A DNA stretch of 28,243 nucleotides from IMG/VR virus record IMGVR_UViG_3300050139_000114, positions 1 to 28,243 of that record. The stretch is one strand, 5' to 3'. Below, piece by piece: positions 1 through 28,243 of the stretch (positions are counted from its first letter, which is position 1; each line of letters opens with the position of its first letter). The notes beneath the pieces are model-generated. The model was given only the letters and a program-made list of their open reading frames with translations. It was not told the origin of the DNA and did no database searches. Both the position numbers and the translations under genes were made by a program. Origin of the DNA: a virus.

Positions 1-753
1 GATGAAGTAAATCTCGCCGGTCGGAACCTTGTCGCTCCACATAATATCGGTGCCCCAGAACTTGGGGCCGTTTTCGCTGACGGCTTGCTGCGTGTTCTGG
101 AAGCCGACCTTGGCGAAGTTCATGCTCCAAAGCTTTTCCCAGATGGCCTGTGTGGTGACGATAAGGTCGGGGAACTTCTTGCCGAGCTTCTTGCACTCGT
201 TCATCTTGGTTGCAAGCATCTCGTACGTGAGTGCGCCAGCGGAGGCCGTGAGGTTGGACTTGTAGAAGTAGCCAGACGGAACGCTGCGGTCGATGTCGCC
301 GACGGTGGCGTAGTTGGTGTAATCAAGGAATTCGTGGACAGAGGTGATGGCACCTGTTGCACCAGCAACCATGAGGTCGCTTGCGAGGGTGCTCTGGAGG
401 TTGTCCTTGATACTCTGCATGGTGACGGTCAGAAGGTTGACAATCTGCGCCTTGTCGGAGTTTTCCATAATGTCGATCTTGTTCAGCGCATTTCCGCTGA
501 AGTAGTGCGACCAGTGGAAGTGGTTTTCGGTCAGAACATCACTCTGAACGATGGTCAGGGTGTCGGTCTTGACGTACGGGCCACCGGAACATGCCTGCGA
601 GTTGATAAGCGGAACCTTGATGATGGAGCCACCGCTGACCTTGCGCGTCTTAGCCATGAACCGCTTGATGAGCGGGTCATCCTGATAAATGTTGTTGACG
701 AGAGGAAGGTAATATGCCGTAGTTGCGGCATCGAGTTGACTGATAATGGACAT
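1..753 (-). CDS. Major capsid protein (N-terminal 251 residues, runs off the left edge)
   Basis: The frame is open from an ATG at 753 to base 1, so the C-terminus is missing. An AGGAGG sits 6 bases before the start. The protein begins MSIISQLDAATTAYYLPLVN and continues with a polar mixed alpha/beta sequence that includes segments such as VTTQAIWEKLWSMNF, of the kind seen in HK97-fold major capsid proteins. The call rests mainly on order: portal, two small proteins, HNH, scaffold, capsid, all in one direction. A capsid protein directly follows the scaffold in many such phages. It would form the icosahedral shell. Confidence 0.8.
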   Translation of the reverse strand, partial: MSIISQLDAATTAYYLPLVNNIYQDDPLIKRFMAKTRKVSGGSIIKVPLINSQACSGGPYVKTDTLTIVQSDVLTENHFHWSHYFSGNALNKIDIMENSDKAQIVNLLTVTMQSIKDNLQSTLASDLMVAGATGAITSVHEFLDYTNYATVGDIDRSVPSGYFYKSNLTASAGALTYEMLATKMNECKKLGKKFPDLIVTTQAIWEKLWSMNFAKVGFQNTQQAVSENGPKFWGTDIMWSDKVPTGEIYFI

Positions 754-771
754 TTGAGTCCTCCTGTTAGT

Positions 772-1629
772 TTATGCGAGCGAGTCCCAGGCCCCCTCAA
801 GCTGGTCTCCGGCTTCCCGGAAGTCCTTGGGATGGATGGTTCCCTTTGCTGCACCCTTGGAGCCGCCCTCTACGACGGTCTTTCCACTGATGCCTTTTTT
901 AAGTTCGTCTAGACGGGTGTTAGCCCGCTTCTCCACAATGGAATCAAGTGCTTCGGGGTGGAGGTCGTAATATGTTGCTTTCACAAGACGTACGATTTTT
1001 TCAGGTGAGTCCACCGCCTTGTCGGACAGTGCATCGACCCTCTCCTGTAGTTCGAGGAACAGCTCATCACGATCTGGGCCGGATAACTCAACACCCTCTT
1101 TTGTAAGGGCCGTAAGGCCACTTTCGAGTGCGGTATCCGTTTCACCGAGCTGTTGCTTCTCTGCGTACGAGAGAGAAGATTTCACGCCCTCTTCCAACTC
1201 CGCGAGTCTGGTTTTCAATGCAACCACTTCGGGGTCGGGTTGAGCAGCAAATGGGTCAAACGTGGGAGCTTCCTCTTTTACGGGGGGCGCCGGTGTTTCC
1301 AGTTGCTTCTTGAGTGCGTAAAATTCTGCCTTCTGACGGTTTAGGGCTTGCGCCTTCGTGTCATAGTTGACGCCGTACGAAGCCCACTTTAGAAGTTCGG
1401 CCTGGTCTTTAGGTGTCCACTCCTTCCCCGCTGCCTTGAACTTGAACTTGGAACCATCCCACTGCGCCACTTGTGAAGGGGCGTTCTCAGTTGATGATGG
1501 CTGCTCCGTTCCTGCGTCGTCGGGGGTTACAGGCTGTTGGGCCGCGAGGGCCTGAGTTTCGTCCGTATCGGTGAAGAACGATTCAGGACTTCCCGACGTT
1601 ACAACGTTGCCTTTGTCTTCCAATGGCAT
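772..1629 (-). CDS. Head scaffolding protein
   Basis: 285 residues with start ATG at 1629 behind AAGGAGG. The first 50 residues are rich in Thr, Gln, Pro and Ser. A conserved-looking segment, WTPKDQAELLKWASYGVNYD, follows near residues 75-95. The middle is charged and helical, probably coiled coil (AELEEGVKSSLSYAEKQQ), and the C-terminal region is basic (DELKKGISGK). This layout and the place just upstream of the capsid gene are typical of phage scaffolds, which guide procapsid assembly and then leave. The family is assigned from layout and composition, not from a catalytic motif. A 'capsid assembly protein' label would be equivalent. Confidence 0.7.
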   Translation of the reverse strand: MPLEDKGNVVTSGSPESFFTDTDETQALAAQQPVTPDDAGTEQPSSTENAPSQVAQWDGSKFKFKAAGKEWTPKDQAELLKWASYGVNYDTKAQALNRQKAEFYALKKQLETPAPPVKEEAPTFDPFAAQPDPEVVALKTRLAELEEGVKSSLSYAEKQQLGETDTALESGLTALTKEGVELSGPDRDELFLELQERVDALSDKAVDSPEKIVRLVKATYYDLHPEALDSIVEKRANTRLDELKKGISGKTVVEGGSKGAAKGTIHPKDFREAGDQLEGAWDSLA

Positions 1630-1648
1630 AAATCCTCCTTAGGGATTT

Positions 1649-2215
1649 TTATGTCCAATCTTCGGTCAGGTATTGCCCTGCCAGTGCGTTAATCTTGTCC
1701 ATGTTCTTGCCTGTCCAGACGTTGTGTTTAACGCTGTCATGCAGGGTTGAGGGAATATAAATTACGTCCTCCTTGTTAATGTGATGCCCGTCGCTGTTGG
1801 GAAACCATGAGTTCAGGAGGTTCCAACCAAGAAGGCGGCGTTTGGCGCGAGACTTTCTCCAAGACACTCCCTGACCGCCCCTCCAATTTCCAATAGATAT
1901 CTTGGCGCGGGTTTCGGGAGACATAATGCGCCCCATCAGCGTGGCAGACGTTTTTGCGCGAGTTTCAGGGGATGGATTCGCGTGCGCAACGCACAACCTT
2001 GCACATGTTTCCGGCGATGCTTTATGGCCGGTAAGTGTGGCAGATATCTTTGCCCGTGTCTCGGGACTCGTAATATGTCCCTTCTGTGCCGCAGATACCT
2101 TCGCCCGAGCGACATCAGATTGCGGAACCCCCACGTGCGGATTAGAGCGTCCGGTGAGAGATGCTGATATTTTCGCCCGCATTTCGGGAGTGCGAACGAA
2201 TGCGCCCTTGGGCAT
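1649..2215 (-). CDS. NUMOD3-repeat HNH-type homing endonuclease
   Basis: 188 residues, SD GGAGG ahead of ATG 2215. The N-terminal two thirds are repeats of the form SPETRAKISATLTGH (about six copies, residues 8-110), matching the NUMOD3 DNA-binding motif of intron-type endonucleases. The C-terminal part has a basic patch (KSRAKRRLLGW), then DGHHINKEDVIYIPSTLHDS and HNVWTGKNMDKINALA, an HNH-like arrangement with paired histidines. It lies between the scaffold and small head genes in the same direction, so it is a free-standing mobile gene carried by the late operon. A paralogue with the same layout lies at 14708-15283 on the other strand. Its target is unknown. Confidence 0.82.
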   Translation of the reverse strand: MPKGAFVRTPEMRAKISASLTGRSNPHVGVPQSDVARAKVSAAQKGHITSPETRAKISATLTGHKASPETCARLCVAHANPSPETRAKTSATLMGRIMSPETRAKISIGNWRGGQGVSWRKSRAKRRLLGWNLLNSWFPNSDGHHINKEDVIYIPSTLHDSVKHNVWTGKNMDKINALAGQYLTEDWT

Positions 2216-2224
2216 TAAGTCCTC

Positions 2225-2509
2225 CTATTGAATGGGTGGGGCTGTTGGTTCTGTTACCGGTGCTGCCGGTTCTTTAGTCAACGTCACCTTATCGCCCACG
2301 ACAGCAGTCACCGTAAGAACGTCACCTTCGACGACGCCCTGTAGCGCTTCTACTGGAACGTCAAAGGTAGATGTCGGTTCAACGGGGGGCATGTCGGGGG
2401 TGTTGTTAATTGGCATATTGCCAGGGTTGATTTGTTTTGAAGCGTCGCTTGAAAGGCCGCGTGACCTGTTGGCAAGGGCGTTTCCGAGCATTTTTGCATT
2501 TAGGGCCAT
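2225..2509 (-). CDS. Small head-region protein of unknown function
   Basis: 94 residues, start ATG 2509 behind GGAGG. The N-terminus is MALNAKMLGNALANRSRG. The middle (residues 33-47) and C-terminus are rich in Pro and Thr, around a short beta-type segment (VVEGDVLTVTAVVGDKVTL, residues 59-77). No family is recognised. Its place between the 69-residue gene and the HNH gene, inside the portal-to-capsid block, suggests a structural or head-assembly accessory. No cysteines or membrane segments are present. Confidence 0.6.
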   Translation of the reverse strand: MALNAKMLGNALANRSRGLSSDASKQINPGNMPINNTPDMPPVEPTSTFDVPVEALQGVVEGDVLTVTAVVGDKVTLTKEPAAPVTEPTAPPIQ

Positions 2510-2517
2510 TTTACCTC

Positions 2518-2727
2518 CTAGGTAATTCCGAGCGTAGTTCTGAGTCCGGCTATCCGACGAAGTGTCTCTTGCATTGTGCTGTCCGCATTAGGGAATACTC
2601 CTTGCATGGCGGGCGGAGTCACGGGAGCGGTTGGTGCAGTCGGTACGATAGGAGAGTTTCCTAATCGCCGTTTAGCAATCTGTTGCACCAACGCACTTTT
2701 CGGGGTTGTCACGTTATTGGGTAACAC
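2518..2727 (-). CDS. Small head-region protein, GTG start
   Basis: The chosen start is GTG at 2727 because AAGGAGG lies 5 bases upstream and the gene then overlaps only the last 14 bases of the portal gene. Longer frames reaching 2871 would lie inside the portal gene and have an implausible Arg-rich N-terminus. The 69-residue product starts LPNNVTTPKSALVQQIAKRR and has a Pro/Thr/Ala linker (PTAPTAPVTPPA) in the middle. It resembles its downstream neighbour in having a Pro/Thr-rich section. The function is not recognised. Its stop (TAG 2518-2520) is fused to the SD of the next gene. Confidence 0.6.
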   Translation of the reverse strand: MLPNNVTTPKSALVQQIAKRRLGNSPIVPTAPTAPVTPPAMQGVFPNADSTMQETLRRIAGLRTTLGIT

Positions 2728-4204
2728 CGAGACCTCCTTGTGGCGGGTTCTGTGGCGGGGTTGCCGCCTGAATCTGTGCCAGAGCCGCCGCCTTGATGCG
2801 CTCCTGTGCACGACCAATGATTCCAATGAGAACGGGGTCGCCCGTAAGTTCACCCAGTCCTTCGGGGTCAATGATTTTCAGATTGACAAACTGGTTGCCA
2901 AGGTTCATCCTCATTTCCTTGTCGGCAGGAAGGGCCTCGGAGTAACAGATAGAAACATCGAATACACTGTCCATCTGTGTAGGGTCGGGCTGCGTTCCCG
3001 CAATGTCCACCCACTGGTCGGATGTGTACCACCGCATGAGTTCTACTGCCATGAGGCCCCACAATCCAACGGCCCGCTGTATACCATCTGCCTTGAGTTC
3101 CTTGATGGTCTTGCCCGCCTCTTGCAGGGCAACGATGGCACTAGCCGCCGTCACACCACCAGAGGTCGCGCCGTAGTTGACTTGCCGTACGCCGCTGATG
3201 TCGGGCATGATGCCCTGAAGCATCCCCACGGTGTTTTGCCAAGCGGGGGAAAGGGGGATGGTTTGCAATGCCGCAAGGTCATAGTCACTCTTGTGGACAA
3301 GGCCAGGTTCGTTGGAGAGGTGGTCGGGCATGCCCTGGTCTTTAGTAATCCACTGGCTGTTCTGCGTCAGCATCAGATTGTCCAGAAGATAACCCAGCGT
3401 CTTCATAAACGACTTCTGGCTGCCCCACAGATCGCCAACCATCGACTTGCGCTCTCCAGTAGATGTATCATCGACCACGTAGTCCACAATGGGAATACGC
3501 CGGAAGGGATAGGTCAGTTCTTCATCGACAAATGGCTTCTTTGGAGAAGATGCTGCCCAGATGATGTGTCTCCCATTGGGAAGTGTCGCATCGGGGTTGT
3601 ACCACGACTCGATGACCTCAACGCCCTCGGCATTGGTGAACTCGTCCTTGGCGTCGGTCTGTGTTTCTACTCCATACTTGGTTAAAACGTAGAAAGGAGA
3701 ACGCAGGTGACGCACATGACAGTATTCAGCGTCATCAATGGTGTGGGCGAGGGGGTCGATAAATATGTTGAAGGGGGAAACGGTATAAGAGCCGATATTC
3801 CCGTCCCCGCCATCATCCTGTGCGTCCCAGAAGATGCCCTGATAGCCCCTGCCATAAATAAGCATATCCAGCGTGGCCCGCTTTACGTCCTCTGCCACGT
3901 CCTTGTTCTCATAAACCGCCTTGAGCGCGGTTGAGAGTAGTTCCGCCGCTGGCATATTCACAGACTTTGCGGGGTTGACAAGGATGGAAGGGTGTTTCAA
4001 CTGCAACATGGCGAGGAGTTGTAAGACGTTGGGCTTGATATAGTTTATTTCTGGCTTGGACGCACCCTCATCAACGCCACCAACGTGACTCCAGTGGTCG
4101 CCGAGGTAAAAGTCGCGCCAGTCGCGGCAGTCTGATAAGTAGGAACTGGCGAATGACTTTGCGGTTTCATAATCGTCAGCGAACAGGTGCTCTAATTTAG
4201 CCAT
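2714..4204 (-). CDS. Portal protein (P22-like type)
   Basis: 496 residues. The start is ATG 4204 (MAKLEHLFADDYETAK) because GAAGGAG lies 6 bases upstream; a longer frame from 4300 has no ribosome site and overlaps the preceding gene. Features typical of the P22-type portal family are visible: an N-terminal region with DWRDFYLGDHW, PEINYIKPNVLQLLAML near residue 55, a segment reading SPFNIFIDPLA, a tunnel-side region (SGVRQVNYGATSGGVTAASA), and a Gln/Pro/Gly-rich tail. It would form the dodecameric ring at one capsid vertex that serves as docking site for terminase. It lies in the normal order after the large terminase. Confidence 0.88.
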   Translation of the reverse strand: MAKLEHLFADDYETAKSFASSYLSDCRDWRDFYLGDHWSHVGGVDEGASKPEINYIKPNVLQLLAMLQLKHPSILVNPAKSVNMPAAELLSTALKAVYENKDVAEDVKRATLDMLIYGRGYQGIFWDAQDDGGDGNIGSYTVSPFNIFIDPLAHTIDDAEYCHVRHLRSPFYVLTKYGVETQTDAKDEFTNAEGVEVIESWYNPDATLPNGRHIIWAASSPKKPFVDEELTYPFRRIPIVDYVVDDTSTGERKSMVGDLWGSQKSFMKTLGYLLDNLMLTQNSQWITKDQGMPDHLSNEPGLVHKSDYDLAALQTIPLSPAWQNTVGMLQGIMPDISGVRQVNYGATSGGVTAASAIVALQEAGKTIKELKADGIQRAVGLWGLMAVELMRWYTSDQWVDIAGTQPDPTQMDSVFDVSICYSEALPADKEMRMNLGNQFVNLKIIDPEGLGELTGDPVLIGIIGRAQERIKAAALAQIQAATPPQNPPQGGLGVTQ

Positions 4205-4376
4205 GTAACTCCTTCTTCGAAGCGGTAAAGACAACTCTGTCGGCCCATTCCGCTTTCTTCCCTTTGTTCCACTGGGCGACGGGACGGAGATAACCAACAA
4301 CGCGGCTGTAGACCTCGCAGGGCTGACGCTTCACAGCGGGAATGGTGATGTTGCCTACAATCAAGTCATCGGTCAC
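4197..4376 (-). CDS. Free-standing NrdD C-terminus-like mini-protein (putative glycyl radical domain)
   Basis: 59 residues from GTG 4376. GAGGAGG lies 5 bases upstream, and the G of the terminase stop TAG is the first base of GTG. Residues 19-39 (PCEVYSRVVGYLRPVAQWNK then G) and the following K-rich stretch to ADRVVF closely resemble the end of anaerobic (class III) ribonucleotide reductase NrdD, whose radical glycine lies in an RVxGY motif followed by a WN/FN-x-GK-x-E block. The matching glycine is G28, with C20 just before. No catalytic barrel is attached and no nrdD or nrdG lies in this window. It overlaps the portal start by 8 bases and carries the portal SD. It could be a spare radical domain (compare GrcA/YfiD for pyruvate formate-lyase), but that is inference. 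Confidence 0.65.
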   Translation of the reverse strand: MTDDLIVGNITIPAVKRQPCEVYSRVVGYLRPVAQWNKGKKAEWADRVVFTASKKELHG

Positions 4377-5710
4377 TAGAGCCTCCTCATCCAAATGTTT
4401 TCTTCCTTGTTGGCGGCAAATATCCCCGCGATTCTTTTAGCTGCAGCAGACATCATGGGAACTGGACTTACTCGCGCCCGCTCCATTTGTGCTTTGTACT
4501 GCTTCCTCCCCATGAGTCCGTACCTTATGGCGTCCATGAGGTCATCGGCTTCCTTGAGGGGCTTCCCGTTACGCCAGACATAGTTCCGTGCCTCATCTTT
4601 CGTCTGGAGGCAGGTGTCCATGAGGCAGAACTCCCCCGCGTTTATCATTCTGGAGACCTCTGAGATACCCTTGTCCACATCGTTGATGGCGGCAAGAAAG
4701 GCGATTTCAAGGCCGTTCTTCTTGAGCCACTTCTTCATCTCTGCGGCTCCCTGTGGGTTGGAGGGGTCGTAGTACACCCTGCGGACACGGTACTTCATCA
4801 GGGGTTCAAGGTTGTTCTCTACGTGCGTCTCGTAGTCGATGGCGGACGCCTCGTATTCCCTGAACTGGTACACGACCCCGTTTTCCTCAAAGAAGTAAGC
4901 GAGGGCCGTAGGGTGCCCAAACCCAAAGTCCATGCCGCACCAGACTTCGGCGTTCTCTGGAGGTTCGCGGTAGGGGATAATGGAGCCTTTTTTCAGGTCG
5001 TAGACCAGCCCAATTGCTGCCGTGAACTCTCCGAGATACCGCATCGCAAATTCTGCGGGGGCCATCTCTTTCCGCAGCCGCTCGAACTCTTCTTTTGGAA
5101 AGGCGGGATTGGCGGTAGAGGGACACTGGATAAACTTGTAGGCGGGGTTTCCGCTCTTCCATTCCTCATACGGTTCGTCTGCAAGCCATGCCTGCGTCTT
5201 CCCTGGATAGGGGGTACTTAGTCCGCAGAGCTGTCCGTCCCTCATTAGAATTCGAGACTGCAAGGCAATCCACACCTGCCTGCGGCACTGTGCTATCTCG
5301 TCGATGATAATGCCATCATACTGGCCGCCCTCAAGAAGGTCGGGTTTGTCGGCAGAACCGAAGAAGATTTCGTAGTTCGTTCCAGCGTAGCAACGCCTCT
5401 TCTCCGACCATGCACCCTTGAGCGGGGTGTGGTCAAAGTAATCTCTGACATACGGCTTGGCAATCTGTTCGACAAACTGGAAAGAAGGCTCTGTTACGAG
5501 ATACCTTCCGCCGTGCTTTTTCCGCATCAGACGCATAAGCTTGATGGGGATTGATGAAGACTTTCCAGCGCCCGAACCGGCAATGAACATCAGGTAGGTC
5601 GTCAGGCAATCGTCGAGGTATTCCCTCTGAAACGGGTTGGGGTCTTCCTCAATACCACCAGTGGGAGATATTCTCCATAGTACCGGTTTGCCCTTGGCGT
5701 CAGTCAGCAA
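4376..5710 (-). CDS. terL: Terminase large subunit
   Basis: 444 residues, the ATP-driven DNA packaging motor. The ATPase domain has Walker A GSGAGKS (residues 45-51) and Walker B with the catalytic acid pair DE (137-138, in GIIIDEIA). The nuclease domain shows the three acidic positions of the RNase H-like fold: D261 in MDFGFGHP, D315 in YYDPSNPQ, and the DDLMDAIRYG block (389-398). The start is uncertain: the frame opens at a TTG (5710) inside the end of the preceding gene with no clear SD, so it is probably translationally coupled. No better in-frame start is seen nearby. Order terS-terL-mini-NrdD-portal. Confidence 0.93.
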   Translation of the reverse strand: MLTDAKGKPVLWRISPTGGIEEDPNPFQREYLDDCLTTYLMFIAGSGAGKSSSIPIKLMRLMRKKHGGRYLVTEPSFQFVEQIAKPYVRDYFDHTPLKGAWSEKRRCYAGTNYEIFFGSADKPDLLEGGQYDGIIIDEIAQCRRQVWIALQSRILMRDGQLCGLSTPYPGKTQAWLADEPYEEWKSGNPAYKFIQCPSTANPAFPKEEFERLRKEMAPAEFAMRYLGEFTAAIGLVYDLKKGSIIPYREPPENAEVWCGMDFGFGHPTALAYFFEENGVVYQFREYEASAIDYETHVENNLEPLMKYRVRRVYYDPSNPQGAAEMKKWLKKNGLEIAFLAAINDVDKGISEVSRMINAGEFCLMDTCLQTKDEARNYVWRNGKPLKEADDLMDAIRYGLMGRKQYKAQMERARVSPVPMMSAAAKRIAGIFAANKEENIWMRRL

Positions 5711-6218
5711 GGTGCTTTTCGCTTTCTACTTCCGTAGGCCAGTCAGGGACGGCCAGCTTCTCGTCATGCGTGGTTTCGTCTTGCAAGTCCAAAAGCAGCT
5801 TCGCAGCGGTTGTGATGTCTGCCGCCCGAAGCATGATTTTCTTCTCTTCTAAGAGCTCACTACCCCGCCTGATGATCTGAATGAGCGTGGCCTTCGCCTC
5901 TTCGCACTTATTGGCAACACCGGCGTCATACAGGCCCTTGAGGGCGAGGTCGTTTAAAACCCCTTCCATGACGTTGACCCACTCGTCCCAGTGTTCAGAG
6001 GTAGACCAACCCTTCAGGGTGGAGAGTTTGACCCCAGCATAGAAGCCCACCTTCAGAAGGGAACGGTCTCGGCCAAGCATGAGATAGCTCTCTCTACAAG
6101 CCTCGTGCTGTGCGTAGGTATACTCCTGCCGATTGAACGTCTTTCTGACGGGTTTCTCTGACAAAACGATGGGTTCCTGCGGCAAGGCAGGGATGATTTC
6201 TGGGCGGAGCTTAGACAT
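5700..6218 (-). CDS. terS: Terminase small subunit (probable)
   Basis: 172 residues from ATG 6218, with AGGAGG 9 bases upstream; a longer frame from 6302 lacks a ribosome site. The segment LLKVGFYAGVKLSTLKGWSTSEHW (about residues 55-78) looks like a helix-turn-helix, followed by long helices (EEAKATLIQIIRRGSELLEEKK) suited to an oligomer. Small terminases bind the packaging site and feed DNA to the large subunit. The call rests on the HTH and on its place at the head of the late operon directly before terL. The end overlaps terL by 11 bases. Confidence 0.7.
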   Translation of the reverse strand: MSKLRPEIIPALPQEPIVLSEKPVRKTFNRQEYTYAQHEACRESYLMLGRDRSLLKVGFYAGVKLSTLKGWSTSEHWDEWVNVMEGVLNDLALKGLYDAGVANKCEEAKATLIQIIRRGSELLEEKKIMLRAADITTAAKLLLDLQDETTHDEKLAVPDWPTEVESEKHLAD

Positions 6219-6831
6219 ATGGGCAGTCCTCCTATACATATATACGCAAGGTCGGGCGCCCTTTTTCCCTCTTTTACCCCTTATTGTGAATACCCTCTTC
6301 ACTATCCATTCTATCGTCAGTCTGGGGGCGGGCTGCCCTGCCAGTTACTATGCCGCCTTCTTCACACAAACCTTCCGGCCTTCTTTTTTTTCCTCCGAAA
6401 TCGGTGTCTCCAGACCCCCCTAAAACCTGCCTTCCGTTAGTTCCCAAGCGGATTCTTTTTTCCCCGAAACGGGCCTTCTTTAGAAAAAGGGGGCCGTTCC
6501 TCTTTCCTCTGGGGTCAGTAGGGAGGTTTCTAAAAGAACCATAAGTCCAGTCGGAGAGTGATATATCTACACCCCCCCACCCCGAAACCCTTGTAGGGGG
6601 CTGCTGGAGCGGGGAAGGCGGGAGCCCCGTGCGCATCCGCGCTTGCGCGCGCGCACCCAGGCCCACCCATGCGCGCTAACGCGCGCGCTCATTGAGAGGG
6701 CCTACAAGCGCAAGGGTTGAGGTATATATCAATGGGTGAATAGGAACGCCCTCACTGCACACTAGCCGCGCCTGGCACGACCCAATCACTGCCCTTGCCC
6801 GCATACCCGAACACGACTTAGGGAACCCCTA
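6219..6831. other. Divergent non-coding control region upstream of the small terminase
   Basis: No convincing gene is seen between the left-facing terminase operon and the right-facing early genes. The left part (6350-6540) has strand-biased homopolymer runs, for example T-runs at 6384-6390 and 6457-6462 and a C-run at 6572-6578. Weak hairpins occur around 6464-6506. The centre holds the inverted-repeat block described separately. A late promoter for the minus strand should lie here, but I cannot find a clear -35/-10 pair. In cos- or pac-type phages the DNA recognised by the small terminase often lies beside or within terS, so this is also a candidate packaging site. Confidence 0.5.
6559..6731. 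repeat. 173-bp GC-rich block bounded by nested inverted repeats (candidate origin or packaging site)
   Basis: Outer arms are TGATATAT (6559-6566) and ATATATCA (6724-6731). Inner arms are AACCCTTGTAGG (6586-6597) and CCTACAAGCGCAAGGGTT (6701-6718), which can pair in two overlapping registers through their shared CTTG/CAAG. The interior has alternating CG tracts (6635-6656 and 6670-6688), including GCGCG-CTAA-CGCGC. AT-rich DNA with G- and C-runs flanks it. Such symmetry is typical of replication origins or packaging/cohesive-end sites, but neither function can be proved from sequence. Confidence 0.55.
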
Positions 6832-6859
6832 TTGACAGGAAAGCGGATACCCGTATGAT
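6832..6859 (+). promoter_or_regulatory. Early promoter P1
   Basis: TTGACA (6832-6837), 16-base spacer, TATGAT (6854-6859). The spacer GGAAAGCGGATACCCG matches the conserved pattern shared with P2, P3 and P4 (CG directly before the -10; CGGA as in P2 and P3). It is the only good promoter upstream of the first early genes, with transcription expected from about 6866. Confidence 0.8.
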
Positions 6860-6865
6860 ATGGAC

Positions 6866-7063
6866 AGGCGAGCAGAACACACAGCCCGCGCCTAGAAGTT
6901 CAAGCACCTTGACAACCAACCACAGCGAAGCCACCGAGAAGCCCGCAGCAATCGCGGACTTAGGTTAAGCGGAACCCACACCAATCAGCGATATGCTGAC
7001 TGGAGCCGCAAGGCTCCCGTGAACGTACCACTAAGAATGGCCCAATAGGGCAAAGGAGTTGAC
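6866..7063 (+). promoter_or_regulatory. Hairpin-rich 5' leader of the early operon
   Basis: The roughly 200-base leader has several short stems: CAGC/GCTG (6986-6998), GGAGCC-GCAA-GGCTCC (7002-7017, a GNRA-type tetraloop), and GCCC-AATA-GGGC (7040-7051), which ends 3 bases before the GGAG ribosome site. Comparable hairpins precede the next two genes. They may protect the transcript or control translation. No known riboswitch is recognised. Confidence 0.45.
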
Positions 7064-7330
7064 ATGAATACACTAGCCGCCTCCCACCACATGACACCCA
7101 AAGGAGCCACCGCCGTTTTACTCGCATTCAATAAGCACGTTGGAGAGGCTGGCGGCATCATCATCATTGACCGACCCGAAGGACTCCAAGGACACTACAC
7201 CACCAACCCCGGGAACATGGCGGGCCGGATGGTTATGATTGACACCTTGACGCCTCTTGACCCGCCCGAACTCAACGACCCCGCCACCCTTGCTGATGCA
7301 GTTAATACCGCACTAGACAACGCTGACTGA
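7064..7330 (+). CDS. First early protein, unknown function
   Basis: 88 residues, ATG 7064 after AAAGGAG. The sequence starts MNTLAASHHMTPKGATAVLL, and the next gene also starts MNTLA. A hydrophobic stretch GGIIIID (residues 30-36) is followed by a Gly/Asn-rich turn and an acidic C-terminus. No family is recognised. As the first gene after P1 it is expected to be made very early, a position where phages often place host-takeover proteins; that is inference from position only. Confidence 0.65.
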   Translation: MNTLAASHHMTPKGATAVLLAFNKHVGEAGGIIIIDRPEGLQGHYTTNPGNMAGRMVMIDTLTPLDPPELNDPATLADAVNTALDNAD

Positions 7331-7394
7331 CTGCCCGACGAGCCGGAAACGGCGAAACACGGCCAACGAGACACTCCCGCGCCGTGTCGCAGTA

Positions 7395-7442
7395 GGTCTC
7401 GAAACGAGACCGTCTACCCCAGAGAGCCGAGAGGCTAGGGGT
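7395..7442 (+). promoter_or_regulatory. Intercistronic hairpins ahead of the second early gene
   Basis: Two stems: GGTCTCG-AAA-CGAGACC (7395-7411, 7 perfect pairs), and ACCCC...GGGGT (7416-7420 with 7438-7442) enclosing AGCC-GAGA-GGCT (7425-7436), whose loop is GNRA type. The second ends 2 bases before the TAAAGGAG ribosome site. They lack a U-run, so they are more likely mRNA stability or translation elements than terminators. Confidence 0.55.
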
Positions 7443-7456
7443 TAAAGGAGCAAGCA

Positions 7457-7894
7457 ATGAATACACTGGCCAGCGTTTGCGCACGAGACATCCAGACCGA
7501 CGACCTTATGAGAGAAGGGGTATTTGCAATCCTCGGCGGAGATCATGTAGTAATGTTCAAGGACGGTTCAATGCTTCTGGACGCACACAAGGACGAAATC
7601 ACCGTTACCGAAGTAATGGCGCGTCACGGCTACACTCGCTACGCGCTTATAAATGCGGGAGCCGAAATGACCTTTTGGAATCTCCGGCACGGCCTCCCTT
7701 CCGAGTTGTTCGTTCGTGAGAACGGCAAGAGCTACCACGTTGTGATGTTCACTGGATGGGAAAGCGAGAACGGGAACCAGATGAGACAACACCCCCGCTT
7801 TCTTGAAGTCGAAGACGTTACAAAGGTAGTGCAAGCCTGCAACGAGGCGGAAGAAATCAGCGACGAAGATTTAGAGGCAGTCGAAGGCTTCTAA
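7457..7894 (+). CDS. Early protein, unknown function, acidic tail
   Basis: 145 residues, ATG 7457 after AAAGGAG. It shares its first five residues (MNTLA) and the codons around the start with the preceding gene. The body is mixed alpha/beta (EGVFAILGGDHVVMFKDGSM, residues 20-39; SYHVVMFTGW near 92-101). The C-terminus is very acidic (EAEEISDEDLEAVEGF), a composition often seen in DNA-mimic or inhibitor proteins, but no family is recognised and no function is claimed. Confidence 0.7.
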   Translation: MNTLASVCARDIQTDDLMREGVFAILGGDHVVMFKDGSMLLDAHKDEITVTEVMARHGYTRYALINAGAEMTFWNLRHGLPSELFVRENGKSYHVVMFTGWESENGNQMRQHPRFLEVEDVTKVVQACNEAEEISDEDLEAVEGF

Positions 7895-8006
7895 CCGTCT
7901 GACCTCTTCACGGCAGCCAGCCCCCAGGACTGGCCACCGCGAGCAGGCCAACAGCCTACCCTACAGACGGCAGCCGGAGCCGAGAGCCGGACAAGGAGAA
8001 CAAGAC
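7895..8006 (+). promoter_or_regulatory. Intercistronic structured leader ahead of the third early gene
   Basis: CCGTCTG (7895-7901) and CAGACGG (7964-7970) form a 7-bp closing stem around smaller stems GCCAG/CTGGC and AGGC-CAACA-GCCT. A further CCGG-x9-CCGG element precedes the AAGGAG ribosome site and contains GAGCCGAGAG, which is also seen in the previous leader. It is similar in design to the leaders of the two genes before it. Confidence 0.5.
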
Positions 8007-8195
8007 ATGAACAGCACATTGAGGGTATTCGCGCGGGATCGGTTTACCTCTGAGGTTGCGAAAGCTTGGAAGGCCGACGGCGAAGGAAACACGGTAGAAA
8101 AGCGGAGACACCTAAAAGAGGCCGACGCTATCGCCTGTTACGTTTTAGGCGCTTACTCGCTCGCTGACTTTGCCTTTGTCACTGGGGCGGCATGA
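8007..8195 (+). CDS. Small early protein, unknown
   Basis: 62 residues, ATG 8007 after AAGGAG. It begins MNSTLRVFARDRFTSEVAKA and is largely helical, with a charged centre (EGNTVEKRRHLKEADAIAC) and a hydrophobic C-terminus. Its stop overlaps the ATG of the next gene (ATGA). No family is recognised. Confidence 0.65.
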   Translation: MNSTLRVFARDRFTSEVAKAWKADGEGNTVEKRRHLKEADAIACYVLGAYSLADFAFVTGAA

Positions 8196-8311
8196 ACGGC
8201 GCAACACTTGAAATCTTGCAGATTGAATGGGAGAGGGCATGGATGGGTGGAGACTTTGCCACGGTGACGCGCATTGACAACGCCCGCGCGATTATAGAAG
8301 GACTGCGCTAG
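8192..8311 (+). CDS. 39-residue early protein
   Basis: ATG 8192 overlaps the stop of the preceding gene in an ATGA junction, the usual joint in this operon. The product begins MNGATLEILQIEWERAWMGG and ends in AIIEGLR. It is probably a single helix pair. There is no SD of its own, so translation is likely by coupling. Function unknown. Confidence 0.5.
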   Translation: MNGATLEILQIEWERAWMGGDFATVTRIDNARAIIEGLR

Positions 8312-8347
8312 AGGGCCGCACGGCGGCTAGGCGCATGGGAGGTTATC

Positions 8348-8521
8348 ATGTCAGACAACAACATAAGGGAAATCATTGACGCACTGAACGACGGGCTTGA
8401 CCTCTGCATCGCTCTTGAAAAGGCCAACACAGAACATGTAGGAAGAATCAACGTAATCGAGGTAGAGGACGGCCTGCTGAACTCCAAGAACCTGCTGTAC
8501 GACTTGCTGAATGAGATATAG
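8348..8521 (+). CDS. 57-residue early protein
   Basis: ATG 8348 after GGGAGG. It starts MSDNNIREIIDALNDGLDLC and is acidic and strongly helical (LLNSKNLLYDLLNEI at the end), compatible with a small coiled-coil partner protein. No family is recognised. Confidence 0.6.
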   Translation: MSDNNIREIIDALNDGLDLCIALEKANTEHVGRINVIEVEDGLLNSKNLLYDLLNEI

Positions 8522-8531
8522 GAAGCCGAAG

Positions 8532-8612
8532 ATGAGACTATGGAGCGCACTACCCGCCCGAAGGCGGCGGGAGATCATCAACAAAATCCTTAAGGAGGTA
8601 TGCGATGAGTAA
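8532..8612 (+). CDS. 26-residue basic peptide ORF
   Basis: ATG 8532. The product begins MRLWSALPARRRREIINKIL, then KEVCDE. It has only a weak ribosome site (GGAAG). Its last codons contain the AAGGAGG of the next gene and its end overlaps the next start by 8 bases, so it may be a coupling peptide. It fits the tight packing, but it is too short for certainty. Confidence 0.35.
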   Translation: MRLWSALPARRRREIINKILKEVCDE

Positions 8613-8733
8613 ATCACGGAACCGCTGGACATTCTACGACAAAATCGAAAAGGCTCCACGCTTTGGACGTAGAGCCTTTCTTAGAACCGACCGCAAGCAG
8701 TATAACCTTGAGAGGTACGTATGGCAAGTATGA
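8605..8733 (+). CDS. 42-residue basic early protein
   Basis: ATG 8605 lies 6 bases after AAGGAGG. It begins MSKSRNRWTFYDKIEKAPRF and is rich in Arg and Lys with several aromatics, suggesting nucleic-acid contact, though no family is recognised. An inverted repeat inside the gene (AAAGGCTC 8649-8656 and GAGCCTTT 8672-8679, followed by CTT) could act as a weak attenuator. Confidence 0.55.
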   Translation: MSKSRNRWTFYDKIEKAPRFGRRAFLRTDRKQYNLERYVWQV

Positions 8734-8831
8734 CACTCCCGCCGGTTGTGTGCCCGTGGCAGGGGTACGAGGAATGCAAAAACTGCGGACTGTACGGAGC
8801 TTGTTTCCCCTTAGAGGTGAAGCATGACTGA
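8721..8831 (+). CDS. 36-residue four-cysteine mini-protein (possible zinc finger)
   Basis: ATG 8721 after GAGAGG. The product begins MASMTLPPVVCPWQGYEECK and has four cysteines, C11, C19, C22 and C28, in a C-x7-C-x2-C-x5-C pattern that could bind zinc. It overlaps both neighbours, like other genes here. A second candidate start (ATG 8730) lies three codons downstream. Function unknown. Confidence 0.5.
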   Translation: MASMTLPPVVCPWQGYEECKNCGLYGACFPLEVKHD

Positions 8832-8955
8832 CCGAGAGAACATTGAGTGGATTATCGACCGCATAGCCACAATGGTCAAACAGATGGAGGCGATGCAGGA
8901 AGTACTCTCAGCTATGACTAGCTGGATGGCCGCACAGCGTGAGGCGAAGCCATGA
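8824..8955 (+). CDS. 43-residue helical protein
   Basis: ATG 8824, with GAGGTG ahead of it; ends in an ATGA overlap with the next gene. It begins MTDRENIEWIIDRIATMVKQ and continues as one long Met-rich amphipathic helix (MEAMQEVLSAMTSWMAAQ). It is likely a small coiled-coil protein. No family is recognised. Confidence 0.55.
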   Translation: MTDRENIEWIIDRIATMVKQMEAMQEVLSAMTSWMAAQREAKP

Positions 8956-9137
8956 GCGAACGCCTTGAGCAGGTAATGGGCGTCGTCGCGCAATACGCCC
9001 CGCCCGAAGTCGTCCACGACCTTGAAAAGAGAATCAGAGACATCATGCAGACAGAAAAAGACGAAGCAACGCACTCTTTCCGTGAGGGCCTGTACGAATA
9101 CCTCTATAGCAACGGCTCACTGGCGAGGCCTTACTAA
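8952..9137 (+). CDS. 61-residue early protein
   Basis: ATG 8952 (ATGA overlap). It begins MSERLEQVMGVVAQYAPPEV and is charged and helical, with an aromatic C-terminus (EYLYSNGSLARPY). Its stop TAA shares a base with the next ATG. No family is recognised. Confidence 0.6.
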   Translation: MSERLEQVMGVVAQYAPPEVVHDLEKRIRDIMQTEKDEATHSFREGLYEYLYSNGSLARPY

Positions 9138-9454
9138 TGCAGGCGCGTAGTATCTGCGAGTTTGCTTGTGCAGTGCAAGCCAGTGACCAGTGCACACCCG
9201 ACTGGGTAGGGGAACACTGCAAGGACGCTGACCTCTACAACCGTGCAAGGACACGTGCAGGAGAGTTGCCCTTGCACGTTGGATGGGACAGGCTGTGTGT
9301 CGAGATTGAACACAGTAGGCACTTCCTCTTTGACGAGCTGCCTGATATTTGTAAAATGGGAATATGGAATGACAACGCCGCCGCTCTCGCGGATTACGCC
9401 AAGCGGATAAATGAGCCGGAACTGCCCGCGCAAGTGGCGCGGCTCTGGAACTAG
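9137..9454 (+). CDS. 105-residue early protein with paired cysteines
   Basis: ATG 9137, TAATG junction. It begins MQARSICEFACAVQASDQCT and carries six cysteines (C7, C11, C19, C28, C54, C72). The early ones give a C-x3-C-x7-C pattern that may bind metal. A histidine-aromatic segment (EIEHSRHFLFDELP) follows. No known family is recognised. Confidence 0.6.
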   Translation: MQARSICEFACAVQASDQCTPDWVGEHCKDADLYNRARTRAGELPLHVGWDRLCVEIEHSRHFLFDELPDICKMGIWNDNAAALADYAKRINEPELPAQVARLWN

Positions 9455-9465
9455 GGAGGCATGAG

Positions 9466-9570
9466 ATGGGGTGGATATGGAATGCCGCTATTTGGTTTGT
9501 GATTGGTGCTGCTGCTTATTTTGTGTTTGCCATTATTCGTGAGCTTTTCCGACGGGCAAAGGAAAACTAG
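9466..9570 (+). CDS. 34-residue single-pass membrane protein
   Basis: ATG 9466 after GGGAGG. Residues 4-24 (starting WNAAIWFVIGAAAYFVFAII) form one transmembrane helix, followed by a basic tail (RELFRRAKEN), so the C-terminus is probably cytoplasmic. It lies just ahead of another single-pass membrane protein. Together they might be lysis, superinfection-exclusion or membrane-anchoring factors; the sequence does not decide. Confidence 0.6.
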   Translation: MGWIWNAAIWFVIGAAAYFVFAIIRELFRRAKEN

Positions 9571-9579
9571 TGGGCAAAG

Positions 9580-9768
9580 ATGGAACAAGCCCCAGGTATT
9601 GATCTATTTTCAGTTTGCCTCGTTCTCTTCCTTCTCGTCATGGCTTTCTTGAACGGAGCCATCCTTATCCTGACCCTCGCCGAAAAGTGGAGGGCACGCC
9701 GCTGGAGGATTAAAAAGGCCAAAGAAGACGCGAAGCTCTTTCTACTAGCGGGCCACAGGGTAAAATAA
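9580..9768 (+). CDS. 62-residue single-pass membrane protein
   Basis: ATG 9580 with only a weak ribosome site (GGGCAAAG). Residues 9-34 form a strongly hydrophobic helix (LFSVCLVLFLLVMAFLNGAI), followed by a very basic tail (EKWRARRWRIKKAKEDAK), predicting a cytoplasmic C-terminus. It has one helix and no signal-peptidase site. It is the last gene before a 580-base non-coding stretch. A holin-like role is possible but unsupported by position: it is far from any clear endolysin. Confidence 0.6.
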   Translation: MEQAPGIDLFSVCLVLFLLVMAFLNGAILILTLAEKWRARRWRIKKAKEDAKLFLLAGHRVK

Positions 9769-10279
9769 AGCAGCAGGAAGGGAAAAAGGAAAGCACTCCC
9801 TTTCCCCCCCTTGACAATCCCCTCTATACCTACGAAAGGAAAAAGGGAAGAAAAGACCCTCTCTAAGAGAGAAGCTAAGAGAGAAGTTTTTTCTGTTGTC
9901 CTTTCTTTGTTCCCATTTTTGTAGACAGGGTATGAAAATGTCTTTACCTTGAAAACGCTCGGAAGAGCGAAACCCCTGATGGTTAGTAACTAAGAAACCT
10001 TTCCACTGGAATGTAGCACCGAAAAGACAAAGCCTTCTGTGGGCATATCAATCTACGTTGATATGTCATTTTAGGCACATCCTATGCCCGCCACTGATAT
10101 TTCGGAAAATTTGGTACGTTTCTATATCTTTGCCCATTTACCCCTCAAAATTAGCCCGCCCGACGGTCAGACGGGCATACCTTTGGCTCGGTTCACTTCC
10201 ACCGTCAAAATAGGACAAGGTAGTATAGGGTTTTCTCAGACCCTTCACTAAGGGTTCACGATTTCCTTACTATATGGGC
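9769..10279 (+). other. Non-coding region with multiple hairpins between the first and second early operons
   Basis: No gene of useful length is seen. Contents in order: a purine-rich stretch with GGGAAA/TTTCCC (9780-9785, 9801-9806); a tandem CTAAGAGAGAAG (9863-9886) running into six T (9887-9892), preceded by CTCTC-TAA-GAGAG, possibly a poor terminator; CGCTC-GGAA-GAGCG (9956-9969); the nested inverted repeat at 10041-10089; GCCCG/CGGGC near 10158-10180; and ACCCTT-CACT-AAGGGT just before P2. It is more AT-rich than the genes. It could end the first transcript and hold an untranslated RNA or an operator cluster. Confidence 0.5.
10041..10089. repeat. Nested inverted repeats
   Basis: Inner: CATATCAA-TCTACG-TTGATATG (10044-10065), 8 perfect pairs with a 6-base loop. 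Outer: GGGCATA (10041-10047) with TATGCCC (10083-10089), sharing the CATA. The two pairings exclude each other in part, so this is either a two-state RNA element or a dyad operator. Confidence 0.65.
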
Positions 10280-10307
10280 TTGCGGAAAACACGGAAGTAC
10301 GTATACT
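10280..10307 (+). promoter_or_regulatory. Promoter P2
   Basis: TTGCGG (10280-10285), 16-base spacer AAAACACGGAAGTACG, TATACT (10302-10307). The spacer is nearly the same as in P3, including ACGGAAGT-N-CG directly before the -10. ACG-N6-CGT in the spacer forms a partial dyad. It precedes the long operon that starts at 10350. Confidence 0.8.
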
Positions 10308-10349
10308 TGTATCATAGGGTTGTAGGTTTATTTGTTAAAGGAGGCAATC

Positions 10350-10517
10350 ATGCAAACAATCAGTCAGTACGCGATCCTCGTGAAAGACGACACGCTCCCA
10401 GACTTTGTAAAAATCTCACGCGAAGGCGAGCGCACGTTCCTTGTCAGCGGGCTGGCAACAGATATGGCGAGCCTTGAAAAGATGTTCGATGAAGCCGCGG
10501 GGGCGATGAAGAAATGA
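10350..10517 (+). CDS. 55-residue protein, first gene of the P2 operon
   Basis: ATG 10350 is chosen because AAAGGAGG lies 6 bases upstream; an earlier in-frame TTG has no site. It begins MQTISQYAILVKDDTLPDFV and has a small alpha/beta look (ERTFLVSGLATDMASLEKMF). It ends in an ATGA overlap with the next gene. No family is recognised. Confidence 0.65.
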   Translation: MQTISQYAILVKDDTLPDFVKISREGERTFLVSGLATDMASLEKMFDEAAGAMKK

Positions 10518-10759
10518 GCGAGGAAACAATCCGCACCATCACCATCAAGGCCGAGGGCGAGCTTGGCCTTACTCCCGCCGTTTCCTCCCTGCTTCAATCC
10601 TGCGTCAAGATGAACAGCGAGCATGGACGAGAAAAGGGAGACTTCTTTTTCCAGGATTTGCACGTCCAATATACTTACGCCGAGCATAAGGTGACCCACG
10701 TAAAACATGGTGGGGGACGCAAGAAGAAACTTAAGGAGGCAGATGATGACACCAATTGA
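10514..10759 (+). CDS. 81-residue protein, unknown
   Basis: ATG 10514 (ATGA overlap). It begins MSEETIRTITIKAEGELGLT. The C-terminus is basic then acidic (KHGGGRKKKLKEADDDTN). No family is recognised. The ribosome site of the next gene lies inside its 3' end. Confidence 0.65.
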   Translation: MSEETIRTITIKAEGELGLTPAVSSLLQSCVKMNSEHGREKGDFFFQDLHVQYTYAEHKVTHVKHGGGRKKKLKEADDDTN

Positions 10760-10928
10760 GACGAGAGTTTACCCGCACGACCCGCTTTTTGTAAAGATTG
10801 AAACCCTCCTGAACTTGGGCGACGAGAAGGGTGCGATGGCCCTCTGGAATGAGACACTCAATGAACAGTTCGAGAGCGGAATTGCCTATATGAAAGAGAA
10901 CATCGGCGAAGGGCATGTGGAGAACTAA
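10746..10928 (+). CDS. 60-residue acidic helical protein
   Basis: Two ATGs (10743 and 10746) follow AAGGAGG; 10746 gives the better spacing. It begins MTPIETRVYPHDPLFVKIET and is acidic and helical (EKGAMALWNETLNEQFESG). No family is recognised. Confidence 0.6.
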   Translation: MTPIETRVYPHDPLFVKIETLLNLGDEKGAMALWNETLNEQFESGIAYMKENIGEGHVEN

Positions 10929-10929
10929 A

Positions 10930-11145
10930 ATGGCCGCGATAATTAAGAAGGCACCCCTGCAAGTAGTACGGACAAAGGTTGGGTATACGCCAGTTCTGCG
11001 GGGAGACGATTTTGGCTCGCGCACTTTTGACGAGGACAATTCTCCTTACCTGTTCGAGACAAAAGAGGCGTGCGAGGCCGCGTATAGGGTCGGCGAAGAT
11101 GCCTGTATCGCCATTGCCACCGTCACATGGGAGGAACCGGCATGA
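10930..11145 (+). CDS. 71-residue protein related to the C-terminus of the KYQTRDG family
   Basis: ATG 10930 after GGAG. It begins MAAIIKKAPLQVVRTKVGYT. The last part, ETKEACEAAYRVGEDACIAI then ATVTWEE, resembles the ending of the next gene (SKEVAKRTIGDKTRGLVAHV then TWED). It may be a shortened or diverged member of the family described at 11142. It ends in an ATGA overlap. Confidence 0.6.
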   Translation: MAAIIKKAPLQVVRTKVGYTPVLRGDDFGSRTFDEDNSPYLFETKEACEAAYRVGEDACIAIATVTWEEPA

Positions 11146-11477
11146 TAGAAATGGGCAAGCAGTACCAAACCCGCGATGGGCGGGTGGTAAGGATTCTGGC
11201 AACAGACAGGAAGAGCGCGGCTTTCGGAAGAACAGTAACGGGGCTTGTCGAGAGCCTCAATGGGAAGGAAGAAGACCCTCACTGTTGGTTCCCCGATGGA
11301 AGACATGAAGCCGAAACGTGGTCGTGCTATGACCTCATTCCTATCCCCACGAAGCATGAGGGGTGGATTGTTCTCGACACGACCGATTACGCCCTGTATT
11401 CGTCTAAAGAAGTGGCGAAGCGAACCATAGGGGACAAAACTCGCGGCCTTGTCGCTCACGTCACTTGGGAGGACTAA
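11142..11477 (+). CDS. KYQTRDG-family small phage protein, copy 1
   Basis: 111 residues, ATG 11142 overlapping the previous stop. Two parts: an N-terminal strand block MIEMGKQYQTRDGRVVRILA, a linker with a conserved DLIP/DLVP motif, then a GWIV beta strand and a C-terminal TWED. Two paralogues occur at 13404 and 15283. Phages often carry small proteins of this YQTRDG type, but I know of no defined function. The N-terminal half reads like a small beta-barrel that might bind nucleic acid or a protein; that is inference. Confidence 0.7.
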   Translation: MIEMGKQYQTRDGRVVRILATDRKSAAFGRTVTGLVESLNGKEEDPHCWFPDGRHEAETWSCYDLIPIPTKHEGWIVLDTTDYALYSSKEVAKRTIGDKTRGLVAHVTWED

Positions 11478-12532
11478 TGGCATTTGACAAAAAGCGCCTG
11501 CGCGGCCCCCAGTTCCGCGCCGTGGAAGCCCTTGAGAAACTGGGGAGTAGTTTGGAACACGCGCAGCAGGGAATGGGAGGATACGTTCTTGTCAGCAAGC
11601 CATTTCACCAAGACCGTACCCCTTCCGTTGAAGTTTTTCCTGACGGCGGATATAGAGACTTTGCCAATGACACTGCCGGCTGGAAAGAACTTGGCCTGAA
11701 ATCCTACGGAACCTATCTTGACTTGGAAGAGGCCGCCGAAGGGAGATTTCAGAAGGTCTGGAATGAACTTGAACCCTTAAGCGCAGAAGGGAGAGCATAC
11801 CTGGAAGGCCGCAAGATTTCAACCGAGGGGTTAAAGTCGGACGGCCCCGCCGCGTGTTTTCCCCTCTGGCACGGCGGCACGATGGTGGGGATACAGCGCC
11901 GCTTCATTGATGGCAGAACGCCAAAGAACAGGTGCTTCGCGGGGAGTGATGCAAGTGGTCTGTTCTACCCTAACCCGCAGCAGACCGGAAAATGGAATAA
12001 CAACATTCTCTTCATCTGTGAGGGTGCAACCGATTCCTACACGATGGCACCCTATGGCAATGTGGCGGGGGTATTGTCTGCATCAACGCTGTCGGGGCTG
12101 CAAGAAGTAATTCCGTCCTCACCCCTCAAGATTGTCCTTTGCTTTGACTCTGACTCGGCGGGAAAAGAGGCCGAGCGCAAGGTTCTGGCGATGTTCCCCG
12201 ACCAAGAGTTTCACCGCCTGCAACTCTATGGCAAGTACAAGGATGTGAATGAACTTGTCTGTTCTGGCGAGGGGTTGGGGAGCAATCCTATTGAGCGCGA
12301 TGTTACCCCCGACCTTGAGTTTATCGAGGGGCCTCGCACCGCCGCACCCTTTGGCCCTTCAAGCCTCTGGCTGGGGTTCTGGCCGCCGGACGTTCCGAAG
12401 GGAGCGCCGACCAGTTTTTCCCCGCGAGATGGGTACAGTTGGTACGTCTTTCCTCCCGACATTGACCCGCTGAAAGCGCGGGAGTGGTGCTGGACGAAGC
12501 ACGTGTCCGGCTATGTGTGCAAGGAGGTATGA
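11477..12532 (+). CDS. TOPRIM DNA primase with degenerate zinc-finger domain
   Basis: 351 residues, ATG 11477 (TAATG junction, SD GGGAGG). Residues 35-68 have the outline of a CHC2 primase zinc domain (KPFHQDRTPSVEVFPDGGYR, keeping H and TPS), but the zinc cysteines are missing. Residues 100-175 match the DnaG N-terminal catalytic part (LEGRKIS, FPLWHGGTMVGIQRRF, KNRCF). TOPRIM follows with E182-G183 (FICEGATD), D224-x-D226 (CFDSDSAGKEA) and KDVNEL (255-260). The C-terminus (about 265-351) is unassigned. It would make RNA primers for replication, probably with the helicase at 17612. Confidence 0.85.
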   Translation: MAFDKKRLRGPQFRAVEALEKLGSSLEHAQQGMGGYVLVSKPFHQDRTPSVEVFPDGGYRDFANDTAGWKELGLKSYGTYLDLEEAAEGRFQKVWNELEPLSAEGRAYLEGRKISTEGLKSDGPAACFPLWHGGTMVGIQRRFIDGRTPKNRCFAGSDASGLFYPNPQQTGKWNNNILFICEGATDSYTMAPYGNVAGVLSASTLSGLQEVIPSSPLKIVLCFDSDSAGKEAERKVLAMFPDQEFHRLQLYGKYKDVNELVCSGEGLGSNPIERDVTPDLEFIEGPRTAAPFGPSSLWLGFWPPDVPKGAPTSFSPRDGYSWYVFPPDIDPLKAREWCWTKHVSGYVCKEV

Positions 12533-12735
12533 TGCTGGTGGCCATCGTAGTGTTCAAGACAGAAAGCGGCGTGATTGGCGGTGACTTCGCCTATGAGGGC
12601 ATTCGTTCATGGAAAACGCAGGGAGGGTTCTTAGTTCTCGCTCGCAGTCGCCATGAGCACATCATTGTCCCTGCGGACGCTTTTACGTCTGCCGAGATAA
12701 GGGTTGATAGGGACTATGAGGAGGCCGACAAATGA
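12532..12735 (+). CDS. 67-residue beta-rich protein, unknown
   Basis: AAGGAGGT is followed by ATGATG; the second ATG (12532) has the better spacing and overlaps the primase stop. It begins MLVAIVVFKTESGVIGGDFA, looks mostly beta-stranded, and ends in a charged EIRVDRDYEEADK. No family is recognised. Confidence 0.6.
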   Translation: MLVAIVVFKTESGVIGGDFAYEGIRSWKTQGGFLVLARSRHEHIIVPADAFTSAEIRVDRDYEEADK

Positions 12736-13109
12736 ACAGCCTTGAAAAGTTGGTTCTCCCCTTTGACGCTTGTATGCGATTGACGAAGCGGGAAATTATT
12801 ATTCTGGACTGTGTTTTCTGTTGGGTAATGGATAACGATGACCAGCAAGTCAAACTCATTGAGGCAAGCCGCATGATGGACATCAACGATCTTAAGGGCG
12901 AGGTTGTGTTTTTGTCTCACGCGCCCACCCTTTCGGAGTTGATGGATAAGGTAGTTACGGAATATCCAGCCTGCGCTTTTGAGATGTTGTGGTCAGACGA
13001 TGAATGGGAAATTGACCTTGCCAATGATTTGCCGCAAATATGCCAAGGAGACAATGGCCCGAGCCACCTTCTAACCCTCTTCAACGTGCTTATGGAGGTG
13101 ACGCCATAA
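12732..13109 (+). CDS. 125-residue acidic protein, unknown
   Basis: ATG 12732 overlaps the previous stop by 4 bases. It begins MNSLEKLVLPFDACMRLTKR. Acidic and aromatic residues are common (EMLWSDDEWEIDLANDLPQI near residues 83-102). No family is recognised. The GGAGG for the next gene lies in its last codons. Confidence 0.65.
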   Translation: MNSLEKLVLPFDACMRLTKREIIILDCVFCWVMDNDDQQVKLIEASRMMDINDLKGEVVFLSHAPTLSELMDKVVTEYPACAFEMLWSDDEWEIDLANDLPQICQGDNGPSHLLTLFNVLMEVTP

Positions 13110-13396
13110 CCCGCGAAGACATCATACACGATTACCAGCTCGAAGACTTCGAGGCCGCCCGCCTTCGCCTGAACGAGCTGCGCGAGACGGGAGTATTAGA
13201 AAGCGACATGGGGTATGAGGCTTTGGAGCACTTCCAAGCCCATACAGACTTTTTAGAAACGATCTTGCAGGAGGCACGGTTGAAAAGGGCAGAGTTGGAC
13301 GGGCTTATCTCCACGCTGGACGCCATGAGCAAGGCGGCGCACAACCAAATTAAGTATTCGTCGATAACTTTGAGCCAACTTCAGAAGAGGCAATAG
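13106..13396 (+). CDS. 96-residue coiled-coil protein with an apparent ATA start
   Basis: The frame has no ATG, GTG or TTG near the junction. ATA at 13106 lies 7 bases after GGAGG and overlaps the preceding stop as ATAA, the same geometry as the ATGA joints elsewhere in this operon. An upstream in-frame ATG (13040) has no ribosome site and would overlap the previous gene by 70 bases. The product continues TREDIIHDYQLEDFEAARLR and is strongly helical and heptad-like (ETILQEARLKRAELDGLIST). It may be a small structural or regulatory coiled coil. No family is recognised. Confidence 0.6.
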   Translation: MTREDIIHDYQLEDFEAARLRLNELRETGVLESDMGYEALEHFQAHTDFLETILQEARLKRAELDGLISTLDAMSKAAHNQIKYSSITLSQLQKRQ

Positions 13397-13403
13397 GGGG
13401 TAA

Positions 13404-13736
13404 ATGATGATAGAGATGGGAAAAAAGTATCAAACCCGCGATGGGCGGGCCGTAAGGCTTTTGTGTGTAGACGGGCCAGGAGAAGACTCCGTTATCGGCA
13501 TTGTTGAAGGCGAAGATAGGCCAGACGTGTGGACTTTATCGGGTTCTTGGTATGATGGCGATCGGACGGGTTCTTGGGATCTTGTTCCCGTCAAGGAACT
13601 CTACGAGGGCTGGGTTATTATTCAGGATTGGGTGGCCCTCCCCGTAGTGCAGAGTTGCAAGAAAAATGCAGAGGAATATATCCGTCAAGCCCACCTAATA
13701 AACGCATTCCCTGCCTTAATCAAATGGGAGGCCTAA
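13404..13736 (+). CDS. KYQTRDG-family small phage protein, copy 2
   Basis: 110 residues from ATG 13404 (or 13407; both follow AGGGGG). It begins MMIEMGKKYQTRDGRAVRLL, nearly the same as copy 1 at 11142, then diverges through the centre and regains the DLVP and GWVI blocks and a terminal KWEA. The Trp-rich middle (DVWTLSGSWYDGDRTGSWD) differs from copy 1. Its stop TAA shares its last base with the next ATG. Confidence 0.7.
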   Translation: MMIEMGKKYQTRDGRAVRLLCVDGPGEDSVIGIVEGEDRPDVWTLSGSWYDGDRTGSWDLVPVKELYEGWVIIQDWVALPVVQSCKKNAEEYIRQAHLINAFPALIKWEA

Positions 13737-14704
13737 TGCCAGACGTAAAGAACGTTTATACCGAGGAAGATAGAGACTTGGTTTCCATGATGGTTATGGA
13801 TGCCATCGCCGCAGGCAAGACCAGCGGGGTTTGGGAAGAGATTGCCGCTGAAATCGGAGTGAGTAACCCCGACGCGGTACGGAAGTATGCTCGTTCCCTT
13901 GGCCTTCCCCCCATCAGGTTGAACAAGCAGGCGCTCGAAGCCCTATGGCAACGCCCGCCTGTTCCTGACCTCGCAAGTCAGGTTCTCCACATTGAAGCGG
14001 AGAGGGTGGGCGTCAGTGGTGACAAGCACGAACCCTTTATGAACCGTGATTTATTTTACCGCTTTCTCGACACTTGTCAAGGGTGTGACACAATTATCGA
14101 CCTTGGCGACGACGGGCAGTACGACGCCTTTTCCAAGTTCGCATCCCGTTCTTCCGGCTCGGACGATCTCGCGCAGACGGTCGAGTGGATTGAGCAGGAT
14201 ATTGACCTTGAACTCCAGGTAGCAGAACGGGTCGTGAAAATCCCTGGCAACCACGACTTCTTTCTCTCGCGCATTACCAACGGGGCACTCAGCCCGTGGG
14301 CCTTAATCAACACATGGGCTAAAGCCAAATACGGCGACAGGGTAGTATTCAGCCAGTTCCCCATCGCCTATCTCGCGCTCGGCAAGCAGAAGTGGGTTCT
14401 TCACCATCCCGACAGTTACCGTGTCGTTCCTGGAAGCGTAGCGCGGGAGTTTGCTGACGAGTACAGTTCTAACACGATTTGCGGGCATAGCCACGTCACC
14501 AATGAAAGCAACAGCAAGGGCGGGTATTGTGCCATTGACGTGGGCGGGCTGGTGGACGAAAGGAAGATGCCCTACAGGTACTACACCGACAAGCCCTACT
14601 GCAAGTGGGTTCCTGGGTGGGTTGTCCTCACTCCCACTAATCACAGTTTGACCAAGATTGACCCGTTGGACGGCACATACGGCACGTCGTCCATGCTGAA
14701 CTAA
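13736..14704 (+). CDS. HTH-metallophosphoesterase
   Basis: 322 residues. ATG 13736 follows GGGAGG in a TAATG junction; the longer frame from 13574 overlaps copy 2 and is rejected. Residues 28-56 look like a helix-turn-helix (SGVWEEIAAEIGVSNPDAVR). The rest has the calcineurin-like phosphoesterase signature in order: GDKHEP (95-100), LGDDG (123-127), GNHD (171-174), HH (223-224) and GHSH (250-253), which bind two metals. It would hydrolyse phosphate esters, perhaps on nucleic acid given the HTH. The substrate is unknown. Confidence 0.85.
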   Translation: MPDVKNVYTEEDRDLVSMMVMDAIAAGKTSGVWEEIAAEIGVSNPDAVRKYARSLGLPPIRLNKQALEALWQRPPVPDLASQVLHIEAERVGVSGDKHEPFMNRDLFYRFLDTCQGCDTIIDLGDDGQYDAFSKFASRSSGSDDLAQTVEWIEQDIDLELQVAERVVKIPGNHDFFLSRITNGALSPWALINTWAKAKYGDRVVFSQFPIAYLALGKQKWVLHHPDSYRVVPGSVAREFADEYSSNTICGHSHVTNESNSKGGYCAIDVGGLVDERKMPYRYYTDKPYCKWVPGWVVLTPTNHSLTKIDPLDGTYGTSSMLN

Positions 14705-14707
14705 ACG

Positions 14708-15283
14708 ATGACAGACGAACAGAAAGCAAGGTTGTCTGTGGCACTAATGGGGCACACGGTATCGCCTGAAACCCGTAAGAAGATTTCTCTTATAAATACC
14801 GGTCGTGCCCAGTCTCCCGAACTGCGGGGGAGAAAATCCGCCACGTTGATGGGGCATACGGTGTCCACGGAGACTCGCGCAAAGATTTCTTTGGGGAATA
14901 TGGGAAATACAAAATGGTTAGGTTCTCACCATTCGGCAGAAACTATTGCCAAAATCACCGCGTGGAATCGAGGCAAAATTGTTTCTCCCGAAACGCGGGC
15001 AAGAATATCTGCTGGTCTGTGGAAGGGTGGCCAGATGATTGCCAACGGGCGACGTCGTGCCAAACGTCGCTCAATGGGGTATGTCTTTCTAAACAAATGG
15101 TTTTCCGGCTGCGACGGCCACCATGTGGACAATGAACAAATTATCAATATGCCAAGGAAATTGCACCGAGGCAAAGGAAACGGCCACAATCATTATACCG
15201 GAAGGGGTATGGCTCGAATGAATGCCATTGCATACAACTTTCTTTTCAAACAAGAGGTCGAAGCGGCCTTAGGGGTGAACTGA
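14708..15283 (+). CDS. NUMOD3-repeat HNH-type homing endonuclease, second copy
   Basis: 191 residues from ATG 14708. The sequence before it lacks a clear SD, unlike nearly all genes here. Repeats of VSPETRKKISLINTGR type fill residues 15-115 (NUMOD3). The C-terminal region has RRRAKRRSMGYVFLNKWFSG, then CDGHHVDNEQIINMP and HNHYTGRGMARMNAIAYNF, in line with the HNH-like C-terminus of the copy at 1649. The two are paralogues on opposite strands. It probably moved in between the metallophosphoesterase and the copy 3 gene. Confidence 0.82.
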   Translation: MTDEQKARLSVALMGHTVSPETRKKISLINTGRAQSPELRGRKSATLMGHTVSTETRAKISLGNMGNTKWLGSHHSAETIAKITAWNRGKIVSPETRARISAGLWKGGQMIANGRRRAKRRSMGYVFLNKWFSGCDGHHVDNEQIINMPRKLHRGKGNGHNHYTGRGMARMNAIAYNFLFKQEVEAALGVN

Positions 15284-15630
15284 TGAAGATAACCATGGAA
15301 GGAAAGTACCAGACAAGAGACGGTACTCCAGTAAGGTTGCTGGCAACAGACCTCAAGACCACTCCGCGCCCCGTTGTTGGAATTGTAACCGACGCTCAAA
15401 ACTATGATTCGGTTCTTACGTGGAATCTAGAGGGTTTTTTAGATGAGGACGGCAGACACCGCCCCCTTGACCTCGTTCCGGCACTCACAAAATATGGGGG
15501 TTGGGGCGTGGTAAACAAACAAGGGGAACTGATTGCGGCCTTTTCCGACAAGGACGCATGGTACCGTGCTAGCATCCGGCGGGACTTGTTTGGCGGCGAC
15601 AGTGTTGTCCGCCTTAGTTGGGAGAACTGA
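15283..15630 (+). CDS. KYQTRDG-family small phage protein, copy 3
   Basis: 115 residues from ATG 15283 (TGATG junction). It begins MKITMEGKYQTRDGTPVRLL, keeps PLDLVP and GGWGVV, and ends VVRLSWEN, matching the architecture of copies 1 and 2 (start block, DLVP, GW strand, terminal W-E). It is the most diverged of the three. The alternative start ATG 15295 would remove four residues. Confidence 0.7.
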   Translation: MKITMEGKYQTRDGTPVRLLATDLKTTPRPVVGIVTDAQNYDSVLTWNLEGFLDEDGRHRPLDLVPALTKYGGWGVVNKQGELIAAFSDKDAWYRASIRRDLFGGDSVVRLSWEN

Positions 15631-15631
15631 C

Positions 15632-15859
15632 GTGGCCGCACTCAATCCTATCGAGGATTTCACCGAGAAGATGTCCGAAGAAGTCGCGGAGGGAAGAATC
15701 AATTCCTCTGCCGAGGGCATGGTTTCCCTGCTTTCCCAAGTTCTGAATGGTGCACCGAACGCCACAGAGAAGCTTGCGGGGGCGTGTTATATCCGCTCTT
15801 TGCAACGCCGCGACGTTATCTATGGTACGTGGCCGAAGCTCGACCGCACGAACAACTAG
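15632..15859 (+). CDS. 75-residue protein, GTG start
   Basis: GTG 15632 lies 7 bases after GGGAG; the in-frame extension upstream would overlap the previous gene. The product reads MAALNPIEDFTEKMSEEVAE and is acidic and helical in its first half. No family is recognised. Confidence 0.6.
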   Translation: MAALNPIEDFTEKMSEEVAEGRINSSAEGMVSLLSQVLNGAPNATEKLAGACYIRSLQRRDVIYGTWPKLDRTNN

Positions 15860-15868
15860 GGGGACACA

Positions 15869-16087
15869 ATGAGTGAAGAGCGGCTTGATTTTATTCTGGA
15901 CGGTATTTGGGACGAACTTATGACTATGAACGCTCTCACCGCATTGAAGTTTCAGCACGACCCGTGTCTCTCTTCGGAAGAGAGGGGGTTCGTGGCGGGG
16001 GTTGCCAGTTCGGTCATTGAAGCCGAAGCTGATGCCCCCTTTCCCCATGGAGGGGAGGACGAGGAAGGGGAAGTCGGTGGCTGCTAA
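15869..16087 (+). CDS. 72-residue acidic protein
   Basis: ATG 15869 after AGGGGGA. It begins MSEERLDFILDGIWDELMTM. The acidic C-terminus (HGGEDEEGEVGGC) is encoded by bases that also carry the start signals of the next gene. No family is recognised. Confidence 0.6.
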   Translation: MSEERLDFILDGIWDELMTMNALTALKFQHDPCLSSEERGFVAGVASSVIEAEADAPFPHGGEDEEGEVGGC

Positions 16088-16367
16088 GTTTGACCAGTTT
16101 GCAAATAGGGCCGCCCAATTTACCAGCAACGTCACCAAGTTGATTCGACAGGGAGCGCACGGCTGGATTCAATGGAAAGGAACGGACGTGTGCATGGACT
16201 TCAACTGCGGCAAGTGTGGCTACCGAGGGCATATTGATGACGAGTTTGTTTACTACATTGAGTGCCCTGAGTGCCACGCCCTCTACGAAGTCAGCGGCTT
16301 CGTTGAAATGATTGAGGCGGACGAGAGCAATAGAAGCAGTGCCAAACATTGCAGGGAGGACGATTGA
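16077..16367 (+). CDS. 96-residue zinc-ribbon protein, GTG start
   Basis: GTG 16077 is favoured because AAGGGG lies 6 bases upstream; an ATG at 16047 has no site. After a helical N-terminus (AAKFDQFANRAAQFTSNVTK), four cysteines in two CxxC pairs (NCGKCGY and ECPECH, about 18 residues apart) form a classic zinc ribbon. It might bind DNA or a polymerase-type partner. Function not established. Confidence 0.7.
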   Translation: MAAKFDQFANRAAQFTSNVTKLIRQGAHGWIQWKGTDVCMDFNCGKCGYRGHIDDEFVYYIECPECHALYEVSGFVEMIEADESNRSSAKHCREDD

Positions 16368-16720
16368 AAGCGTGGGTTCATAGCGAGCACAAGTTCGCCG
16401 ACGCCCTTGGCCTCACCCGCCTTGAGCACTCGAAAACAAACTGGGGGGCAGTGTGCCCTGACGCACTTGGGGGGCTAGAGTATAAGGGCCCCCCGCTCCT
16501 GCTGGAATCCAAGTCGCGCAAGAGTGGCTTTCCCAAGCTGATTCAGGACGCGATGGCGCAGGCCCTCTCGTATAAAGAGTGCAAGGGGAGGGTGCCGGTG
16601 GTGGGGCTGCATAGAAATGGTGGACGTAAAAACGAGGACTGGCTTTGTGTCCTGCAACTCAAAGATTTTGTGGAGATAGTTAGTGCATGGGATGGGAGGT
16701 TCTATGAGAAAACTGGGTAA
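16364..16720 (+). CDS. PD-(D/E)XK nuclease, Holliday junction resolvase-like, TTG start
   Basis: 118 residues from TTG 16364, 4 bases after GGGAGG; TTGA overlaps the previous stop. The fold signature is visible: D33 in GAVCPDALGG, then E48-x-K50 in LLLESKSRK, and a following helix (IQDAMAQALSY) with a conserved-looking Gln. Size and spacing fit small resolvases of the Hjc/VRR-NUC kind. It would cut branched replication or recombination DNA before packaging. Confidence 0.68.
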   Translation: MKAWVHSEHKFADALGLTRLEHSKTNWGAVCPDALGGLEYKGPPLLLESKSRKSGFPKLIQDAMAQALSYKECKGRVPVVGLHRNGGRKNEDWLCVLQLKDFVEIVSAWDGRFYEKTG

Positions 16721-16958
16721 GGTAGTTTTTATGGGCGAGGCGGAGTACTGGACAACACTTCGCCGGACGAGTGATGACGACGATAAAATGTTTACCGCTG
16801 GAAACAATGCGGGGAAGTTTCACAGTGCTGGCGGGTATAGTCATACCTTGCCGAAACTGAAAGAACAGCTTGCCAACGCGACCGCCCTGCTTGAAAGGTG
16901 GCGGCCTCTGGTGGAGGCTCTTGAAACTCACAAAGGACAGTACACGGAGGTTCCATGA
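16704..16958 (+). CDS. 84-residue protein, unknown
   Basis: ATG 16704 lies 5 bases after GGGAGG and overlaps the end of the nuclease gene. It begins MRKLGKVVFMGEAEYWTTLR, and its second half is a charged helix (LPKLKEQLANATALLERWRP). It ends in an ATGA overlap with the next gene. No family is recognised. Confidence 0.6.
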   Translation: MRKLGKVVFMGEAEYWTTLRRTSDDDDKMFTAGNNAGKFHSAGGYSHTLPKLKEQLANATALLERWRPLVEALETHKGQYTEVP

Positions 16959-17473
16959 AGTGGTCAAAATCTCGCAAGCATTATTCTGACTACTGCGCTT
17001 GGCAAGACCTCTTTAATGTTATGGCCGTGACGCTGGTTCTTGCCATCATTGCTACGTTCGTTGTTGTCCTGTTGCTTACATTCATGAACCCAAGGCTGGT
17101 AACGGCGGGCGACATTACAAACTTCAGAACAGCTCGCAGAATGGCAGCCGAGCCGGTAAAGATTTTATACATGGAGATAACCGCCTACAGCCCTACTGTT
17201 GCACAAACTGACGCTAGCCCGCTCATAACGGCATCGGGAAAGCGGGTGTATGTCGGGGGCATTGCGGCAGACCTTTCCGTATTTCCATTTGGAACAAAAC
17301 TACAGATCCCTGGCTATAACAACGGCGATCCCTGTACCGTCATCGATACTGGCTCTGCTATCAAGGACAACAAGTTGGACGTGTTCATGTATTCGGCGCA
17401 CGAGGCAACCCACTGGGGACGGCGTAAGAACGTACCCGTGCGGGTGCTGTTCGAGCCGAAGGTGACGCCATGA
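16955..17473 (+). CDS. Membrane-anchored 3D-domain protein (peptidoglycan lytic enzyme-like)
   Basis: 172 residues, ATG 16955 (ATGA overlap). A basic N-terminus is followed by one transmembrane helix (about 21-44, AVTLVLAIIATFVVVLLL), placing the rest outside the cytoplasmic membrane. Residues 72-168 match the 3D (three-aspartate) double-psi beta-barrel: MEITAYSP, AADLSVFPFGT, IDTGSAIKDNKLDVFM, with D106, D131 and D142. Such domains occur in Bacillota cell-wall hydrolases and MltA-type lytic transglycosylases. A lysis or wall-entry role is likely, but the gene sits inside the replication operon, which is unusual. Confidence 0.8.
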   Translation: MKWSKSRKHYSDYCAWQDLFNVMAVTLVLAIIATFVVVLLLTFMNPRLVTAGDITNFRTARRMAAEPVKILYMEITAYSPTVAQTDASPLITASGKRVYVGGIAADLSVFPFGTKLQIPGYNNGDPCTVIDTGSAIKDNKLDVFMYSAHEATHWGRRKNVPVRVLFEPKVTP

Positions 17474-17619
17474 GAAAATCCATGAACGCAGCGTGCTGGG
17501 ACTGTAAGTTCTACCTCGCCTTGAATGGCGTTTCCATGTGCTGCGTCACGGCGAAGAACGTAAGAATTGCCATGATGCCGATGCGGTGCGAAAAACAGGA
17601 AAAGGTGAAAAATGCCTGA
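17470..17619 (+). CDS. 49-residue cysteine-rich mini-protein
   Basis: ATG 17470 (ATGA overlap). It begins MRKSMNAACWDCKFYLALNG and has C9-x2-C12, C24-C25 and C40, a pattern suited to one zinc or an iron-sulphur site. It overlaps the helicase start by 8 bases and so probably feeds helicase translation. No family is recognised. Confidence 0.6.
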   Translation: MRKSMNAACWDCKFYLALNGVSMCCVTAKNVRIAMMPMRCEKQEKVKNA

Positions 17620-18790
17620 GCGCGTCAGCAAGCAAGAGGAGCTGGCTGTTTTAACCTGGGCTGTTACCCACCCCAAAGACGACATACCGCTTGTCCCCTT
17701 GGACTTCTTTTTTCCTGACCATCAGTTGATGTGGAAGCTCATTAAGGCGGGCTTCAATGACAAGGTGCGGCTGGAGATTGAGCTTGCCAAGGTCAACAAG
17801 GCCCGCCTCGTGGACGAGTTGTGCGTGGAAGTCGTTGACATAGAACCTCTCTGGCAGGACTTGGCGCAGAAGGCGCAGGGGCGTGAACTCATACGCATGC
17901 TTGAAAGCCAGCAGGAGAACCCCGACCCGTTAGCCATCGAAGCCTTTATCCAAAGCATGAGGACGGTCGGGCAGGCGAAACCCATCAGCCAGCTCTTCAA
18001 CATGGACGAGATCGAGGGGCTGTCGAAGATGAGGATTTTTAAGACCGGCTTCACTACCCTTGACAAGTTTACCAAGCTGATGAAGGGAGAGTATTGGGTG
18101 CTGGCGGGGGAGACCTCTCACGGCAAGACCCAGATGGCCCTCAATATGGCGGTGAACCTTTGCCGCAATCAGGGCGCGAAAGTGTTGTTCGTCAGCCTGG
18201 AAATGACATACTACCAAATCTTTATCCGGCTGGTCAATATGCTCTACGACTTTCCGCTAGATCAGTGCGACTACGGCAACCCGCAGTTTTTGTCCTTCTT
18301 TTATAAGATGTTCATCGAGAACGAGTGGTTGAACAACCTGTGGGTGCAGGAAAGCTGCTCCAACGAACTCTCCGCCGTCCTCGGCTATATTCGTCAGGTC
18401 AAGCCAGATGTGGCAATCATTGATTACCTGCAACTGATTCAGATTGGTGGAAACTCGGGGGAAGAGAAGGTGGTCAATCAGGTAACGACCACGCTCCGCG
18501 CCCGCGCCCAGCACCAGCCCATTATTATGCTGTCACAATTCAGCAGGGGGCAGCCAGGAGACGAGAAGGCCAGTTTGCGGCGGCTCAAGGGCAGCTCCGC
18601 CGTCGAGCAGTCCGCCTCCGTCGTGGTCTTTGTAGAAGCAGAGACAAAGGGCCTCGACCCCGAAACGCAAAGGGAAAAAAGGGCGTGGACATATCGCCTC
18701 GTGAAAAACAGAAATTGGGGTACGACTGCCGATTATCCAATAAATATGAACGCGCATTACGGGAAGATGTCAGAGGAGGTGATTCAATGA
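17612..18790 (+). CDS. dnaB: Replicative DNA helicase, DnaB type
   Basis: 392 residues from ATG 17612. A short N-terminal helical domain (1-100; EELAVLTWAVTH, FFPDHQLMWKLI) resembles the DnaB N-domain. The RecA-like motor has Walker A GETSHGKT (166-173), SLEMT with E197, Walker B AIIDYLQL (D271), and a SQFSRG motif (308-313) that contacts the gamma phosphate and DNA. It unwinds the fork, presumably with the primase at 11477. The 8-base overlap with the cysteine-rich gene upstream suggests coupling. Confidence 0.92.
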   Translation: MPERVSKQEELAVLTWAVTHPKDDIPLVPLDFFFPDHQLMWKLIKAGFNDKVRLEIELAKVNKARLVDELCVEVVDIEPLWQDLAQKAQGRELIRMLESQQENPDPLAIEAFIQSMRTVGQAKPISQLFNMDEIEGLSKMRIFKTGFTTLDKFTKLMKGEYWVLAGETSHGKTQMALNMAVNLCRNQGAKVLFVSLEMTYYQIFIRLVNMLYDFPLDQCDYGNPQFLSFFYKMFIENEWLNNLWVQESCSNELSAVLGYIRQVKPDVAIIDYLQLIQIGGNSGEEKVVNQVTTTLRARAQHQPIIMLSQFSRGQPGDEKASLRRLKGSSAVEQSASVVVFVEAETKGLDPETQREKRAWTYRLVKNRNWGTTADYPINMNAHYGKMSEEVIQ

Positions 18791-19083
18791 CGAGGGTGGA
18801 GGATTTGCGAGGAAGCGTTATCGCCGGACTTAACTATCGGATTGATGATTGGGCGACAAGCGAAGAGGACGAAGATGCGGGTCACACCGCAAATGAGAAA
18901 GAGGTTGACGCCCTTATCGCCGCTGCCCATGCAGAAGGGGTTGCCGAGGGCGTAGAAGAAGAGAAGAAATTAAAATGGGAAACCTATCTCGACTTACTTC
19001 ACGGCAATTACCTTATGTATCTTGGCCCAGCAAAGAACTTGCCCACGGTCTACGGAGACTCACTGCCCCCCAAGGAGCCGTAA
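18787..19083 (+). CDS. VEELR-family acidic protein, copy 1
   Basis: 98 residues, ATG 18787 (ATGA overlap with the helicase stop, GGAGGTG upstream). It begins MTRVEDLRGSVIAGLNYRID. A block EKEVDALIAAAHAEGVAEG resembles copies at 20869 (EEEVDTLIFYVQEQE) and 21114 (TEAVALVDKLITLARAEG). The three share N-terminus, length class and acidic helical character. Function unknown. Confidence 0.65.
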   Translation: MTRVEDLRGSVIAGLNYRIDDWATSEEDEDAGHTANEKEVDALIAAAHAEGVAEGVEEEKKLKWETYLDLLHGNYLMYLGPAKNLPTVYGDSLPPKEP

Positions 19084-19352
19084 TGCAACGCCTTGGCTTT
19101 GTGTACCGCGAGGACTTACGGCTCAAAGACGAGTTCGGCCCCATGGTGGAGGCATGGATGAACAACACGGGGCACATTGACCGCCGCATCCTATCCCAAG
19201 ATTGCCTTCACGACCTCTTAGTCAACTGTGCGTGGTGGAAGGGGAAAATGGAAGCCGACTATAACCGCTATCGCGGGTCGTATCTGCCCACCGTTGCCTT
19301 GCACGGCGACCTAATGGAGACGGGGAATGGGTTTCGCGTTGTGGACAACTAA
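19083..19352 (+). CDS. 89-residue protein, unknown
   Basis: ATG 19083 after AAGGAG (TAATG junction). It begins MQRLGFVYREDLRLKDEFGP and includes LSQDCLHDLLVNCAWWKGKM, a helical Trp/Cys-containing segment. No family is recognised. It lies between the helicase block and the methyltransferase. Confidence 0.6.
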   Translation: MQRLGFVYREDLRLKDEFGPMVEAWMNNTGHIDRRILSQDCLHDLLVNCAWWKGKMEADYNRYRGSYLPTVALHGDLMETGNGFRVVDN

Positions 19353-19355
19353 TAC

Positions 19356-20693
19356 ATGACCACGATTCACTGTGGCGATTGTCTTCAAGTCATGCCCACC
19401 CTTCCAGAAAATAGTGTGGACAGCATTATAACAGACCCACCCTATGGTCTAGATTTTATGGGTAAGTCGTGGGATCACGGTGTTCCTGGCATTGAGTTCT
19501 GGCAAGCCGCTCTCCGTGTCGCCAAGCCAGGGGCAATTCTGATGGCCTTTGGAGGAACTCGCACCTTTCACCGTCTTGCCTGTGCCATTGAGGATGCAGG
19601 TTGGGAGATACGCGATTGCATGATGTGGATTTACGGAAGCGGATTTCCAAAATCGCTGGACATCAGCAAGGCGATTGACAAGGCGGCAGGGGCAGAACGC
19701 ACAATGCGAGTTGATGAAAGATGGGTTGAACGGTATCCAAATGGCCCAGGTGGCAATCTTGCGCCGACATCTTTCGCATTGCCGAGGATTTCAGGGCATC
19801 CGATTATGACCTCTAACCCGATAAGCGATAAAGCCCAACAATGGAATGGTTATGGTACTGCCCTGAAGCCCGCATGGGAGCCAATCATCGTTGCCATGAA
19901 GCCCTTAGAAGGAACCTATGCCGAGAACGCGCAGAAGTGGGGCGTGGCAGGACTGAACATTGATGGGGGAAGGATATCTCTTCTTGATGGAGAAGTTACT
20001 GGCGTTCCTATCCATCAAAAGGCTGGAATAAAAGGAAGTGGTGGTTGGAAGAACACAAGCCCCGCTGGGACTGGTAGCGTTACGGATGACTGGAAGAAGG
20101 GTCGTTGGCCTGCCAACCTTGTGCTTGATGAAGAGGCGGCAGAGTTTCTGGATGAGCAGAGCGGGGAAAGCAAGAGTTGTCCCGACAATCGCGATGAGGA
20201 CAGTTCAACGGGCAACACAGGCATATATCGGACAGGCTGGAAACGGAAACCCAATGGTTGCAATGATTCCGGTGGTGCTTCCCGCTTTTTTTACACATCG
20301 AAGGCATCATCAAGCGAGCGGAACGCGGGGCTGGAAGATTGCGAACCTGAACGTGACGCTGACCGTATCAAGGACGACGGGGTAGGCGGCGACAACCCGC
20401 GCAACCGAAGCAACAATGCCAAGCAGAACTTTCACCCCACCGTCAAGCCTCTCGACCTCATGCGCTATCTCTGCAAGTTGACGCGGACTCCGACAGGCGG
20501 TGTTGTTCTTGACCCCTTCATGGGTTCAGGTACGACAGGGATTGCCGCACTTCTGGAACATCGGGATTTCATCGGGATTGAGATTGACGAAAAGTATACG
20601 GAGATCGCAAGAAAGAGAATTGCGGATATGGAAGGGCCGTTATTTGCGGTAACGCCGGAGGTGAAACATGGCAATTCTTATCTTTACAATTGA
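19356..20693 (+). CDS. DNA methyltransferase, DPPY type (N6-adenine or N4-cytosine)
   Basis: 445 residues from ATG 19356. Catalytic motif IV DPPY is at 27-30 (SIITDPPYGLDF), and the AdoMet-binding motif DPFMGSGTTG is near the C-terminus (386-395), followed by GIEIDEKY. This order (IV before I) is the beta class of amino-methyltransferases. A large insert of about 250 residues, Gly/Asn-rich in part, separates motif IV from the HPTVKPLDLM motif before motif I and probably holds target recognition. No partner restriction enzyme is seen, so it likely protects phage DNA from host restriction. Target unknown. Confidence 0.9.
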   Translation: MTTIHCGDCLQVMPTLPENSVDSIITDPPYGLDFMGKSWDHGVPGIEFWQAALRVAKPGAILMAFGGTRTFHRLACAIEDAGWEIRDCMMWIYGSGFPKSLDISKAIDKAAGAERTMRVDERWVERYPNGPGGNLAPTSFALPRISGHPIMTSNPISDKAQQWNGYGTALKPAWEPIIVAMKPLEGTYAENAQKWGVAGLNIDGGRISLLDGEVTGVPIHQKAGIKGSGGWKNTSPAGTGSVTDDWKKGRWPANLVLDEEAAEFLDEQSGESKSCPDNRDEDSSTGNTGIYRTGWKRKPNGCNDSGGASRFFYTSKASSSERNAGLEDCEPERDADRIKDDGVGGDNPRNRSNNAKQNFHPTVKPLDLMRYLCKLTRTPTGGVVLDPFMGSGTTGIAALLEHRDFIGIEIDEKYTEIARKRIADMEGPLFAVTPEVKHGNSYLYN

Positions 20694-20721
20694 CGCGCTT
20701 CTTTTGGGGGTGGCGACATGA
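20668..20721 (+). CDS. 17-residue hydrophobic micro-ORF
   Basis: ATG 20668 lies 6 bases after GGAGG, inside the end of the methyltransferase gene, and its stop overlaps the next ATG (ATGA). The peptide MAILIFTIDALLLGVAT is almost entirely hydrophobic. Its signals match those of full genes here, so it is either a tiny membrane peptide or a translational coupler. Confidence 0.4.
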   Translation: MAILIFTIDALLLGVAT

Positions 20722-20876
20722 ATTATGGCACCCATCGTTTTTGGTGGTTCCGTCATACCGCAGACGGTCATCATCACGGCGACCATATTCATATTATTTC
20801 CAAAGTAACATCGCGGAAAGAGGTACGGCAGATTGTTACTGATGACATTATTTCTAAGGAGGCTGACCATGACTAA
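20718..20876 (+). CDS. 52-residue histidine-rich protein
   Basis: ATG 20718 after GGGGGTGG. It begins MNYGTHRFWWFRHTADGHHH and has eight histidines in its first 26 residues, then a charged helix. The histidines may bind metal. It ends over the ribosome site of the next gene. No family is recognised. Confidence 0.55.
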   Translation: MNYGTHRFWWFRHTADGHHHGDHIHIISKVTSRKEVRQIVTDDIISKEADHD

Positions 20877-21117
20877 GGTAGAAGAACTACGCAAGGGAAT
20901 TATACAACGATTAAACAATCCAGAGGGGTTGCAAGAAGAAGAAGTTGATACCCTTATTTTTTACGTTCAAGAGCAGGAAAGGGAGAGGATACGGAGCGGC
21001 AGCAAATATTATGACTACCATGATGATGAAAGGTGGTGTGGCCGCCCCGATGGAGACCCCGCGAAGGCATTCTGGACTGTTCCCGTATCTATTCTTGTCT
21101 CGGAGGAGAAATCCTGA
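20869..21117 (+). CDS. VEELR-family acidic protein, copy 2
   Basis: 82 residues from ATG 20869, 7 bases after AAGGAGG. It begins MTKVEELRKGIIQRLNNPEG and has EEEVDTLIFYVQEQERERIR. It is homologous in layout to copies at 18787 and 21114. The C-terminus (DDERWCGRPDGDPAKAFW) is not shared. It ends in a CTGA overlap with copy 3. Confidence 0.65.
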   Translation: MTKVEELRKGIIQRLNNPEGLQEEEVDTLIFYVQEQERERIRSGSKYYDYHDDERWCGRPDGDPAKAFWTVPVSILVSEEKS

Positions 21118-21329
21118 CCGTTGAAGAATTACGGGCGGGAGTAATTGCGCTCGTTACGATGCCTTCTTTGATAGCGCACGACCCCATAGATACCGAGGCT
21201 GTTGCTCTTGTTGATAAACTTATTACCCTTGCCCGTGCCGAGGGGTGGAAAGAAGGGGTAGAAGAAACCACAAGTGAACTTAGTCAAGAACCCGACTACG
21301 CCGACGGCAGCGATAGCGGAAGAACATGA
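21114..21329 (+). CDS. VEELR-family acidic protein, copy 3, apparent CTG start
   Basis: 71 residues. CTG 21114 lies 7 bases after GGAGG and overlaps the preceding stop as CTGA. Starting there gives (M)TVEELRAGVIALVTMPSL, which lines up with MTKVEELRKGII and MTRVEDLRGSVI of its paralogues, so homology as well as spacing supports the CTG. No ATG, GTG or TTG in this frame fits. The body repeats the family pattern (ALVDKLITLARAEGWKEGVE). Function unknown. Confidence 0.65.
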   Translation: MTVEELRAGVIALVTMPSLIAHDPIDTEAVALVDKLITLARAEGWKEGVEETTSELSQEPDYADGSDSGRT

Positions 21330-21994
21330 GCTTGACAATCTCCCCCACTTCACTCTCAACCTTTTTGGACTGCCCCCTTGCGTGGCGACACCGCTACCTT
21401 GACCATTGGGAAGTTCCTGACGCGGCCCCCGCTCTGGCGGGCAGTTTCCTCCACAAGACCGTCGCCGACTTCTTAACGGGCGGGCCGCTTCCCTTGTGGG
21501 GCGACCTCATGGACGAGATTTCAGAGAAAACGGACTCCGACCCCTTCGCCGCCAAGGAACAGGCAGAGAAGCAGTGGGGCGTCTGGTCGGCAAACACTCT
21601 CTTCCGCGCCCCCGATGGGGTAGAGATTGAGATACGGACGGACGACCCGACCCTGGGGCACGTTCACTGTTTCCTCGACTACGTTCAAGTTCCCGTCCTC
21701 GTTGACCACAAGTTTGTCGGGAAGCTGGGGCGCAAGAAAGAGGCGTTGCAGTTGGCCTTCTACCGCCGCTTTGCCCCCTGCACGACGAGGTGGGCGTATG
21801 AGCTGATCAGCCCCGAAGAGTACAAAGTTCAGTGGGCTAGTGTGCTGGAAATGGATAAGGCCGACGCCCTGATTGACGCGACCCTTGATTGTATCAAGGA
21901 AGGCGATTTCGCAGCCGCACCTAAGCAGTATGGCCGCGATCCGTTCTGTGTATATTGTCCATTTTGTGAGAATTGTGAGGAGGCAAAGAGATGA
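21326..21994 (+). CDS. Cas4/RecB-like PD-(D/E)XK nuclease with Fe-S cluster site
   Basis: 222 residues, ATG 21326 (ATGA overlap). Motifs in order: SPTSLSTFLDCPLAWRHRYL with C16, GSFLHKTVADF with H43, GHVHCFLDYV with D118, VLVDHKFVG with D127-x-K129, and QLAFY (Q142-Y146). The C-terminus has C208, C211, C214 and C217 in a C-x2-C-x2-C-x2-C run. These are the marks of the Cas4/AddB group, in which C16 and C-terminal cysteines hold a 4Fe-4S cluster. Expected activity is DNA exonuclease or end processing in recombination. No CRISPR array is near. Confidence 0.85.
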   Translation: MSLTISPTSLSTFLDCPLAWRHRYLDHWEVPDAAPALAGSFLHKTVADFLTGGPLPLWGDLMDEISEKTDSDPFAAKEQAEKQWGVWSANTLFRAPDGVEIEIRTDDPTLGHVHCFLDYVQVPVLVDHKFVGKLGRKKEALQLAFYRRFAPCTTRWAYELISPEEYKVQWASVLEMDKADALIDATLDCIKEGDFAAAPKQYGRDPFCVYCPFCENCEEAKR

Positions 21995-22149
21995 CAAAAA
22001 AAGAAGAGAAGGCAAGGAATAAACTCGTAGATAGGATATTTCAGCTCATCCATGACCAACTTGATATTGATGACGTGGAAAGCCAGATGGGGGGCGAAAT
22101 CTTTGATGCCACTATTGAGGAGTTTTATCAAATAATCAAGGCGGGCTAG
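21991..22149 (+). CDS. 52-residue acidic helical protein
   Basis: ATG 21991 lies 7 bases after GGAGG and overlaps the nuclease stop (ATGA). It begins MTKKEEKARNKLVDRIFQLI and is one or two charged helices. It is the last gene of the P2 operon before a hairpin and P3. No family is recognised. Confidence 0.6.
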   Translation: MTKKEEKARNKLVDRIFQLIHDQLDIDDVESQMGGEIFDATIEEFYQIIKAG

Positions 22150-22162
22150 TGTAATTTAGCCC
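22143..22162 (+). terminator. Hairpin closing the P2 operon (weak terminator)
   Basis: GGGCTA (22143-22148), 8-base loop, TAGCCC (22157-22162). It begins inside the last codons of the preceding gene and abuts the -35 of P3. There is no U-run, so termination would be partial or need other factors. Confidence 0.4.
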
Positions 22163-22190
22163 TTGCAGGAAATACGGAAGTTCGTATAAT
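22163..22190 (+). promoter_or_regulatory. Promoter P3
   Basis: TTGCAG (22163-22168), 16-base spacer GAAATACGGAAGTTCG, consensus TATAAT (22185-22190). The spacer holds the dyad TACG-N6-CGTA reaching into the -10. It closely matches P2 and, at -35 and -10, is identical to the minus-strand P4. It drives the 22247 gene. Confidence 0.85.
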
Positions 22191-22246
22191 AGTAACATAG
22201 GATATACGGGCAAGTCGCTATCGGCGCACCGTAATAGGAGGTTCAA

Positions 22247-22816
22247 ATGGGAGAATCATATACAGCGCGTGAATGGACTGTACAGGTAATCGTGGACAAA
22301 TATGGCCCGTCTCCCAAGACGGGTTCAAGCAAGCTGACCTTCACCGCAACCGACGGCAACGTTTCCACTACCGTCAAGCGGTGGTTCAAGAAAGACGAGG
22401 AACTGTGGACGGCTGGCAAGAAGTTCACTGCCGCGCTTGAGGAAGTCACCAATACCTACGGCACCGACCTCATGGTGAAAGAGGACAAGCCCGCTTTCGG
22501 GGGTGGGTTCAAGAAGGATGACCCTCAAAAGGAAGCCCGCATCATGCGGGGCAACGCCCTGAACGCGGCGAGTTATCTGTTCGCGGGGAAGGGAAAGGAC
22601 TGCCAGGGCGCGATGTGGGCAACCTTCCGCGCAATGGACGAGTTCCTGAAAACGGAGAAGCGGGTTAGAATGTCCACCACCGAGCAGCACGCGGCCATCG
22701 TCAAGATGTTCAAGGACGACATTCCAAACGCCCGCGCCGCAGTGTGGAACAAGTTCGGGCGGGAGTATATTGAGGAGCTCTCGTTCGAGGAGGCGGCCTC
22801 TTTTCGTGGGGAGTAG
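22247..22816 (+). CDS. 189-residue protein, possible single-stranded DNA-binding protein
   Basis: ATG 22247 lies 6 bases after AGGAGG, about 50 bases from P3. Residues 8-75 alternate strands and charged turns (EWTVQVIVDKYG, SKLTFTATDGNVSTTVKRWF, KFTAALEEV), compatible with an OB fold. The second half is helical (NALNAASYLFAGKGKDCQGA). Having its own strong promoter and SD, and lying next to the nuclease and replication genes, fits an abundant DNA-binding protein. No diagnostic SSB tail is present, so the role is inference. Confidence 0.5.
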   Translation: MGESYTAREWTVQVIVDKYGPSPKTGSSKLTFTATDGNVSTTVKRWFKKDEELWTAGKKFTAALEEVTNTYGTDLMVKEDKPAFGGGFKKDDPQKEARIMRGNALNAASYLFAGKGKDCQGAMWATFRAMDEFLKTEKRVRMSTTEQHAAIVKMFKDDIPNARAAVWNKFGREYIEELSFEEAASFRGE

Positions 22817-23085
22817 CGATCCCCGCCTAGCCCTTCTTCTTTGGACGTTTGACGCACATGAAGTATAGCTGGTGGTTCCCTTAAAACACATCCGTGGCAG
22901 GAATGCTGACGAAACCTTAATTAGACGGGTAACGAGATGCGGAATGGGTACGTCTAGCCAGCAAGTCCGGTTCGGACTGAGTTACCAGCTTCCGATTAAA
23001 TGACAGGACGCTCTCTTAAGGAGCGCAAGACTGTCAGCCGGACAATTAAAACGAGCCAGTGTAATATATTCTAAGGAGGTCGACA
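22817..23085 (+). ncRNA. Structured leader RNA with pseudoknot and kink-turn (candidate riboregulator)
   Basis: No gene is seen. Helix 1 is TTAGACG (22921-22927) with CGTCTAG (22951-22957), 7 pairs with one U-G. Helix 2 is GGTAAC (22928-22933) with GTTACC (22981-22986). The 5' strands are contiguous and the pairings cross, giving an H-type pseudoknot. AGTCCG-GTT-CGGACT (22964-22978) is a hairpin in its second loop. Next comes TGACAG (23001-23006)/CTGTCA (23031-23036) and CGCTC/GAGCG, separated by GA on one side and CAAGA on the other. This matches a kink-turn: three-base bulge CAA, then tandem G-A/A-G. The SD of the next gene follows about 37 bases later. No known riboswitch class is recognised. 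Confidence 0.6.
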
Positions 23086-23361
23086 ATGACAACAGTTGAA
23101 TCACTTTTCGTCGGCGATGACAGGTTGTTTGGAGTAGAGATTGTGTTCAAGGACGGCAAGACGGACTATATAGACCCCGTGGAAAATGGCGGGGTTAGCG
23201 AATCCAACGATGAGTACTTTGTGTGCAACGGAGCGTTCACCTATCCATACAAAAAGGCGGATGTTGCCGACTTGCGCCGAGTCAAGATTTGTCAGAGCTG
23301 CTACTACGAAGTCGAAAACTGTCATTGCAATATAGAGGGGGTTGGCAATGACAACAGTTGA
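23086..23361 (+). CDS. 91-residue protein with four-cysteine C-terminus
   Basis: ATG 23086 lies 6 bases after an excellent AAGGAGG. It begins MTTVESLFVGDDRLFGVEIV, mostly beta-stranded, and ends with KICQSCYYEVENCHCN, a C-x2-C-x6-C-x1-C metal-binding knuckle. Its translation is the likely target of the structured leader just upstream. No family is recognised. Confidence 0.7.
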   Translation: MTTVESLFVGDDRLFGVEIVFKDGKTDYIDPVENGGVSESNDEYFVCNGAFTYPYKKADVADLRRVKICQSCYYEVENCHCNIEGVGNDNS

Positions 23362-23410
23362 GGAACTGAGTGAAGGAGGAAATTATGGGAACCTACAGTC
23401 AAGGAGCTAA
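23348..23410 (+). CDS. 20-residue micro-ORF or coupling peptide, remnant of a duplicated start
   Basis: ATG 23348 lies in the last codons of the preceding gene. The 16 bases CAATGACAACAGTTGA at 23346-23361 are an exact repeat of those around the start at 23084-23099. The product MTTVEELSEGGNYGNLQSRS begins like the VEELR family. The reading frame contains the SD and start of the next gene. It is probably a leader or a decayed copy. Confidence 0.35.
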   Translation: MTTVEELSEGGNYGNLQSRS

Positions 23411-23720
23411 GGACTTTAGTAAGCACATGAAGCGGTTGGTTCTCGACGGCTTCCCTTCCGCATTCGGCGGCAATACCGAGGTAGGGCATCACCTGCTGCG
23501 GCGGCTGAACCACCCCAGCCAAGTGAACGATCCCCGCGTCATCGTTCCCGTCACGGCGAAGCAACACGACCAATTTCATGCCAACCCGCCGACCATTGTG
23601 TTTTTAGGGTTTTCCCTAGACAGGAACAACGAGATTGTCGGAGTCCTGTTTGATTACCACGGCAAGGAGTATGGGTGGTTAAATAGAAAGTGGCTTGAGG
23701 CATGGAAGGCGATAGATTAA
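23385..23720 (+). CDS. 111-residue protein, possible HNH/His-Me-type nuclease
   Basis: ATG 23385 lies 6 bases after GAAGGAGG. Residues about 38-72 (EVGHHLLRRLNHPSQVNDPR, then VIVPVTAKQHDQFHANPP) have a paired His, an ND, and a distal H-x3-H in the order seen in compact HNH domains. The usual CxxC zinc pairs are absent. The call is suggestive, not firm. It is the last gene of the rightward operon and is followed by a strong terminator. Confidence 0.5.
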   Translation: MGTYSQGAKDFSKHMKRLVLDGFPSAFGGNTEVGHHLLRRLNHPSQVNDPRVIVPVTAKQHDQFHANPPTIVFLGFSLDRNNEIVGVLFDYHGKEYGWLNRKWLEAWKAID

Positions 23721-23725
23721 ACACT

Positions 23726-23747
23726 AAGGCCCCGCAAGGGGCCTTTT
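23726..23747 (+). terminator. Intrinsic terminator of the rightward early operon
   Basis: AAGGCCCC-GCAA-GGGGCCTT (23726-23745) forms an 8-bp stem with a GNRA-type loop, and T23744-T23747 gives the U-run. It starts 6 bases after the last early stop codon. Confidence 0.9.
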
Positions 23748-23901
23748 CCATTTCTACTGTGACAACTTTTGGCGGGTTACTGTGACATCCAACTCAGAAA
23801 GTTAACAGAAACCGCAACAATTTGACATGGAGGTATCCGGCCTTTCCCGAGGTGTCCAGAAACCATTTATATATAGAAATGGGGAACGGAATGACCCGCT
23901 C

Positions 23902-23969
23902 ACACTTTAACGGTGCATAATCTGACCCCGACCTACACTTTCACGGTGCTAACGTTTTGCTGGGGTCAG
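23902..23969. repeat. Direct repeat pair with an 8-bp inverted repeat
   Basis: ACACTTTAACGGTGC (23902-23916) and ACACTTTCACGGTGC (23935-23949) differ at one base and start 33 bases apart, about three helical turns. CTGACCCC (23922-23929) and GGGGTCAG (23962-23969) form an inverted repeat around the second copy. This could be an operator or iteron-like site. Confidence 0.6.
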
Positions 23970-24124
23970 CAAGGCGTGACGAGTTGTCATAACCCTTAAG
24001 ATTTTCTGAAGTATTCGGTATTTCCTAAGAGATCGAACCGGCTACAATCCGTAGCCATTTTGCCGACGTGGACAAAATGGTGGACACCGCCCTGCAACTT
24101 GTAAGGATTACTTGTGAGTTCAAA

Positions 24125-24185
24125 CCAAATGACACTATGATGTGCTGGTTTGATTGCCGAGGACGCACATCATAGTGTCATTTGG
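24125..24185. repeat. Perfect 21-bp inverted repeat with 19-base loop
   Basis: The arm at 24125-24145 (CCAAATGACACTATGATGTG, then C) is exactly complementary to 24165-24185. A competing pairing exists: CAAACCA (24121-24127) with TGGTTTG (24146-24152), which would lock up the left arm. No U-run follows on the plus strand and only a weak one (TTTGGTTTG) on the minus strand, so it is not a standard terminator. Confidence 0.85.
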
Positions 24186-24615
24186 AGTGCAAGAAAGTCA
24201 GCAACTCACTTGCTAAAAAGTTGCGAGAACGTAGGGATTGTGTACATAAGCGAGGAAAAGTTGCCAGTATGTGCATTATTTGCACATCTGATCTGCATAC
24301 GGTTGAGCGTATCTAATGCAAATCATAATAAGAATTCCACTATTATCGGAAAGTGGCAATTTGCAATAATAAGGACACGCACCCTTAACTCAATTCACGT
24401 TTGGTGTAACACGGTTCGTGTTATTCCGATAGAATAATTCCAAATGGATAATTCCGCACTATGCCAAATGATTGTGCCAAACCCTTAAATAGGAAAACCG
24501 CATCATTGTTAACGATGCAGCAATATTTGCTTCAGTTTTAGGCAAGAACTTTAATAAAGATGGATTAAATCTCACTCCACCTGAGAGCCAACTGGAGTAG
24601 TATTGATGCAGCAGC

Positions 24616-24644
24616 TTGATACTCATGTTTGGTGCTGGTATAAA
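24616..24644 (+). promoter_or_regulatory. Possible plus-strand promoter facing the RNA locus
   Basis: TTGATA (24616-24621), 17-base spacer, TATAAA (24639-24644). It fits sigma70 well but does not share the spacer pattern of P1-P4 and lies in AT-rich DNA, so it may be chance. If used, it would make an RNA antisense to the 24694-25087 transcript. Confidence 0.4.
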
Positions 24645-24693
24645 ATATCCGCTCTGCCTACGCTTTCGTCAACTAGCCGCCAAGGGGGATATG

Positions 24694-24726
24694 AAAAGAC
24701 CCCCAGTCACGGAACGGGCTGGGGGT
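24694..24726 (-). terminator. Intrinsic terminator at the 3' end of the candidate RNA
   Basis: Read on the minus strand: ACCCCCAG (24726-24719), a 12-base loop, CTGGGGGT (24706-24699), then CTTTTC. The 8-bp stem with a short U-run fits an intrinsic terminator for leftward transcription. Confidence 0.7.
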
Positions 24727-24755
24727 ACGAGAGGCTACCGTATTCTAGCCTTATG

Positions 24756-25027
24756 GTCCTGGCTCCTTAGCCTGCCCCCGTAGAACTAATCTTGCGGGGT
24801 ACGATTGTGCGGAACGGCCCTATTGAAAGCCGCTAAAGCCCCGAGACTGACATCTCGGTGTTGCCTCTCTGGGCAACGTGGTCACCGTGTTCTGACCCTA
24901 TGGACCACACGTACGGAACTGGCTGGATTTGCCCCCCATTCTAACCCTCGGTAGGGAATACGGGTGCCAGGGTACTATTAGTGCTGGCTCGCTGGCCTGC
25001 CCCCGTAGGTCGAACCTTGCGGGGTAC
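24756..25027 (-). repeat. 47-base unit repeated twice inside the candidate RNA
   Basis: Copies at 24756-24802 and 24981-25027 match at 39 of 47 positions. Both hold a CCCCG/CGGGG hairpin with an inner stem whose third pair changes from G-C to A-U, a compensatory change, and a GGC/GCC hairpin. Spacing is 225 bases. The pattern implies selection on RNA structure after duplication. Confidence 0.75.
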
Positions 25028-25093
25028 ACATTTCAGAACCTGGCGCGTGCCCTTTGGCACGGCTTTAATCGCGAAGGCTAACCCTTCTATACT

Positions 25094-25121
25094 ATTATAC
25101 GGGTTTTAGTGTTTCCTGCAA
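25094..25121 (-). promoter_or_regulatory. Promoter P4, leftward, for the candidate RNA
   Basis: On the minus strand: TTGCAG (25121-25116), 16-base spacer GAAACACTAAAACCCG, TATAAT (25099-25094), then AGTA. The -35, -10, spacer length, GAAAYAC start and CG end equal those of P3. Its -35 lies in the last codons of the 25106 gene. Transcription should begin near 25087. Confidence 0.82.
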
Positions 25122-25462
25122 GGGGTACACTGGCCCTTTTTCTTCTTTTTATTCCGCTCCACCAATGCTTTGACCATTTGCTTGGATACCTGATAGTTGT
25201 TGTCCTCATCAAGCCCGCATCCCGTCAAGTATTGGAGACAGTGGAATAATTCATGGGCTATCGCCAGGCGAGTTCGGTACTGTGACATTTTCTCCATGAT
25301 AAGAACCTCAACCGTTTGATAGCCCTTTGTTCCAGGGGGAACGTTGGTCACTCCCTCTGGTGCTTTCCCGTCTGGTTCCTCCCCGACAGAACGGGGAACG
25401 TCCTTGTAAGCCTCTAAAAGCTTTGCGGGTACTTTCTCAACGGTTATCACCGTGTATTTCAT
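25106..25462 (-). CDS. 118-residue protein with HExxH zinc-metallopeptidase motif
   Basis: ATG 25462 overlaps the preceding stop (ATGA). Residues 64-80 read TRLAIAHELFHCLQYLT, with H70-E71-x2-H74, the zincin motif; no third ligand is certain. The N-terminal half is Pro/Gly-rich (NVPPGTKGYQTVEVLIMEKM). The tail is Lys-rich then CTPCRKH, a possible extra metal site. It is the last gene of this minus-strand run, behind a large virion protein. It could be a virion-associated protease or an inactive fold; substrate unknown. Confidence 0.6.
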   Translation of the reverse strand: MKYTVITVEKVPAKLLEAYKDVPRSVGEEPDGKAPEGVTNVPPGTKGYQTVEVLIMEKMSQYRTRLAIAHELFHCLQYLTGCGLDEDNNYQVSKQMVKALVERNKKKKKGQCTPCRKH

Positions 25463-28243
25463 GGGGCCAGTTCCTCATAATTGCCCTTGGGCCGCCAACT
25501 GAAAGGCCCGAACTTCTTGATGCCGTAAGTCTCGGGGTTCTCCGCGATGGTCGCAAAGGTCATAATGATGTTGTCTGTCGCGGTAGTCATGTAGACCTTT
25601 GCGTCAGCAGGGTATGTCTTGGCGTTGTGAATGAGTTGTCCAATCGCACTAGCCCGCCCGTTGACAAAGTGCTTGAGCGCGGCGTTGCTCGACCTGCTGG
25701 TGGCATCTACGAGAGCGTAGAAGTCATCGACAGCGGCGTTGCTGCTTGTTGTGGGGTCTTTGACAATGAACCGCTTGGTGAGAGGGGAGGCTTGTGTAGA
25801 CGTTCCCTGCCCCACCATGTCGAAGACGTACTGTACCTGCGAGGGAATGTCCGCTAAGAATGACCGCACCAGAAAGGCCGCTTGCCCCTCGTCCATTCCC
25901 GTCTTCATAAGGGCGGCTTCCAGTGGATTTGCGGGGGGTGTACCGACGGCTGCCGTTACTGCTGCCCCAGTAAAGAAGTTCAGGTTGTACCTATATTGCA
26001 GGAAGGTATTGAGGGCGGGGGGTAGAAAGAAGTTCTCCGGCCCGGGGAGAACCGAAACCGTCTGCCTCGCAATGTCTAGTGGATCGCCCCTGTATCCGAG
26101 TACGTAGTCTGTTGCGGCCTTGATGGGCTGGAACCCGATGGGAACGGGGAGTTTCACCCACCCGCCCGAAGGGGTCGGAAAGTAGAAGTACGAAGCGCGG
26201 TCGCGCAGCAACTTGTACTCTTTTTCTTTCCCCGCCTCTTTAATGGCGAGGGCGCTGACAAGGGTAAAGATAATCGTGGCAAGATTACGCCCCGCTAGTT
26301 TCTCGGTAGCCTGTTTGCCAGAAAAAGTTCCGCCCTTGTCGCCGATGGGAAGTCCGTAGAAGGTATTGCGATAGGCCACCCGCATAACGGCAATCGTTGC
26401 TCGTATAAAGGGAATACAACTGGGGATGAAGTCATTGAAGAACGTGCCGTGCAGGGCGAAGAAGCCAGTGGAGGCAAAGTAGCCGTGCAGTTGGTCTAAA
26501 TACGTTCCGCCTCGGTCAAGGATGCTCTCCGCAATGACGGAGCGGGTAAGTGATTCCCCTATTTCGTTGGGGTAGGTTATGATAGACGTAATGGTTTTCA
26601 GCGCCTCGATTGCCCTTGTTCCCTTCGACATCATCGGGTCGCGGTAGGAATCGAACCACTGCGACAGCCCTGGACTCTTGAACGCCCGAACCGTTCCCCT
26701 GGCCAGGCCCTTTGGGGTGAAAGGAACCGCCCCCACTCCCTGTATCGTGTCTCGCATGATATTATAGAGACCGAACGCGGGGTTAAGACCCGTAGCAAAA
26801 AGACGAAGTGCGGTTGTCGGGAACTTGACCAGCCACTTTTCCCATGTTGGAACTTCTGGCTTGGCAAGGGTCAGGTTGTGAACCGACTTGGTGACGTTCG
26901 TGTCGTGGACGTCGTAAGCCCTGTCTACCCCGTTTTCTTTCAGGTGGACGACGCTGTCGGAAAGGACGGTCGTTGCCACCTCGGAGTTCTTGTTTGACCT
27001 TACTGCCTCCCGCTTGGCATTGTTGATACCCTGCGCTCTGATGGCGTCACGATAGACCGCCAATAATCCAGGAAGCGGTTCAACAACCTTATCAAGTTCG
27101 GTCAGGCCGTGGGTACGTTCCAGCGGGGCAACGCCACCACGGTCAAAGATGTCCGTTCTTCCTGCCGAAAGGGAGACATAATAGTTAGGATGCGCCTTTT
27201 CATTGGCATAGGTTTCAGGTGAGAGGAATTGCCTGTAGAACTCTGGGAGGAGTGCGTTAGCTTTTCCAAGCTCTTGCGCTGCGGCCATGTAATCCACGAA
27301 CAACTGCGGCTCGTTCTTCTGAAAGTTGACCAAGCTCATTCTCGCGTCGTCGATGTGCTGTTGCGCGAGCTTCATCTTGTCGGGGTCGAGTCCTGCGGTT
27401 GCCTCAATGGGAATACCCGCCCGCTGCAAGTGCTGGAGAAACTTGCCGTAGTTGGGGCCGTACTGTTTAAGCTGGCGGTTCAAGATGGCGGGGGCAAACT
27501 CTCCCTCAACGGGAACTTTGTTCCCTGTCTCGTCAATGTAGAAGGGTCTGGCGTATTCCTCTCTCAGCACCTCGTCGGCCTCTATCGCCATCGTCATCCA
27601 TTCCGCTCCGGCGGGAGTTTTCATTAACCCGTCGAACTGGTTTTCATACCGGCGGACTTGGAGGTCTCTCCCTTCCTTGAACTTAGCCATGCCGGAAAGG
27701 GAGGTGTCGGTCGTTCCAGCAGTATTCTGAACGTAGTTGTCGAACCCCTTGCCAGTATTACTAACACTTTTTAACACGGTGGGGCTAGTGACGCTGGTCG
27801 TTCCGTTCAACTCTATTTTTGAATAGTCAATGAGGCCGTGCGCGGGAGAGGCGTTTCCGAGTGAGGGGGCCGCCGCTGGCGCAGAGGTCGAAGTCAAGAG
27901 TGAAGTAGGAACGGGATTTGCCACGCCGTTTTTAGTAACTGCCGCAGCGATGACCGTATCAAGTTCGGCCCTATGGGTGTTGATGGTTTCTTGGGCATTG
28001 GCAATAGCCCCCTTAACCGTGGAAGAAGCCCGCCCAAGTGCGTAGCCCGATTGAGCTTCGGTGACAATATACTCATTGTACTTTGGATTATCGGCCACGA
28101 TAGTGCGGACATAGTAGGTATGGGAATCGCCCTTCAGTTGAAGTGCCTTTCCCGTGTTTGTTTTCCATACCCCTTCATCGCTGTTGGCATAACTTCGGAA
28201 AGAGACCTCTCCCGACCCAAGCCGATAGGTCACGGGGGTCTTA
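25459..28243 (-). CDS. Large internal virion/polyvalent protein, C-terminal part (LPD38-like), 5' end probably beyond the window
   Basis: At least 924 residues if begun at GTG 28233, but the frame is open to the edge (28242) and no SD is visible, so the gene probably continues outside. The first 220 residues are Ser/Thr/Ala-rich with heptad segments. The middle is helical and charged (LPEFYRQFLSPETYANEK). From about residue 450, FATGLNPAFGLYNIMRDTIQ, a hydrophobic segment (NLATIIFTLVSALAIKEAGK) and FYFPTPSGGWVKLPVPIGFQ resemble the LPD38 domain of giant phage polyvalent proteins, which are packed in virions and ejected into the host. The start of the next gene overlaps its stop. Confidence 0.7.
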   Translation of the reverse strand, partial: KTPVTYRLGSGEVSFRSYANSDEGVWKTNTGKALQLKGDSHTYYVRTIVADNPKYNEYIVTEAQSGYALGRASSTVKGAIANAQETINTHRAELDTVIAAAVTKNGVANPVPTSLLTSTSAPAAAPSLGNASPAHGLIDYSKIELNGTTSVTSPTVLKSVSNTGKGFDNYVQNTAGTTDTSLSGMAKFKEGRDLQVRRYENQFDGLMKTPAGAEWMTMAIEADEVLREEYARPFYIDETGNKVPVEGEFAPAILNRQLKQYGPNYGKFLQHLQRAGIPIEATAGLDPDKMKLAQQHIDDARMSLVNFQKNEPQLFVDYMAAAQELGKANALLPEFYRQFLSPETYANEKAHPNYYVSLSAGRTDIFDRGGVAPLERTHGLTELDKVVEPLPGLLAVYRDAIRAQGINNAKREAVRSNKNSEVATTVLSDSVVHLKENGVDRAYDVHDTNVTKSVHNLTLAKPEVPTWEKWLVKFPTTALRLFATGLNPAFGLYNIMRDTIQGVGAVPFTPKGLARGTVRAFKSPGLSQWFDSYRDPMMSKGTRAIEALKTITSIITYPNEIGESLTRSVIAESILDRGGTYLDQLHGYFASTGFFALHGTFFNDFIPSCIPFIRATIAVMRVAYRNTFYGLPIGDKGGTFSGKQATEKLAGRNLATIIFTLVSALAIKEAGKEKEYKLLRDRASYFYFPTPSGGWVKLPVPIGFQPIKAATDYVLGYRGDPLDIARQTVSVLPGPENFFLPPALNTFLQYRYNLNFFTGAAVTAAVGTPPANPLEAALMKTGMDEGQAAFLVRSFLADIPSQVQYVFDMVGQGTSTQASPLTKRFIVKDPTTSSNAAVDDFYALVDATSRSSNAALKHFVNGRASAIGQLIHNAKTYPADAKVYMTTATDNIIMTFATIAENPETYGIKKFGPFSWRPKGNYEELAP

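Follow-up and report, generated by a model that had tools for sequence, protein, structure and literature searches.

A probable conserved RNA three-way junction with a kink-turn arm preceding an accessory gene of an uncultivated phage

Phage RNAs with a described structure include the leader of T4 gene 32, which contains a pseudoknot, and the packaging RNA of phi29, which is built on a three-way junction. Kink-turn hairpins placed before a translation start have been described in archaea, where those of the l7ae 5'-UTRs are of a sequence class for which folding is predicted to require protein, and they stay open in the absence of L7Ae (PMC6298567). A kink-turn is also predicted in the intergenic structured RNAs RAGATH-18, HOLDH, drum and Actinomyces-1, four motifs that PMC8191799 discusses among the 224 structured RNAs of the Breaker laboratory. 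Protein-dependent folding is also found among the kink-turns of box C/D RNAs, in which G:C at the -1b:-1n position is frequent (PMC5689011).

The DNA analyzed here (the window, 28,243 bases) derives from an uncultivated phage carrying genes for a P22-like portal protein, a large terminase, a DnaB-type helicase, a Toprim primase, a DNA methyltransferase and a PD-(D/E)XK nuclease. Named phages are distant, with identities of at most 28% for the helicase and the terminase among the matches listed. The close relatives compared were G003 (43.6 kb, containing region L005), G001 and G002 (L003 and L004), and G004–G006 (L006–L008); L005 is the closest, followed by L006–L008. The forward gene block of the window ends at about 23720, and a bidirectional terminator-like hairpin (23726–23745) is located just beyond it. 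Two putative homing-endonuclease-like genes were also observed, one with a NUMOD3 motif (14708–15283, plus strand) and one whose resemblance was judged by eye (1649–2215, minus strand). Comparison with the relatives further revealed repeat-like stretches of about 47 bases at 24756–24802, 24981–25027 and 25081–25127, in or beside a gene-poor region; they are possibly an origin or a regulatory region. The features of the RNA locus are listed in Table 1.

Table 1. Positions of the features discussed, in window coordinates unless another region is named
Feature	Position	Strand	Basis or remark
Conserved +1-frame reading, VGSSDPRLALLLWTFDAHEV then stop	22806–22868	+	Overlaps 3' end of gene 22247–22816; codon-position pattern, four phages
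Variable segment, with most of the first proposed pseudoknot strands (22921–22955)	22875–22955	+	Unrelated 84 nt in L005; absent in L006–L008
Core RNA, three-way junction (P1, P2, kink-turn arm P3)	22965–23043	+	Folding and covariation
P1 5' strand GUCCGG, partner 23038–23043	22965–22970	+	Two compensatory changes in L006
P2 hairpin UCGGA-CUG-[AGUUAC]-CAG-cu-UCCGA	22972–22995	+	Folding
Junction strand UUAAA, P2 to P3	22996–23000	+	Invariant in window, L005 and L006
P3 kink-turn hairpin	23001–23036	+	Three compensatory changes; every non-stem letter invariant
P1 3' strand CCGGAC	23038–23043	+	Covariation
Linker, P1 to Shine-Dalgarno	23044–23072	+	AAAACGAGCYAGUGUAAURUAUUCU conserved; window/L006 alignment
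Shine-Dalgarno AAGGAGG	23073–23079	+	Sequence
Downstream gene	23086–23361	+	91 aa; ATG 23086
Start module sites	window 18774, 20857, 23074; L003 5632, 6038; L006 5753		

A conserved folded RNA structure is very probably present at this locus. The window and L006 are alignable from 22963 to the start codon, while L005 matches the window identically from 22956 through the core, the linker and the next gene. Two independent versions of the core, those of the window and L006, emerged from the searches described below. They differ by 12 substitutions, ten of which form five compensatory pairs; of the other two, one lies in the loop of P2 and one disrupts P1 at its outermost pair. In P1 of L006, U-A is replaced by G-C and C-G by U-A, the outermost pair being lost. 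When the same number of substitutions was placed at random and the best helices were picked afterwards, five compensatory pairs were reached in 1 of 20,000 sets. Paired cells amounted to 98% and dropped to 20–46% when the 3' strands were slid; a column-shuffle control with two sequences has a floor of about 3%. In both versions the 79-nt core, folded alone, adopts this one junction as its minimum free energy and centroid structure (z -3.92 in the window and -3.64 in L006), and its pairs retain high probability inside the longer leaders. Since all 16 paired letters of P2 are invariant and its single change lies in the loop, this hairpin offers no covariation test, and its support comes from folding. 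The first-pass annotation had proposed a structured RNA with a kink-turn directly before a strong Shine-Dalgarno sequence, and the five compensatory pairs indicate that such an RNA is indeed under selection for structure.

The unpaired letters are more constant than the P1 and P3 stems: 1 of 29 unpaired positions changed versus 11 of 34 paired positions of P1 and P3 (p 0.004), and 19 of 76 four-fold degenerate sites nearby (25%) changed. This pattern bears on the unlikely explanation that the RNA is a passive element of the message, guarding it from decay or insulating the translation start with no partner molecule. Such a role would suit the stable fold, its place between two genes of one block and the different genes that follow it, but a mere stabilizer would not need invariant loops and the exact letters of a kink-turn.

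The P3 arm reads TGACAG-GA-CGCTC-TCTTAAG-GAGCG-CAA-GA-CTGTCA, which is the standard kink-turn consensus. It comprises an NC stem UGACAG/CUGUCA (23001–06/23031–36), a C stem CGCUC/GAGCG (23009–13/23021–25) closed by the loop UCUUAAG (23014–20), the bulge CAA (23026–28), and the tandem G-A/A-G (23007–08 with 23029–30). The letters are those given in the first-pass annotation, and the bulge and the tandem G·A/A·G are unchanged in the window, L005 and L006, in contrast to the covarying stems. The signature, with minimum stem lengths of five and six pairs, occurs once on the plus strand versus about 0.1 times per shuffled strand. These letters are strand-specific, which points to an RNA of the plus strand, in the sense of the gene. 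In the nomenclature of PMC8191799, 1b:1n is G23029:A23008, 2b:2n is A23030:G23007, L1–L3 are CAA, 3b:3n is C23031:G23006 and -1b:-1n is G23025:C23009, the last two being the same in L006. With a Watson-Crick 3b:3n pair, ions induce little folding or none, and a G:C pair at -1b:-1n prevented Kt-7 from folding even when L7Ae was present (PMC8191799); C at -1n is the main feature of a non-folding box C/D kink-turn (PMC5689011). Ion-induced kinking is expected where 3b:3n is not Watson-Crick and -1b:-1n is not G:C, and P3 has neither property; they are not obligatory in a kink-turn, being absent from box C/D members. With C:G at 3b:3n and G:C at -1b:-1n, P3 fits the kink-turn consensus and is predicted not to kink tightly in Mg2+ alone, so that a protein or a tertiary contact would be needed.

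In this respect P3 differs from RAGATH-18, HOLDH, drum and Actinomyces-1, which have A:G or C:C at 3b:3n (PMC8191799). It shares the -1b:-1n pair with box C/D kink-turns; those, however, belong to eukaryotic and archaeal RNPs, and the phage RNA has no sign of guide architecture. In archaeal l7ae leaders the Shine-Dalgarno sequence forms part of the kink-turn stem and L7Ae is the product of the gene, whereas here the kink-turn ends at 23036 as an arm of a three-way junction and the Shine-Dalgarno sequence follows about 30 nt past P1 (29 nt beyond the junction end). No genes of the L7Ae family (PF01248) were found in four phage records, while control genomes were positive. Should the kink-turn belong to the protein-dependent class, a phage message or RNA in a bacterium would seem to rely on a protein that binds kink-turns, a situation little explored.

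The class of the kink-turn also makes it very improbable that the RNA is the aptamer of an undescribed class of metabolite riboswitch. A three-way junction with an invariant junction strand and loops is suggestive of one, and kink-turns are common in riboswitches (PMC4316175), but by the sequence rules P3 is not of the ion-folding type found in most of them, no expression platform was seen, and the genes behind the RNA in different phages are mutually unrelated and not recognizably metabolic. Rfam returned no match at the gathering score for the window, nor at E values up to 10 for 22800–23120, so that no known riboswitch or leader family was recovered. In none of the three leaders does the stable core itself pair with the Shine-Dalgarno sequence, and no switching mechanism is therefore visible; nor was a conserved promoter, terminator or partner sequestering the Shine-Dalgarno sequence found. 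Sequestration, or pairing of the P2 loop with the linker (UUAC with GUAA), was considered and, though possible, rejected, as it involves only four invariant pairs and is at chance level by estimate.

Searches for further relatives of the core with DNA patterns in IMG/VR yielded only the same phages or chance matches, blastn against phage and plasmid records returned nothing real for the core, and no paralogs of the RNA were found in the same phages. A pattern scan of genome contigs mostly matched a Lachnospiraceae protein gene instead, and a covariance model run on about 800 sampled genomes gave two weak, chance-like matches without a kink-turn. The locus contributes a structured RNA that is missing from Rfam and whose compensatory evolution is clear; no named phage is closely related to this phage group. 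The phi29 packaging RNA shares the three-way junction with it, but here there is no Rfam match, the phage has a P22-like portal and a large terminase, and the neighbors of the RNA are accessory genes.

The first-pass annotation had placed a different structure in this leader, an H-type pseudoknot made of 22921–22927/22951–22957 (TTAGACG/CGTCTAG) and 22928–22933/22981–22986 (GGTAAC/GTTACC). These strands are complementary and cross as described, but they pair no better than chance would allow: when crossing helices were sought using simple stacking energies, the best two in 22900–22993 reached -20.9 kcal/mol, versus -23.1 (sd 3.2) for dinucleotide shuffles of the same segment, and 75% of the shuffles were as good. 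Likewise, the whole 269-nt leader folds no better than its shuffles (z -0.78). The homologous leaders do not keep the crossing helices, GTTACC being retained in L005 while GGTAAC and TTAGACG are gone, and all three strands being absent from L006. In the fold common to the window and L006, 22981–22986 is taken up by P2. The hairpin proposed for the second loop (22964–22978) is not conserved either, since two of its five pairs are broken in L006 with no compensatory change. Covariation thus supports P1 and P3 and neither of these elements. An alternative pseudoknot in the variable segment of the window, modeled on that of L005 (UCCGUG/UGCGGA with UUAGACG/CGUCUAG), was matched by 48% of shuffles and rejected, as were readings of the crossing helices as HDV-like, group I P3/P7 or hammerhead, for which inspection by eye found no core letters and Rfam gave no match. 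The case shows that a visually perfect pseudoknot can be due to chance and that two homologs are enough to decide.

Hardly credible, accordingly, is the model in which the pseudoknot and kink-turn leader is bound by the protein of gene 22247 in the manner of T4 gp32; what speaks for it is the presence of complementary strands in the window. Apart from the missing pseudoknot, this locus differs from the T4 gene 32 leader in that the 22247 gene is not the one behind the leader. G001 and G002 keep this gene at 89% identity and do not have the RNA, which lies 3' of the gene and before a different one; both observations argue against feedback by its product. The AlphaFold model of the 22247 protein, with a mean pLDDT of 39, was too poor to use.

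The boundary of the leader with this gene also needs revision. An open +1 frame begins at 22650 and is conserved at the protein level in four phages (VGSSDPRLALLLWTFDAHEV and its relatives), and changes between the window and L006 fall mostly in its third codon positions (3, 3 and 8 at the first, second and third). The codon-position pattern suggests that 22817–22868 is probably coding in this frame, either as a mini-gene with a GTG start or as a +1 frameshift extension of the 22247 protein (TCT TTT C GTG). The leader proper, initially set at 22817–23085, would then begin near 22869.

Between this frame and the core, phages of the group differ. The 81-nt segment of the window (22875–22955) and the 84-nt segment of L005 (5632–5715) have a global alignment score not above that of shuffles, and their flanks are nearly identical (GCTGG...CCAGC). 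In G001 and G002 both the variable segment and the core are missing, and the Shine-Dalgarno sequence of the next gene directly follows the upstream frame. A rather improbable reading of this arrangement is a new phage RNA family in which a constant three-way-junction and kink-turn scaffold would carry an exchangeable 5' domain and act in trans on a host factor through the protein-dependent kink-turn. The L005 segment contains a strong H-type pseudoknot (UUCACGUGCC/GGCACGGUGAA with UUUCCCCG/UGGGGAAA), equaled by none of 500 shuffles; it has no match in Rfam.

The gene behind the RNA codes for the 91-aa protein in the window and L005, and for an unrelated 105-aa protein in L006, while the element and its linker to the Shine-Dalgarno sequence are kept, an arrangement not expected of a switch dedicated to one product. 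It would also agree with a trans-acting phage small RNA, a possible but not favored explanation, in which the junction, released from an early transcript, would bind a host or phage protein or dimerize via the palindromic CUUAAG loop, independently of the gene behind. The core forms a very stable, self-contained unit (-33 kcal/mol for 79 nt), its loops and internal loop are nearly invariant, and it is absent as a unit from G001 and G002. On the other hand, no plus-strand promoter or terminator belonging to the RNA was found, and the conservation of the linker along with the core better fits a leader.

We give about an even chance to the RNA being a conserved cis-acting, protein-dependent 5'-UTR element belonging to an accessory gene close to where the forward gene block ends. 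The element would be read as RNA from the plus strand, and the kink, not self-forming in Mg2+, would arise when a protein binds or when the P3 arm makes a tertiary contact. A candidate partner is a host protein of the L7Ae family, such as YbxF or YlxQ, both cited as kink-turn binders in PMC4316175, or some phage protein; since the phage records yielded no gene of the L7Ae family, a partner from that family would have to come from the host. Once folded or bound by protein, the element may then set the translation or stability of the following message. As the genes behind it are unrelated from phage to phage, such an RNA would be a general expression module rather than a gene-specific metabolite or autoregulatory switch. 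The blocking of even L7Ae-induced folding by G:C at -1b:-1n in Kt-7 (PMC8191799) counts against a protein-dependent leader, as do the small number of independent core versions, the failure to see a switching mechanism or a conserved promoter or terminator, and the negative search of these phage records for L7Ae-family genes.

Several accessory genes, the one behind the RNA included, have in common a start module AGGAGG..ATGAC..AAGGTNGAGGA, which encodes MTxVEEL. Some of the genes sharing it are otherwise unrelated, a pattern that looks as if recombination had joined new genes onto a common start.
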